This document shows, piece by piece, positions 1-64,000 of a stretch of DNA of 64,000 nt. The stretch is from Limnohabitans sp. GTDB taxonomy: Bacteria > Bacteroidota > Bacteroidia > Flavobacteriales > Flavobacteriaceae. Position 1 is the stretch's first letter. Every line of letters starts with the position of its first letter. Made by a program: the position numbers and the translations under genes. The DNA lies in assembly GCA_030053945.1 (NCBI GenBank), contig JASGCW010000001.1:113074-177073 (forward strand), in the 5' to 3' direction. The notes beneath the pieces are model-generated. The model was not told where the DNA came from. It did no database searches and saw only the letters and a program-made list of their open reading frames with translations.

Positions 1-300
1 GCAATTTTTTTGAATGAAGACAAGAATCTAAACTTATATCAAAATATAGAAGTACTAAAATTACTTCCACATTTACAAGTTATCCATCTAGAAAAAAATG
101 ATTTGAAGGAGCTACCACCTAATTTTAATGAATTGAAGCATTTAGAAAGCCTTTATCTTAATGAAAACCAATTCAAATCAATCCCAAAAATCATCAATGG
201 ATTAGATCACTTGCAATATTTAAATTTAGAAAAAAACAAAATCAAAAATGACAATCAAACAATAATGCCATTAAACTTTGGCGTCAAAATAAAACTATAA
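1..300 (+). CDS. Leucine-rich-repeat protein, C-terminal part; 5' end probably outside the window
   Basis: LxxLxxLxLxxNxL-type repeats (HLQVIHLEKNDLKELPPNFNELKHLESLYLNENQF); the frame stays open to the window edge. Confidence 0.7.
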   Translation, partial: AIFLNEDKNLNLYQNIEVLKLLPHLQVIHLEKNDLKELPPNFNELKHLESLYLNENQFKSIPKIINGLDHLQYLNLEKNKIKNDNQTIMPLNFGVKIKL

Positions 301-301
301 T

Positions 302-973
302 ATGGATCTATTTTTATCAAACTTCAAGATAACAATTAATCAAAAACTTTATGTAAAAGACCCTGAAACATCAGATTTAGGAAAAAAAATTATTCAGCAT
401 AGTATTCTTCTTATAGATGAAATAGGTTTTGAACAATTCACTTTTAAAAAATTAGGAGAACGCATTCAGTCAAACGAGAGTTCCATTTATCGTTACTTTG
501 AAAGTAAACATAAACTCTTAATCTATTTATCATCTTGGTATTGGACTTGGATTGATTACAATATTCTTTTTTCGACTGCAAACATTAAAAACCCAGAAGA
601 AAAATTAGAAAAAGCCATTGTCATTGTAACACAAAATATAGTTGATGATTCACAAACACCTCACATAAACGAAGCGGTTTTAAATCGCATCATAGTATCA
701 GAATTCACCAAAACATTTTTAACTAAAGAAGTCGATGAAGAGAACAAAGAAGGTTTTTTCTTAGTATATAAACGAGTGGTAAATAGACTTATCAACATTA
801 TAAAAGAAGCAAATCCAAGTTATGAATTTGCTAAAAGTTTAGCTTCTTCTATCGTGGAAGGAGCATTACATCAACAATTTTTAAAACAACATTTTAAAAC
901 AATAACCAGCTTCAATCAAACTGACGAGATATCCTCATTTTACATCGATTTAGCAAAAAAAGTATTATTATGA
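302..973 (+). CDS. TetR/AcrR family transcriptional regulator
   Basis: N-terminal HTH-like FEQFTFKKLGERIQSNESSIYRYFESKHKLL; overlaps the ABC gene by ATGA. Confidence 0.8.
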   Translation: MDLFLSNFKITINQKLYVKDPETSDLGKKIIQHSILLIDEIGFEQFTFKKLGERIQSNESSIYRYFESKHKLLIYLSSWYWTWIDYNILFSTANIKNPEEKLEKAIVIVTQNIVDDSQTPHINEAVLNRIIVSEFTKTFLTKEVDEENKEGFFLVYKRVVNRLINIIKEANPSYEFAKSLASSIVEGALHQQFLKQHFKTITSFNQTDEISSFYIDLAKKVLL

Positions 974-2622
974 CACCCATAGAACGTTTTAAAAACCTAG
1001 TAAAATTAGATCGAAAGGATATTTACCAAATTTTCCTATATGCAATTTTTGGCGGAATTATAAGTCTTTCGCTGCCTCTAGGAATTCAGTCCATCATTAA
1101 CTTCATACAGGCAGGCCAGGTAAGCACTTCCTGGATTGTACTTGTTATTGTAGTTATTATCGGAGTAACTCTTGGAGGTGTTTTAAAAATAATGCAATAT
1201 AGAATTACTGAGAATTTACAGCAAAAAATATTTGTACGTGCTTCTTTTGAATTTGCATATCGCTTTCCTAGAATCAAACAAGGTGAATTTCACGACGAAT
1301 ACCCACCTGAATTAGCTAATCGTTTTTTTGATACTTTAAATATTCAAAAAGGAGTTTCAAAATTACTTTTAGACTTATCAACAGCCTTATTACAAATTTT
1401 ATTTGGCATACTACTTTTGTCTTTATATCATTCTTTCTTTATCTTTTTTGGGGTTCTTCTAATTGGTTTATTGCTATTAATTTACAAATTGAATTTTCAA
1501 AAAGGACTTGAAACTAGTTTAAAAGAATCGAAATATAAGTATAAAGTGGCACACTGGCTACAAGAAATTGCTCGTAACCATATCAGTTTTAAGAATCATA
1601 AAATGTTTTTATTCTCATTAGAAAAAAATGATTACTTGGTTAATGAATATCTTTCTCATAGAGAAAGTCATTTTAGAATCTTAAAAAAACAATTTGTGCA
1701 ATTAGTTGGTTTCAAAATTTTATTAACCGCTGGATTACTCATAATTGGTGGTGTTTTGGTACTTAATCAACAAATGAATATTGGACAGTTTGTTGCTGCA
1801 GAAATAGTAATTTTAAGTATTGTAGCAGCAGTCGAAAAGTTATTTTCTGGATTAGAATTATATTATGACGTACTAACCTCATTAGAAAAATTAGGTACCA
1901 TAGTCGATAAGGAAGTTGAAATTTTAACCGTTGATAACGCTATGTACAAATTAGACCAAACCACTCCTATGGTAATAGAAACTAAAGATTTGTCACATAC
2001 GTATTATGGTGCAGAAAGTGCCACCTTAAAAAATATCAACATTAAAATAACCCCTAAAGACAAGGTATTAATTAAAGGTGAAAATGGTGCAGGAAAAACC
2101 ACTTTACTTCGATTATTAGCTAGAATAATAGAACCTACTTCAGGAAGCATTTATCTTAATGATACCAATTATAAAAAATATGCTTTAGAAGAGTTTCGTT
2201 CTCAAATAGGAGTCATCACACTAAACGAAACTTCATTTGAAGGAAGCATTTTAGAAAATATTACTGGAAACAATCCTGAAATTACGATGGATAAAATAAT
2301 TGATGTGTTAGATAAAGTAAGACTCACAGAGGTCGTTAAAAACCTGCCTAACGGGCTAGACACCCATTTGTTCCCTGAGGGCAAACAAATTAATTCATCG
2401 GTAATTCAAAAAGTAGTTTTAGCGAGATGTATTATACAAAACCCTAAAATTTTATTTTTAGAAGATCCAGTAGATAAAATGGATGATACCTCAGCAAAAG
2501 AAATTATTGATTATCTAACTAGTTCAAAAACGGATTGGACTTTAGTAGTAATTAGTAAAAACCCTTATTGGGAACAAAAATGTAATACAGTTTTTACAAT
2601 AAATAATGGCAAATTACAATAA
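970..2622 (+). CDS. ABC transporter, fused membrane and (degenerate) ATP-binding domain
   Basis: Walker A GENGAGKTT; N-terminal TM segments; operon with HlyD and TolC-like genes. Confidence 0.85.
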   Translation: MTPIERFKNLVKLDRKDIYQIFLYAIFGGIISLSLPLGIQSIINFIQAGQVSTSWIVLVIVVIIGVTLGGVLKIMQYRITENLQQKIFVRASFEFAYRFPRIKQGEFHDEYPPELANRFFDTLNIQKGVSKLLLDLSTALLQILFGILLLSLYHSFFIFFGVLLIGLLLLIYKLNFQKGLETSLKESKYKYKVAHWLQEIARNHISFKNHKMFLFSLEKNDYLVNEYLSHRESHFRILKKQFVQLVGFKILLTAGLLIIGGVLVLNQQMNIGQFVAAEIVILSIVAAVEKLFSGLELYYDVLTSLEKLGTIVDKEVEILTVDNAMYKLDQTTPMVIETKDLSHTYYGAESATLKNINIKITPKDKVLIKGENGAGKTTLLRLLARIIEPTSGSIYLNDTNYKKYALEEFRSQIGVITLNETSFEGSILENITGNNPEITMDKIIDVLDKVRLTEVVKNLPNGLDTHLFPEGKQINSSVIQKVVLARCIIQNPKILFLEDPVDKMDDTSAKEIIDYLTSSKTDWTLVVISKNPYWEQKCNTVFTINNGKLQ

Positions 2623-2631
2623 GATTTAAGT

Positions 2632-3984
2632 ATGCTTAATATAACGAACAATAGAATCGAGAAATCAGTTGATTTATCACAATATAAGTCAGCTAGCGTA
2701 TTTGCAGAAAACAAATATTACAAGGTCATCAAGCGAATTTTCATAATTACAGGTATTCTTCTTTTTTTATTTCTGTTTTTACCTTGGACTCAAAATATTA
2801 AAGGAAGTGGAAATGTAACGACATTGAGACCTAATCAACGTCCGCAAGAAATTCATACTGCCATTGCTGGACGTATAGAGAAATGGTACGTACAAGAAGG
2901 AGATTTTGTCAAAAAAGGCGATACTATCTTATTTATTTCAGAGATAAAAGAGGACTATCTTGACCCTAATTTAGTCGAAAACACTGGAAATCAAGTTAAA
3001 GCTAAACAGGGAGCAGTACAATCGTATGCAGATAAGGCTAAAGCTTTAGATAGTCAAATGAGCGCTATAGAAAATGAAAAAAACTTAAAACTAAAACAAG
3101 CTCAAAACAAATTACGTCAAGCTTATTTGAAGGTAAAGAGTGATAGCATAGAATTTGAAGCAACTAAAACACAGCTAAAAGTAGCACGCACACAATATAA
3201 TCGTTCCATTACTTTGAATAAAGAGGGATTAAAACCTGTATCTGATGTAGAAGAAAAAAGAGTAAAACTTCAAGATACCGAAGCGAAGATTATCACTTCA
3301 GAAAATAAATTTATCGCTAGTAAAAATGAAGTTCTCAATGCAACTATGGAATTGAGTCGTATTACCGCCGAATATTCAGAAAAAAGAGCTAAAGCAAGTA
3401 GCGATAAACAATCGGCTATAAGCTCGCAATTTGACACAGAAGCTCAGGTTAATAAATTAAAAAATCAGTACAAAAATTACCAAATAAGAAATGGGTTGTA
3501 CTATATAACAGCTCCACAGGATGGTTATGTAAACCGAGCAATTCAATCAGGTCTAGGTGAAACTATGAAAGAAGGTACTCCAGTGGTAACTATAATGCCT
3601 GCTAATTTTGATATTGCAGTAGAAACTTATATTGATCCCATCGACTTCCCTTTAGTAAAAAAAGGCGAAAAAATTAGAGTTTGGTTTGATGGTTGGCCTA
3701 CTATAGTTTTTAGCGGTTGGCCAGGAGCATCTTATGGTACTTTTGGTGGTATAATTGTGGCTAAAGAAAATTTTATAAGTGATAATGGCAAATACAGAAT
3801 ACTTATTGCTCCAGACCCAAATGACAAAAAATGGCCAGAATTATTAAGCATTGGCGCTGGTGCAAAAACATTGGTCTTACTTAATGATGTCCCTATTTGG
3901 TTTGAAATATGGCGTACTCTAAATGGTTTTCCTCCTAACTTTTACAAAGGCGAAAAAGGCAAAAAAGATGAAAAGAAAAAATAA
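2632..3984 (+). CDS. HlyD family periplasmic adaptor / membrane fusion protein
   Basis: N-terminal TM, biotinyl-lipoyl-like segment (AGRIEKWYVQEGDFVKKGDTI), long coiled coil. Confidence 0.85.
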   Translation: MLNITNNRIEKSVDLSQYKSASVFAENKYYKVIKRIFIITGILLFLFLFLPWTQNIKGSGNVTTLRPNQRPQEIHTAIAGRIEKWYVQEGDFVKKGDTILFISEIKEDYLDPNLVENTGNQVKAKQGAVQSYADKAKALDSQMSAIENEKNLKLKQAQNKLRQAYLKVKSDSIEFEATKTQLKVARTQYNRSITLNKEGLKPVSDVEEKRVKLQDTEAKIITSENKFIASKNEVLNATMELSRITAEYSEKRAKASSDKQSAISSQFDTEAQVNKLKNQYKNYQIRNGLYYITAPQDGYVNRAIQSGLGETMKEGTPVVTIMPANFDIAVETYIDPIDFPLVKKGEKIRVWFDGWPTIVFSGWPGASYGTFGGIIVAKENFISDNGKYRILIAPDPNDKKWPELLSIGAGAKTLVLLNDVPIWFEIWRTLNGFPPNFYKGEKGKKDEKKK

Positions 3985-5353
3985 TATACTAATCGCGTTA
4001 CTTTTACTGGTTTGTACTGGTTTTTCACAATCTAAAGAACTGACTTATAATGAGTTTTTAGGTTATGTAAAAAAATTTCATCCTCTAGTAAAGCAGGCTA
4101 ATCTAAACATATCTGAAGCACAAGCACAATTAATGCAAGCCCGTGGTGCTTTTGACCCAAAACTTGAAATTGATTTTGATAAAAAGAATTTTAAAGACAA
4201 AAATTATTATTCCTTATTCAACGGAAGTTTTAAAATACCTACTTGGTATGGTATAGAAATTAAAGGTGCTTTTGATAATAACGAAGGTGTATATGTAAAT
4301 CCAGAATTAACCACACCTAATTCGGGCTTAACCTCACTTGGTGTTTCTGTACCACTAGGGCAAGGTTTATGGATTAACCAACGTATGGCTGATTTGCGTA
4401 AAGCAAAATTAGCGCAAGTTCTTAACACAGCCGAAAGAGATTTACAAGCATTAGAAGTCATTCACGAAGCTTCTTTGCGTTACTTTGATTGGAAACGAAA
4501 TTTTGAAGAAGTAAAACTCTATCAAAATTATCTAAAAAATGCTGAGATTCGTTACAAAGGCATCGCAAAACTAATTGAGCAAGGCGACAAACCCGCTATA
4601 GACAGTGTTGAAGCAGGAATCACAGTAAAAACTCGGAAATTGAACCTTGAAGATTCTAATTTAAAATTAACCAAAGCTCGTTTGGCATTATCTAATTATA
4701 TTTGGACTGCAGATAATGTTCCACTTGAAATTGATGAAACCTTAGTGCCCGAAGCAAATTTAAAAAACAACATTCAAGAAACCTTACAACAAAATGGTTT
4801 ACAAGCTTTTCAGGTAAACAATCACCCGAAAATCAAGATGTGGGATACTAAAATAAATATGTTGGAAATTGATCGAAAACTAAAAGCAAATGCCATCTTA
4901 CCTAAATTAGATTTAAGCTATCACTATCTATCTGAACCTAGTTATTTCACAAATTACAGGTTACAAGATTATAAATTAGGTATAAACTTCACTATGCCAT
5001 TATTTCTAAGAAAAGAGCGTGCCAGTGTAAAACTAGCCAAATTAAAAATTCAGGATTCGCAATTTAGTCGTCAGTTTGAAAGTCAACAATTACAAAACAA
5101 AGTCAAAGCCCAAGAACAAGAAATAAATTCATTACAAAAACAGTTAGATTATACAGGACTTTTAGTCCGTGATTTTGATAAAATGCTCAAAGCCGAAGAA
5201 CGATTATTTGAAATAGGCGAAAGTTCTTTATTTGTAATTAATTCACGAGAAAATTCTTTAGTGAGTTCACAAATAAACAATATCGCAGTCGAAAACAGAT
5301 TATTTACTGCATATATTGCACTATATCAATCACAAGGTAATGCTGGTTTATAA
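3968..5353 (+). CDS. TolC family outer membrane protein
   Basis: Signal peptide MKRKNNILIALLLLVCTGFSQ starting at 3968, overlapping the hlyD 3' end; TolC-like coiled-coil repeats. Confidence 0.85.
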   Translation: MKRKNNILIALLLLVCTGFSQSKELTYNEFLGYVKKFHPLVKQANLNISEAQAQLMQARGAFDPKLEIDFDKKNFKDKNYYSLFNGSFKIPTWYGIEIKGAFDNNEGVYVNPELTTPNSGLTSLGVSVPLGQGLWINQRMADLRKAKLAQVLNTAERDLQALEVIHEASLRYFDWKRNFEEVKLYQNYLKNAEIRYKGIAKLIEQGDKPAIDSVEAGITVKTRKLNLEDSNLKLTKARLALSNYIWTADNVPLEIDETLVPEANLKNNIQETLQQNGLQAFQVNNHPKIKMWDTKINMLEIDRKLKANAILPKLDLSYHYLSEPSYFTNYRLQDYKLGINFTMPLFLRKERASVKLAKLKIQDSQFSRQFESQQLQNKVKAQEQEINSLQKQLDYTGLLVRDFDKMLKAEERLFEIGESSLFVINSRENSLVSSQINNIAVENRLFTAYIALYQSQGNAGL

Positions 5354-5456
5354 GTAAAATATCGATTTGTATTATTTTGACAAACAACTTTTTTTAAAAG
5401 TTTTGATAAAAAAATTATACATTTGATAAATGTTTCAAATTCAAAAGTCTCAAATT

Positions 5457-5957
5457 ATGAAAAAAATATTCTTAGCCATCGTTTTTTGTTTTTCATTTGT
5501 GATGCTAAATGCACAAACTAAATCTGACAACATTATTCTAAAAGGCATAGTAACTGCCACAGAATTAGAAAATTATTCTTGGTTCAAGAAGAACTACGAT
5601 AATTATATACCTAAAGAAAATGTAATTAAAGCATTACAATCTCACAAAGACGCTACAATAAAAGTATTTTTTGGAACTTGGTGTGATGATAGTCAAAATG
5701 TTGTTCCAACTTTATTAAAGGTATTAGACAATATGGGATATGACAAATCAAAAATTACACTGATTGCACTTGACAAAAACAAAAAATCACCTGAAGGGTT
5801 TGAAAAAAATATGAATGTTTTTAAAGTACCTACCATCGTAGTTATCAAAAATGAAGAAAATTCAGATAGAATTGTAGAAACTCCTATAGAGACTATAGAA
5901 GAAGACTTATTAAAAATAATGACTGGAAAAAATTATGTTCACAAATACGCTGAGTAA
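5457..5957 (+). CDS. Thioredoxin-like family secreted protein
   Basis: Signal peptide; FFGTWCDDSQNVVPTLLKVLD thioredoxin-like active-site region. Confidence 0.75.
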   Translation: MKKIFLAIVFCFSFVMLNAQTKSDNIILKGIVTATELENYSWFKKNYDNYIPKENVIKALQSHKDATIKVFFGTWCDDSQNVVPTLLKVLDNMGYDKSKITLIALDKNKKSPEGFEKNMNVFKVPTIVVIKNEENSDRIVETPIETIEEDLLKIMTGKNYVHKYAE

Positions 5958-5974
5958 TTTTTAAAAATCTTAAT

Positions 5975-6011
5975 AAAAAAGGTCAGGATTAGTAAAACCC
6001 TGACCTTTTTT
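5975..6011. terminator. Bidirectional intrinsic terminator between convergent genes
   Basis: AAAAAAGGTCAGG-attagtaaaa-CCCTGACCTTTTTT. Confidence 0.85.
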
Positions 6012-6030
6012 AATTTCATTCAATATATTA

Positions 6031-7305
6031 TCAAACACAATTCAAACATTCTGCAAACTCCCTTTCGATACGTTCTTGATGTATTGGATGAGCAATCTTT
6101 ACCATCTCGACCACACGTTGCTTTAAGGTTTTACCATACAAGTCGGCGATTCCATTTTCGGTAATGATGTATTGCACGTGAGAACGAGTAGTCACCACAC
6201 CCGCACCTTGTTTTAAGAACGGTACAATACGACTCTCACCTTTTTTAGTCACTGATGGCAATGCTATAATTGCCTTTCCTCCTTCACTTAAAGAAGCCCC
6301 TCTTATAAAATCCATTTGCCCCCCAACACCAGAATACATTTTCATCCCTATAGAATCTGCACATACCTGTCCAGTCAAATCGACTTCAATCGCAGAATTT
6401 ATGGCTACCATTTTTGGGTTTTTACGAATACGAGCAGTATCATTAACAAATGATGATTCTTTCATCTCAATAAATGGGTTATCGTTAACAAAATCATACA
6501 AACGCTTAGAACCAATCAAAAAAGTAGCTAATGCCCGTCCGCGCAAAGTCCCTTTGTAATTACAATTAATCACATCACTTTCTATCAAATCAATTACTCC
6601 ATCACTAAACATTTCGGTATGCAATCCTAAATCTTTATGATTCGTTAATTGAGCTAAAACTGCATTAGGAATTGAGCCAATTCCCATTTGGAGCGTACTC
6701 CTATCTTCAATCAAACTAGCTACATATTGCCCAATTTTAGCTTCCTCATTCGAAATGGGAGCCACTTCGTGCCCGAAAATAGGCTGATTTACTTCCACTA
6801 AATAATCAATTTCAGATTCGTGTAAGATTCCGTCACCAAAAGTACGTGGCATTTGCGGGTTTACCTGTGCAATAACAACATTTGCATTTTCTATCGCCGC
6901 AACACTAGCTTCTACAGAAGTCCCTAAAGAACAATAGCCGTGTTTATCAGGTGGCGAAACGTGGATAAAGACAACATCTAGCAACAGTACTTTTTTTCGA
7001 AATAAATTGGGTAATTCGCTTAAAAAGACAGGCGTATAAGAACCATTTCCTGCTTTTAGGGTGTGTCGCACATTAGCACCAATAAAAAAGGAATTGACGT
7101 GAAAACTTTCAGCAAATTCGGGTTTAGCGTAGTACGCCTCACCTTCAGTATGCAAATGACACACCTCAACGTTTCGCAATTCTGATGCTCTATCTGCCAA
7201 CGCTTTGGTCAACAAACTTGGAGTTGCCGCTGCTGCTTGTACATACACACGGTCTCCAGATTTCACTACTTTGACAGCTTCAGCTGCCGATACATATTTG
7301 CCCAT
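6031..7305 (-). CDS. Acetyl-CoA hydrolase/transferase (4-hydroxybutyrate CoA-transferase-like)
   Basis: Full-length CoA-transferase family I-like protein; GIGSIPNAV and GVGGQMDFIRGA motifs. Confidence 0.85.
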   Translation of the reverse strand: MGKYVSAAEAVKVVKSGDRVYVQAAAATPSLLTKALADRASELRNVEVCHLHTEGEAYYAKPEFAESFHVNSFFIGANVRHTLKAGNGSYTPVFLSELPNLFRKKVLLLDVVFIHVSPPDKHGYCSLGTSVEASVAAIENANVVIAQVNPQMPRTFGDGILHESEIDYLVEVNQPIFGHEVAPISNEEAKIGQYVASLIEDRSTLQMGIGSIPNAVLAQLTNHKDLGLHTEMFSDGVIDLIESDVINCNYKGTLRGRALATFLIGSKRLYDFVNDNPFIEMKESSFVNDTARIRKNPKMVAINSAIEVDLTGQVCADSIGMKMYSGVGGQMDFIRGASLSEGGKAIIALPSVTKKGESRIVPFLKQGAGVVTTRSHVQYIITENGIADLYGKTLKQRVVEMVKIAHPIHQERIEREFAECLNCV

Positions 7306-7403
7306 AACCTAAAATTTTATACAAAGTTATTATGCAATCAAAAAATAGAAAATGACAAAACTCATATTAAAACAAATTTAATCATTTATTAAAGGAATAT
7401 TGT

Positions 7404-7411
7404 ATTTTTGC
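7404..7411 (+). promoter_or_regulatory. Bacteroidota -7 box (TATTTTTG) for map
   Basis: TAnnTTTG match 18 nt upstream of the ATG at 7429. Confidence 0.5.
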
Positions 7412-7428
7412 AGACTTGCTTTAAAGAA

Positions 7429-8253
7429 ATGAGTACAATTGTAATTAAAACCAGAGAAGAAATTGAATTAATGCGTGAAAGTGCATTAATCGTTTCTAAA
7501 ACACTAGGAATGATTGCTTCAGAAATTAAACCTGGAGTAAGCACTTTATACTTAGATAAATTAGCTGAAACATTTATACGCGACCTTGGAGCTACACCTG
7601 CTTTTTTAGGCTTGTATGGCTTCCCAAATTCACTATGTATGAGCCCAAACTCTCAAGTGGTTCACGGCATTCCAACCGATAAACCTTTAGAAGACGGCGA
7701 CATTATTTCGGTAGATTGTGGCGCATTGAAAAATGGTTTTTATGGTGACCATGCTTATACCTTTGAAGTAGGTGAAGTTTCTGTAGCAACAAAAATGCTT
7801 CTTAAAACCACAAAAGAGTCTCTTTATGTTGGTATTAGAGAGTTTAAAGCAGGAAATCGTACAGAGGATGTAGGCCACGCTATCCAAAAATATTGTGAAA
7901 GTCACGGGTATGGTGTAGTTCGCGAACTAGTGGGGCACGGCATAGGTCGTGTAATGCATGAAGCACCTGAATATCCTAATTATGGAAAAAAAGGGCGTGG
8001 CAAATTACTACAAGAAGGAATGACAGCTGCTATAGAACCTATGATAAATATGGGAACCAAAAATATCAAGCAACATAAAGACGGTTGGACGATAACTACA
8101 GCAGACGGTAAGCCTTCCGCACATTTTGAGCACGATGTAGCCATTGTAAACGGAAAACCCGAATTGTTATCAACTTTTGCATATATCTATAAAGCTTTGG
8201 GAATTGTGAGTAATGAGGAAGAGGAATTCTGTATCAACAAATTAGCAATTTAA
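7429..8253 (+). CDS. map: Type I methionyl aminopeptidase
   Basis: MSTIVIKTREEIELMRESALIVSKTL...GHGIGRVMHEAPEYPNYG...EPMINMG; ATG at 7429 preferred over the ORF start at 7408. Confidence 0.93.
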   Translation: MSTIVIKTREEIELMRESALIVSKTLGMIASEIKPGVSTLYLDKLAETFIRDLGATPAFLGLYGFPNSLCMSPNSQVVHGIPTDKPLEDGDIISVDCGALKNGFYGDHAYTFEVGEVSVATKMLLKTTKESLYVGIREFKAGNRTEDVGHAIQKYCESHGYGVVRELVGHGIGRVMHEAPEYPNYGKKGRGKLLQEGMTAAIEPMINMGTKNIKQHKDGWTITTADGKPSAHFEHDVAIVNGKPELLSTFAYIYKALGIVSNEEEEFCINKLAI

Positions 8254-8259
8254 TTATTC

Positions 8260-8288
8260 CACAGAGATTCACAAAGAAAACTCAGAGA
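8260..8288 (+). repeat. Left arm of 29-bp perfect inverted repeat flanking the GxxExxY gene
   Basis: CACAGAGATTCACAAAGAAAACTCAGAGA; exact reverse complement at 8681-8709. Confidence 0.95.
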
Positions 8289-8298
8289 CACACAAAGT

Positions 8299-8679
8299 AT
8301 GAAATTAAACGATTTATCATACAAGGTTATTGGTTTAGCTATTGACGTTCACAAAGAATTAGGACCTGGTCTCTTAGAATCGGCTTATGAAGAATGTCTT
8401 CATTATGAAATAAAACAATCAGGTTTATATGTTGAAAAACAAAAAACTTTACCAATTGTATATAAAAAAATAAAACTAGATCAAGGTTACAGAATAGATT
8501 TATTAATTGAAAACCTATTAGTGATTGAACTCAAAACTGTAGAAAATTTTACTGATGTCCATTATGCTCAAATATTAACCTATTTAAAATTAGGAAAATA
8601 CCCACTTGGACTATTAATCAATTTTGACTCTAAAATTTTAAAAAATAACATAAAAAGATTTATCAATGATTCTCTGTGA
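8299..8679 (+). CDS. GxxExxY family protein (PD-(D/E)XK nuclease-like)
   Basis: GPGLLESAYEECL (GxxExxY) and RIDLLIENLLVIELK (D...ExK) motifs. Confidence 0.9.
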   Translation: MKLNDLSYKVIGLAIDVHKELGPGLLESAYEECLHYEIKQSGLYVEKQKTLPIVYKKIKLDQGYRIDLLIENLLVIELKTVENFTDVHYAQILTYLKLGKYPLGLLINFDSKILKNNIKRFINDSL

Positions 8680-8680
8680 A

Positions 8681-8709
8681 TCTCTGAGTTTTCTTTGTGA
8701 ATCTCTGTG
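8681..8709 (-). repeat. Right arm of 29-bp perfect inverted repeat flanking the GxxExxY gene
   Basis: TCTCTGAGTTTTCTTTGTGAATCTCTGTG; reverse complement of 8260-8288. Confidence 0.95.
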
Positions 8710-8718
8710 AAACAAAAT

Positions 8719-9489
8719 ATGAAAAAAATATTCAAATTCTTTTTAAACGTTATTCCAAGACCAATTCTAATCCGAATTAGTATTGTAATTCGTCCCATTT
8801 TAGCATTTTTATTAAAAGGAAATAAATTCACCGACCCTATTGACGGGAAAAGTTTCCGAATGTTTTTACCGTATGGCTATGGAAACCAAAGAAACAATGT
8901 GCTTTCTCCTAGTACACTTTCTCTAGAAAGACATCGTTTATTGTGGCTGTATTTAAAAAACGAAACTGATTTTTTTACTTCAAATGAGAAGAAAAAAGTG
9001 TTACATTTTGCCCCAGAGCAAGAATTTTACAAACGTTTCAAAAAGCAATCTAACATCGAATACACTACAACCGATTTGTTTTCTCCCCTAGCTGATGTCA
9101 AAGCAGATATTTGTAACCTACCTTTTGAAGATAATAGCTACGATATTATTTTTTGCAATCACGTTTTAGAACATATTCCAGATGACACTAAAGCAATGCA
9201 AGAGTTATACCGCGTTCTAAAACCAGGCGGAATGGGCATTTTCCAAATCCCTCAAGATTATTCAAGAGCAACCACATTTAGTGACGACAGCATAACTGAC
9301 CCCAAAGAACGTGCAAAAATATTTGGTCAATACGATCACGTTCGAGTATATGGTTTGGATTATTTCGACAAATTAAGAAGCATTGGTTTCAAGGTAAATG
9401 AAGTAGATTACACTCAAAAATTAGGAACGGAACTAGTAGAAAAATACTGCTTAGCCGCTGGTGAAATCATCCCTGTTTGCTTCAAATAA
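8719..9489 (+). CDS. Class I SAM-dependent methyltransferase (Methyltransf_11 type)
   Basis: LPFEDNSYDIIFCNHVLEHIPDDTKAMQELYRVLKPGG; ATG at 8719 preferred over the GTG at 8707, which lies in the inverted repeat. Confidence 0.85.
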   Translation: MKKIFKFFLNVIPRPILIRISIVIRPILAFLLKGNKFTDPIDGKSFRMFLPYGYGNQRNNVLSPSTLSLERHRLLWLYLKNETDFFTSNEKKKVLHFAPEQEFYKRFKKQSNIEYTTTDLFSPLADVKADICNLPFEDNSYDIIFCNHVLEHIPDDTKAMQELYRVLKPGGMGIFQIPQDYSRATTFSDDSITDPKERAKIFGQYDHVRVYGLDYFDKLRSIGFKVNEVDYTQKLGTELVEKYCLAAGEIIPVCFK

Positions 9490-9501
9490 TTTTAGATCTA
9501 A

Positions 9502-12369
9502 ATGTTTGCTATAGATTTTTCATTTAATGAAACAATAAAATATTTCATCCCACAATTAGTCTGGTTGGACGAAAAAGGAGAATATCTCGAAAAAATAGTA
9601 TCAATTGAAATTCTTAAGGATTTAGAAACAAAAAATAAAGTTTCGCAAGAAATTAAGTTAATTTTCCAGATTACTCAAGAACTTCAAATAAAGTATTTAG
9701 AAAAAAAGTTTGTAAAAAAAGCTAAAAACACTTTAGAAAAAGTTCTCCAAGAGAAAGAGATAGCTAAAGTATTTAACACGTTTGTCCAACTAAAAACTGA
9801 CCATTTACTTCGACTTATTTTACAAAACAAACTTGAACTTTCAACTCATCTAAAAGGCAAAGATTTTTACAATTACAAAATCGACACTACAGTAGATGAA
9901 TTAGAAACAGTTCTTCATTTTCAAAAACATTCTAAAGGAATAACTTACACATTACAGTTAAAAGAAAATGACAACATTATAATTCCTAGAGAAAACAATA
10001 TTATAATAGTTTGCAATGGCTTAAATTGGGTGATAGTAAATAAAAGACTATACAAGCTTAAAGATATTAATGCTAACAAAATAACACCTTTCCTCACAAA
10101 AGAAAGCATTGAAATTCCTAACCATTTAGTCAAAGATTATTTTGATAAGTTCATCAAAGAGATCATTAAAAAATCGGAAATTCAAGAAGATGGGTTTGAA
10201 GTAATAAAACAAGAAGAGTTAACTAAAACAAGTCTATTACTTACACAAAGTATTTATTCTGATCAATTTTACATTGACTTAGAATTTGAGTACAAGGATG
10301 TTTCTTTCTTTTATAGTAACCCAAAAAAACAAAAACAAAATCAACTTGATATAGAAAACACCGATGATATTAAAATAATCCAGTATCATCGAAATGCAAC
10401 TTTAGAGCAAGAAAAAGTGTCTTTTTTAAATTCACTAGGATTAGTAAATAATGACAATTATTTACTCACAGCATCTCAAAACAATACACAAGACACACTT
10501 GAAATAATCATTAAAAATCAACAAACACTTGAAGAAAATGGATTTGATTGTACAAAAATAACATACAAAGACAAAAAAATTCAGTTTCAAAATGCGACTT
10601 TATTGCATCAACAAACCACAAACATTGACTGGTTTGATATTAAAATCACTGTACAGTGTGGCACATTTTCATTTCCGTTTACACAACTCATTAATAATAT
10701 AAAAAATAACAATCCATTCTATTTATTACCAGATGATACTTGGTTTGTAATTCCGTCTTCTTGGATGAAAACCTATGCGCCATTAGCCAAACTAGGTAAG
10801 ATAAAAGATGACTCTCTAACTATACAAAAAAACAATTTCGGAATTTTAGAAAAAATCCCTGAATTAGCTATTACCACCTATGTAACCAATGAAGAAAACT
10901 CATCTATCCCATTTGATTCCAATGCGGTAAAAGCAACACTTAGAGGCTATCAAATCCAAGGTGTGCAATGGCTATTAGAGCATCATCAAAATCAGCTAGG
11001 AGCCTGCCTCGCAGATGATATGGGGTTGGGTAAAACACTTCAAACTTTGGCTGTGTTAGCCACTGTCAAAAATACTTTTGAAGAACGAACAGTAGAAACT
11101 CAATATGATTTATTTTCAAGCGCAGTAACTATCGAAAAAGAGCCTTTGAAAGCGATTATTGTATTACCAAATTCATTGCTCTTTAATTGGCAAGAAGAAG
11201 CTAGAAAGTTCACCCCTCAATTGAGTCAAATTTTATATTTTGGTAAAGAAAGAAAAAACAATGCTAAAAAATTAGTTGAATTTGATTTAATCTTCACCAC
11301 CTATGGTGTAATAAACAAAGACATTGAAATCTTAAAAAAATATGATTTTAGATACATCATTCTGGATGAGAGTCAACAAATAAAAAACAAAGAATCTAAA
11401 ATTTTCAAAGCCATTAACGAAATAACTGCCCTTTATAAAATTTCGCTTAGTGGTACACCTATAGAGAATTCACTTTCTGACTTATGGTCACAAATGCAAT
11501 TCATCAATCCTAATATACTAGGAAGCTTCTCCTTTTTTAAAGAACACTATTTGAATCCTATTCAAAAAGATCAAAATGAAGAAATTTTAGCCGAATTAAA
11601 ACAACTCATTGACCCTTTTATTCTTCGTCGTACTAAGGAACAAGTTCTAAAAGATTTACCTGAACTAACCGAACAAATAGTCTATTGCACAATGACTGAT
11701 GAACAAGAAAAAGCCTATGAAGAAGAAAAATCTAAAGCTCGAAACGAATTGTTAGGAATTGCCACAGATAGCCTATCGCAACTTAACGTTATAAATACAC
11801 TAATGCGTTTGCGCCAATGGTGCAACCATCCTAAACTTATCAATACAGAATTTGATTTTAATTCAGGAAAATTTGAAGAGGTTTGTTTCCAGTTAGAAAC
11901 CCTCATCAAATCAAATCAAAAAGTTTTAGTTTTTAGTTCTTTTGTTAAACATTTAGAACTATTTCAAAACTGGAGTAAAGAAAACAAAATTAATCACTAC
12001 TTATTACGAGGAAGCACTCCTACTACTGAACGCAAGCAAATTATAGAAAATTTTCAAAACCATAACGGAAGCTGTTTATTCTTCATTTCACTAAAAGCTG
12101 GAGGGGTTGGTCTCAATCTTACCCAAGCATCATATGTGCTACTACTTGACCCTTGGTGGAATCCTTTTGCCGAAAGTCAAGCCATAGCAAGAGCGCATCG
12201 TATGGGACAAAAACAACCTGTAAATGTTTTACGATTCATTACAAAAAACACCATTGAAGAGAAAATCATACTGCTACAAGAGCAAAAGAAATTACTTTCT
12301 GATCAAATTATCGAAATAGAAAAAGTACCTTCGGATATCCAAAACAACTTAGAATTTGTTTTAGCATAA
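9502..12369 (+). CDS. SNF2-family DEAD/DEAH helicase
   Basis: DDMGLGKTLQTL, DESQQIKN, SGTPIENSLSDLWS, QAIARAHRMGQ. Confidence 0.92.
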   Translation: MFAIDFSFNETIKYFIPQLVWLDEKGEYLEKIVSIEILKDLETKNKVSQEIKLIFQITQELQIKYLEKKFVKKAKNTLEKVLQEKEIAKVFNTFVQLKTDHLLRLILQNKLELSTHLKGKDFYNYKIDTTVDELETVLHFQKHSKGITYTLQLKENDNIIIPRENNIIIVCNGLNWVIVNKRLYKLKDINANKITPFLTKESIEIPNHLVKDYFDKFIKEIIKKSEIQEDGFEVIKQEELTKTSLLLTQSIYSDQFYIDLEFEYKDVSFFYSNPKKQKQNQLDIENTDDIKIIQYHRNATLEQEKVSFLNSLGLVNNDNYLLTASQNNTQDTLEIIIKNQQTLEENGFDCTKITYKDKKIQFQNATLLHQQTTNIDWFDIKITVQCGTFSFPFTQLINNIKNNNPFYLLPDDTWFVIPSSWMKTYAPLAKLGKIKDDSLTIQKNNFGILEKIPELAITTYVTNEENSSIPFDSNAVKATLRGYQIQGVQWLLEHHQNQLGACLADDMGLGKTLQTLAVLATVKNTFEERTVETQYDLFSSAVTIEKEPLKAIIVLPNSLLFNWQEEARKFTPQLSQILYFGKERKNNAKKLVEFDLIFTTYGVINKDIEILKKYDFRYIILDESQQIKNKESKIFKAINEITALYKISLSGTPIENSLSDLWSQMQFINPNILGSFSFFKEHYLNPIQKDQNEEILAELKQLIDPFILRRTKEQVLKDLPELTEQIVYCTMTDEQEKAYEEEKSKARNELLGIATDSLSQLNVINTLMRLRQWCNHPKLINTEFDFNSGKFEEVCFQLETLIKSNQKVLVFSSFVKHLELFQNWSKENKINHYLLRGSTPTTERKQIIENFQNHNGSCLFFISLKAGGVGLNLTQASYVLLLDPWWNPFAESQAIARAHRMGQKQPVNVLRFITKNTIEEKIILLQEQKKLLSDQIIEIEKVPSDIQNNLEFVLA

Positions 12370-12404
12370 TTTTTGTATTTTTACAATAAAAACTAAAAAA
12401 TCAA

Positions 12405-13658
12405 ATGAAAGATTATTTTATATACCTATTCATACTAGTTGGTTTCATACACAAATCACAGGCACAGAACTACACTGAAGTCACACCTCCCTTCAATATA
12501 AAAACGGTTACATTTACTCAAAACAACCAAAATGTCTATCCTTTTTTTAATCTTGGAGATCAATTCCAGTTAAATTTTGATGATTTATATGGCAATGAAG
12601 AAGATTATTATTTTGAAATTCAACACTGTAATTATAATTGGACACCATCTGATTTATCTAAAAATGAATTTTTAAATGGTATCGATGGACAACGTATTCA
12701 AGATTATGAAAATTCATTCAACACTTTACAAACCTACTCACATTACCGTTTGGATTTTCCGAATAAATTTTGCCAACTAACCAAAAGTGGTAATTATATT
12801 TTGACTATTTTAAACAAAAACAAAGAGATTGTTTTTACTAAAAAGTTTGTCATATATGAAAGTCTTGCAGAAGTAGGTATGTTAGTTAAGCGTGCAAGAA
12901 ATATTCAAGACATCCGTTTAAAACAAAATTTAGAACTCACCATAAAATCTACTTCATTATTATTTCAAAATCCTGTACAAAACATAAAAGTAATTTTATT
13001 TCAAAACGGAAAATGGAATGATGCTATTGTCAACATAAAACCACAGTTTACAATAGGAAACGATCTAATATTTAGATACAACACAGAAACACAGTTTTAT
13101 GGTGGCAACGAATATTTATTTTTTGACAATAAAGACATAAGAATACCTGCAAATTCTATTTATAAAGTTGAAAGTAATTCAGGGCTTTATAACACAAAAC
13201 TCTATTCTAATAATGCTAGAAAAAATACAGCTTACACCTTTTTTCCTGATATTAATGGAAACTATCAACCAAGAAATTTCCGTGCACAAAACAATGATGT
13301 AGAATGCGATTATACGTGGGTGTATTTTACACTTTTTACTACAGAAGCTACAGCAGATTCTTCTATTTATGTTACTGGGATGTTTAATAACAATCAATTA
13401 TCTTCTGAAAACAAAATGGATTACAATGCAGAAAAAGGCATTTTTGAAAAAGCAATTCTTATCAAACAAGGTTTCGTAAATTACAATTACACCCTTTTAA
13501 CGTCTGATGGAAAAATTGATTCTAAGAATGCTATAGATGGTAATTTCTGGGAAACCGAAAATATTTACAATGCTTTAGTATACTATCGTGCTAATGGAGA
13601 ACGTTATGATAGAGTAATAGGAAAAGGAGAAGCAAACTCAACAACTATCACTAATTAA
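12405..13658 (+). CDS. DUF5103 / type IX secretion plug-like secreted protein
   Basis: Signal peptide; NLGDQFQLNFDDLYGNEEDYYFEIQHCNYNWTPSDLSKNEFLNG is typical of the family. Confidence 0.8.
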   Translation: MKDYFIYLFILVGFIHKSQAQNYTEVTPPFNIKTVTFTQNNQNVYPFFNLGDQFQLNFDDLYGNEEDYYFEIQHCNYNWTPSDLSKNEFLNGIDGQRIQDYENSFNTLQTYSHYRLDFPNKFCQLTKSGNYILTILNKNKEIVFTKKFVIYESLAEVGMLVKRARNIQDIRLKQNLELTIKSTSLLFQNPVQNIKVILFQNGKWNDAIVNIKPQFTIGNDLIFRYNTETQFYGGNEYLFFDNKDIRIPANSIYKVESNSGLYNTKLYSNNARKNTAYTFFPDINGNYQPRNFRAQNNDVECDYTWVYFTLFTTEATADSSIYVTGMFNNNQLSSENKMDYNAEKGIFEKAILIKQGFVNYNYTLLTSDGKIDSKNAIDGNFWETENIYNALVYYRANGERYDRVIGKGEANSTTITN

Positions 13659-13729
13659 ATTTAACAAGAATATAAAACATTTACACCTTAAAAATCAGTA
13701 ACTTTGTTACTGTTAAGCATTTATAAGAT

Positions 13730-14116
13730 ATGGTTACTCAAATTACAAAAGGAATAAAAATATCTGTAACGACCCATTTCGAAGGCACATACTATAGAAA
13801 TCAGGTTATTAACTTTGCATTCTCCTACCATATTACCATCGAAAATTATAGCAAAGACTCTGTACAACTCATTTCTAGACATTGGGACATTTATGACGCT
13901 TTACACCCTAAAGAAACAGTTGAAGGTGAGGGTGTTGTAGGTAAAAAACCTGTGTTAAAACCAGGCGAAATCTATAAATATAGTTCAGGATGTCTTTTAT
14001 TTTCTCCACACGGAACAATGTTAGGACACTTCAATATGATTAACTTTTCCAATTCAAAAATCTTTAAAGTTATGGTTCCAGCATTTAATTTAAGCGCTCC
14101 TTTTGCATTGAATTAA
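13730..14116 (+). CDS. apaG: ApaG domain protein
   Basis: SYHITIENYSKDSVQLISRHWDIYD...EGEGVVGKKPVLKPGEIYKYSSGC. Confidence 0.93.
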   Translation: MVTQITKGIKISVTTHFEGTYYRNQVINFAFSYHITIENYSKDSVQLISRHWDIYDALHPKETVEGEGVVGKKPVLKPGEIYKYSSGCLLFSPHGTMLGHFNMINFSNSKIFKVMVPAFNLSAPFALN

Positions 14117-14218
14117 ATCACAAATTTTGTTACTATAGTATCAAAAAAATCAACTTAAAGTTTGTACTTTTGTTAGCATTTTAAAAACACAAAGTATAAC
14201 CTAATAATATCAAAAACA

Positions 14219-15844
14219 ATGCTTAAAGGATTTTTCAATATACCTAAAGCGGTAAATGAACCCGTTAAATCTTACGCTCCTAATTCCCCCGAAAAAGCCG
14301 CAGTACTAGCCGCTTATAAAGAATTATGGAATTCATCTGTAGATGTACCTTTATATATAGGAAGCGAAGAAATTCGCACAGGTAACACCCGCACGATGTC
14401 GGCGCCACACGATCACCAACATATTGTAGGAACTTACCATTTAGCTGAAAAAGCACACGTAGAAAAAGCAATTGCTAATGCACTTGAAAGCAGAACAAAA
14501 TGGGCTGCTATGGCTTGGGAACAACGTGCTGCAATTTTCTTAAAAGCTGCTGAACTAATTGCAGGTCCTTACCGTGCAAAAATCAATGCGGCAACTATGA
14601 TTGCGCAATCTAAAACCATTCACCAAGCAGAAATTGATGCAGCTTGTGAGTTGATTGACTTTTTACGTTATAACGTTGAGTTTATGACGCAAATTTACAA
14701 AGACCAACCTTCATCAGATTCATCGGTTTGGAATCGTGTAGAGTACCGTCCGTTAGAAGGGTTTGTATATGCGATTACCCCGTTTAACTTTACAGCAATT
14801 GCTGCGAATCTTCCTGCAAGTGCTGCCTTAATGGGTAACGTAGTGGTATGGAAACCATCAGATAGCCAAGTATTTTCTGCAAAAGTAATTATCGATGTAT
14901 TTAAAGAAGCTGGTGTCCCAGATGGTGTAATCAATGTCGTTTTTGGTGATCCAGTAATGATTACAGATACTATTCTTGCTTCACCTGATTTTGCAGGTAT
15001 TCACTATACTGGTTCTACTTTTGTATTCAAAGAATTATGGAAGAAAATAGGCGAAAATATTCACACGTACAAAACCTATCCAAGAATCGTAGGAGAAACA
15101 GGTGGTAAAGACTTTATAATTGCACATCCTTCTGCTAATGTAAAACAAGTAGTGGCGAATACTATTCGTGGTGCGTTTGAATTCCAAGGACAAAAATGTT
15201 CTGCGGCATCAAGAGCTTATTTCCCTGCTTCCTTATGGCCAGCTATCAAAGAAGAAATGGGCAAGGAATTAGCTACTTTCAAACAAGGTTCTCCTGAAGA
15301 TTTCTCCAACTTTGTAACAGCAGTTATCCACGAAGGTTCTTTTGATAAATTAGCTAAATATATTGACCAAGCTAAAGCGGATGCCGATGCAGAAGTTATT
15401 TTTGGTGGTGGTTATGATAAATCGAAAGGGTATTTCATTGAACCAACGGTTATTTTGACTACAAACCCAAAATATGCAACTATGGAAACCGAATTATTCG
15501 GACCTGTATTGACGATTTATATCTATGAAGATGCAACTTGGGCTGAAACGTTAAAATTGGTTGATGCAACTTCAGAATATGCTTTAACAGGTGCTGTTTT
15601 CAGCGGATGTCGTTATGCCATTGAAGAAGCAACCGTTGCTTTACAAAACTGTGCTGGTAACTTCTATATTAATGACAAACCAACCGGAGCTGTGGTAGGT
15701 ATGCAACCATTTGGAGGTGCTAGAGCATCAGGAACAAATGACAAAGCAGGTTCAGCACAAAACTTATTGCGTTGGGTGTCTCCTAGAACTATTAAAGAAA
15801 CGTTTGTTACTCCAGTAGATTATAGATATCCTTTCTTAGGGTAA
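14219..15844 (+). CDS. pruA: L-glutamate gamma-semialdehyde dehydrogenase (1-pyrroline-5-carboxylate dehydrogenase)
   Basis: Aldehyde dehydrogenase fold; GETGGKDF, FEFQGQKCSAASRAY, PFGGARASGTNDKAG. Confidence 0.93.
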   Translation: MLKGFFNIPKAVNEPVKSYAPNSPEKAAVLAAYKELWNSSVDVPLYIGSEEIRTGNTRTMSAPHDHQHIVGTYHLAEKAHVEKAIANALESRTKWAAMAWEQRAAIFLKAAELIAGPYRAKINAATMIAQSKTIHQAEIDAACELIDFLRYNVEFMTQIYKDQPSSDSSVWNRVEYRPLEGFVYAITPFNFTAIAANLPASAALMGNVVVWKPSDSQVFSAKVIIDVFKEAGVPDGVINVVFGDPVMITDTILASPDFAGIHYTGSTFVFKELWKKIGENIHTYKTYPRIVGETGGKDFIIAHPSANVKQVVANTIRGAFEFQGQKCSAASRAYFPASLWPAIKEEMGKELATFKQGSPEDFSNFVTAVIHEGSFDKLAKYIDQAKADADAEVIFGGGYDKSKGYFIEPTVILTTNPKYATMETELFGPVLTIYIYEDATWAETLKLVDATSEYALTGAVFSGCRYAIEEATVALQNCAGNFYINDKPTGAVVGMQPFGGARASGTNDKAGSAQNLLRWVSPRTIKETFVTPVDYRYPFLG

Positions 15845-15862
15845 TCTATCATAAATAGTTAC

Positions 15863-15896
15863 AAAATCCATCTTAAAATACAGATGGATTTTTTTA
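15863..15896 (+). terminator. Intrinsic terminator of pruA
   Basis: AAATCCATC-ttaaaataca-GATGGATTTTTTT. Confidence 0.8.
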
Positions 15897-16016
15897 TTTC
15901 AATTTTTTAAGCCCAGACCACCATAATCAGTTAAAAGTTTTTTCTTATAACCATTAAGAAATTAAGATAATTAAGTTTACATAATAGCTAATCACACTGT
16001 GATTCTTAATTTTCCT

Positions 16017-16234
16017 GTAACTATTCAGTTAGTTAGGGTTTGTATAATAGTTGTTGTTTTATTGATTAGTAAGTTTTAAAGCAATGTGATTTTTTCAATA
16101 GAGTTGAATAATTACCTGATTTAAGCTATTACACCTGACAGGTTTTTCAAAACCTGTCAGGTGTAATAAAGAAACCGTGTTTAACAGCAACTCTATTTAT
16201 TATCAAACGAATAAAGTAATAGCTGAATAGTTAC
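16017..16234 (+). mobile_element. MITE-like element copy 1: 218 bp, 12-bp TIRs, 8-bp target-site duplication ATTTTCCT
   Basis: GTAACTATTCAG (16017-16028) / CTGAATAGTTAC (16223-16234); ATTTTCCT at 16009-16016 and 16235-16242. Confidence 0.85.
16127..16168. repeat. Perfect 20-bp-arm hairpin (TATTACACCTGACAGGTTTT-TC-AAAACCTGTCAGGTGTAATA)
   Basis: Direct inspection; inside MITE copy 1; related hairpin near 31114-31142. Confidence 0.95.
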
Positions 16235-16444
16235 ATTTTCCTTAATCTTAATGGTAATAAAAAAAGAATGCAATATAAATTAATTGTCATTATCTTTAAA
16301 TGACTTTAAGTTAGTTTCTTGAGTTTGTCAGCAAGCCCTATATTAGACGATAAATACTGCTTGCGGTTAGAAAACCTAAAAAAAATAGTAAAACACAAAT
16401 AACCTGTACGGTCTGAAAGTCTGCCATAGTAGGAATAAATATAA

Positions 16445-16735
16445 GTATTTAGTCAGTTAGATAAAAAATGAAATGACAAAACACAAATGACAAAATACAA
16501 ATGACAAAATACAAATAACAAAACACAAATGACAAATAAATCCCAATATTTAAATGATTCAAAAAGTCAAACATTTTTGGCTATTTGACACTTTTTGTCC
16601 GAAGCTTCGGGATTTTGATTTCTTCTTTTGATTTTATTTGCTTTTTGGATATTGTTATTTGGATGTTTATCTCTTTTTAAGTTATTCAAGTCAATAAATA
16701 TCTGAATAGTCAAAAATGATAGGCTGAATAGTTAC
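16445..16735 (+). mobile_element. MITE-like element copy 2, decayed left end, ~14-bp VNTR in left arm
   Basis: Left GTATTTAGTCAGTTAGATAAAAAATG, right CTGAATAGTTAC (16724-16735); shares the AATCCCAATATTT...ATGATTCAAAAAGTCAAACATTTT core with other copies. Confidence 0.65.
16473..16541 (+). repeat. 14-bp tandem repeat (ATGACAAAAYACAA), about 4.9 units
   Basis: Units at 16473, 16487, 16501, 16515 and 16529 (partial). Confidence 0.9.
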
Positions 16736-16810
16736 AAACAGATTAATCTTAGTGAATATGTTAATCTCGATAAATAGATTGGGATTAAAGGATTTTCATT
16801 GACAACAAAA

Positions 16811-17395
16811 TCATTCCATCTCATTAAGAATATTAATAGTTTCTTTTAGTTCGTTATCCGCATCTAAAGTATCAATGTTTTCACCCCAAAAATAATATCC
16901 ATTTTTATCCTTTGCAAAGCTACCTACCTCCTCTGAAGTTTTAAATGTCTGATAATCTATTTTATCTAATTTACCATGTCTTGGATCGTAAATTGATTTT
17001 TTATCTTTAGCATACCATCCTATGAGCGTAAATGTTTTTGGATCTGCATCTTCAATAAGATGAAAATTTCCGCCGTCTGAGGTGTCGTAATGATAATATA
17101 TATAGTTTTTGTCCTTGTAAAAATAATTTCCTAAATACTCAAAACTTGTGGTATCTATTATATTTTTTAATTGTTTGCCATTAGTAAAACGGTCAATAAA
17201 AATTTCTTTTTTTGATGTCAAATCTGAAACATCAAAACTTTGAACTGCGAGTTTACCATCTATAGATTTCCATAAATCATAGTTGGTTTTTATCCAAACC
17301 ATACCGTTTTTATCTATCGATTTGTAATTATAACAAGAAACACCTAGTGTTAGTAAAAGTAAAACTGATAGCATTTTGATTTTATTTCCCCACAT
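16811..17395 (-). CDS. DKNYY-domain lipoprotein
   Basis: Lipobox LLTLGVSC; repeated YFYKDKNYIYYHYD / YAKDKKSIYD / FAKDKNGYYFWGE motifs. Confidence 0.75.
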   Translation of the reverse strand: MWGNKIKMLSVLLLLTLGVSCYNYKSIDKNGMVWIKTNYDLWKSIDGKLAVQSFDVSDLTSKKEIFIDRFTNGKQLKNIIDTTSFEYLGNYFYKDKNYIYYHYDTSDGGNFHLIEDADPKTFTLIGWYAKDKKSIYDPRHGKLDKIDYQTFKTSEEVGSFAKDKNGYYFWGENIDTLDADNELKETINILNEME

Positions 17396-17464
17396 AATAA
17401 AGTCAACAAACTAATTTTTAAACAAATTTTAAACGTCCTAAATATTTGAAAATACAAGCTAACC

Positions 17465-17675
17465 GCCACGGCATTAGCGTTTAAAAAATTGCCACTCCCG
17501 ATAGCTATCGGGAACACAGATTAAAATAACTTGATAAAATATAAATTTTAATATTTATTTCCGCAAAGCGGATAATTTTATAATCAATTTTCTAAAAAAA
17601 CAGAATATAAAATCTGTGTATCTGTGGTTATTTCTTCAAATTTCTTTAAATATTTTTAAAAGCGAATGCCATGGC
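17465..17675. repeat. Non-coding imperfect palindromic element with GCCAYGGCATT ends
   Basis: GCCACGGCATTAGCGTTTAAAAA (17465-17487) versus RC of 17653-17675 GCCATGGCATTCGCTTTTAAAAA (20/23); inner ACACAGATT/AATCTGTGT; central CCGCAAAGCGG. Confidence 0.7.
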
Positions 17676-17839
17676 TAATCGCAAGCTTAAAACGTAAATA
17701 TATAAATTCTTTATTAAATCCTGTTTAAAAATTAAAATAATTATAATCCAACAGTTAGAATGCTATTTTTACAAATAAAAATACAAAGTCGTTTAGTTGA
17801 AAAATTTAATACATAAAAAATCTAGAATCTGAACTAATT

Positions 17840-18045
17840 GTATTTATTCAACTAGTTAGATAAAAAATAAAATGACAAAACACAAATGACAAAACACACT
17901 CGAGGCGAAGCAGAACTGAGCGAAGCCTAAATAAATTCCAATATTTTAATGATTCAAAAAGTCAAACATTTTGGTTATTTGATACTTTTTGAACCGAAGT
18001 TTCAAAATTGAGATTTTTTTTGTACCGAAGCTACGGGATTGATAT
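17840..18045 (+). mobile_element. MITE-like element copy 3, decayed/truncated, no recognisable right end
   Basis: GTATTTATTCAACTAGTTAGATAAAAAATAAAATGACAAAACACAAATGACAAAACAC and the ATTCAAAAAGTCAAACATTTTGG core shared with copies 2 and 5. Confidence 0.6.
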
Positions 18046-18053
18046 CAAAAAAA

Positions 18054-18674
18054 TTAAATTGGCAAATACACCACTTTTTTCGTTTCAAAAAATTCTTCTG
18101 TGAAGAAATCAGCTATATCATACTGAATGGCTTCTGGAAAATCCTGCAATTCTTCTGTCAAATCTCCTCCTTTTAGATATAAAATTCCGTTATGACGTTC
18201 GGGGTGTCCGTTGTGTTTTTTAATTTTTCCTTTTACCCATTCTACAAAATCAGGCATATTAGTTACCGCTCGGCTCACAATAAAATCGAATTTTTCGTTC
18301 ACGGTATTGGCTCTTTTTTGTTCGGCTTTTACATTTTTTAAACCAATACCTTCCGCAACTGCATTGACTACTTTTATCTTTTTAGCAATTACATCTATCA
18401 AATAAAATTGGGTTTCTGGGAATAATATAGCTAACGGAATCCCTGGAAATCCTCCTCCTGTCCCTACATCCATCACCGTACTGCCTGCTTTAAATTCTTG
18501 AATCTTAGCAATAGCTAACGAGTGTAATATATGTTTTTCGTAAAGTTCATCTATATCTTTACGCGAAATGACATTTATTTTTGAATTCCAATCTTGGTAA
18601 AGATCTCCTAAAGCTTGAAATTGTTTGATTTGATTTTCGGTTAAATTAGGAAAATACTTAAGAATTTGCTGCAT
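18054..18674 (-). CDS. rsmG: 16S rRNA (guanine(527)-N(7))-methyltransferase RsmG
   Basis: DLYQDWNSKINVISRKDIDELYEKHILHSLAI...VMDVGTGGGFPGIPLAI. Confidence 0.95.
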   Translation of the reverse strand: MQQILKYFPNLTENQIKQFQALGDLYQDWNSKINVISRKDIDELYEKHILHSLAIAKIQEFKAGSTVMDVGTGGGFPGIPLAILFPETQFYLIDVIAKKIKVVNAVAEGIGLKNVKAEQKRANTVNEKFDFIVSRAVTNMPDFVEWVKGKIKKHNGHPERHNGILYLKGGDLTEELQDFPEAIQYDIADFFTEEFFETKKVVYLPI

Positions 18675-18780
18675 CGCTCATTTTTTTGACAAAATTAATC
18701 AATTTAGTGTTTAAAAATTATCTCAAATCGTTATCAATTCAATTTATTAATAATTAAATTTGGGCACATTTTTTAGAATT

Positions 18781-19875
18781 ATGCAAACAAATGAACCCAT
18801 CTTCTCAAGAACCGATTCAATGAAGTTCTTCAGAACCCTAAACACAAGAGTAAACAATTACTTTAAAGAAAATAATATCCAAAAAACAGGTAACTGGAAA
18901 TTGCATTTAAAAACCATTGTAATGTTTGCTATTTTCCTTACTCCATATTTCTTTTTAATTAGTATGGAAATGCCTATTTGGGTCTATTTGCTTCTGAATG
19001 TCGTTATAGGTGTAGGAATGGCTGGCGTAGGTATGAATGTTATGCACGACGGCAATCACGGTTCGTATTCTTCTAAACAATGGTTAAATAAAATCATGGG
19101 TGGAAGCATCTATATTTTAGCAGGGAATGTATATAACTGGCAAGTACAACATAATGTTTTACATCACACCTATACTAATATTCCAGGACACGACGAAGAC
19201 TTAGAAGCGGGTAGAATTTTACGCTTTAGCAAAGAAGCAAAATGGCACCGTTTTCATAAATTCCAACACTATTATTCTATTTTCTTATACGGATTATTAA
19301 CCTTCAACTGGGCAATCACTACCGATTTTCAGCAGATGAGACGTTACTTAAAACGCAAATTATCTTATGGTGAGTTTATCAATCCAAGCATTCGTTGGAC
19401 CACTTTAGTGATAACTAAAATAATTTATTTCACGATTTGGTTAGTAATTCCTATCACTCTAGGAATTGATTGGTGGAAAGTAGTTTTAGGATTTGTAGTA
19501 ATGCATTATACTGCGGGTGTAATCTTAAGTGTAATTTTTCAATTAGCACATATAATAGGAGATACGATCACTCCGCTTCCAAGCGAAGAAAACGAAATGG
19601 AAAATACTTGGGCTATTCACCAATTATTTACTACGGCTAATTTTGCACCAAAAAATTGGTTAGTAAATTATTATACTGGCGGATTAAACCATCAAATTGA
19701 ACACCATATTTTTCCTCATATCAGCCACATACATTACAACAAAATAGCCGAAATAGTTAAACAAACAGCAAAAGAGTGTAATCTTCCATATTATGAATAC
19801 AAAACAATGTGGTCTGCTGTTATATCACATTTCAAACACTTAAAAGAACTGGGTCAAGAACCTCAACTAGCATAA
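18781..19875 (+). CDS. Membrane fatty acid (acyl-CoA) desaturase
   Basis: Histidine boxes HDGNHGSYS, HNVLHHTYTN, HQIEHHIFP; ATG at 18781 preferred. Confidence 0.9.
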   Translation: MQTNEPIFSRTDSMKFFRTLNTRVNNYFKENNIQKTGNWKLHLKTIVMFAIFLTPYFFLISMEMPIWVYLLLNVVIGVGMAGVGMNVMHDGNHGSYSSKQWLNKIMGGSIYILAGNVYNWQVQHNVLHHTYTNIPGHDEDLEAGRILRFSKEAKWHRFHKFQHYYSIFLYGLLTFNWAITTDFQQMRRYLKRKLSYGEFINPSIRWTTLVITKIIYFTIWLVIPITLGIDWWKVVLGFVVMHYTAGVILSVIFQLAHIIGDTITPLPSEENEMENTWAIHQLFTTANFAPKNWLVNYYTGGLNHQIEHHIFPHISHIHYNKIAEIVKQTAKECNLPYYEYKTMWSAVISHFKHLKELGQEPQLA

Positions 19876-19900
19876 TCAAAACATCACAATAACAAAAAAA

Positions 19901-21091
19901 ATGAGTACTATTTTATCTGAAAGAATTAACAATTTAGCTGTTTCTCAAACTTTAGCAATGGCAGCATTAGCTAGAGAACTAAAATCACAAGGAAAAGACA
20001 TCATCAGTTTAAGTTTAGGAGAGCCTGATTTTAACACCCCTGATTTTATTAAAGAAGCTGCAAAAAAAGCTATCGATGATAACTATTCTGCTTATCCACC
20101 AGTAGAAGGATATGCCGATTTAAAAGAAGCTATTTGTGCTAAATTCAAAAGAGATAATAATTTAAATTATACGCCTACTCAAATTGTGGTTTCCACAGGA
20201 GCTAAACAATCTTTATATAATATTGCGCAAGTAATGCTAAATGATGGTGATGAGGTAATTTTACCAGCACCATACTGGGTTTCTTATTTTGAAATCATCA
20301 AACTTTCGGGAGGTGTACCTGTTGAAGTTCCAACTTCTGTTGAATCAAATTTCAAAATTACACCTGCGCAACTTGAAGCTGCTATCACACCAAAAACAAA
20401 AATGATGTGGTTTAGTTCACCTTGTAATCCATCGGGTTCTGTTTATAGCAAAGAAGAATTAGAAGGTTTAGTGGAAGTACTAAAAAAATACCCTAATATT
20501 TATGTGGTTTCAGATGAAATCTACGAACACATCAATTACACAGGAAACTATTGCAGTATAGGCTCAATTGCTGGAATGGAAAACAATGTAATTACCGTAA
20601 ATGGTGTGGCTAAAGCTTTTGCAATGACAGGATGGAGAATTGGATACATAGGCGCTCCTGAATTTATCGCTAAAGCGTGTACAAAAATGCAAGGTCAGGT
20701 AACTAGTGGTGCAAATACTATTGCGCAACGTGCTACAAAAGCTGCTGTTGAAGCTGATCCTTCAGCAATTAAATATATGGTAGATGCTTTTGAAAGCCGT
20801 AGAGGAATTGTTTATCAATTACTTTCTGAAATTCCAGGATTCAAATTAACAATGCCAGAAGGTGCATTCTACTTCTTCCCAGATGTATCGGCTTACTTCG
20901 GGAAAACATTAAGAGGTACGGAAATTAAAGACGCAAACGATTTTGCAATGTATTTATTAGCCGAAGCAAATGTTGCCACTGTAACAGGTGATGCTTTTGG
21001 CAACCCTAACTGTATTCGTTTATCGTACGCTACAAGCGAAGAAACTTTAAGAGAAGCTATCAGACGTATTAAAGAAGCAGTAACTAATTAA
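19901..21091 (+). CDS. Pyridoxal phosphate-dependent aminotransferase, aspartate aminotransferase type
   Basis: SLGEPDFNTPDFIKEAA, SPCNPSGSVYS, GVAKAFAMTGWRIGY. Confidence 0.92.
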   Translation: MSTILSERINNLAVSQTLAMAALARELKSQGKDIISLSLGEPDFNTPDFIKEAAKKAIDDNYSAYPPVEGYADLKEAICAKFKRDNNLNYTPTQIVVSTGAKQSLYNIAQVMLNDGDEVILPAPYWVSYFEIIKLSGGVPVEVPTSVESNFKITPAQLEAAITPKTKMMWFSSPCNPSGSVYSKEELEGLVEVLKKYPNIYVVSDEIYEHINYTGNYCSIGSIAGMENNVITVNGVAKAFAMTGWRIGYIGAPEFIAKACTKMQGQVTSGANTIAQRATKAAVEADPSAIKYMVDAFESRRGIVYQLLSEIPGFKLTMPEGAFYFFPDVSAYFGKTLRGTEIKDANDFAMYLLAEANVATVTGDAFGNPNCIRLSYATSEETLREAIRRIKEAVTN

Positions 21092-21095
21092 AAAA

Positions 21096-22178
21096 ATGGA
21101 TTTTTTAAATCGATTAATTTTAAAAAAATTACCGATTCCTTCCATCGAGAATAATGATGCTATTCACATTTTAAATGAAAATGAATTGCATCTAATAAAA
21201 AAAGAATATCATAATGCCTTATGGCAATCAGCACTTCTGGGATTTCTAGGAGTGCTGTTTTATTATATTCCTATGTATTTTTTACCTATTTTATCAAAAA
21301 CAGTTTCGTTAACAATTTTAAAGTTCCCGCTTCAATTGCCATTATATGACATTGCTTTGTGTATTATTCTTACCGTGCTAGAAATTTATTTTTTGACTTT
21401 CATCCATTTAAGAATGACGCATAACATAGCCGTTATCACAGGATATATCAATGAAGAAAACAAAAATCATCATTTAGAGAAAATAACTAAAATTGCTACG
21501 GTAAAACCCAATAAAGAAATTATAAAATACGGTTTAAATCCTTTTCAAGAAATCAACAAAGCAGTATTAATTTTTATCAATACGCTTATCAAACTAAAAG
21601 GTTTCTTAGCGAATAAAGTTTTACGATATTTAATAAAACGTTTTGCAGGAAGATATGCGGTGAAATACCTAATGGATTTTGCAGGTGCTCCTATTTATAT
21701 GGCATTAAACGCATATGCCACTTATATAGTTTATAAAAACACTAAGGCCGAAATTTTTGGCATCCAACTCATAGATCGTTTTATCAAATCATTAGACCAA
21801 ACTGAAATATCCGCATCAGAAAAAGAATTAATTTATGATGCTTTACAACTTATTGCAATTAGCAAGCAAGATTTTCATCCCAATCATGCGGTTTTGACCG
21901 AAAATGTAATCAAACATTATAAAATACCTATAAAAAAAGAGCATTTATTTAAACCCGATTTTTTTGAACGATTTGAAAATGCTTCAACCACAATTCAGTT
22001 GGTTTGCAACCAAATCATTACCATTGGATTATTACTGGACGGTCAATTTTCATTCAGAGAGAAGAAAAAAGTAAAACAACTAATTAAAGAGGATATTTTC
22101 AACTTTTCTATCGATGAAATCGCTATCGCAACCCACCAATTTATTAACGGAAAAGAAATAAATTTACTCCCTTTTTAG
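21096..22178 (+). CDS. Hypothetical membrane protein
   Basis: Full-length ORF 4 nt after aminotransferase; hydrophobic segments. Confidence 0.6.
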   Translation: MDFLNRLILKKLPIPSIENNDAIHILNENELHLIKKEYHNALWQSALLGFLGVLFYYIPMYFLPILSKTVSLTILKFPLQLPLYDIALCIILTVLEIYFLTFIHLRMTHNIAVITGYINEENKNHHLEKITKIATVKPNKEIIKYGLNPFQEINKAVLIFINTLIKLKGFLANKVLRYLIKRFAGRYAVKYLMDFAGAPIYMALNAYATYIVYKNTKAEIFGIQLIDRFIKSLDQTEISASEKELIYDALQLIAISKQDFHPNHAVLTENVIKHYKIPIKKEHLFKPDFFERFENASTTIQLVCNQIITIGLLLDGQFSFREKKKVKQLIKEDIFNFSIDEIAIATHQFINGKEINLLPF

Positions 22179-22195
22179 CATCATTTTTTATATTA

Positions 22196-22241
22196 TTATC
22201 AGCCATAAGTGTGTCAAAAAACATACTTATGGCTGATAATT
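22196..22241 (+). terminator. Strong hairpin between the membrane protein gene and purT (probable terminator)
   Basis: ATTATCAGCCATAAGT ... ACTTATGGCTGATAAT, 16-bp perfect arms, then T-rich. Confidence 0.7.
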
Positions 22242-22409
22242 TTACGTTTTAAAAGAACTATTAAACAAAATTTCTATATTCAAAACCGAAACAAAAACCA
22301 AGAAAGCTGTATTTTTATCGATGATTACCCCTTATGGATTAAAAAACAACGAAAATTCAGGTATGATTCAAAACAGTTTAACTTTAGAAAATTTATTCAA
22401 CTAAACAAA

Positions 22410-23582
22410 ATGCAAAAGAAAATATTACTACTGGGCTCAGGCGAATTAGGAAAAGAATTTGTAATTGCAGCACAACGCATAGGTCAATATGTAATTGCAG
22501 TTGACAGTTACGACAATGCACCTGCAATGCAAGTAGCCCACGAACGTGAAGTCATTAATATGCTTGATGGTGATGCGCTTGATAAAATCGTTGCCAAACA
22601 CAAGCCTGATTTTATTGTTCCAGAAATTGAAGCCATTCGAACCGAACGTTTTTATGATTACGAAAAAGAAGGAATTACCGTTGTCCCATCTGCTAAAGCA
22701 GCTAATTTCACAATGAATCGTAAGGCTATTCGTGATTTAGCCGCTAAAGATTTAGGATTGCGTACTGCAAATTATCGTTATGCCACTTCGCAACAAGAAT
22801 TAGAAAAAGCGGTTGCAGAAATAAGCATTCCTTGTGTGATAAAACCGCTTATGAGCTCGTCAGGCAAAGGACAATCGACCATCAAATCTGAAGCAGACAT
22901 CATAAAAGCTTGGAATTATGCAGTAGAAGGTTCACGTGGTGATATTGTAGAAGTCATAGTAGAAGCATTTGTAAAATTTAATTCGGAAATTACTTTATTA
23001 ACAGTAACTCAGAACAACAATCTACCTACACTTTTCTGCGCTCCTATAGGACACCGACAAGAACGTGGCGATTATCAAGAAAGTTGGCAACCTGCTAATG
23101 TTTCAGAAAAAGACATTCTAGAAGCTCAAGATATGGCTCGTAAAGTCACCGAAGCATTAGGCGGAGCAGGAATTTTTGGCGTAGAATTCTTTTTGACTGA
23201 TGAAGGTGTTTATTTTTCAGAATTATCCCCTCGCCCACACGATACAGGAATGGTTACACTTGCTGGAACACAAAATTTTAATGAATTTGAATTACATTTA
23301 CGTGCCATTTTAGGCTTACCTATCGCAGAAATCACTTTAGAAAAAGCAGGAGCAAGTGCCGTGATTTTAGCTTCAGAAAATTCTGAAAATCCTACTTTTA
23401 CAGGCATTGAAAATGTGGCTTGTTTACCAAAAACCGATTTTAGATTATTTGGCAAACCTACATCAAGACCCTACAGAAGAATGGGAGTTGTACTCGTTAA
23501 CGAAACTTTAACATCAACTTCCATAGAAGAAATGGTGGAGCGTGCCCAAAAAACTGCTAACTTAGTAACAGTAAATCCTTAA
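22410..23582 (+). CDS. purT: Formate-dependent phosphoribosylglycinamide formyltransferase
   Basis: [47 protein letters not shown]-grasp motifs; true start at 22410. Confidence 0.94.
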
Positions 23583-23605
23583 TAGGGATTTACTGTCTTT
23601 GCGCT

Positions 23606-23764
23606 ATGTATAAAATCATCATCACAATATTAGTTGGTTTAACACTGCTTTCTTGCGGTCCAAGAAGATTGCGTTGTGGTCCTAATCGCCGCTGTGATAT
23701 TAATAATAAAAATTACCCAAATGAAAAAAATTATATACAGCCTAGCAATTATTGCTACGCTTAG
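23606..23764 (+). CDS. Small Cys-rich lipoprotein, 52 aa (missing from ORF track)
   Basis: MYKIIITILVGLTLLSCGPRRLRCGPNRRCDINNKNYPNEKNYIQPSNYCYA*; lipobox LLSC; overlaps the next gene by 44 nt. Confidence 0.6.
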   Translation: MYKIIITILVGLTLLSCGPRRLRCGPNRRCDINNKNYPNEKNYIQPSNYCYA

Positions 23765-24035
23765 TGTTTCTGCACAAGATAAAAAATTAAAAAATCAAAT
23801 TGTAGAGGCTTCTTGCGGTATGTGCCAATTAGGAACTACAGATAAAGTTTGTGCACTTTCTATAAGATATGAAGGAAAAGTCTATTCTGTAATTGGAACA
23901 GATATTCACAAACACGGAAATGCACACGCAGAAGATGGTTTTTGTAATGCTATTCGAAAAGCTAAAGTTAGCGGAGAAATTAAAGACAAAAATTTTATAT
24001 CAACCTCTTTCGAATTACTTCCCAACAAAAAATAA
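23721..24035 (+). CDS. DUF6370-like small secreted Cys-containing protein
   Basis: Signal peptide MKKIIYSLAIIATLSVSAQ; SCGMCQLGTTDKVCALSI. Confidence 0.65.
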   Translation: MKKIIYSLAIIATLSVSAQDKKLKNQIVEASCGMCQLGTTDKVCALSIRYEGKVYSVIGTDIHKHGNAHAEDGFCNAIRKAKVSGEIKDKNFISTSFELLPNKK

Positions 24036-24037
24036 TC

Positions 24038-24305
24038 GTAACTATTCAGTTGTTGCGATAAATGATTGTTATGATAAAGTCAAAGCACAAATAACAAAAT
24101 ACAGATAAATTCCAATATTCAAGTGATTCAAAATATCAAACATTTCAAATTGAACTCAGTCTTTTTAGAATTTGAAATTTAATTTTTTGAATTTATTTAG
24201 CTTCGCTCAGTTCGGCTTCGCCTCGAGTGTATTTTGGTGCTTGTCATTTGGGTTTTATCAACTCAAGTTATTATTAAACTAATAAAGTAATGCCTGAATA
24301 GTTAC
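24038..24305 (+). mobile_element. MITE-like element copy 4: 268 bp, 12-bp perfect TIRs, 8-bp target-site duplication AAATAATC
   Basis: GTAACTATTCAG (24038-24049) / CTGAATAGTTAC (24294-24305); AAATAATC at 24030-24037 and 24306-24313. Confidence 0.88.
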
Positions 24306-24418
24306 AAATAATCAAAAATAATTTTCCAAAAAGCTTAGTATAACTCTAATTTTAATTCTTTTTTTCAGACCTTTGCACTCGCTTTTTTTGTAACATCCAA
24401 AATATTAGGCTTTTAGAA

Positions 24419-26290
24419 ATGAAGAAGAAGATTGAAATTTTAGCTCCAGCAAAAGATTTAATTACGGGTATCGCGGCAATCAATGCGGGTGCCGATGCAG
24501 TTTATATAGGTGCGCCACAATTTGGTGCTCGTTCTAACGCACACAATCCTATTGAAGATGTTGCCGAACTAGTAAAATATGCTCATTTATATAATGTGCA
24601 AGTTTTTGTGGTTATCAATACCATTTTGTATGATGACGAATTGGAAACTTGTCGCAAAATGATTTGGAAATTGTACGAAATAGGGGTTGACGCACTTATC
24701 ATTCAGGATATGGGCTTATTAGAATTAGACCTACCTCCTATCGCACTTCACGCTAGTACACAATCTAACAATCGTGATCCTAAGAAAATTAAATTCCTAG
24801 CTGATGCTGGTATCCAACGTGTGGTTTTAGCACGCGAATTGAATCTTCACCAAATTAAAGAAATCAGCCAAGAAACAGATGTTGAATTAGAATTCTTCGT
24901 AACTGGTGCTCTATGCGTTTCTTTCAGTGGAAACTGCTATATGAGTGTCGCTAATGGAGAGCGTTCGGCAAACAGAGGCTCTTGCGCTCAAAACTGTCGC
25001 TTACCGTATAACTTAATAGATGGAAACGGGGATACGTTAATACGAAATAGCCATTTACTTTCAATTAAAGACTTCGACGTTTCAAATCAAATTCCAAATT
25101 TAGTTGAAGCGGGTATTTGTTCTTTCAAAATTGAAGGACGTTTAAAAGATGTGGTGTATGTAAAAAACAATGTTTCTTTTTTACGTAAAAAATTAGATGC
25201 TTTTTTAGCTGAAAATAGCGACAAATACATCAAATCTTCTTCTGGAACTTGTACCTACACTTTTGATTCTGCTTTAGACAGAACCTTTAACCGTGGCTAT
25301 ACCGATTATTTCGTTAACGAAAGACATCAATCCATTGGTTCTTGGGAAAGTCCTAAATCGAAAGGGCAATACATAGGAAAACTAATAAAAACAGTTGGAA
25401 ATTCGTACATCATCGAAAATGGCGAAATGCTCAACAATGGTGATGGACTTTGTTTTATAAATGAGAATAAAGAAGCCGAAGGGATTTATGTAAATAAAGC
25501 TGAAAATGGTGTTGTCACTCCTAATGTTTTAAAAGAAATTGCTGCTGGAACCGAAATTTACCGTAACAACGATGCCGCATTTATCAGATTAGTTGAAAGA
25601 GAAGATAGTGCTGTTCGAAAAATTAGCACTTCGTTAGTATTAAAAGAAACTGAAACTGGATTTGAATTAATCGCTACCGATGAAGATGGAAATATAAGTA
25701 CTGTACGATTAGACCATCCAAAAGAAGAAACTAAAACAGGCGATTCGTTAACAGAAAACTTCAAGGTAAACTTGGCAAAAACAGGTTTTACACCTTATAC
25801 CGCTGACGAAATCACAATTGAATTTTCTAAAAACTGGTTCCTTCCTATTTCAAAAATCAATGAGATGCGAAGAAATGTGTACGAGCAGTTATCTGAAATT
25901 CGTTTAGCTAGTTATGTTCGTCACGAGCATCAACTAGAAAAAACATCGCATCCTTACCCAGAAACGCATTTAGACTTTACATATAATGTTTCTAATAAAT
26001 ATGCTCGTGCTTTTTATGAGCGTCACGGCGTAACCGAAATAGAAAAAGCATTTGAATTACAATGGGACCCAGGGAAATCGCGCGTAATGACCACTAAATA
26101 TTGTATCAAATACGAATTAGAGCGTTGTCCAAAATACCATCGTGAAAATATGGATCAAAAAGTAAAAGAGCCATTAGTACTAAAACAAGGTGAATTAGAA
26201 TATAAACTAAAATTCAATTGCAAACCTTGCGAAATGGAAATTTGGGAAAAAGATGCGGAATTTGAAATAGAAGAAGATCACTTTCATTAA
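24419..26290 (+). CDS. Peptidase U32 family protein (tRNA hydroxylation / collagenase-like family)
   Basis: EILAPAKDLITGIAAINAGADAVYIGAPQFGARSNA; ANRGSCAQNCRLPY; C-terminal Cys cluster. Confidence 0.9.
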   Translation: MKKKIEILAPAKDLITGIAAINAGADAVYIGAPQFGARSNAHNPIEDVAELVKYAHLYNVQVFVVINTILYDDELETCRKMIWKLYEIGVDALIIQDMGLLELDLPPIALHASTQSNNRDPKKIKFLADAGIQRVVLARELNLHQIKEISQETDVELEFFVTGALCVSFSGNCYMSVANGERSANRGSCAQNCRLPYNLIDGNGDTLIRNSHLLSIKDFDVSNQIPNLVEAGICSFKIEGRLKDVVYVKNNVSFLRKKLDAFLAENSDKYIKSSSGTCTYTFDSALDRTFNRGYTDYFVNERHQSIGSWESPKSKGQYIGKLIKTVGNSYIIENGEMLNNGDGLCFINENKEAEGIYVNKAENGVVTPNVLKEIAAGTEIYRNNDAAFIRLVEREDSAVRKISTSLVLKETETGFELIATDEDGNISTVRLDHPKEETKTGDSLTENFKVNLAKTGFTPYTADEITIEFSKNWFLPISKINEMRRNVYEQLSEIRLASYVRHEHQLEKTSHPYPETHLDFTYNVSNKYARAFYERHGVTEIEKAFELQWDPGKSRVMTTKYCIKYELERCPKYHRENMDQKVKEPLVLKQGELEYKLKFNCKPCEMEIWEKDAEFEIEEDHFH

Positions 26291-26331
26291 TTTTTATATT
26301 TTTACAAAAAAAATCTTAAACCATTGATAAT

Positions 26332-27189
26332 ATGAAATTTAAAAACTATTTTTTTATCTTAATAGCCTCTGTTGTATTTACAAGCTTTCTGAGTTTCAAA
26401 AACTCTTTATTTATTAGTGATTATCACACTACAAAACCCCTAAGATCAGGGGGAGCAGCAGCTTCTGGAATTGGCGGTAGAACAGGTGCTCCTGGAGAAG
26501 GACTTTGCTCTGACTGTCATGGTGGAGGAAGTTTTACACCTACTGCAACTCTTGTAGTTAGAAACAGTTCTAATGTAATTGTAACCTCTTATGTTCCAGG
26601 ACAAACATACAATTTAACTTTCTCAGTAACTGCATCAAGTACAAGATTTGGTATGCAAGCTACTTCTTTAAACGCTTCAAATACTTCTGTTGGTACTTTT
26701 TCATCTCCGTCTAGCAATGCACAAATTTCCACTTCTGGGGGAAGAACTTATTTTGAACATAATGCTACTAGTACAACAGGAACTTTTACTGGTCAGTGGA
26801 CCGCTCCTGCCACAGGAACTGGAACAGTTACATTTTATTTCATAGGTCTTGCTGTAAATGGAACTGGTAACACTAATGGCGACAATGCAACCTCTGGAAG
26901 AACATTACAACTAACAGAAACACCTCTAAGTACTTTAGATTTTGATTTTACCAAATCTATCCAAATACAGCAAAATCCAGTAAAAGACATCTTAGCGATT
27001 CAAACAAATAAATTGTATAAGAATTTAAATATTGAAATTTTTGACATTAGCGGTAAAAGAGTATTTCAAAACGCTTATTCTGACACTAAAAACATTTCAA
27101 TAAATTTTGAAGGTGAAGCTGGAGTTTACTTCTTAAAAGTTAACAATGAAGATAACAACACCGCAAAAATTAAATTTATAAAAGAATAG
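26332..27189 (+). CDS. Choice-of-anchor V-type secreted protein with CxxCH motif and T9SS C-terminal sorting domain
   Basis: GLCSDCHGGG; C-terminal ISINFEGEAGVYFLKVNNEDNNTAKIKFIKE. Confidence 0.8.
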   Translation: MKFKNYFFILIASVVFTSFLSFKNSLFISDYHTTKPLRSGGAAASGIGGRTGAPGEGLCSDCHGGGSFTPTATLVVRNSSNVIVTSYVPGQTYNLTFSVTASSTRFGMQATSLNASNTSVGTFSSPSSNAQISTSGGRTYFEHNATSTTGTFTGQWTAPATGTGTVTFYFIGLAVNGTGNTNGDNATSGRTLQLTETPLSTLDFDFTKSIQIQQNPVKDILAIQTNKLYKNLNIEIFDISGKRVFQNAYSDTKNISINFEGEAGVYFLKVNNEDNNTAKIKFIKE

Positions 27190-27223
27190 GTTTACAAATA
27201 ATTAGTAAAACCCCAATTTTTGT

Positions 27224-27252
27224 AACCGATGCTTTAAAGCATCGGTTTTTTT
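27224..27252 (+). terminator. Intrinsic terminator
   Basis: AACCGATGCTTTAAAGCATCGGTTTTTTT perfect palindrome plus T-tract. Confidence 0.85.
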
Positions 27253-27339
27253 ATGATAACCAGATCTCATTAACATTAAGATTAAGTTAACATAAATCAT
27301 ATATTCAATTTCGTACATTTGTATATACAAATTTTAAAC

Positions 27340-28050
27340 ATGAAAACGATTATACACAAATCCAACGAAAGAGGTCACGCTAATCACGGTTGGTTAGACG
27401 CATATCATAGTTTCAGTTTTGCCAGTTGGTTTAATCCTGAAAAAGTACATTTCGGAGTACTTAGAGTGTTAAATGACGACACTATTGCTGGCGGAATGGG
27501 TTTTGGGATGCACCCTCACGATAATATGGAAATAATTACTATTCCATTAGAAGGGGCATTGGCTCATAAAGACAGTATGGGGAATTCGGCTACCATTGAA
27601 ACTGGTGACATCCAAGTGATGAGTGCAGGCACTGGTGTGATGCATAGTGAATTTAATCCTAATCACGACAAGCAAACAAAGTTATTTCAAATTTGGCTGT
27701 TTCCTAACAAACAAAATGTAACACCTAGATACCAGCAAATTACCTTAGACAAAGGCTTAGAAAAAAATAATTTTGCTCAAATTTTATCTCCTAATCCGGA
27801 GGATATCGGGGTGTGGATTCATCAAGATGCTTGGTTTTATTTAAGTAATTTTGACAAAGATTTCTCAAAAAAATTAAATTTAAAAAAAGAAGGAAACGGT
27901 TTCTACATTATGAATATTGAAGGAGAAATAGACATAAGTGGAACTATTTTAGGAAAAAGAGACGCTATTGGCATTTGGGAAACTCCTGAAATTGAAATTA
28001 AAGCAAATTCTAATGCTAAATTTTTAGTAATGGAAATACCTATGGAATAA
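27340..28050 (+). CDS. Pirin family protein
   Basis: MKTIIHKSNERGHANHGWLDAYHSFSFASW...GFGMHPHDNMEIITIPLEGALAHKDSMG. Confidence 0.93.
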   Translation: MKTIIHKSNERGHANHGWLDAYHSFSFASWFNPEKVHFGVLRVLNDDTIAGGMGFGMHPHDNMEIITIPLEGALAHKDSMGNSATIETGDIQVMSAGTGVMHSEFNPNHDKQTKLFQIWLFPNKQNVTPRYQQITLDKGLEKNNFAQILSPNPEDIGVWIHQDAWFYLSNFDKDFSKKLNLKKEGNGFYIMNIEGEIDISGTILGKRDAIGIWETPEIEIKANSNAKFLVMEIPME

Positions 28051-28062
28051 TAAATTATGATT

Positions 28063-28344
28063 ATGGAACAAGTACAACTCAAAATAAACGACAACAAAGG
28101 CACATTTTATATCGAAATAGCGGGTAAGCAGGAAGCTATGATGACTTTTGTTTTTGCTGGCGATGAGAAAATTATTATCGACCACACCGAAGTAAACGAA
28201 GGCAACAACGGCAAAGGATTTGGGAAAAAAATGGTCACCGCAGCTGTAGAATACGCTCATGAAAAAGGAATCACTATTTTACCATTATGCCCATTTGCCA
28301 AAAGTGTTTTTGATAAAGTCCCAGAGTTTAGAGATGTTTTATAA
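28063..28344 (+). CDS. GNAT-like N-acetyltransferase (YjdJ/Gtn-type)
   Basis: ADEKIIIDHTEV-type; GNNGKGFGKKMVTAAVEYAHEKGITILPLCPFAKSVFDK. Confidence 0.85.
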   Translation: MEQVQLKINDNKGTFYIEIAGKQEAMMTFVFAGDEKIIIDHTEVNEGNNGKGFGKKMVTAAVEYAHEKGITILPLCPFAKSVFDKVPEFRDVL

Positions 28345-28363
28345 ACCATAAAAAATAAATATT

Positions 28364-28594
28364 ATGGATTCAAAAGAGGTAACAAAAAAATACACTAACG
28401 GCGAAGTAACTATAGTGTGGCAACCTAGCAAGTGTGCTCATTCTGGTAATTGTGTGCGTAACAATCCTGATGTATTTAGACCAAAAGAACAACCTTGGAT
28501 TGTTACCGATAATTCAACCACAGAAAAGATCATTGAAACTGTTAACAAGCGCCCTTCGAGAGCGCTAACCTTTTATCTAAATAAAAATGACTAA
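28364..28594 (+). CDS. YjdI-like (4Fe-4S) mono-cluster family protein
   Basis: VWQPSKCAHSGNCVRNNPDVFRPKEQPWI; adjacent to the YjdJ-like gene. Confidence 0.85.
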   Translation: MDSKEVTKKYTNGEVTIVWQPSKCAHSGNCVRNNPDVFRPKEQPWIVTDNSTTEKIIETVNKRPSRALTFYLNKND

Positions 28595-29120
28595 AAAAAT
28601 AATTGCCTTTGGTGCTTCATCAAGCAAAACTTCAATTAACAAACAATTAGCGACTTACACTGCAAATCTTTTTGAAAATGTTTCGGTAGAAGTTTTAGAT
28701 TTAAACGATTACGAAATGCCAATTTTTTCCGTTGACAAGGAAAAAGAAAACGGAATGCATCCGCTTGCCAAAGAATTTTATACAAAAATTGGATCTGCAG
28801 ATTTATTAATCATCTCCTTAGCAGAACATAACGGAAATTATTCGTCGGCTTTTAAAAATATATTAGATTGGACATCAAGAATTAACGCCAAAACATTTCA
28901 AGAAAAGCCAGTATTACTATTAGCTACATCACCTGGAGCACGTGGCGGAAGCTCTGTACTAGAAATTGCGAATCAACGATTTCCTTTTCAGGGCGCTGTC
29001 GTTAAAGGAAGTTTTTCTTTACCAAGTTTTAATGATAATTTTGATAGTACTAAAGCAGAAATTACTAATTTAGAGTACAAACAAAAATTAAATAATTTGG
29101 TTGCTCAAATTGACTTTTAA
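28587..29120 (+). CDS. NADPH-dependent FMN reductase family protein
   Basis: IIAFGASSSKTSINKQLATY; LLISLAEHNGNYSSAFKNILDW. Confidence 0.88.
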   Translation: MTKKIIAFGASSSKTSINKQLATYTANLFENVSVEVLDLNDYEMPIFSVDKEKENGMHPLAKEFYTKIGSADLLIISLAEHNGNYSSAFKNILDWTSRINAKTFQEKPVLLLATSPGARGGSSVLEIANQRFPFQGAVVKGSFSLPSFNDNFDSTKAEITNLEYKQKLNNLVAQIDF

Positions 29121-29129
29121 TACATTTTT

Positions 29130-29522
29130 ATGAATTCCGAAATTCTTAATTACAATGACAAACAATTGCCTGAAGACAAGTCAATTTGCGATGCTTTGTA
29201 TGAGATAATTTCAACTAATTTACCAGAATCAGAAAACAAAATTTGGCACGCACATCCTGTTTGGTTTTTGGATGGCAATCCTATTGTGGGTTATAGTAAA
29301 CAAAAAGCAGGCATCCGTCTAATGTTTTGGAGTGGTGCTAGTTTTGAAGAACCCGATTTAAAATCAGGATCTGGAAAATTCAAAGACGCTTCTATATTCT
29401 TCACCTCAGCATCACAAATAGAGCAAGATAAACTTAGAAGTTGGCTAGAAAAATCTCGAAACATTCAATGGGATTATAAAAATATTGTAAAAAGAAAAGG
29501 CGTTTTAGAACGTTTAAAATAA
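29130..29522 (+). CDS. DUF1801 (YdhG-like) domain protein
   Basis: EISTNLPESENKIWHAHPVWFLDGNPIVGYSKQKAGIRLMFWSG. Confidence 0.7.
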   Translation: MNSEILNYNDKQLPEDKSICDALYEIISTNLPESENKIWHAHPVWFLDGNPIVGYSKQKAGIRLMFWSGASFEEPDLKSGSGKFKDASIFFTSASQIEQDKLRSWLEKSRNIQWDYKNIVKRKGVLERLK

Positions 29523-29539
29523 AATACCAATAAATTTAT

Positions 29540-30133
29540 ATGAATCTACGTGAGGACTTAATAAAATACGTCAAAAAAATTATTGGAGACATTCCTGATG
29601 TAGAAGACATTGTACAAGATACTTTACTAATTAGTATTGAAAAAAGAAAAGATTTAATTGAAGAAAGCAAATATCAACAATGGGTTTTTAGAATTGCAAG
29701 AAATATATCTATTGATTTTTTAAAGAAGAACCAGAAGAAACTTCCACAAATAACAGATTTAGTATTTATAGAAGAAGGAAAAGAAAAACCAAACTCTTTC
29801 CTCGCTTTAGCAGAAGACAATAAGCATATTTATGATAAAGTAAAAGAAGATTTCTTAGAGAAAAATAAATCTCCGTTAGAAATCAAATCTTATTTTTCAG
29901 AAAATTACCCCGAAGTTTTATCTATTTCAGACAATTATTTTGAAGCTTTACTTTTAGCTGAATTCAAAGGTATTTCGCAACAAGATATTGCCGACCAACT
30001 TCAGTTACCATTACCAACCATCAAATCAAGAATTCAAAGAGCACGCCAAAAAATAAAAGACATCTTTTTAAAACGTTGTCAAATCGAATTAGATGCTCGT
30101 GGTGGTATTGTAAACTATAATTGTGAAAAATAA
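29540..30133 (+). CDS. RNA polymerase sigma factor, sigma-70 family (SigZ/ECF-like)
   Basis: DIVQDTLLISIEKRKDL, WVFRIARNISIDFLKKN, GISQQDIADQLQLPLPTIKSRIQRARQKI. Confidence 0.85.
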   Translation: MNLREDLIKYVKKIIGDIPDVEDIVQDTLLISIEKRKDLIEESKYQQWVFRIARNISIDFLKKNQKKLPQITDLVFIEEGKEKPNSFLALAEDNKHIYDKVKEDFLEKNKSPLEIKSYFSENYPEVLSISDNYFEALLLAEFKGISQQDIADQLQLPLPTIKSRIQRARQKIKDIFLKRCQIELDARGGIVNYNCEK

Positions 30134-30192
30134 TACAATCTAAATTGCATCTTTTTTTCATTTCATAGTCATTTATAAAAAATGATTTAACA

Positions 30193-31059
30193 ATGAAAAC
30201 ACTTATTCAAAATTTTGGCTTTTTTATTCTCTTATTTATTGCAACAGGATTGTTCTACTTTTATAATTACAATCCGTATGTTTATTATGGGGTTTTTGTG
30301 GGCTCTTTGCTTATCACATTTCTGCTTGAAAAAAAATATCCTTTTGAAGTCCAATGGACAAAAACAGATGCTAATCTCTGGCAAGATATTATGTATGCCA
30401 TAAGTACCATTTTTATCAGTCCAATTGCGAAGGTAGCTGTAACCTATATACTAGTCGCTATAAACATACAAGCATTTCATCTAACTCTTTTTTCTAATGC
30501 AATTCCATTTCCTTTAGTAATTCTCACTGGCTTGTTATTATCTGGTTTCCTTCCCTATTGGCATCATAGATTATCACATACAAAAAGCTCATTGCTTTGG
30601 AAAATACACGCAATACATCATTCTCCAGACAAAATTTATTGGCTAAATGGTTTTAGATTACATCCTATAAATGCTTTTCTAACTGCTTTTTTGAGTTTAA
30701 TTCCTCTTCAAATATTAGGCTTTTCAAAAGAAAGCATTTTATTAGTAAGTTTTATAAACAACTATGTAGCCATACTTAATCATACCAATATAAACTTCAA
30801 ATTAGGAGCGTTTAATTATATATTCAACATGAATGAAGTACACCGTTGGCATCATTCAAATATTGAGACTGAAGGAAATAGCAATTATAGCAGTGGAGCA
30901 CTAGTTTTTTGGGATCTACTCTTTAATAGTTTTTACCTACCTCAGAGATTATTTGAAATAAATCAAATTGGACTATTTGACTCTAGCAAAAAAATATTTC
31001 CGAAAAAATTAATTAGCCAGCTAATTTTTCCATTTAAATTGAATCAAAAAGACTCATAA
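30193..31059 (+). CDS. Sterol desaturase / fatty acid hydroxylase family protein
   Basis: Histidine motifs HHRLSH, HAIHHS, HRWHHS. Confidence 0.88.
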   Translation: MKTLIQNFGFFILLFIATGLFYFYNYNPYVYYGVFVGSLLITFLLEKKYPFEVQWTKTDANLWQDIMYAISTIFISPIAKVAVTYILVAINIQAFHLTLFSNAIPFPLVILTGLLLSGFLPYWHHRLSHTKSSLLWKIHAIHHSPDKIYWLNGFRLHPINAFLTAFLSLIPLQILGFSKESILLVSFINNYVAILNHTNINFKLGAFNYIFNMNEVHRWHHSNIETEGNSNYSSGALVFWDLLFNSFYLPQRLFEINQIGLFDSSKKIFPKKLISQLIFPFKLNQKDS

Positions 31060-31113
31060 TTATAATTGCAAACGATACTAAAACCATTTTCTAAAGCTTG
31101 TGTAAATGTTTTA

Positions 31114-31142
31114 TTACCTGACAGGTTTGAAATCTGTCAGGC
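31114..31142. terminator. Hairpin between convergent genes, probable bidirectional terminator
   Basis: TACCTGACAGGTTT-ga-AATCTGTCAGGCA; related to the 16127-16168 hairpin. Confidence 0.55.
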
Positions 31143-31150
31143 ATAAAAAC

Positions 31151-32776
31151 TTATTTATTTATCGATAAATTCTTAAAGCTAGAAACATCAATCACTTCCT
31201 CTGTATCAGAATCAAAAGAAATTTCAACTTGATCACCAACGCGTGTAATGGGTAACTCATTTGATAATTGTGACGAACCAATAAAAATTTTGGCTTCACC
31301 TTCAATTGTGAAATAGTAAAAACTATTCCCATTTTTTATATCACTTTGAATACGGGTTACTGTTGCTTTTACTAATTTTTTATTTACCTGTGTATCTGGT
31401 TTAATGGTATTTCCAGACATATTATAAGCATTTTTATAAGCCATCAAAGTTTCTCTCATTGTATTTCCAACACCTACAATCGTATAATCGTTTATAGAAA
31501 CCATAGCAAACATTTTTACCAACCCTCCTTTATCCTTTAATGTCATTACATAGGTTGGAATATTGTTGATATTGTAAGGTATAGGCAACGAAGCATTATA
31601 TCCCTTCTCTTGCACCTTTCCTTGTGCCGAACTTTGAGCTGCATATTCTGTTGCTCCGCTTTGCTTATAAAAAGTGGTTTTCTTAGTTCTTGTATCTACC
31701 AACACAAAACCTACTGCCGATTCATCTTTCCCAACTGAGGTTATACCAGTGTACCAATATGATTTGTTATCTTTTCCATAAACTAGCGCCATACCTTCAG
31801 TGATTTGTAATTTATCTGAGTTAGAAAAATTCCAATATCCGTGTACTAATTCTCCCCAATCATTTAATTGCTCTTCTATAAAGTCTATAGGTTGAATACG
31901 ATCTACCCACTTAGGAGTATTTTCAATTGAATAATCTTTTATTTCCCCAGTTTGAGCATCTACGACTACTACACCAGTTGCATCATTCCCGCTAAAACCA
32001 ATTTTCTTTTCGTACTTAGTAACTACCCAATAAGGCTTCCCGTTATCATCTATTTCAAAAGAAAAATCAGTAAGCCCTACTGTAGTATATCCATTCATAT
32101 AAATATGACGTTTAAGATTACTACCGAAATATGCAGAAGGTTGAAACTTAATTCTGATTTGATTTTTTTCTAAATTTTGAATTAACTTCACATCTCGCTC
32201 ATTTGTTGCCGAAACCATTACGTATCCTGACGTACCTTGACTGTTATTCAACCATTTGAAAAAACCAGAATGTAATAAAGGGGCTACCCAATACAACTTT
32301 TTATTTACCTGCTGGATACAAAACTCTCCTAGATGTACTTGGCTTCCTAAAGCTGGTTGTGAGCCTAAAATCTTTTCACCTAACAAATAAGCTAAGTCTT
32401 CATCAACAACTCGAATTTCATCCATTGAAATTGGAGCGATATGATTAGAAATTTTGTCCCCATTATCAACTTTTCCAATTAAACTTTGGTATTCTTTTGT
32501 TCTAAATAATGCCGAACTAAAAATAGGTAAAATGAAAATATATAAAAGTAAAACCCCAATAAGATACTTTTTCCAGTTAGCTGGCCCTTTTAAAACCTTA
32601 AATTGCTTTCCATCATTACTTACTTGAAAAGAAATGAAAAATAAAGATGTTAGTAGCAATAAAATCAAAAAAATTATTGGTAATTTAACAAAACCATACC
32701 CAATAACTGGAAGTGTAAAGTAAAATATTAGCACACCAATTATAAAAAGTGAAAATGACTTAAAAAATGTTTTCAT
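31151..32776 (-). CDS. Hypothetical membrane protein
   Basis: 541 aa, N-terminal TM helices, large extracytoplasmic region. Confidence 0.6.
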   Translation of the reverse strand: MKTFFKSFSLFIIGVLIFYFTLPVIGYGFVKLPIIFLILLLLTSLFFISFQVSNDGKQFKVLKGPANWKKYLIGVLLLYIFILPIFSSALFRTKEYQSLIGKVDNGDKISNHIAPISMDEIRVVDEDLAYLLGEKILGSQPALGSQVHLGEFCIQQVNKKLYWVAPLLHSGFFKWLNNSQGTSGYVMVSATNERDVKLIQNLEKNQIRIKFQPSAYFGSNLKRHIYMNGYTTVGLTDFSFEIDDNGKPYWVVTKYEKKIGFSGNDATGVVVVDAQTGEIKDYSIENTPKWVDRIQPIDFIEEQLNDWGELVHGYWNFSNSDKLQITEGMALVYGKDNKSYWYTGITSVGKDESAVGFVLVDTRTKKTTFYKQSGATEYAAQSSAQGKVQEKGYNASLPIPYNINNIPTYVMTLKDKGGLVKMFAMVSINDYTIVGVGNTMRETLMAYKNAYNMSGNTIKPDTQVNKKLVKATVTRIQSDIKNGNSFYYFTIEGEAKIFIGSSQLSNELPITRVGDQVEISFDSDTEEVIDVSSFKNLSINK

Positions 32777-32886
32777 TCGTTATGTTTATTTATACATATT
32801 CTTAGTCAACATATTTTACTAAATGTTACAATTCTTTATTTACAAAACACATAAAAAAACATCTAGATTTCCTAGAGGCTTGAATT

Positions 32887-33276
32887 TTAAAATTTCCCAG
32901 CTATCTTAGCTGCTAGTTCTTGAAACTCTTCTGGCGAAAGTTTTACTTTTTGTTGAAAACGCATCTCATCCATATTATTCAACGGGATAAGGTGTACGTG
33001 TGCGTGCGGCACCTCTAGCCCTATTACAGCCATACCAACACGCTTACAAGACACCGCTTTTTCTAATGCTATAGCTACTTTTTTTGAAAATGACATTAAT
33101 CCTAGATAAAGTTCATCTTCGATATCAAAAATCTTATCTATTTCCTCTTTAGGAATACAAAGAGTATGCCCTTTAGCATTAGGATTTACATCCAAAAAGG
33201 CTAAATAATTATCATCCTCTGCTATTTTGTAACAAGGAATTTCTCCATTTACAATTTTTGTGAATATCGATGCCAT
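32887..33276 (-). CDS. HIT family protein
   Basis: MASIFTKIVNGEIPCYKIAEDD; HAHVHLIPL triad. Confidence 0.93.
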   Translation of the reverse strand: MASIFTKIVNGEIPCYKIAEDDNYLAFLDVNPNAKGHTLCIPKEEIDKIFDIEDELYLGLMSFSKKVAIALEKAVSCKRVGMAVIGLEVPHAHVHLIPLNNMDEMRFQQKVKLSPEEFQELAAKIAGKF

Positions 33277-33283
33277 ATTTCGA

Positions 33284-33760
33284 TTAATCTCTTGTTAATT
33301 CCAAAATTTCAAATTTCAATACTCCATTAGGGACTTGGATTTCGGCTATTTCACCAACAGATTTACCCAATAATCCTTTACCAATAGGAGAAGTAACTGA
33401 AATTTTATTTCTTTTCAGATCCGCTTCGCTTTCAGCAACTAACTGATAAGTAAGCTCCATACCATTAGTTTGATTCTTAATTTTAACATACGAAAGCACT
33501 AATGCTTTTGAAGTATCTAACTGAGACTCATCTATAAGTCTAGCATTAGCATATAATTCTTCCATTTTAGAGATTTTCATCTCTAATAATCCTTGTGCTT
33601 CTTTTGCAGCATCATATTCTGCATTTTCAGATAAATCTCCTTTATCTCTTGCCTCGGCAATAGCTTCTGACGCTTTAGGACGTTCGATATTTTTTAAATA
33701 ATCTAACTCTTCTTTTAGTTTTTTTAATCCTGCGGCTGTGTAATAAGATACTGTGCTCAT
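33284..33760 (-). CDS. greA: Transcription elongation factor GreA
   Basis: YYTAAGLKKLKEELDYLKNIERPKASEAIAEARDKGDLSENAEYDAAKEAQ. Confidence 0.95.
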   Translation of the reverse strand: MSTVSYYTAAGLKKLKEELDYLKNIERPKASEAIAEARDKGDLSENAEYDAAKEAQGLLEMKISKMEELYANARLIDESQLDTSKALVLSYVKIKNQTNGMELTYQLVAESEADLKRNKISVTSPIGKGLLGKSVGEIAEIQVPNGVLKFEILELTRD

Positions 33761-33925
33761 AACTTCATTATTTACTTAAAATAGAAAAAATCCCTTTATA
33801 TCGGGATTTCTTTTGTATCAAAGATACTTTTATTTTTATTTAGTTTGTAATATTACTATTTTTACTTTCGTTATACAAATGTAATTAATTTAAATTTGTT
33901 CCCCCAATACAATTCAAAATTTTAG

Positions 33926-34348
33926 ATGAAAAAACATATTACATTACTATTCCTTTGTCTCTTAATTATTTCTTGTCAGAAAGATAGCCCTGTGACAAAT
34001 AATCAATACTTACAAAATGTTTCATTTGCAAAAGAAATAAACACTGCACTACCGTCTTATAACAATTTGCAATACCCAAGTAATCCAGTTTTGATTAGGG
34101 ATGCTGGAGCTGGTATACAAGGAATTATTGTAATGAAAGTAGGCGAAAACGATTACCGTGCTTGGGAAGCCAGTTGCCCAAACGAATACCCAACCGATTG
34201 CACAAAATTATCTATTAGCGGACTCAGTGCTAAATGCTTATGTGACAATTCCGAATATAACCTCTTTACTGGTGACGGAGGCAAACAATATGGACTAAAA
34301 GCTTATCGCGTTGAAATAAATGGCGCTATAATACGAGTTTACAATTAA
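33926..34348 (+). CDS. Rieske-like lipoprotein lacking canonical His ligands
   Basis: Lipobox LLIISC; SCPNEYP and KCLCDNSEYNLFTGDGG in Rieske-like positions. Confidence 0.7.
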   Translation: MKKHITLLFLCLLIISCQKDSPVTNNQYLQNVSFAKEINTALPSYNNLQYPSNPVLIRDAGAGIQGIIVMKVGENDYRAWEASCPNEYPTDCTKLSISGLSAKCLCDNSEYNLFTGDGGKQYGLKAYRVEINGAIIRVYN

Positions 34349-34380
34349 AAAGGGAAGCATTGCAATGCTTCCCTTTTTAA
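34345..34380. terminator. Bidirectional terminator, perfect 36-bp palindrome
   Basis: TTAAAAAGGGAAGCATTGCAATGCTTCCCTTTTTAA between convergent genes. Confidence 0.9.
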
Positions 34381-34381
34381 T

Positions 34382-36649
34382 TTAGAATTTTAAAGTCATT
34401 CCAATTATAAAATTAATTCCTGCTTGAGGATAATAGAAATTTTCTGTTATGGCATTATCTGTTGAACCTGAAGGTCTATAATAATAACTATAAGTATAAC
34501 CATTAGATTCATACATTCTATTAAAAAGATTGTTGACCAACAAATTGAAATTAATTTCTTTTATCCATTTTGGTTTCCAAGCATAAGAAATTACAAAATT
34601 AGATGTACTGTATCCATCAATCATTCTAGTTTTATTTGAAGTATTGTCTAGATATTGACTATCTACATATTTAATTAAATATTGTAAATCCAAGTTTTTT
34701 ATTGGTGTATATGTCAATGAACCTCCAGAAATCAAACTTGGCGAGAAAGAAATATCGGTATCTTCATATTTTGTTATAACAGTAAAATAAGACTCATCAT
34801 AAGTCACAGGGTCATATTGAGTATCCGCTACTTTGTAATCAAATGACTTAATTTTATTTTGACTTAATGTCGCATTAGCTCCAACTTTTAAATTTTTCAA
34901 AATTTTCGCAGAAATCATAACTTCAAGCCCCATTCGGTAACTTTCTCCAACATTTTCACGAATTGGACCACCTGTATCGTCAATTGCTCCAGTTAACACT
35001 AACTGATTTTTATAATCCATATAGTATCCGTTTAGATTAAAACTATAATTGTTATTTTTAAATCTATACCCTAATTCGTAATCTATAAGTTTTTCGGCAT
35101 TGGGTTCCACAGGATTTTTTGTTAAATCATCGCGATTAGGTTCCTTATTTGCAACCGAAACCGAACCGTATAATGAATTATAATCATCAATTAGATAGGT
35201 TAAACCTGCTTTAGGGTTGAAAAAATGATAGGTTTTATTGACATTGAATTTCTTTAAATCTCCATTCATTCCGTTTGCGGAATAATCTACTCTTCGAGCT
35301 TGGACATCTCCAAATACAATTAACGTTTTAGCAATAGTGTAATCTGCTTTTAGAAATGAAGAATAATCTTCTTTTAACCCATCTGCTCTATAATATTCAG
35401 CATCTTTTGTCACAGCTACAGGAAACGAATTCCAAATTATTTGTCCAAAATGATTCCCAACATATCTGTTATAACCTCCGCCCAGATTAACATTCCAATT
35501 TTGTTTCTGATAATTCAATGAATAAACAAACGCATAAAAATCGTTATCCAACCATTTTCTCAAAACCACATCTCCTTTTACACTTCCGTTTGAGGATTCA
35601 GGAAAATATTTCTTCAGTTTTTTATCACTTTTAAAGTCTTCATAAAACCCTTTCCCTTTTGTATAATTTCCCGAAATAGAAAGATTTAAATTTTCAGTAA
35701 ATTGATGTGCAAAATGAAGCTGATAATGATTTTGCCCATAATTATCAACCTGATCTTTATAGGTATAATAATTATAAGTTCTACCTGAATTTAAAAGATT
35801 AGCGGCTTCTTCTGGTGTTGAATAATTTCTATCTATAAAAGCTTGGATTCCTACCAAATCACCCCTAACAACCGCTTCAGGTGTACCATACCAAGACTGG
35901 TAGGTTATTTCCTTTCCACCAAAAACTATAGCTTTTACTGAAGTTTTATTTCCTACAAATCCTGCTTCACCATAAAACGATTTCAAATCGGAAGTAGCTC
36001 TATCAATATAACCGTTACTTGCAATTTTAGACAATCGTCCTTCTACATAAAACCCATTTTTGATTCCGCTACCTATACTAAATGTATGCTTTCTAGTTCC
36101 AAAAGAGCCTATAGAATTAGAAATGGTAGCATATCCTTTTTCAGATGGTTTTAAAGTTCTTAAATTTAAACTTGCTCCAAAAGCTCCAGTACCATTAGTG
36201 GAAGTTCCTGCTCCTCTTTGCAACTGAATATCTTCTACAGAAGAAGCAAAATCAGGCATATTTACCCAAAAGGTACCATGACTTTCAGCATCATTATATG
36301 GAATTCCGTTTAAGGTAACATTTACACGTGTAGCATCACTACCACGCACACGTAAACCTGTGTAACCCACTCCTAATCCAGCATCGGAAGTTGTTACTAC
36401 TGAAGGCATTTGGTCTAACAAAATAGGTAAATCTTGACCCAAGTTGGTAGATTTTAATTCTTCTTTTTTTACTGTAGAGAAAGTAAAAGGTGATTTTTCT
36501 TTCAGTCGAGTCGAAGTAACCACTACCTCATCTAAAGCATTAACTTTTGCGCTGTCCTTCTTTTGTTCTTGAGCAAAAGAGACAAATGATAAAAAAAATA
36601 GAAAAAGACCAAAAAATGTCTTTGAACTTTTTTTGAATAAAGTGTTCAT
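34382..36649 (-). CDS. TonB-dependent receptor (predicted thiamin/thiamin-precursor transporter)
   Basis: Plug domain (LDEVVVTSTRLKEKSPF; GLRVRGSDATRVNVTLNGIPYNDAESHGTFW), beta-barrel C-terminus; TPP riboswitch upstream; start 36649. Confidence 0.88.
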   Translation of the reverse strand: MNTLFKKSSKTFFGLFLFFLSFVSFAQEQKKDSAKVNALDEVVVTSTRLKEKSPFTFSTVKKEELKSTNLGQDLPILLDQMPSVVTTSDAGLGVGYTGLRVRGSDATRVNVTLNGIPYNDAESHGTFWVNMPDFASSVEDIQLQRGAGTSTNGTGAFGASLNLRTLKPSEKGYATISNSIGSFGTRKHTFSIGSGIKNGFYVEGRLSKIASNGYIDRATSDLKSFYGEAGFVGNKTSVKAIVFGGKEITYQSWYGTPEAVVRGDLVGIQAFIDRNYSTPEEAANLLNSGRTYNYYTYKDQVDNYGQNHYQLHFAHQFTENLNLSISGNYTKGKGFYEDFKSDKKLKKYFPESSNGSVKGDVVLRKWLDNDFYAFVYSLNYQKQNWNVNLGGGYNRYVGNHFGQIIWNSFPVAVTKDAEYYRADGLKEDYSSFLKADYTIAKTLIVFGDVQARRVDYSANGMNGDLKKFNVNKTYHFFNPKAGLTYLIDDYNSLYGSVSVANKEPNRDDLTKNPVEPNAEKLIDYELGYRFKNNNYSFNLNGYYMDYKNQLVLTGAIDDTGGPIRENVGESYRMGLEVMISAKILKNLKVGANATLSQNKIKSFDYKVADTQYDPVTYDESYFTVITKYEDTDISFSPSLISGGSLTYTPIKNLDLQYLIKYVDSQYLDNTSNKTRMIDGYSTSNFVISYAWKPKWIKEINFNLLVNNLFNRMYESNGYTYSYYYRPSGSTDNAITENFYYPQAGINFIIGMTLKF

Positions 36650-36734
36650 TCGTAAAAATTTTACAAATAAAAGGGGCAATTATTCTATGTTATTAAAAAA
36701 TGAATTATCGACGCTAACTTCATTTCATCAGTTT

Positions 36735-36826
36735 TTGTCGCTCCCTTGGCAACATTACTTGCCCAGGTTCATTGGGTATAATCTCAGCTCGTAATTTAGA
36801 GCACCCCTTTGAGACGGCGCAAAGGT
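36735..36826 (-). ncRNA. TPP (THI-box) riboswitch
   Basis: Minus strand: GTCTCAAAGGGGTGCTCTAAATTACGAGCTGAGATTATACCCAATGAACCTGGGCAAGTAATGTTGCCAAGGGAGCGAC; CTGAGA and GAACCTG...GTAATG consensus blocks. Confidence 0.95.
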
Positions 36827-36877
36827 AAACAAAAGAAATAGCAAAAAACAACTTTCTTTATTTTTGAAATCTACAAT

Positions 36878-37639
36878 TTATACAACCTTATATTTTTCAA
36901 CTTTAAAAGTAGTTCCATCAAATTCTCCATAAGTATAGTAACCAATCCAATCGCCAAGGTTGATATATTTTGAATTTTCATTTAATTGAATCTCCATAGG
37001 CAAATGACGATGACCAAAAACAAAATAATCATAGTGTTTGGTTTCTAATTTTCTTTTCGCATACTGAACCAGCCACTCGTTTTCTTCTCCTAAAAACTTT
37101 ACATCAGCTTCACCTGAAATCAGTTTGTTTTTGACAGAGAGATATTGCGCAAGTTTAACACCTATATCTGGATGCAACCATCTGTACAACCATTTTGAAA
37201 AAGGATTGGTAAAAACTTTTTTCATTCGTTTATATCCTTTGTCACCAGGCCCTAAGCCATCTCCGTGACCTATTAAAAAAGTTTTTCCATTAAAAGTAAA
37301 TTCTTTTGTAGTATGATAAACAGGAATATTGAATTCTTTTTCAAAATAATCTTCCATCCACAAATCGTGATTTCCTACAAAAAAATAAATTGGAATTCCG
37401 CTATCAGTAATTTCGGCTAATTTACCTAAAACACGAACAAAACCTTTAGGGACAACAGTCTTATATTCAAACCAAAAATCAAACAAATCACCTAATAAAA
37501 AAATTGCTTCAGCATCTTCTTTTACTTCATCTAGCCAAGCCACAAATTTTAGTTCACGAGGAAAACTTATCTCTGGAGTTGGAGCCCCTAAATGTTGGTC
37601 ACTAGCGAAATATATTTTTTTGTTTGGTCCAATATTCAT
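36878..37639 (-). CDS. lpxH: UDP-2,3-diacylglucosamine diphosphatase
   Basis: KIYFASDQHLGAP, LLGDLFDFWFEYK, FFVGNHDLWM, HGDGLG, FGHRHLP. Confidence 0.88.
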   Translation of the reverse strand: MNIGPNKKIYFASDQHLGAPTPEISFPRELKFVAWLDEVKEDAEAIFLLGDLFDFWFEYKTVVPKGFVRVLGKLAEITDSGIPIYFFVGNHDLWMEDYFEKEFNIPVYHTTKEFTFNGKTFLIGHGDGLGPGDKGYKRMKKVFTNPFSKWLYRWLHPDIGVKLAQYLSVKNKLISGEADVKFLGEENEWLVQYAKRKLETKHYDYFVFGHRHLPMEIQLNENSKYINLGDWIGYYTYGEFDGTTFKVEKYKVV

Positions 37640-37807
37640 ATAAATTCAAATTGTGGTTACAAATATAGATTATTCCTATAAAAATACTCTTTGATATTTT
37701 TATAAGATAACTAATCAAAACATTTCAAATACTAATTAAAAAATACCGTTTACTCATTTAAACAGAACGTTCAAAAAAAGATTAGTATCTTTACATAAAT
37801 ATATTTA

Positions 37808-38039
37808 GTAACTTTTCAGCCAGTTAGATAAAATAACATAAATGACAAAATACAAATGAATCCCAATATTTTAATGATTCAAAAAGTAAAACATTTTGGA
37901 TATTCGACACTTTTTGTCCCGAAGTTTCGGAATTGAGATTTGTTTCTTTGAATTTATTTGTTTTTTGGGGTTTGCTATTTGGCATTTACGTTGTTTTGAT
38001 TTTTTTGTCAAGCGAATAAAGCTATAACTGAATAGTTAC
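37808..38039 (+). mobile_element. MITE-like element copy 5: 232 bp, near-perfect 12-bp TIRs, probable decayed target-site duplication
   Basis: GTAACTTTTCAG (37808-37819) / CTGAATAGTTAC (38028-38039); flanks ATATATTTA versus ATATATTAT. Confidence 0.75.
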
Positions 38040-38086
38040 ATATATTATTAGGATAATACATTTATAAAAATGAGAAAAAAACAACT

Positions 38087-40525
38087 ATGAAACAAAAGTA
38101 TTTACATCTAATTATTGCTTTTTTTTGTCTTTACAATGTAATGGGACAAAATTGTGATACACCAACTAATATATTAGTTACAGCAATCAATTCAAATGAA
38201 GCAGCAGTATCTTGGACAGCAGGAGGTACAGAGACTCAATGGGAAGTTGCTATTGCACCCAGCGGAAGTCCAACTCCAACCTCAGGAATAATCACATCTA
38301 CAAACCCTTTAACATTGAATGGATTAACGCCTTGTACTTCTTATAACGTTTGGGTTAGAGCTATTTGCATCGGAAATATAAATAGTAACTGGTCTTCAAC
38401 TTTTACGTTCACCACTACACAATTAACAATTAACTGTAACGCATTAGTCACTGGAAACACAATGACTATTAATGCTTCAGGAGGAACACCTCCATATCAA
38501 TACTCTATAAACGGAGGTGCTTTTCAAACATCAAATATATTTACAGGTTTAACAAATGGTAATTATAACTATATAGTAAAAGATGCGAATGGTTGTACTT
38601 GCTCAGGAACAACAACAATAAATTCATTAAACGTAATTATACAATCTTCATTAGATATTCCTACTTCAACTTTATTTGCTCAAGTTACAAATGGAGTAGC
38701 TCCCTATACTTATCAATGGAGTTTAAATAACACTATTATTCCTGGAGCAAATTCACCACAAATTGGTATATTAGGCGCATCAGGCTGTTATTCAGTTCAA
38801 GTAACTGACAACAACGGTCTTACAGGCAGTGCGCAGTATTGCACTTCAAACAATATTCTCAATGCAAATAATGATACTTTAACACTTAATTTTTCTAGCA
38901 CAAACACGGTAACCTCAAGCATATCTGTTTTAGCAAATGACTATTTTAATAGCTTCCCTGTATCAACTAGCAATATAACATTAACGCCATTAGTTGTTCC
39001 AACAGGCTTTCAACTAAACACAAATGGAACAATTAGTATTTTACCAGGAACTCCTTCTGGAACTTATACGCTTACCTACCGTATCTGTGAAACAGCTCTT
39101 CCCTCTAATTGTTCGTCTGCTACTGCTACCATAACAGTTTATGGTAATGGCTTGCTATTAAAAGCCTTTATTGACACAAACAACAATGGCATAAAAGATA
39201 GTGGTGAAAATTATTTTACAAACGGACAATTTAGCATTGATGTAAACAATTCAGGAACTCCTAGTTTTGTACAATCTACATCTGGAACTCATTATATTGC
39301 TGAGTCCAGCGCAACTAACTTGTATGACCTAACATTTGTAATCGACCCAACTTATACTACACAATACACTTATTCAGGAACACCATACAACGATTTAAAT
39401 TATACCGCAGGATCAGGAGTACAAGAAGTAAATTTCCCTATTACAGAGCTTCCTTTTTATGACTTAGAAACTCAATTATTTAGTTATTATCCTAGACCTT
39501 TACCTGCACCTGGTTTTACTTATAATAATAGAATTCTATACAGAAACAACGGAAATCAAACTATACCAAGTGGTACTATTACTTTCACAAAAGACAACTT
39601 AGTTTCGATAACAAGTATTAGTCAATCTGGTACAACTTCAAATGCAACAGGGTTCACCTATACTTTTGCTAATTTATTACCCCATGAAACTCGATTTATT
39701 GATGTAACTATGCAAGTACCTACAATTCCAACTGTGAGCTTAGGAAATACATTAACAAATTCGGTTACATCTACTACAGCTGTGTCTGAAGTTTCATTAA
39801 CAAACAACGTTGCTTCATTAACTCAAGTGATTGTTGGTTCTTATGATCCAAATGACAAACAAGAAGCACATGGCGGTAAAATTGTGCATAGCACTTTTAC
39901 AAATGATGATTATTTAACCTACACTATAAGGTTCGAGAATACAGGAACTGCTAATGCTGAAAATGTTCGCATCAATGACGTTCTTGATGCAAAACTTGAC
40001 GAAACAACAATAAAAACTGTTGCATCTAGTCATTCATATATCTTAGAAAGAAATGGCAGTATTTTAAACTGGAATTTCAATAACATTCAACTACCTCCAT
40101 CTGTAGCTAATACTAGTACAGGAAAAGGATTTGTTACTTTCCAAATAAAACCAAAAGCAGGATTTTTAGTGGGAGATGTGATTCCTAACAAAGCAAACAT
40201 TTATTTTGATTTCAATCCTGCTATTATTACTAATATTTGTAATACAGAATTTGTTACTACTTTAAATAGCACTCAGTTTGAAGTAAATAATTTCTCTTTA
40301 TATCCTAATCCAGCAAAAGATTTTATAACAATTCAAGCTACCCAAAACAATACCATTTCTAGTGTTATGGTAACTGATATTTCAGGAAAAACAATTTATA
40401 ATAATTCTTATGCCAACGAATCTAAAGTTGAAATTAACCTAAGCAATTTTAGCACAGGCATTTACTTTATAAAAGTAAGTCTTCCAACGAACGAAACGCA
40501 ACAAATGAAGTTTATTAAAGATTAA
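38087..40525 (+). CDS. Large secreted protein: fibronectin III-like, SprB-like repeat, DUF7619-like domain, T9SS C-terminal sorting domain
   Basis: GGTPPYQYSINGGAFQTSNIFTGLTNGNYNYIVKDANGCT; C-terminal FSLYPNPAKDFITIQ...GIYFIKVSL. Confidence 0.85.
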   Translation: MKQKYLHLIIAFFCLYNVMGQNCDTPTNILVTAINSNEAAVSWTAGGTETQWEVAIAPSGSPTPTSGIITSTNPLTLNGLTPCTSYNVWVRAICIGNINSNWSSTFTFTTTQLTINCNALVTGNTMTINASGGTPPYQYSINGGAFQTSNIFTGLTNGNYNYIVKDANGCTCSGTTTINSLNVIIQSSLDIPTSTLFAQVTNGVAPYTYQWSLNNTIIPGANSPQIGILGASGCYSVQVTDNNGLTGSAQYCTSNNILNANNDTLTLNFSSTNTVTSSISVLANDYFNSFPVSTSNITLTPLVVPTGFQLNTNGTISILPGTPSGTYTLTYRICETALPSNCSSATATITVYGNGLLLKAFIDTNNNGIKDSGENYFTNGQFSIDVNNSGTPSFVQSTSGTHYIAESSATNLYDLTFVIDPTYTTQYTYSGTPYNDLNYTAGSGVQEVNFPITELPFYDLETQLFSYYPRPLPAPGFTYNNRILYRNNGNQTIPSGTITFTKDNLVSITSISQSGTTSNATGFTYTFANLLPHETRFIDVTMQVPTIPTVSLGNTLTNSVTSTTAVSEVSLTNNVASLTQVIVGSYDPNDKQEAHGGKIVHSTFTNDDYLTYTIRFENTGTANAENVRINDVLDAKLDETTIKTVASSHSYILERNGSILNWNFNNIQLPPSVANTSTGKGFVTFQIKPKAGFLVGDVIPNKANIYFDFNPAIITNICNTEFVTTLNSTQFEVNNFSLYPNPAKDFITIQATQNNTISSVMVTDISGKTIYNNSYANESKVEINLSNFSTGIYFIKVSLPTNETQQMKFIKD

Positions 40526-40530
40526 AACAA

Positions 40531-41754
40531 TTAGGTGTTTTGATGATACTTTCTCAAAGAAAAGTAAGCAACAAAAGTACTTAATAACATCCCTATACCA
40601 CCAAGAATAAATGGAGCCCCAGCAAATATAAATGGGGCTTCTTTATGTGTAAAAAAGTAAAACACACTTGACATCACTGGAGGTCCGATAATAGCAGAAG
40701 CACTTATCAAACTAGTCAATGTCCCTTGAATCTCACCTTGTTCGTTTGCTGGCACTTTTTCTGAAATTACTGCTTGCAATGCAGGCCCTGCAATGCCTCC
40801 TAAACAATATGGAACCAAAAATGCAAACATCATCCAGCTTTGAGTAGCAAATCCGAATAAAAACATTCCCAAAGTATATAATGCCATACCTACATAAATA
40901 CTTTTTACATTTCCTAGTTTTGGATTTACCAATCGTATCAATCCGCCTTGTACCAACGCAACTAATAATCCAACAACTCCTAATGAGATTCCTACCATCT
41001 TTTCATCCCATTTAAATTGAAACATTGTAAAATAACTCCAATTACTTTGTACTGCGTGCGATGCGGTATGCAAAAGAAAAACAGCTATCACTAAACCAAT
41101 AAGACTAGGATATTTTTTCAAATTCAACAATGAAGCTACAGGATTAGCTCTCTTAATATCAAACTCTCTTCTATTAGATTTATCCAACGATTCAGGCAAT
41201 ATAAAATATCCGTAAATAAAATTAATCATACATAAAACCGCAGCAGCATAAAATGGTACCCTAGCCCCAAAGTGCCCTAAAAATCCACCAATCACAGGAC
41301 CTATAATAAATCCTAATCCAAAGGCAGCTCCAATCATTCCAAAGTTTTTGGCTCTGTTTTCAGAAGTACTAATATCAGCAATGTATGCAGAGGCAGTTGT
41401 AATACTCGCTCCTGTTATTCCAGCAATTATTCGACCTACAAACAACCAAGTAATTGATGGCGAAAATGCTAACAACAAATAATCTAAGCTAAAACCAAAT
41501 AGAGAAAGCAACAACACTGGTCTCCTACCAAATCTATCACTCAAATTCCCAACAAGTGGAGAAAACACAAACTGGGTAAAAGCATAAGCAAAAGTTAGCC
41601 ATCCCCCATATTTTGCAGCTTCACTAACATCCCCGTGAATAAGTTCTTGAATTAATTTAGGAACAACAGGAATAATAATTCCTAGACCTATTACATCTAT
41701 TAGTAGCGTAATAAAAATAAATCCTATTGCAGCTTGTTTTTGATTATTCTTCAT
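40531..41754 (-). CDS. MFS transporter, TetA/TCR-like
   Basis: 12-[19 protein letters not shown] motif A; ATG at 41754 preferred. Confidence 0.88.
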
Positions 41755-41851
41755 AAAATTGTATGGAAACAAATCTACAAAAAAACGAAAGTTAAAAACA
41801 TCTATCCAAAATAATATTTACTTTTGCCTCTCTTATATATAAAAATAATCT

Positions 41852-42721
41852 ATGAAAGCATATGTTTTTCCTGGACAAGGAGCACAATTTACGGGGATGG
41901 GTAAAGAACTATTTGAAACTTCTCCTTTAGCCAAAGAACTTTTTGAAAAAGCAAACGAAATATTAGGTTTCAGAATTACAGATATAATGTTTGAAGGAAC
42001 TGCTGAAGAATTAAAAGAAACAAAAGTAACTCAACCTGCTGTTTTTTTACATTCTGTAATCCTAGCAAAAGTATTAGATGTAAAACCTGATATGGTAGCT
42101 GGTCATTCTTTAGGAGAATTCTCGGCATTAGTTGTTAATGGAACTTTATCTTTTGAAGATGGACTAAAATTAGTATCGCAAAGAGCAATGGCTATGCAAG
42201 AAGCTTGCGAAATTGCTCCAAGTACGATGGCAGCTGTTTTAAATCTAGATGACAAAGTAGTAGAAGACATTTGTGATTCGATAGACGGAGTTGTAGTAGC
42301 CGCTAATTACAATTGCCCTGGTCAATTAGTCATCTCTGGCGAGCTAAAAGCTGTAGAAGCAGCTTGTGAAAAAATGAAAGAAGCTGGCGCAAAACGTGCT
42401 TTAATTTTACCTGTAGGAGGAGCATTTCATTCGCCAATGATGGAACCAGCAAGAGAGAAATTAGCCGCTGCTATTGAAGCTACAACTTTCAGTACTCCTT
42501 CTTGTCCTGTGTATCAAAATGTAACTGCAAGCGCAGTAAATAATCCTACTGACATAAAAAATAATCTAATAGCGCAATTAACAGGTGCTGTTAGATGGAC
42601 TCAATCTGTAAATCAAATGATTACAGACGGAGCAACATCATTTACTGAAGTAGGTCCTGGAAAAGTTTTAGTAGGATTAGTTAATAAAATCAACAAAGAA
42701 GTAGAAACTATTTCAGCATAA
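41852..42721 (+). CDS. fabD: Malonyl CoA-acyl carrier protein transacylase
   Basis: YVFPGQGAQFTGMGKEL; GHSLGEFSALV active site; GGAFHSPMM. Confidence 0.95.
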   Translation: MKAYVFPGQGAQFTGMGKELFETSPLAKELFEKANEILGFRITDIMFEGTAEELKETKVTQPAVFLHSVILAKVLDVKPDMVAGHSLGEFSALVVNGTLSFEDGLKLVSQRAMAMQEACEIAPSTMAAVLNLDDKVVEDICDSIDGVVVAANYNCPGQLVISGELKAVEAACEKMKEAGAKRALILPVGGAFHSPMMEPAREKLAAAIEATTFSTPSCPVYQNVTASAVNNPTDIKNNLIAQLTGAVRWTQSVNQMITDGATSFTEVGPGKVLVGLVNKINKEVETISA

Positions 42722-42803
42722 TCATAAAGTATTTGGAATTTCAAAAAAAATTGATTAATATTATCATTAAATAACTATTATTAATTCTAAAATTTCAAAA
42801 AAA

Positions 42804-43088
42804 ATGAAAAAAACACTTTTAAGCTTAGCATTTGTTGCGGCTTTAATGACATCTTGCAAAGAAAAAACTCAAGAAGAAACTGGTGAAGCTGTAGATGCTG
42901 CTACTACTGAAGTAACAGAAGCTGTAGATACTGCTGCTGCTGAAGTTGATTCTGCTGCTGCTACTGTGGGTGAGGCTGTAGATAAAGCTGCTGATAAAGC
43001 TGTTGAAGCTGGAAAAGACGCTACTGCTGCTGGTGCTGCTAAAGTAGAAGAAGCTGCTAAAGATGTAAAAGAAGCTGCAAAAAAATAA
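42804..43088 (+). CDS. Ala-rich lipoprotein, paralogue of 53750..53986
   Basis: MKKTLLSLAFVAALMTSC lipobox; VDTAAAEVDSAAATVGEAVDKAADKAVEAGKDA repeats. Confidence 0.75.
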   Translation: MKKTLLSLAFVAALMTSCKEKTQEETGEAVDAATTEVTEAVDTAAAEVDSAAATVGEAVDKAADKAVEAGKDATAAGAAKVEEAAKDVKEAAKK

Positions 43089-43111
43089 TTTGCTAATCTT
43101 AATAAAAAAAG

Positions 43112-43142
43112 AAAATCCCGATATTCCATCGGGATTTTTTTA
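43112..43142. terminator. Intrinsic terminator (bidirectional)
   Basis: AAAATCCCGATattcCATCGGGATTTTTTT. Confidence 0.85.
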
Positions 43143-43145
43143 TAT

Positions 43146-44159
43146 CTAGTTTCTAATTTTTTGCTCCCATTTCCAAGCACTTGAAAGTGCTTCTTCAAGA
43201 GTAGATTGAGCTTTCCAACCCAACACAGAATTTGCTTTTTCAGTATTTGCAAAAGCTTCTGTTATATCTCCTTCTCTTCTACCTACAATCTTATAAGCTA
43301 ATTTTTGATTCGATACTTTTTCAAAGGCAGTAATCACCTCAAGTACAGAACTTCCAGTACCAGTACCAACATTAAAAGTTTCAACTGCTCCTAAATTTTT
43401 ACCTTCAATTAATCTTTGTAACGCTACAACATGGGCTTTTGCCAAATCAACAACATGAATATAATCTCTAATAGCTGTACCATCTGGCGTAGGATAATCA
43501 CTACCAAAAACAGATAATTCATTTCTTAGTCCAATTGCCGTTTGGGTAATAAAGGGCACTAAATTTTGTGGTATTCCTAATGGCAACTCGCCAATTTCCG
43601 CAGATGGATGCGCCCCTATAGGATTAAAATAACGCAACAAAATTGAATTTATATTCGATACTTTGGCTACATCACTAATAATTTCCTCTCCGATTTGTTT
43701 AGTATTCCCATAAGGCGACATCGCGCACTGTACGGGAGCATTTTCTGTTATAGGCATTTGTTCTGCTTGTCCGTACACTGTACATGATGAGCTAAAAATA
43801 AAATTTGCTTTTGGCATTTTTTGCAACTCTTGTAATATGTAAACTAAAGCATTGATATTATTTTCATAATATAACAATGGATTTTCAACACTTTCTCCAA
43901 CAGCTTTACTAGCAGCAAAGTGAATAACTCCTGCTACATCAGTATGTGATTTAAAAAAATCTTGAACTGATTTTTTATCCCTTAAATCTATATTTTCAAA
44001 CGCTGGTTTTTTTCCTGTAATTCTTTCAATACCATCTAAAACTTCAATCGAAGAATTAGATAAATTATCAACTACAACAACTTCAAAACCTTGATTTTGA
44101 AGCTCGACTACAGTATGAGAACCAATAAAACCAAGCCCTCCAGTTACTAAAATTTTCAT
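43146..44159 (-). CDS. galE: UDP-glucose 4-epimerase
   Basis: MKILVTGGLGFIGSHTVVELQNQGFEVVVVDNLSNSS; YGNTKQIGE. Confidence 0.93.
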   Translation of the reverse strand: MKILVTGGLGFIGSHTVVELQNQGFEVVVVDNLSNSSIEVLDGIERITGKKPAFENIDLRDKKSVQDFFKSHTDVAGVIHFAASKAVGESVENPLLYYENNINALVYILQELQKMPKANFIFSSSCTVYGQAEQMPITENAPVQCAMSPYGNTKQIGEEIISDVAKVSNINSILLRYFNPIGAHPSAEIGELPLGIPQNLVPFITQTAIGLRNELSVFGSDYPTPDGTAIRDYIHVVDLAKAHVVALQRLIEGKNLGAVETFNVGTGTGSSVLEVITAFEKVSNQKLAYKIVGRREGDITEAFANTEKANSVLGWKAQSTLEEALSSAWKWEQKIRN

Positions 44160-44195
44160 TTTTATGTTTGTTACTTTTAATTTGTTTATAAATAT

Positions 44196-45329
44196 TTACA
44201 AAAACTCTAATACAGAATCTGTTATGAACTTTATTTGCTCATCATCTAATTCTGTATGCATAGGTAAAGCGATAACTTCTTTCACTAACTGATTAGTTAC
44301 TGGAAAATCGGCTTCATTATATCTTGAATCAGTATATGCTTTTTGACTATGCAATGGAATAGGGTAATAAATTGCACAAGGAATTTCTTTAGATTGCAAA
44401 TATTGCATCAACTCATCACGTTTACCATTTGTAATTCGGATAACATATTGATGAAAAACATGATCATCAACATTACTATCAAATTCAGGAACAACGATAT
44501 TAGAATTTCCTGACAACGCATTATTATATTTTTGAGCAGCTTCCCTTCTGGCTTTTGCATATTGATCAAGATGAGGCAACTTTGCTTTTAGCACACCTGC
44601 TTGAATACTATCTAAACGAGAGTTTACTCCTACTACATCGTGATGGTAGCGTACGTACATTCCGTGATTTACAATTCCACGTAAAGTATGAGCCAAATCA
44701 TCATCGTTAGTAAAAATAGCCCCTCCATCACCATAACAACCTAAATTTTTTGAAGGGAAGAATGATGTAGAAGCGACGTGACCAATAGCACCAAGTTTAG
44801 TCTTAACACCATTTTTATCTATATAATTCGCCCCAATAGCTTGTGCGTTATCTTCAATCACAAACAAATTGTACTCCTTAGCAATTTCCATTATAGCATC
44901 CATATTTGCCGCACGACCAAAAAGATGTACAGGAACAATTGCCTTTGTTTTTGGTGTAATAGCTTTCTTTATAGCCTCGATAGAAATATTCATCGAATTC
45001 ATCTCTACATCAACCAGAACAGGAGTTAATTGCAGCAGGGCAATCACTTCTACAGTTGCTGCAAAAGTAAAATCGGCAGTAATAATTTCATCCCCTGGTT
45101 TTAACCCTAATCCCATCATAGCTATTTGAAGCGCATCAGTCCCATTTGCACAAGGAATTACGTGTTTTACATCCAAATATTTCTCTAAATCAGCTTGAAA
45201 TTGATGCACCAACGGACCATTTATATATGTTGTAGTATCTAAAACTTCTTGAATAGAAGCATTTACTTCACCTTTTATTTTCTCATATTGACTTTTTAAG
45301 TCAACCATTTGTAACTTTCGCATCGTCAA
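44196..45329 (-). CDS. DegT/DnrJ/EryC1/StrS family aminotransferase
   Basis: HVIPCANGTDALQIAMMGLGLKPGDEIITADFTFAAT; SFFPSKNLGCYGDGGA. Confidence 0.93.
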   Translation of the reverse strand: MTMRKLQMVDLKSQYEKIKGEVNASIQEVLDTTTYINGPLVHQFQADLEKYLDVKHVIPCANGTDALQIAMMGLGLKPGDEIITADFTFAATVEVIALLQLTPVLVDVEMNSMNISIEAIKKAITPKTKAIVPVHLFGRAANMDAIMEIAKEYNLFVIEDNAQAIGANYIDKNGVKTKLGAIGHVASTSFFPSKNLGCYGDGGAIFTNDDDLAHTLRGIVNHGMYVRYHHDVVGVNSRLDSIQAGVLKAKLPHLDQYAKARREAAQKYNNALSGNSNIVVPEFDSNVDDHVFHQYVIRITNGKRDELMQYLQSKEIPCAIYYPIPLHSQKAYTDSRYNEADFPVTNQLVKEVIALPMHTELDDEQIKFITDSVLEFL

Positions 45330-45417
45330 AAAATTTAGTTTGCAAAGCTACTAATTTAATGGCTTTTTTGATAAATTTTAGAAAACTAATGTATTTTAGC
45401 CTCATAAAAAATTGATT

Positions 45418-46644
45418 ATGTTTTTTCTTTATACTTTATTGGTTGAGATTGTACAACAATTATTGAAAATTGTTGCGCTATTTAGCCCAAAAATCAAATT
45501 GTTTGTTGAAGGGAGAAAAACTACTTTTTCAACATTACAATCAAAACTTCAAAAATCCGATAAAACAATTTGGTTTCACGCTGCCTCCTTAGGCGAGTAC
45601 GAACAAGGATTGCCAGTTATTGAAAAAATGAAAAATCAATTTCCAAATCACAAAATTGTGGTAACTTTCTTTTCTCCTTCTGGTTATGAAGTTAGAAAAA
45701 ACAATACTGTTGCAGATGTAACCATTTATCTCCCACTAGACACTAAAACCAATGCCAAAAAATTTATTGATACAGTTAATCCCGAAATAGCTTTCTTCAT
45801 CAAATATGAATACTGGCCTAATTATTTGAATGAACTTAAAAATCGCCAAATTAAAACCTATTTAATTTCAGGAATATTTAGAGAAAAACAATCTTTTTTC
45901 AAATGGTATGGTGGGTTTTATAGAAATGCTTTAAAAAGTTTCAATCATTTTTTTGTACAAAACGATTTATCCAAAAATTTACTTCAAAAGATTGGCTTCA
46001 ATAATGTAACTGTATCTGGCGACACTCGTTTTGACAGAGTAGTATCAATTCTTGAAAGAGACAACTCATTAAATTTTATTGAAGAGTTTAAAAACAACAC
46101 AACCACTATTGTCATTGGAAGTTCGTGGCCTAAAGACGAAGATATATTAGTTAACTACATCAATTCTTCAAATCACAATACAAAATTCATCATTGCTCCT
46201 CACAACATAAAGGAAGAACAAATCTCCAACCTCAAATCACAAATCACCAAAAAGAATGTACTGTTTTCTGAAAAAGAGAACAAAAACCTTTCAGAATTTG
46301 ACGTTTTCATCATTGACTCCATTGGCATTTTAACTAAAATATACAGCTATGCTGACATAGCTTATGTAGGAGGCGGGTTTGGTAATCCAGGTGTTCACAA
46401 CATCTTAGAACCAGCGACATTTGGAGTACCTATTATTATAGGCCCTAATTTCTCTCATTTTGCTGAAGCAACCGCCTTAGTACAACAAGAAGGCTGTATT
46501 TCCATTTCAAATCAAGTAGAATTGAATCAAGCATTTAATTTATTAATACAAAATGAAGATGAACGATATGAAAAAGGACATATATGCAGCACTTTTGTAC
46601 AAATGAATAAAGGCGCTACAGAAAAGATTTTGAAAAAAATCTAA
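45418..46644 (+). CDS. waaA: 3-deoxy-D-manno-octulosonic acid transferase
   Basis: WFHAASLGEYEQGLPVIEKM; GGGFGNPGVHNILEPATFGVPIIIGPN; ATG at 45418. Confidence 0.93.
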   Translation: MFFLYTLLVEIVQQLLKIVALFSPKIKLFVEGRKTTFSTLQSKLQKSDKTIWFHAASLGEYEQGLPVIEKMKNQFPNHKIVVTFFSPSGYEVRKNNTVADVTIYLPLDTKTNAKKFIDTVNPEIAFFIKYEYWPNYLNELKNRQIKTYLISGIFREKQSFFKWYGGFYRNALKSFNHFFVQNDLSKNLLQKIGFNNVTVSGDTRFDRVVSILERDNSLNFIEEFKNNTTTIVIGSSWPKDEDILVNYINSSNHNTKFIIAPHNIKEEQISNLKSQITKKNVLFSEKENKNLSEFDVFIIDSIGILTKIYSYADIAYVGGGFGNPGVHNILEPATFGVPIIIGPNFSHFAEATALVQQEGCISISNQVELNQAFNLLIQNEDERYEKGHICSTFVQMNKGATEKILKKI

Positions 46645-47364
46645 CTATAGACTCATCAATTCTTTAAACAAACTCGATTGTCTTCTTGATATTTCAATTT
46701 TTGTATTATCCTTTAAATGAACTAAAAGATTACCGCTAAACCACAAATCTATATTTTGAATATAGGTCGTATTTATAATTTGATTTCGATTTGCTCTAAA
46801 AAATTCATCTGGTAATTTTTTTTCAATTTGGTTCAGAGATTTGTTTAGTAAAGCCTTTTCATTATTAAAATACACCTTAGTGTAATTACCTTCTACTTCA
46901 AACAGATAAATATCCCCTATTTTTATCAACCAGCATTTTTCACCATCTTTTATAAATATTTGATTTGAATTTTTGAGTTTGTTTTCAGCTTGTTCTTCTT
47001 TGGCATCTAATTTTGCTTTTACCTTTTCTATTGCTTTAGAAAAACGAGAGGCACTAACTGGTTTCATCAAATAATCCAAGGCATTGTATTCAAAAGATTT
47101 AATAGCATATTCGTCAAAAGCGGTTGTAAAAACCGTAATAGGAACATCATCTAGCATTTCTAACAATTCAAACCCATCTTTTTCAGGCATATTAATGTCT
47201 AAAAAAATCAAATCAGGCTTATGTTTAGTAATCAACTCGTATGCTTTATCAACATTTTCTGCTTCGGCAATCACTTCAATTTCTGGATAATCTTTAATCA
47301 ATTCTTTCAACTCGTTTCTGGCTAAACGAGAATCTTCAACAATTATCGTCTGTATCTTTTTCAT
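46645..47364 (-). CDS. LytTR-family response regulator
   Basis: REC domain (IIVEDSRLARNELKELI, PDLIFLDINMPEKDGFELLE) plus C-terminal LytTR DNA-binding domain. Confidence 0.93.
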   Translation of the reverse strand: MKKIQTIIVEDSRLARNELKELIKDYPEIEVIAEAENVDKAYELITKHKPDLIFLDINMPEKDGFELLEMLDDVPITVFTTAFDEYAIKSFEYNALDYLMKPVSASRFSKAIEKVKAKLDAKEEQAENKLKNSNQIFIKDGEKCWLIKIGDIYLFEVEGNYTKVYFNNEKALLNKSLNQIEKKLPDEFFRANRNQIINTTYIQNIDLWFSGNLLVHLKDNTKIEISRRQSSLFKELMSL

Positions 47365-47370
47365 TTGCTA

Positions 47371-48450
47371 TTAAGTTAATGGAATTGTAATGGTGGCTAT
47401 CACATAATTTTCTACTTCTTTCAAATCAAAATTAGCTTTTCCACCATATAATAATTTTAAACGAGAGGCTATATTCTTCAGTCCTATCTGGGTTGAATTA
47501 GAACTAATACTCAGTCTTCCTGTATTCATCACTTCTACTACTAATTTGTCATTTTGAATATTAGTTTTCACCTTAACCAGTCCTCCTTCTTTAAGATTTG
47601 AAACACCGTGTTTTACTGCATTTTCAACTAACATTTGTAGAATCATAGGAGGAATTTTAAGTGACAAGGTTTCTGAAGCTACTTCTTCTATATATTCTAA
47701 ACGTTCCTCTAATTGAATTTTAGAAATGTGTATGTAATTTTCTACCATTTCCATTTCTTCTTCTAATCGGATTTCGTGCAAATCATTTTTAGTCAACGAA
47801 TAGCGTAACATTTCAGAAAGCCTAGTTATCATTTCTCTTGAACGAGATGGGTCTTCTAGAATTAATCCTCGAATGTTATTTAAACTATTAAACATAAAAT
47901 GTGGATTTATTTGCCCTTTTAAAGAATTTAAAGTACTCTCTTTTAAATCCGACTCTAATTCCAATTGTTTAATACGAATTTCCTTAAGATACTTAATTAC
48001 TTTATATGCCATGATTACAAAAAGCCATACTAAAAAGGCGACAGTAAAAATTGGAACATTAGCCAATTTCATAATCCCATTGAGGTTATTTTCTCTTTCT
48101 AAGTAATACCTTAGAGGGATATTTAAAAAAGGCCATAATAGCAGTTGATAAATAACCTGAGTGATTACAAAACATATTATTAACCAAAGCAATGATTTTT
48201 TGGTTATTTTTTTAATTTCAACTTTATAATCTACAGCAAAAAGTATTATATAAGACAATGTGAATCCTAAAAAGCCACAAATTAATCCTTCTATAATTAG
48301 ATATTGGAACCTATTCCATTCGCTAGGACTCCATTCTTCTAATTTAGACAAATTATATGAAACTTTATCAAATGTTAGCGTTGAGAAAATATATAGTTGC
48401 CAACCAAAAAAATTGAGTAAATGATATTTCCAGTTTGTAATTAACTTCAT
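47371..48450 (-). CDS. LytS/YehU-type sensor histidine kinase
   Basis: TM region, LKGQINPHFMFNSLNNIRGLI, LVENAVKHGVSNLKEGG. Confidence 0.93.
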   Translation of the reverse strand: MKLITNWKYHLLNFFGWQLYIFSTLTFDKVSYNLSKLEEWSPSEWNRFQYLIIEGLICGFLGFTLSYIILFAVDYKVEIKKITKKSLLWLIICFVITQVIYQLLLWPFLNIPLRYYLERENNLNGIMKLANVPIFTVAFLVWLFVIMAYKVIKYLKEIRIKQLELESDLKESTLNSLKGQINPHFMFNSLNNIRGLILEDPSRSREMITRLSEMLRYSLTKNDLHEIRLEEEMEMVENYIHISKIQLEERLEYIEEVASETLSLKIPPMILQMLVENAVKHGVSNLKEGGLVKVKTNIQNDKLVVEVMNTGRLSISSNSTQIGLKNIASRLKLLYGGKANFDLKEVENYVIATITIPLT

Positions 48451-49213
48451 TTAAAAGAAAATTGCGATTATAAAGTTCACAATGGATTCCATCAAATATA
48501 AGATAAATTGTATCATATCGTTTTTAATTTAGAATATTAATAAATCGAGGTCTATTTGAAGATTAGAAATTAATTATTTTTTATTTTTTATTTTAAGAAC
48601 TTCACTTCCTATTCAAACGAGAACCAAGTTACTTTTTAGCTTTATAATCAAAAAGACCTCTGATTTATTGTGACAACAACTTTAATATTTTATCCTAATA
48701 TTATTAATAGGAAAATTTTCTATAAATGCTTTCTAGTTTTAATTTGTTGTTTAAAGATTGTTTTTACTTTTCGTTTTTTGATTGATGATTGAAAGTACAA
48801 ACGTGATTCCTTTTCCTATTCAAAAAGATGATATTAATTCATTTCATACTTTCCTCTATATAACCAATTTACAAAGGTGTGTTTTTGAAATCTCATTTTT
48901 TATTTCCTTCTTTAATTTGTTTATTGATTTTGTTGAGACAAATTTACGCAACTTCTATCTTGATTTTCTTACAAAATGATAAACGGTAATTTTAAAATGA
49001 TGAATGGTTTACTAAAAGTAATTAGATCATTTTTCAAAAGAACTAAAAACTTTCTACATTTTTAAATATATAAGTTAATACAAAAGTAAGATTACAAAAA
49101 CCACAAACAAAATAGGCCGCCCAAAAACATTTGGAGCAGCCTATCAGGATTAATTTATCGAATGATCTACACATTAAATTAAGTAAACCATTACGCCTTT
49201 TCTAACTTAGAAC

Positions 49214-50875
49214 TTAATTAACTATCTTCTTTGTAACCGTTGAACCGTTTTTAAAGTTAACACGAACGATGTAAACATTATTTTTCAAGAAATTATTTGA
49301 AATTACCACACTCGTTTCATTAATATTATCCATACTCAAAACATTAGTTCCTAGTAAAGAGTAAACAGTAATTTTATCAATCATCTCATTAGAATTCACG
49401 ACAAATTGTTGATTATTATTAAAAAAAACTTTTGTTTTACTTTGTAATTCACTATCAAAATCATTTGTACCTAAAGTACTAAAAGTTGTATTTATTTGAG
49501 TTAATAAAACTACAGAATTACTTTCTCTTGTGTCTTGAGACAATTCCCAAATCATACCTCCAGCTAAATTTTTATTCATTATGAACTTACATTTTTCATC
49601 TATAGATTGTTTATCATCGTAAGTTACAAACTGATTAGTAGTTTGATTATATAGATAAGGGACTTTACAGGTATTATCCCAATAACGAACCCATCCTGCT
49701 GCTGCAGCAGTTGAATTTACCGTATCCATTCCTGGATTTAGATAATGATGCGGTGTAGTTCCCACTCCTCCTGAAAGATCACAGAACTCGATACTACCTG
49801 AAAACTCACAAGTTATTGTATCCCATGTTCCTTGAGGAGGAACTGGATTAGTACATCCTCCTGAAGTTACTCTTGGAGCTGATACAAACAACCCAGGCAA
49901 ACTAGGAACCGAACCTGTACCTGCAACATTATTAAACAATTTACCATAAAAAGGCAACCCCATTACTAATTTATTGGCAGGAATCCCTATTTGGTTTAAA
50001 TAAATATCTACAAGTTTGTCAAGACTTTGTGGTTTAGTAGCGTGATGCAAAGGATCTGACGCGTTCCCACTTCCATATAAAGGCGCATTATAACATGTTT
50101 TATCGTACCAATTTCCACCAAAATCATAGCCAAAAAAAGTTATAAAATCACAATAAGTAGTCAAATCTTCAGTAAAGCCTGCTGGTCTATTATTAGGACC
50201 TATATATTGATCTACTACATCATTCACATTATTGCCAGCTGCAATTGTAATTAACTTATTTGGCATTGCTTGACGCATCGCTTTTACTAATAACACAAAA
50301 TTTTTATGATCATCTACTGTGTGAGGCTGTGCAGGAATATTAGCCCAATTAATTGTTTCCGTTCCATCTGTTCCTCCTCTCACTGGATATTCCCAATCTA
50401 TATCAAAACCATCTAAAAAGGGATATGTTACTAAAAAGTTAGCCATATCATTAGCTAAAGCTGTTCTAGCAGCAGGATCCGCTGCAACGGCTGGTAATTT
50501 TTGGGATCTCGTCCATCCTCCAACAGAAATTAATATTTTTAAATGAGGATAAGCTGTTTTTAAATTCTTCAAATCATAAAAATTACCTTTTACTGGGGCA
50601 TTCCAAGGTGCACCAGTTTCAGTATGTTCAAAATCTGCATGAGGATCTAATGATTTTAATTTTGTGTTTTGAGGTGCACTAGCATTATAATCTACATCAA
50701 AGAATGCATAATTTAAATGTGTTAATTTATTACCATTAATCCTGTTAGCATTATAATCTCTAGCATAAATTGCCCATTGTGCATAATACCCAACAACTTT
50801 CTTATTATGCGCTGGTTGTGCATAATTAATTAAAGAAGCTAACAATAAAATTTTCCAAAATATTATTTTTCTCAT
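49214..50875 (-). CDS. GH18 chitinase with T9SS C-terminal sorting domain
   Basis: KVVGYYAQWAIYARDYN; LKILISVGGW; DGFDIDWEYP catalytic motif; C-terminal NVYIVRVNFKNGSTVTKKIVN. Confidence 0.94.
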   Translation of the reverse strand: MRKIIFWKILLLASLINYAQPAHNKKVVGYYAQWAIYARDYNANRINGNKLTHLNYAFFDVDYNASAPQNTKLKSLDPHADFEHTETGAPWNAPVKGNFYDLKNLKTAYPHLKILISVGGWTRSQKLPAVAADPAARTALANDMANFLVTYPFLDGFDIDWEYPVRGGTDGTETINWANIPAQPHTVDDHKNFVLLVKAMRQAMPNKLITIAAGNNVNDVVDQYIGPNNRPAGFTEDLTTYCDFITFFGYDFGGNWYDKTCYNAPLYGSGNASDPLHHATKPQSLDKLVDIYLNQIGIPANKLVMGLPFYGKLFNNVAGTGSVPSLPGLFVSAPRVTSGGCTNPVPPQGTWDTITCEFSGSIEFCDLSGGVGTTPHHYLNPGMDTVNSTAAAAGWVRYWDNTCKVPYLYNQTTNQFVTYDDKQSIDEKCKFIMNKNLAGGMIWELSQDTRESNSVVLLTQINTTFSTLGTNDFDSELQSKTKVFFNNNQQFVVNSNEMIDKITVYSLLGTNVLSMDNINETSVVISNNFLKNNVYIVRVNFKNGSTVTKKIVN

Positions 50876-51393
50876 AATTTTTATTTTTTTGCATAATTAT
50901 ATATTTTTCGAAAAAAAGAAACAACGGTTTTCAACCGTTTTAATTTTACATCGTTTTTACTTTTTCTTAACACTCAAATGTAATTTTAAAAAAAACTTCA
51001 TTAAGAAAAATTAAACCAAATGCTTAACATTTTAAACAAACAGCAAAATAAATATGCAAAAATGAGATATTTCTTATAAATACACCCGTTTTATTATACA
51101 TATCCACATTCAATAAGCCAAATCCACTTTAAAACACAAACACTCTAAATCCTCAAGACCTAACAGATGAATCAATTTGTGGTGGCTAAAACAAACTTAA
51201 ACAACAACTTATTTTATTGGACCTTATAGAAATAAGCGTCGCTATAAATAAGACGAAAGTACGCTCCAAATAAAATTGTAGTCAAAAAATTGTAAATTGC
51301 GCACGTATTAAACATAATTCAGCTTTTTAAAATGTAAAAAACATATTACTTGCGCTGTACATTTTACTGAATTCAAAACAAAAAAAGAATTAA

Positions 51394-53559
51394 ATGAGAT
51401 CATTTAAATTAATTGCATTTTTATTTTTCACCACTTCCATTTCCTTATTTGGACAACAAGGAGGTATGTGGATTCCTTCACTACTAAAAGGAATGAACGA
51501 AACCGAAATGAAAAACCTTGGAATGAAAATATCTGCCGAAGATATTTATTCAGTAAACAAATCCAGCTTAAAAGATGCTGTACCTCATTTTGATGGAGGA
51601 TGTACTGCAGAGGTTATTTCACCTAAAGGTCTAATCCTTACCAACCATCATTGCGGATATAACAATATCCAAAGTCACTCTACAGTCGAACATGATTATT
51701 TAACAAATGGTTTTTGGGCTTACAAAATGGAAGAAGAACTCCCAAACAAAGACTTGTTTGTAACATTTATTGTTCGAATCGAAGATGTAACATCAAAAGT
51801 CTTAGAGGGTGTTACTTCTATTTCTACAGAAGCAGACAAACAAAAGAAAATTCAAGAAAACATTGCCATTTTATCTAAAACACTACCTAAAGAGTCTTGG
51901 CAAGAAAATCAAATCAAGACTTTCTACGACGGAAATCAATATTTATTATTTGTGACTGAAACTTTTAAAGATGTTCGCTTGGTAGGTGCTCCACCAAGCT
52001 CAATAGGTAAGTTTGGTTCAGATACAGATAACTGGGTTTGGCCACGTCACACAGGGGATTTTTCTCTTTTCCGTATTTATGCCGACAAGAATAATCATCC
52101 TGCAGAATATTCAAAAGACAATATCCCTTATTCACCTAAACATTATTTTCCTATTTCTATCAAAGGTGTACAAGAAAATGATTTTACAATGGTGATGGGG
52201 TATCCAGGACGTACTCAAGAATATCTACCAAGTTATGCAGTAGAGCAAATTGTGAATACTTTGAATCCTGCTAAAGTTGAAGTTCGTGATATTGCATTAA
52301 AAGTTCAAGACGGTTTTATGCGTAAAGACCCTGCAATAAAAATTCAATATGCCTCAAAATATGCCTCGGTTGCAAATTATTGGAAAAAATGGTCTGGAGA
52401 AACAAAAGGTCTAAAAAAAGCCAATGCCATCCAAGCGAAACAAAGATTTGAGGCAGATTTTCTACAAAAGGTAGCAAAAGCAGGAAAGCAAGCAGAATAC
52501 GGGAATCTTTTAGAGGATTTTAAAACCAATTATTCAAACATTAAAGAATATGCTTTAGCTCGAGACTATTTCACTGAAGTAGTTATGCGCAACTGTGAGA
52601 TTTTAACTTTCGGATATAAGCTATACCAACTAGAACAAATTCTCAATTCTAAAGGAGAACAAACTTTTAATGACAAAAAAAACAACTTAATTCAAGCTTT
52701 AGAGGGATCGTACAAGGATTTTAATGCACAAGTTGATGAAAAAGTATTTGAACAACTAATACGTATCTATGCAACTAAATCACCAAAGCAATTTCTACCT
52801 ACAACATTAGCTAACATAAATACCGCTGAATTAACTTCAGATATTTTCAAAAATTCGAAATTAACTTCTTACTCTGGTTTAAAAGAATTACTGGATGGCG
52901 ATTCAAAATCAGTTATTGAAAAACTGAATCAAGATAAAGGATTTGTTTTAGTAAAATCTATTGCTGAGGCTTACGATAAAAATGTTGCTCCACGTTGGAC
53001 AGAAATGAATCTAAAAAACATTGCTTTACAACGAAGCTATATGAAAGCGATAATAGAACTGAGTCCAAAATCAGCTCGAATTTTCCCAGATGCAAACAGT
53101 ACACTTCGTGTAACCTATGGAAAAGTAAAAGGATATAAGCCATCTGATGCGGTTATCTACTCACCATTTACAACTTTAGATGGTGTAATGGAAAAATACA
53201 TACCAGGAGATTATGAATTTGATGTACCTAAAAAACTAATTGATTTATATAATTCAAAAGATTTTGGACAGTATGGCGACAAGAATGGTAAAATGCCAGT
53301 AGCATTCATTGCTACAAATCATACCACTGGAGGAAACTCTGGTTCCCCTGCTCTAGATGCTAATGGTAATCTTATAGGATTAAATTTTGACCGTGTTTGG
53401 GAAGGCACTATGAGTGACATTTATTATAGTCCAGACATTTGCAGAAATATTATGGTAGATGCTCGTTACGTCTTATTTATTATCGATAAGTTTGCAGGAG
53501 CTAAAAATTTGATTGAAGAAATGAAAATCATAAAAACGACACCAAGTAAAAACAAATAG
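51394..53559 (+). CDS. S46 family dipeptidyl-peptidase (DPP7/DPP11 family)
   Basis: GGMWIPSLLKG; LILTNHHCGY; TTGGNSGSPALDANGNLIGLNFDRVWEG. Confidence 0.94.
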   Translation: MRSFKLIAFLFFTTSISLFGQQGGMWIPSLLKGMNETEMKNLGMKISAEDIYSVNKSSLKDAVPHFDGGCTAEVISPKGLILTNHHCGYNNIQSHSTVEHDYLTNGFWAYKMEEELPNKDLFVTFIVRIEDVTSKVLEGVTSISTEADKQKKIQENIAILSKTLPKESWQENQIKTFYDGNQYLLFVTETFKDVRLVGAPPSSIGKFGSDTDNWVWPRHTGDFSLFRIYADKNNHPAEYSKDNIPYSPKHYFPISIKGVQENDFTMVMGYPGRTQEYLPSYAVEQIVNTLNPAKVEVRDIALKVQDGFMRKDPAIKIQYASKYASVANYWKKWSGETKGLKKANAIQAKQRFEADFLQKVAKAGKQAEYGNLLEDFKTNYSNIKEYALARDYFTEVVMRNCEILTFGYKLYQLEQILNSKGEQTFNDKKNNLIQALEGSYKDFNAQVDEKVFEQLIRIYATKSPKQFLPTTLANINTAELTSDIFKNSKLTSYSGLKELLDGDSKSVIEKLNQDKGFVLVKSIAEAYDKNVAPRWTEMNLKNIALQRSYMKAIIELSPKSARIFPDANSTLRVTYGKVKGYKPSDAVIYSPFTTLDGVMEKYIPGDYEFDVPKKLIDLYNSKDFGQYGDKNGKMPVAFIATNHTTGGNSGSPALDANGNLIGLNFDRVWEGTMSDIYYSPDICRNIMVDARYVLFIIDKFAGAKNLIEEMKIIKTTPSKNK

Positions 53560-53561
53560 CC

Positions 53562-53595
53562 AAAAGCCCTGAAAAATCAGGGCTTTTATATTTTT
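53562..53595 (+). terminator. Intrinsic terminator
   Basis: AAAAGCCCTGAaaaaTCAGGGCTTTTATATTTTTT. Confidence 0.85.
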
Positions 53596-53704
53596 TTATA
53601 CCTTAAAAAGTTTTTGGCACGCAATTTGAAAAATACCTTATCGTTGGCAAAGAATATTTTTTTAATTTTTTTTTCAAAAAAAGTTTTACATATTAAAAAA
53701 TTTA

Positions 53705-53712
53705 TATCTTTG
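53705..53712 (+). promoter_or_regulatory. -7 box TATCTTTG for the Ala-rich lipoprotein gene
   Basis: TAnnTTTG match 38 nt upstream of the ATG. Confidence 0.55.
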
Positions 53713-53749
53713 CGACGAATTAATAATTAACCTTTTATAATTAAGTAAG

Positions 53750-53986
53750 ATGAAAAAAGTTGTTTTAAGCTTAGCATTCGTTGCTGCTGTATTAGTTTCT
53801 TGTAAAGATAAAGCTGCTGAAGCTCCAGCTGCTGATACTACAATGACTGAAGCTGTTGATACTGCTGCTGCTGCTGTTGATACTGCTGCTGCTACTGTTG
53901 ATACTGCTGCTGCTGCTGCTACTGAAGCTGCTGCTGCTACTACAGAAGAAGCTGCTAAAGAAGTTAAAGAAGAAGTAAAAAAATAA
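53750..53986 (+). CDS. Ala-rich lipoprotein, paralogue of 42804..43088
   Basis: MKKVVLSLAFVAAVLVSC lipobox; AVDTAAAAVDTAAATVDTAAAAATEAAAA. Confidence 0.75.
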   Translation: MKKVVLSLAFVAAVLVSCKDKAAEAPAADTTMTEAVDTAAAAVDTAAATVDTAAAAATEAAAATTEEAAKEVKEEVKK

Positions 53987-54010
53987 TTAGATAACATCTA
54001 ATATTTTTAC

Positions 54011-54040
54011 AAATCCCGACTATGTCGGGATTTCTTTTTT
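54011..54040. terminator. Intrinsic terminator
   Basis: AAATCCCGACTATGTCGGGATTTCTTTTTT. Confidence 0.85.
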
Positions 54041-54043
54041 TAT

Positions 54044-54406
54044 TTAATCTGCAAAATTGATTTCTGGAAAAATCAATTCATTTGAAGAGAAATCTAAGAT
54101 TTCAGAAACCGAAAGTGAACGAACAATTTCATCAATCCCTCTTTGCATCAAAAGCTGTGTAGTGTATTTTCTACTAGCAGCCATCTCTTTTTTATCAATA
54201 ATCAATCTAAAGTAAAACTTCCCTCCAGAAGTCTTAAACTTCATAAAGATTGCATCTTGAATTCTATCTTTTATAAATTCAATATCTTCTTCACATTCAA
54301 ATCGAAGTTCATAACTCGGACTGGTCAAAATAGTCTTACCCTTGCGAGACACAAACTCAAATTTAAATTCTTCCGAAACTTTCCTACTTATTACAAAAAC
54401 ACCCAT
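54044..54406 (-). CDS. DUF1508 (YegP-like) protein
   Basis: KFEFVSRKGKTILTSPSYEL ... GGKFYFRLIIDKKEMAASRKYTTQLLMQRGIDEI. Confidence 0.75.
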   Translation of the reverse strand: MGVFVISRKVSEEFKFEFVSRKGKTILTSPSYELRFECEEDIEFIKDRIQDAIFMKFKTSGGKFYFRLIIDKKEMAASRKYTTQLLMQRGIDEIVRSLSVSEILDFSSNELIFPEINFAD

Positions 54407-54612
54407 TAATGCAAAAATAAGAATCTAATCATAAATATGCATTATCCATTTAATTAAGATATAAACAAATTAATTTTTAAAGCAAGTTAAAAAAAGTTAA
54501 AAAAAATCATAAAAAAATATTAGAATAAATTGTTTGTATCATTTTTTTCACTTAATATTGTGAAAGTTATGAATTTCTTCTTACACAGAAGATATAATTA
54601 TACATTCAGATT

Positions 54613-54825
54613 ATGAAGTTTGCTCCAAAAAACACAAGCCTATTTTTACTAGCGTACCTGCTAGTGTCAAGTGTATATGCAGCTCCACCAGCTGGAGGCC
54701 CACCACCACCTACACCACCTCCACCTCCTGGTTTACCAATTAATAACGGATTAGTTATACTATTAGTATTAGCAATATTTTTGGGTTATTATTCATTAAA
54801 GAGACAAAAATTGAATTTAAAATAA
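54613..54825 (+). CDS. Small Pro-rich membrane protein, PID-CTERM-like
   Basis: Signal peptide, AAPPAGGPPPPTPPPPPGLPINNG, C-terminal TM, basic tail LKRQKLNLK. Confidence 0.7.
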   Translation: MKFAPKNTSLFLLAYLLVSSVYAAPPAGGPPPPTPPPPPGLPINNGLVILLVLAIFLGYYSLKRQKLNLK

Positions 54826-54865
54826 AAATAAAAGCTCCTTTACGGGAGCTTTTATTTTTATTTTA
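54820..54865. terminator. Bidirectional terminator
   Basis: AAATAAAAATAAAAGCTCCTTTACGGGAGCTTTTATTTTTATTT. Confidence 0.88.
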
Positions 54866-54881
54866 AACAAAACTTTGCGAA

Positions 54882-55964
54882 TTATTTTTTACTTGTTGCT
54901 TCTAAATTCCTTTCAATTGTGTGTCCTGGTCTTGACCATTTAGGTTTTTCTCCTAGAGATTCATATTTAGAATCACAAGCCTCAACTGTTTTTGGCCGCA
55001 TTAACTTTATAAATGGCTTTTGAGGCTCTAATCCTAGCAACTCAAACATAGCCATATCCTCATTTACATCTGGATTAGGAGTTGTAAGCAACTTATCGCC
55101 CGCAAAAATAGAATTTGCTCCCGCAAAGAAGCACATTGCTTGACCTTCTCTACTCATATTAGTTCTACCAGCAGACAATCTCACTTGTGTTTCTGGCATC
55201 ACAATTCTTGTAGTTGCTACCATTCTAATCATCTCCCAAATTTCAACTGGTTTTTCTTCTTCCATAGGAGTTCCTTCAACAGCAACCAAAGCATTAATAG
55301 GCACTGATTCAGGTTGAGGACTTAATGTTGACAAAGCAACTAACATACCTGCTCTGTCTTCTACGCTTTCTCCCATACCTATAATTCCACCACTGCAAAC
55401 CGTTACATTAGTCTTACGAACGTTTTCTATAGTTTGTATCCTATCTTCAAATCCTCGAGTAGAAATTACTTCTTTATAATATTCTTCTGATGTATCTAAA
55501 TTATGATTGTACGCATATAAACCAGCTTCCGCTAATCGATGTGCTTGATTTTCTGTAAGCATTCCAAGAGTACAACACACTTCCATATCAAGCTTATTTA
55601 TAGTTCTCACCATCTCAAGCACTTGATCAAACTCAGGTCCATCCTTCACATTTCTCCAAGCTGCCCCCATACACACACGAGATGAACCAGACTCTTTAGC
55701 TCTAAGAGCCTGCGCCTTTACTTGTTGTACAGACATTAAATCATTTCCTTCAATATTTGTATGATAACGGGCTGCTTGTGGACAATATCCACAATCTTCT
55801 GGACACCCTCCAGTTTTTATAGACAACAAAGTAGATACTTGAACCACATTGGGGTTATGATATTGCCTATGAATTGTTGCAGCCTCATATAACAAATCCA
55901 TTAATGGTTTGTTATAAATTGCTATTATTTCTTCTTTTGTCCAATTATTTCTTATAGTACTCAT
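54882..55964 (-). CDS. bioB: Biotin synthase
   Basis: SIKTGGCPEDCGYCPQAARYHT radical-SAM motif; full-length BioB. Confidence 0.96.
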   Translation of the reverse strand: MSTIRNNWTKEEIIAIYNKPLMDLLYEAATIHRQYHNPNVVQVSTLLSIKTGGCPEDCGYCPQAARYHTNIEGNDLMSVQQVKAQALRAKESGSSRVCMGAAWRNVKDGPEFDQVLEMVRTINKLDMEVCCTLGMLTENQAHRLAEAGLYAYNHNLDTSEEYYKEVISTRGFEDRIQTIENVRKTNVTVCSGGIIGMGESVEDRAGMLVALSTLSPQPESVPINALVAVEGTPMEEEKPVEIWEMIRMVATTRIVMPETQVRLSAGRTNMSREGQAMCFFAGANSIFAGDKLLTTPNPDVNEDMAMFELLGLEPQKPFIKLMRPKTVEACDSKYESLGEKPKWSRPGHTIERNLEATSKK

Positions 55965-56010
55965 ATACTTATTTATATGGCACCAAAAATAAGGATTTCC
56001 AATTAATTTA

Positions 56011-56448
56011 TTAATCTTTTATAGGTTTATCTTTCCAATATTGCATCAAAGTAAATGCTATAATAACAGAAGAAGCAATACCTTCAAAAAGCAAACCGAT
56101 ACAGTACTTATAAATTGACGGTTCGGCTCCAAAAAGAAAATTTTGTGATAATCTAGCTAAATATGGTGTCCCTCCTTTAAAATTAATATAGATATACAAT
56201 CCTGCCACACTAAGACCAACTCCAATTAGAGAAGTCAAAGTTAAAGAAACGAGATTCTCTAAATAATCTGTTTTTCCAAATAAATAATTAGACTTAATTA
56301 CCTTATTTAAAAAATAAATCACAATAAAAATATTCAATATTCTCATCAAAAAAATATGAGAAAGCCCGAATATTTCCATTAGCAAAAAATAAATTCCAAT
56401 GGCAATAAAAATTTGAGTGCCGTAATTCAGTTCTTTTGAAGTGTTCAT
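56011..56448 (-). CDS. Hypothetical 4-TM membrane protein
   Basis: Multiple hydrophobic segments; ATG at 56448 preferred. Confidence 0.55.
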   Translation of the reverse strand: MNTSKELNYGTQIFIAIGIYFLLMEIFGLSHIFLMRILNIFIVIYFLNKVIKSNYLFGKTDYLENLVSLTLTSLIGVGLSVAGLYIYINFKGGTPYLARLSQNFLFGAEPSIYKYCIGLLFEGIASSVIIAFTLMQYWKDKPIKD

Positions 56449-56529
56449 AACTTTGAAATTTAGTAGTTCTAGTCTCTCAAAGTTAATTAATAAATTACTG
56501 AAATACAATTATTTAACAAAAAACAAAAG

Positions 56530-56603
56530 TGGAGAATACCGGATTCGAACCGGTCGCCTCTACGCTGCCAGCGTAGCGCTCTAGCCAAATGAGCTAATCC
56601 CCC
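56530..56603 (-). tRNA. tRNA-Ala (anticodon GGC), 3' CCA not encoded
   Basis: Minus strand GGGGGATTAGCTCATTTGGCTAGAGCGCTACGCTGGCAGCGTAGAGGCGACCGGTTCGAATCCGGTATTCTCCA folds as a cloverleaf; loop CTGGCAG. Confidence 0.95.
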
Positions 56604-56665
56604 ATTTTATTTCAAATATAGTGTTTTTATACATTTATATTTATTTTTGATAAAAAATACAAAAA

Positions 56666-56998
56666 ATGTCAACAGATATTACCATCAAAATTACGGACAG
56701 AGAAGGAATATTACACGAAGTTCAAGCACCTACAGATATGAATATGAGTATTATGGAACTTGTTAGAGCTTATGAATTAGCACCTGAAGGCACTATAGGT
56801 ATTTGTGGCGGCATGGCTATGTGCGCCTCTTGTCAATGTTATATTTTGAATGACACAACACTACCCGAAAAAAATCCAGACGAGGAAGCAATGTTATGGG
56901 AAGCTTTTAATGTAAAAGAAAATAGTCGTTTAGGTTGTCAAATACATATCACTCCTGAAATTGACGGACTAGAAATTGAGTTAGCACCCGCGGAGTAA
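56666..56998 (+). CDS. 2Fe-2S ferredoxin
   Basis: GICGGMAMCASCQCYIL ... RLGCQI Cys ligands. Confidence 0.92.
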   Translation: MSTDITIKITDREGILHEVQAPTDMNMSIMELVRAYELAPEGTIGICGGMAMCASCQCYILNDTTLPEKNPDEEAMLWEAFNVKENSRLGCQIHITPEIDGLEIELAPAE

Positions 56999-56999
56999 T

Positions 57000-57899
57000 C
57001 TATTTATAATCTTCCAACCTTTCAGGTCTATGAATATATTCTTTTACAATTTGAAGAACACCATCATCTTTTGTATCAATGAACCATTTTATTAAAGCAA
57101 TTTTCCCTTCCTCAATCTCAATCCCAGTAATAGAACGAGGATGAACACAGCTTCCGTCATTAAAATAATTGGCTTGACCATCATCAGGAGTAGAAAAACG
57201 AGGACGATGGGTGTGTCCAGTAATAGTTATTTTATTACCATTATTAATAATCCATTCTTTTATTCTTTCCTCTACTTTGATTAGCTCAACATAGTTTTTA
57301 GCTGGACTTGTTGGGTCTTTAATACCCCAAATCTGCAAAGGCTTCCACAACACTCGAACTAAAAATTGATTTATTTTCCAACCTACATAATTCATAAAAT
57401 CGGCTTGATGTCCATGTGTCAAAAACAACTCTTGCTTCGTTTCTTCATTTACCAAAACAACACCTTCATAATATTTAAGCCCAGGCATTAACGATACTTT
57501 TGTCCCTAAATTAGTATCAAAAAAATCGCTAAAACTTCTTTCCACATTCTTTGGGTTTCTAAAATACATATCGTGATTTCCCCAAATCATATTTAATCTT
57601 TTGTCCAAATAAAATTTTTGAAGCAACAAAAAAACATTTTTATTCGCTTCGAAAATATCTTTAAAAAATAAATTTTCCCAAAGCTCATCTCCATCACCTA
57701 ACTCTATGTAATGAAATCCATTTTTATAATAATGATTTAATGCATGAAAGTAGATATTTCTATTATTAGCAAAATCATCCGCGAAACTTCCATCACTACG
57801 ATGGCAATCGCTAAATAAAATAAATTTAGACGAATTGTTAAACGAAATTCTTTTAGCCTCTTTGTATGCTTTATCTAGTCGTTTTTGTGAAGAAAACAT
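57000..57899 (-). CDS. Metallophosphoesterase family protein
   Basis: FSDCHRSDG, GDGDELWE, WGNHDMYF, THGHQADF, GHTHRPRF. Confidence 0.9.
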   Translation of the reverse strand: MFSSQKRLDKAYKEAKRISFNNSSKFILFSDCHRSDGSFADDFANNRNIYFHALNHYYKNGFHYIELGDGDELWENLFFKDIFEANKNVFLLLQKFYLDKRLNMIWGNHDMYFRNPKNVERSFSDFFDTNLGTKVSLMPGLKYYEGVVLVNEETKQELFLTHGHQADFMNYVGWKINQFLVRVLWKPLQIWGIKDPTSPAKNYVELIKVEERIKEWIINNGNKITITGHTHRPRFSTPDDGQANYFNDGSCVHPRSITGIEIEEGKIALIKWFIDTKDDGVLQIVKEYIHRPERLEDYK

Positions 57900-57914
57900 A
57901 AATATGTATTTATG

Positions 57915-58694
57915 CTAAAGATAATTCTTTTTTTCTATCTCTTTTTCTATAGCATCCCATAGAGCTATACGTTTTTCAAGAGCTTCAACAGCAACCTCTT
58001 CCATTTCTTTCCATTTAATCACATCCTCTTGCGCTAATTCTTCAATCATTTTCATCGCCATAGGTCCATGCTCGTCAGCATCTAGTTCGATATGTCTTTC
58101 AAAATAATAAATCAACTTAGACAAATCAACCTCTGGAAAACTCACTTTGAACTCTTTCAAAATTTCTGTAAACATTGAAGGTATCAAATCCTCTCTACCA
58201 AAAGTAAAAGCAGAAGCTATTTCATGTGCTTGTCCTCTTTCAATAACTTTGAAAGTAAAAGTCAAAAAATCTTTTACAGCCTCATCTAACTTACTATTTT
58301 TAATTGCGATAAAGATATTTTTTGTCGCCTGAACATCTGCTAAAAATTCTTTTATTTCTATAGTTGAAGATTTACAATCCTCTATAGCTTCAATATACAT
58401 TTCATAATGACTTAATCTTCTTCCGTCTAATGAAAGATCTGATTCTTCAGCTAAAACTATCTCATTTATCAAATATCGTGTCTCAGTATTAACTGTAGGA
58501 AACCACGGGGTCAGCGTACAAGTTAATTTTTGTTGTAAAGCTTTTAGCAAGGACATAAAATCCCACACGGCATAAATATGTATTTCTAAAAAAGAATTTA
58601 AATCATCTATTGACTTAATTTTTTTATAAAGTGTGTGATTAAGTAAAATATCTTTTTGAGGTTGGATACTATTATGAATTGTCTGAATACTCAT
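57915..58694 (-). CDS. DUF3050 domain protein (heme oxygenase-like fold predicted)
   Basis: FLEIHIYAVWDFMSLLKALQQKLTCTLTPWFP; RHIELDADEHGPMA. Confidence 0.8.
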   Translation of the reverse strand: MSIQTIHNSIQPQKDILLNHTLYKKIKSIDDLNSFLEIHIYAVWDFMSLLKALQQKLTCTLTPWFPTVNTETRYLINEIVLAEESDLSLDGRRLSHYEMYIEAIEDCKSSTIEIKEFLADVQATKNIFIAIKNSKLDEAVKDFLTFTFKVIERGQAHEIASAFTFGREDLIPSMFTEILKEFKVSFPEVDLSKLIYYFERHIELDADEHGPMAMKMIEELAQEDVIKWKEMEEVAVEALEKRIALWDAIEKEIEKKNYL

Positions 58695-58718
58695 TTCTAA
58701 AAATTTACACAAAATTAA

Positions 58719-58751
58719 AAATGCCTCCTGAATTAAGGAAGCATTTTAAAT
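58719..58751 (-). terminator. Intrinsic terminator of the acyl-CoA dehydrogenase gene
   Basis: AAAATGCCTCCTgaattAAGGAAGCATTTTA. Confidence 0.7.
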
Positions 58752-58771
58752 CAAATTTATCTATTGTTTAA

Positions 58772-59950
58772 TTACTTAAAAGCTGGAAAACCTGTAACAT
58801 CCATACCTGTAATTAACAAGTGAATATCGTGAGTACCTTCATAAGTAACAACCGATTCTAAATTCATCATATGACGCATAATAGAATATTCACCTGTAAT
58901 ACCCATACCTCCTAACATTTGACGTGCATCACGAGCAATAGTCAATGCCATATCAACATTATTACGTTTAGCCATAGAAATTTGAGCTGAAGTAGCTCTA
59001 CCTTCATTACGAAGAACACCTAATCTCCAAGTCAACAATTGTGCTTTAGTGATTTCAGTAATCATTTCTGCTAATTTCTTTTGTTGCAATTGTGTTGCTC
59101 CAATAGGTTTGTCAAACTGAATACGCTCTTTTGAATAACGCAAAGCAGTATCATAACAATCCATTGCAGCTCCTATAGCACCCCAAGCAATACCATAACG
59201 AGCAGAATCTAAACATCCTAGTGGAGCTCCTAAGCCTGATTTATTAGGCAATAAGTTTTCTTTAGGCACTTTTACATTGTCAAAAATTAACTCACCTGTT
59301 GCAGACGCACGAAGCGACCATTTGTTATGAGTTTCTGGTGTTGAAAAACCTTCCATACCTCTTTCAACGATCAAACCGTGAATACGACCTTCTTCATTTT
59401 TAGCCCAAACCACCGCAACTTGAGCAAAAGGAGCGTTAGAAATCCACATTTTTGCCCCATTTAAAAGATAGTGGTCACCCATATCTTTAAAATTAGTTAC
59501 CATCCCTCCTGGATTAGACCCAAAGTCTGGTTCTGTTAGACCAAAACAACCTATCCACTCACCTGTTGCTAATTTTGGCAAATATTTCATTCTTTGCTCT
59601 TCGTTTCCATATTTCCAAATAGGGTACATAACTAACGAAGATTGTACTGATGATGTAGAACGAACTCCAGAATCACCACGTTCTATTTCTTGCATAATTA
59701 GTCCGTAAGAAATTTGGTCTAATCCAGCACCACCATATTCAACAGGAATATAAGGACCAAAACCTCCAATTTCTCCCAAACCTTTTACAATTTGATGTGG
59801 GAATTCCGCTCTTTGAGCGTATTCTTCTATAATGGGAGAAACTTCTTTCTTTACCCAAGCACGAGCTGCGTCGCGTACTAATTTATGCTCTTCTGATAAT
59901 AAATCGTCTAATAAGTAATAATCAGGCGATTGAAATAAATCTGGTTTCAT
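58772..59950 (-). CDS. Acyl-CoA dehydrogenase (glutaryl-CoA dehydrogenase-like)
   Basis: GCFGLTEPDFGSNPGGM; QMLGGMGITGEYSIMRHMMNLESVVTYEGTHDIHLLITG. Confidence 0.92.
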   Translation of the reverse strand: MKPDLFQSPDYYLLDDLLSEEHKLVRDAARAWVKKEVSPIIEEYAQRAEFPHQIVKGLGEIGGFGPYIPVEYGGAGLDQISYGLIMQEIERGDSGVRSTSSVQSSLVMYPIWKYGNEEQRMKYLPKLATGEWIGCFGLTEPDFGSNPGGMVTNFKDMGDHYLLNGAKMWISNAPFAQVAVVWAKNEEGRIHGLIVERGMEGFSTPETHNKWSLRASATGELIFDNVKVPKENLLPNKSGLGAPLGCLDSARYGIAWGAIGAAMDCYDTALRYSKERIQFDKPIGATQLQQKKLAEMITEITKAQLLTWRLGVLRNEGRATSAQISMAKRNNVDMALTIARDARQMLGGMGITGEYSIMRHMMNLESVVTYEGTHDIHLLITGMDVTGFPAFK

Positions 59951-60059
59951 CTGTTTGATTTTATAGAGTACAAAAATAAAGAAAGATTTTTAACAATTCA
60001 ACGAACAAATGTTATAATTTTTATTAGCATTTTTATAAATTAGCAATTGGTTTTTTTCT

Positions 60060-62951
60060 ATGGTTAAAATTCTATTTTTATTATTTCCAATTGCTCTTTT
60101 TAGTCAATTTAAAATATCCCATTATACTTCAGAAAATGGGCTACCACACGATTTATGCTATCAAATCATTCAAGACAAAGAAGGTTATTTATGGATAGGT
60201 ACTGATAATGGTCTCACTAAATTTAACGGTCATGAATTCACCGTTTTTAACCGCAACAATGGATTATCCAATAGTTTTATAATTGATATATATGAACAAG
60301 AAAGCAAAAAATACATAGCTACTTGGGGTGGTGGATGCTATCTTTTTGAGAATAAAACATTCAAACCGTTAGGCAACAATAAAGATAAATTTTCAAAACA
60401 TCAGCAGATTATTTCCGATAATGATGGCAACATATACTCAATTGAGAATAAATGTCGCCTAAATGTTTTTGACAAAAATGATAGAAATAATATAAAATTG
60501 CTTTCATTAATTCCTATTTCAAACTCTTTAAAATGGATTGATAAAGAATATTTATTGTTTCTAAGAAAAAAAAATATTGTTCCCAAAAATCAGCAACCTT
60601 TTAATTTACAAATTGCAAAATTAAATAATAAAATTTACGCTTTTACTGATCGCTTTTCCCCACAGTTTAAAGGAATAATCGCGTTAAAGGAATCAGAAAA
60701 AAAAATGTTTGCTTTTTTAAAAGATTACTACATAATAGACATTATTAACAAAAAAAATCATTACATAGCCGTTACACCAAACGCCATAATAGAGTTTAAC
60801 TCAAAAAAAATATTAAAAATTTCGTCATTGCCTCTCTATGACAAAACAATTATTCATTATTCTGAAAATGATAAATTTAAAGCTTATATTCTATTAGACA
60901 AAAAAACAACTACCAACGAATTGTTTATTATCGATAAGCAAAAAAACGGCACAACACTTTTTAAAAATAATATTTTAAAATCTCCCGTAAGTGATATTGT
61001 AATTTCTAATGACAATACTATTTGGGTGAGCACATATGGAAATGGACTATTACAATTTCAAGAAAACATACTATCACTTAAAAAAAACGCCTTAAAAGGA
61101 AATTATGTTTTTGACTATTTAGAACTATCTACTAATGATTTTTTCCTTGTAACTGATAATATAATTGGAACGGATAAAAAATATAATTTTTTAGAAAAAA
61201 AAGAATTTAAAACAGCTAGTTTTTTTTCAGGAGCAAATAACGATACCATTTTCGCAATAAACAAAAAAGGAAAAAAAGAGTCTTTTAGTTTCTTAAACAA
61301 AACAATTTTAAGCGATCTAAATCAACAAACCTTTTTTTGGAACGATACAAAAATTGAATTTGGAGATTCTAAACTTATCTATTTTAAAAACAACAGTCAA
61401 AACAACGTTGATTTTAATTTAACTCCAGAAGAATACAATTTTTTAAGAATCAAAAAACTCCTAGTATTCCAAAATAAATTATGCGCGATCTCAAATTATG
61501 GGCTTTTTATCATCAATAAAAACCTTAAAGTAGAAAAACTTTATAATAAAAAATCAGGTTTCTTTAGTGATGAAATAATAAATGCTTTTATCAAGGATAA
61601 CAAATTATACTTACTTCAGTTTCAAAATTTGATTATTTATGATGGCAAAAAAATCAAAAACAATCCATACACAAACAACAATAGCAATTTTTTCAACGAT
61701 TTCACCATAACATCGACTAACGAAATATGGATAGCAAGTCAGAAAGGATTAGTAAATTTTAAAGAAGACAATTATAATTTATACACAAAAAATGAAGGAT
61801 TATCATCGTCTTTCTATTCAAAGATATATCAAAATAAAAGTAAAGAATTAATTGCGCTAGGCAATAACGGAATAGATATTTTCAAACCAAATTTACTACA
61901 AGCTCTATCTCCCCTTAAAATAATGCTAAGTTCAAATGAAAAAACATTACTTCCTTCATCCACATTATTGATATATCCCGAGGAAGAGGTTACATTAAAA
62001 ACAGACATAATTAGTTTTTATAGATCTAAACACCTAATTCAATATCAAATAAACAATCAAAAATGGCAAAATCTAAATGGGGCTACAATTGATTTATCAA
62101 ATTATAAAGCAGGTATTTATCAATTAAGAATCAGAGCAAAATATTATTTCTCTAATTGGACAACGACACCAACTTATTTTATTGAAAAAATACCAGTTTG
62201 GTACTTTCGCTGGTACTATTACATTCCAATTTTAATTATAGGATTAAGTTTAATTGGTTTTTTAGTGTTTTTACGAATACAAACATTAGAAAAAAGAAAT
62301 AATCGCTTACAAAACTTACTAGACTCTAATGAAAAGCTACAATTTCAACTCAACGAAATGCGACATAACATAGCACAAGATTTTCACGATGAGTTAGGAA
62401 ATAAACTAGCAGGTATATCCATTTTATCTGACAAACTTTTGAATGACGAGCAATTAAAGACCAACAAAAACTATCCTATTGTAGAGAGAATTTATAATGA
62501 TAGCCAAGATTTATTTCAAGGAATTCGCGATTTTATTTGGGCAATAGACAGTAAAAATGGCACGCTTGAAGAGTTGATTTTTGCTTTAACTGATTTTGGA
62601 GAAAACTTATTTGAATATACTTCGATAAAATTTATGGTAATGAATGAAGTAGATAATGCCAATTTTTTATTACCTAATTTCTGGAACAGACAATTATTAT
62701 TACTTTTTAAAGAAGCTTTAACTAATTCATACAAACATAGTCAAGCCACACAATTGGATCTATTATTTAGGATAGAAGACACCTATTTATTTATTGAATG
62801 TAAAGACAACGGAATAGGTTTCGAGCCAAAAAAACTACCAAGACAAAACGGATTACTAAATCTTCAAAAAAGAGCAAACAAAATTAAATCCGAATTAATT
62901 ATACAATCAAACTCAGGAACTACAATAATTTTTAAAGGCAAAATTGGATAA
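60060..62951 (+). CDS. Sensor histidine kinase with N-terminal two-component propeller, triple-Tyr-like segment, TM and HisKA_3/HATPase_c
   Basis: DKEGYLWIGTDNGLTKFNG; AQDFHDELGNKLAGISILSDKLL; ECKDNGIGFEPKKLPRQNGLLNLQKRA. Confidence 0.9.
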   Translation: MVKILFLLFPIALFSQFKISHYTSENGLPHDLCYQIIQDKEGYLWIGTDNGLTKFNGHEFTVFNRNNGLSNSFIIDIYEQESKKYIATWGGGCYLFENKTFKPLGNNKDKFSKHQQIISDNDGNIYSIENKCRLNVFDKNDRNNIKLLSLIPISNSLKWIDKEYLLFLRKKNIVPKNQQPFNLQIAKLNNKIYAFTDRFSPQFKGIIALKESEKKMFAFLKDYYIIDIINKKNHYIAVTPNAIIEFNSKKILKISSLPLYDKTIIHYSENDKFKAYILLDKKTTTNELFIIDKQKNGTTLFKNNILKSPVSDIVISNDNTIWVSTYGNGLLQFQENILSLKKNALKGNYVFDYLELSTNDFFLVTDNIIGTDKKYNFLEKKEFKTASFFSGANNDTIFAINKKGKKESFSFLNKTILSDLNQQTFFWNDTKIEFGDSKLIYFKNNSQNNVDFNLTPEEYNFLRIKKLLVFQNKLCAISNYGLFIINKNLKVEKLYNKKSGFFSDEIINAFIKDNKLYLLQFQNLIIYDGKKIKNNPYTNNNSNFFNDFTITSTNEIWIASQKGLVNFKEDNYNLYTKNEGLSSSFYSKIYQNKSKELIALGNNGIDIFKPNLLQALSPLKIMLSSNEKTLLPSSTLLIYPEEEVTLKTDIISFYRSKHLIQYQINNQKWQNLNGATIDLSNYKAGIYQLRIRAKYYFSNWTTTPTYFIEKIPVWYFRWYYYIPILIIGLSLIGFLVFLRIQTLEKRNNRLQNLLDSNEKLQFQLNEMRHNIAQDFHDELGNKLAGISILSDKLLNDEQLKTNKNYPIVERIYNDSQDLFQGIRDFIWAIDSKNGTLEELIFALTDFGENLFEYTSIKFMVMNEVDNANFLLPNFWNRQLLLLFKEALTNSYKHSQATQLDLLFRIEDTYLFIECKDNGIGFEPKKLPRQNGLLNLQKRANKIKSELIIQSNSGTTIIFKGKIG

Positions 62952-62955
62952 AAAA

Positions 62956-62972
62956 TCACCCGAAATGGGTGA
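62956..62972. promoter_or_regulatory. Palindromic putative operator TCACCC-gaaat-GGGTGA
   Basis: 6-bp perfect arms, 5-nt spacer, about 30 nt upstream of a -7 box TAAGTTTG (62995-63002). Confidence 0.5.
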
Positions 62973-63009
62973 AATACCAAATATATAGAATTTATAAGTT
63001 TGCCAAAAA

Positions 63010-63999
63010 ATGAAAAAAATGAAAAAATTACTTTTACTAAGTTGTATTACAATTAGTTTATTTTCTTGTAGCAAAAAAGAAATTTCTGAAACCCCAGAAC
63101 AATCAAACACAAAAAATATTTATGTTGGAGGTTATGAAAGTAACGGAAATTACAATGTAGCCAAAATTTGGAAGAATGGTATCGCTACATCATTAACTGA
63201 TGGTACAAAAAATGCTTTTGTCTCATCCGTTTTCGCCTCAGGATCTGATGTATATGTAGCGGGTAGTGAAGGTGAGACCGCTAAATTTTGGAAAAACGGT
63301 GTAGCTACTTCTTTAACCGATGGTACAACTACGGCTTACGCTAGCGCAATTTTTGTTTCAGGATCTGATGTATATGTAACTGGTCGAGAAAATGGAATAG
63401 CTAAATATTGGAAAAATGGAACTCCAACTTCATTAACTGATGGTACAAGTAGAACTTCAGCTAACTCTATTTTTGTTTCGGGATCTGATGTATATATAGC
63501 TGGGAGTACTGATGGTGGTGTAGCCAAATATTGGAAAAATGGAAATGCTACTTCTTTAACCGACGGCACAACTAGAGCTGTAGCTAATTCTATTTTAGTT
63601 TCAGGATCAGATGTATATGTAGGTGGCTATAATAGTTCTATAGCAACGATTTGGAAAAATGGTACAGCAATTTCTTTGACTGACGGAAGAACAGAAGCAG
63701 CAGTTAATTCTGTTTACATATCAGGGTCTGACGTATATGCAACTGGTTATGAAGGAAATACAGGCAAAGTTTGGAAAAATGGCACAGTAACTTCCCTACC
63801 AGTTGGAAACATAAATTCTAGAGGAAATTCTATAGTTGTTTCTGGATCTGATGTATATGTTGCAGGAGCAATAGATGGAAGATATAAATTTAAATTGTCT
63901 GATCTAGCTAAAGCTCAAATTTGGAAAAATGGCGAAGCTACTTCTTTAACCAATGGCACTAATTATGCTTATGCTACTTCAATTTGCATTGGTAATTAA
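63010..63999 (+). CDS. Lipoprotein with tandem ~40-aa repeats (SGSDVYVxG...AKxWKNGxxTSLTDGT), predicted beta-propeller-like
   Basis: Lipobox LFSCSK; repeat DNA units starting GGATCTGATGTATATGT at 63241, 63361, 63481, 63604, 63724, 63844. Confidence 0.85.
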   Translation: MKKMKKLLLLSCITISLFSCSKKEISETPEQSNTKNIYVGGYESNGNYNVAKIWKNGIATSLTDGTKNAFVSSVFASGSDVYVAGSEGETAKFWKNGVATSLTDGTTTAYASAIFVSGSDVYVTGRENGIAKYWKNGTPTSLTDGTSRTSANSIFVSGSDVYIAGSTDGGVAKYWKNGNATSLTDGTTRAVANSILVSGSDVYVGGYNSSIATIWKNGTAISLTDGRTEAAVNSVYISGSDVYATGYEGNTGKVWKNGTVTSLPVGNINSRGNSIVVSGSDVYVAGAIDGRYKFKLSDLAKAQIWKNGEATSLTNGTNYAYATSICIGN

Positions 64000-64000
64000 A

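What the first reader, a model, noticed from the sequence alone, without database searches (positions are those of the whole stretch)
24030..24313. Cleanest MITE copy: perfect TIRs, exact 8-bp duplication AAATAATC, inserted 2 bp past a stop codon
GTAACTATTCAG (24038-24049) and CTGAATAGTTAC (24294-24305) are flanked by AAATAATC at 24030-24037 and 24306-24313. The duplicated octamer includes the TAA stop (24033-24035) of the upstream gene, so insertion left the ORF intact while replacing its 3' UTR. Together with copy 1 this fixes the duplication length at 8 bp.
Basis: seen in the sequence. Interest (0 to 1): 0.75.

Follow-up and report, generated by a model that had tools for sequence, protein, structure and literature searches.

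The report
IS66-type MITE inserted beside a gene
This is a genuine small "passenger" transposon (a MITE) in a Flavobacterium genome. It has 40-odd relatives there, its ends match those of a known transposon group (IS66, ISBst12 group), and its landing site lies just past a gene's stop codon and is empty in related species. It is a well-resolved but ordinary kind of mobile element.

Summary
The genome has 91 exact TIR 12-mers (reversed-pattern control 0). I paired 42 elements: 25 have an exact 8-bp duplication, none a 7- or 9-bp one, against 0.59 expected. The MITE reading is supported. I could also name the likely engine. Complete Bacteroidota elements with the same ends encode one IS66-family transposase (ISBst12 group), and one has a perfect 8-bp duplication. 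Published, actively transposing ISDge4 of that group has near-identical ends and an 8-bp repeat. No such transposase is detectable in this assembly, so the family looks orphaned. An empty orthologous site exists: genome G377 has DUF6370 then U32 with 106 bp between, against 107 bp here after removing the element and one octamer. Landing on a stop codon is not special (6 of 31 elements, 4.7-6.0 expected). The 3'-UTR idea is untested and no terminator was found. This is a new member of a known kind: well resolved, modest interest.

The parts
24030..24037 (.). left copy of the 8-bp target-site duplication AAATAATC (contains the TAA stop 24033-24035)
24038..24305 (.). 268-bp MITE without coding capacity; 17-member subfamily in this genome, closest copy C15:66580-66861 at 90%
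24038..24049 (+). left terminal inverted repeat GTAACTATTCAG
24294..24305 (-). right terminal inverted repeat (CTGAATAGTTAC on +)
24306..24313 (.). right copy of the target-site duplication AAATAATC
24200..24224 (-). internal module GAGGCGAAGCCGAACTGAGCGAAGC, 18 copies genome-wide (within 2 mismatches)
23721..24035 (+). host gene upstream: 104-aa DUF6370 protein (PF19897), left intact
24419..26290 (+). host gene downstream: U32 peptidase family protein (PF01136 + DUF3656); conserved upstream stretch from about 24359 lies beyond the element
16017..16234 (.). other copy in the window (218 bp, 11-member subfamily), perfect TIRs, 8-bp duplication ATTTTCCT
37808..38039 (.). older copy (232 bp), one TIR with a mismatch (GTAACTTTTCAG), no clean duplication

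Best explanation
The feature is a non-autonomous miniature transposon (MITE) that an ISBst12-group IS66 transposase moved in trans. The DDE transposase recognises the GTAACTATTCAG ends and inserts them into a staggered 8-bp cut at an A/T-rich target (consensus near AAWWWWTT); gap repair leaves the 8-bp duplication. Here the target octamer spanned the stop codon of a DUF6370 gene, so the gene kept its stop and the 268-bp element now separates it from the U32 gene. Shown: anatomy, copy number, exact 8-bp duplication, lineage-specific insertion with an empty orthologous interval, and the same ends on complete ISBst12-type IS66 elements elsewhere in Bacteroidota. Inferred: that such a transposase actually moved these copies, since none is found in this assembly, and that the family is now immobile here.
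For: Perfect TIRs and duplication; 91 exact TIRs against 0 control; 25 of 42 elements with an exact 8-bp repeat against 0.59 expected, none at 7 or 9. L235 (uncultured Bacteroidetes MAG) has GTAACTATTCAG at both ends of a 1522-bp element with one intact 455-aa ORF whose TAG stop lies inside the right TIR; that ORF matches the IS66 query at 63% identity over residues 4-280. L241 (Chitinophaga MAG) has GTAACTAATCAG / GTGACTAATCAG ends with a perfect 8-bp duplication aaaaaatg. F. ranwuense (G198) and G257 carry decayed IS66 transposases directly behind GTAACTATTCAGCCTGTTC. Published ISDge4 (ISBst12 group, single 449-aa transposase, seen to transpose) has ends GTGACTACTCAGCA / GTAACTGCTCAGCA and the 8-bp repeat CCTCGATG (PMC12898284). 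Empty site: G377 spacer 106 bp against 107 bp after removing element and one octamer.
Against: No PF03050 match and no match to the 455-aa transposase in the own genome, so the engine is not seen beside its passengers; G057, which has the same kind of MITEs, also lacks it. Similarity between the MITEs and the known autonomous elements is confined to the TIR, so the MITE is not a simple internal deletion of a known IS. L235's flanks do not show a duplication.
Confidence: 0.9

Rival explanations
1. The MITEs are moved by the other IS66 group, the longer roughly 2.36-kb type present in the genus.
For: Those elements also start with GTA and make perfect 8-bp duplications in G177 and G059.
Against: Their ends are GTATGCACCCGAGCAA / GTATCCACCCGAGCAA, only about 5 of 12 positions like the MITE, while the ISBst12-type ends are identical. 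No PF03050 match of either type in this genome.
Confidence: 0.04
2. The MITEs are moved by a transposase of another family, unrelated to IS66, with convergent ends and 8-bp staggering.
For: No IS66 transposase in the assembly; several IS families make 8-bp duplications (general knowledge).
Against: Exact 12-bp identity with complete IS66 elements, and near-identity with ISDge4. No other family was seen with these ends, although only PF03050 and loci carrying the exact TIR were examined.
Confidence: 0.05
3. The insert is a functional 3'-end element (terminator or mRNA stabiliser) kept by selection behind the DUF6370 gene.
For: Position 2 bp past the stop; folding energy below shuffles (z -3.35).
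Against: No terminator match. Overlap of the duplicated octamer with a stop codon is as frequent as chance across the family (6 of 31, expected 4.7 to 6.0). It is absent in orthologues. Most other copies sit in intergenic DNA with no particular relation to stops.
Confidence: 0.05

Closest known systems
ISDge4 (IS66 family, ISBst12 group; Deinococcus geothermalis)
   Same: ends GTGACTACTCAGCA / GTAACTGCTCAGCA match GTAACTATTCAG at 10 of 12 positions each; 8-bp direct repeat; single-transposase group (PMC12898284)
   Different: autonomous, with a 449-aa transposase; different phylum; the MITE has no ORF
ISBst12-type IS66 element of an uncultured Bacteroidetes MAG (L235:234-1755) and of a Chitinophaga MAG (L241:890-2443)
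   Same: identical (L235) or 1-2 mismatch (L241) ends; L241 has a perfect 8-bp duplication
   Different: 1.5 kb, encodes the transposase; no similarity to the MITE interior
MITECca01 of Cardinium (Bacteroidota), derived from ISCca4 of the IS982 family (PMC9769881)
   Same: about 240-bp IS-derived MITE, high copy, mostly intergenic, in a Bacteroidota genome
   Different: parental IS is of the IS982 family and intact copies are present; here the transposase group is IS66 and no copy is found

Membership tests
MITE (prokaryotic) | short (mostly under 300 bp), no transposase gene | tested here: met
   268 bp; paired elements 105-298 bp plus one of 550 bp
MITE (prokaryotic) | terminal inverted repeats with target-site duplication of constant length | tested here: met
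   12/12 TIR; 25 of 42 exact at 8 bp, none at 7 or 9
MITE (prokaryotic) | dispersed multicopy, with empty sites | tested here: met
   91 exact TIRs, 42 paired elements, empty interval in G377
IS66 family, ISBst12 group (as mobilising family) | end sequence shared with autonomous members | tested here: met
   L235 identical at both ends, L241 within 2 mismatches; ISDge4 published ends
IS66 family, ISBst12 group (as mobilising family) | 8-bp target duplication | tested here: met
   for the MITEs; L241 aaaaaatg
IS66 family, ISBst12 group (as mobilising family) | encodes a single IS66 transposase (PF03050) | tested here: not met
   the MITE encodes nothing, and no PF03050 in the genome; so it is a passenger of the group, not an IS66 element itself
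IS66 family, ISBst12 group (as mobilising family) | mobilisation of the MITE by the transposase | not testable with these tools
   needs a transposition assay

The most novel reading that the evidence does not exclude
A large orphan MITE population (over 40 copies, three main subfamilies) persists without any detectable cognate transposase. Its interiors exchange small palindromic modules between copies, so the MITEs may serve as landing pads for a second class of small mobile palindromes.
Probability: 0.15. Interest if true: 0.5.

Novelty: new member of a known kind. Interest (0 to 1): 0.27.

Why it matters
It ties a high-copy repeat family that breaks up this assembly to a defined transposase group, gives an exact rule for annotating it (GTAACTATTCAG, 8-bp duplication), and supplies an empty site. 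In the papers searched here no MITE of the ISBst12 group was reported and the TIR string does not occur, so it extends the range of that poorly studied group. It would not surprise a mobile-element specialist.

Tried and rejected
PF03050 in the own genome: none. The longer IS66 type of the genus as the partner: wrong ends. Plasmid collection: no match. U32 neighbourhoods of 40 relatives: most had another upstream gene, so the empty site was found through the DUF6370 gene instead. Insertion preference for stop codons: a raw list of distances looked enriched, but a matched null removed it. Rfam: only a tRNA in the window. Intrinsic terminator in or near the element: none. Literature search for the TIR string: no paper. 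Review of prokaryotic MITEs: no mention of IS66. Not tried: non-IS66 transposase families in the own genome.

Full report
Observation. The sequence at 24030-24313 is exactly as described. Two perfect 12-bp inverted repeats bound a 268-bp segment, and AAATAATC flanks both sides. The TAA inside the left octamer (24033-24035) ends a 104-aa DUF6370 protein. The duplication is 8 bp and no more. Under a chance model the 12-mer would be rare, yet the own genome holds 91 exact copies against none for the reversed control.

Family. I fetched the surroundings of the TIR hits and paired them. Of 42 pairs, 25 have a perfect 8-bp direct repeat and 33 have at most one mismatch; none repeats at 7 or 9 bp. 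Dealing the right flanks out anew gives 0.59 perfect matches. All 17 pairs with both TIRs exact have a duplication with at most one mismatch. Targets are A/T-rich with a symmetric tendency, A at positions 1-2 and T at 7-8. Lengths run from 105 to 298 bp with one of 550 bp. Three main subfamilies (17, 11 and 7 members) share little beyond the ends. The window element belongs to the 17-member group; its closest copy is on contig C15 at 90% identity. Several contigs end about 55 bp inside an element, so the assembly itself is broken by the family.

Empty site. Orthologues of the DUF6370 gene in 19 sampled relatives have no TIR within 400 bp of the stop. Two keep the gene order of the window: G377 (DUF6370 then U32) and G219 (purT, DUF6370, U32). 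In G377 the stop-to-start distance is 106 bp. In the window it is 107 bp once the element and one octamer are removed, and the two spacers align through to the conserved stretch before the U32 gene. G219 has a longer, different spacer, also without the element. Species divergence is high, so this is an orthologous empty interval rather than a base-perfect empty allele.

Engine. The own genome has no PF03050 match. The longer IS66 elements of the genus make 8-bp duplications but have other ends, GTATGCACCCGAGCAA. A TIR search in 400 genomes of the genus led to F. ranwuense (G198), where GTAACTATTCAGCCT stands next to an IS66 transposase, and to the same arrangement in G257. Pfam and NCBIfam assign these transposases to IS66. 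A scan of genome contigs with their alignment gave complete elements. L235 is 1522 bp with GTAACTATTCAG at both ends and one intact 455-aa ORF, which the scan matched at 63% identity to the IS66 query; its stop codon TAG is part of the right TIR. L241 is 1554 bp with GTAACTAATCAG / GTGACTAATCAG and a perfect 8-bp duplication. Independently, ISDge4, placed by its authors in the ISBst12 group of IS66 and seen to transpose, has ends GTGACTACTCAGCA and GTAACTGCTCAGCA and an 8-bp repeat (PMC12898284). The 455-aa transposase has no match in the own genome or in G057, which carries the same kind of MITEs. The MITEs thus appear to be orphans, with the caveat that a draft of 313 contigs can miss a repeat.

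Mechanism. The best-supported account is trans-mobilisation by an ISBst12-group transposase, insertion into a staggered 8-bp A/T-rich target, and repair to the 8-bp duplication. Anatomy, duplication rule, empty interval and shared ends are shown; mobilisation itself is inferred.

Effect on the host gene. The ORF is intact and the downstream U32 upstream region is untouched. Across the family, overlap of the duplicated octamer with a stop codon (6 of 31 elements) is what intergenic length and target composition predict (4.7 to 6.0). There is no intrinsic-terminator match. The insert folds better than shuffles (z -3.35), as an element with inverted ends must to some degree. An effect on mRNA is possible and untested.

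Verdict. The finding is real and correctly read. It is a new member of a known kind, a MITE family served by the ISBst12 group of IS66.

Noticed in passing
24200-24224 and 17 other sites in the own genome: Palindrome-rich module GAGGCGAAGCCGAACTGAGCGAAGC recurs (18 copies within 2 mismatches), many of them inside these MITEs, and is present in some copies of a subfamily and absent in others.
   Followed up: partly
about 24182-24192 compared with L110 (C15 copy): The C15 copy carries CCCGAAGTTTCGGG where the window copy has a T-rich gap of 11 bp; similar CCCGAAGCTTCGGGA palindromes occur in other copies.
   Followed up: no
16017-16234: The 11-member subfamily carries an ACACCTGACAGGTTTT...AAAACCTGTCAGGTGT palindrome in its centre.
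   Followed up: no
G057 (L131, L137, L139, L140, L141): A second genome of the genus carries MITEs with the same or nearly the same TIRs and exact 8-bp duplications but no detectable IS66 transposase of this type.
   Followed up: partly
L145:2535-2850 (G016): Short element whose two ends are recognisably the right and left ends of an ISBst12-type IS66, apparently an internally deleted copy, i.e. a possible MITE precursor.
   Followed up: partly
ends of contigs C34, C80, C91, C132, C203, C222, C239, C279, C307 of the own genome: Contigs stop within about 55-85 bp inside a TIR, so these elements fragment the draft assembly.
   Followed up: no
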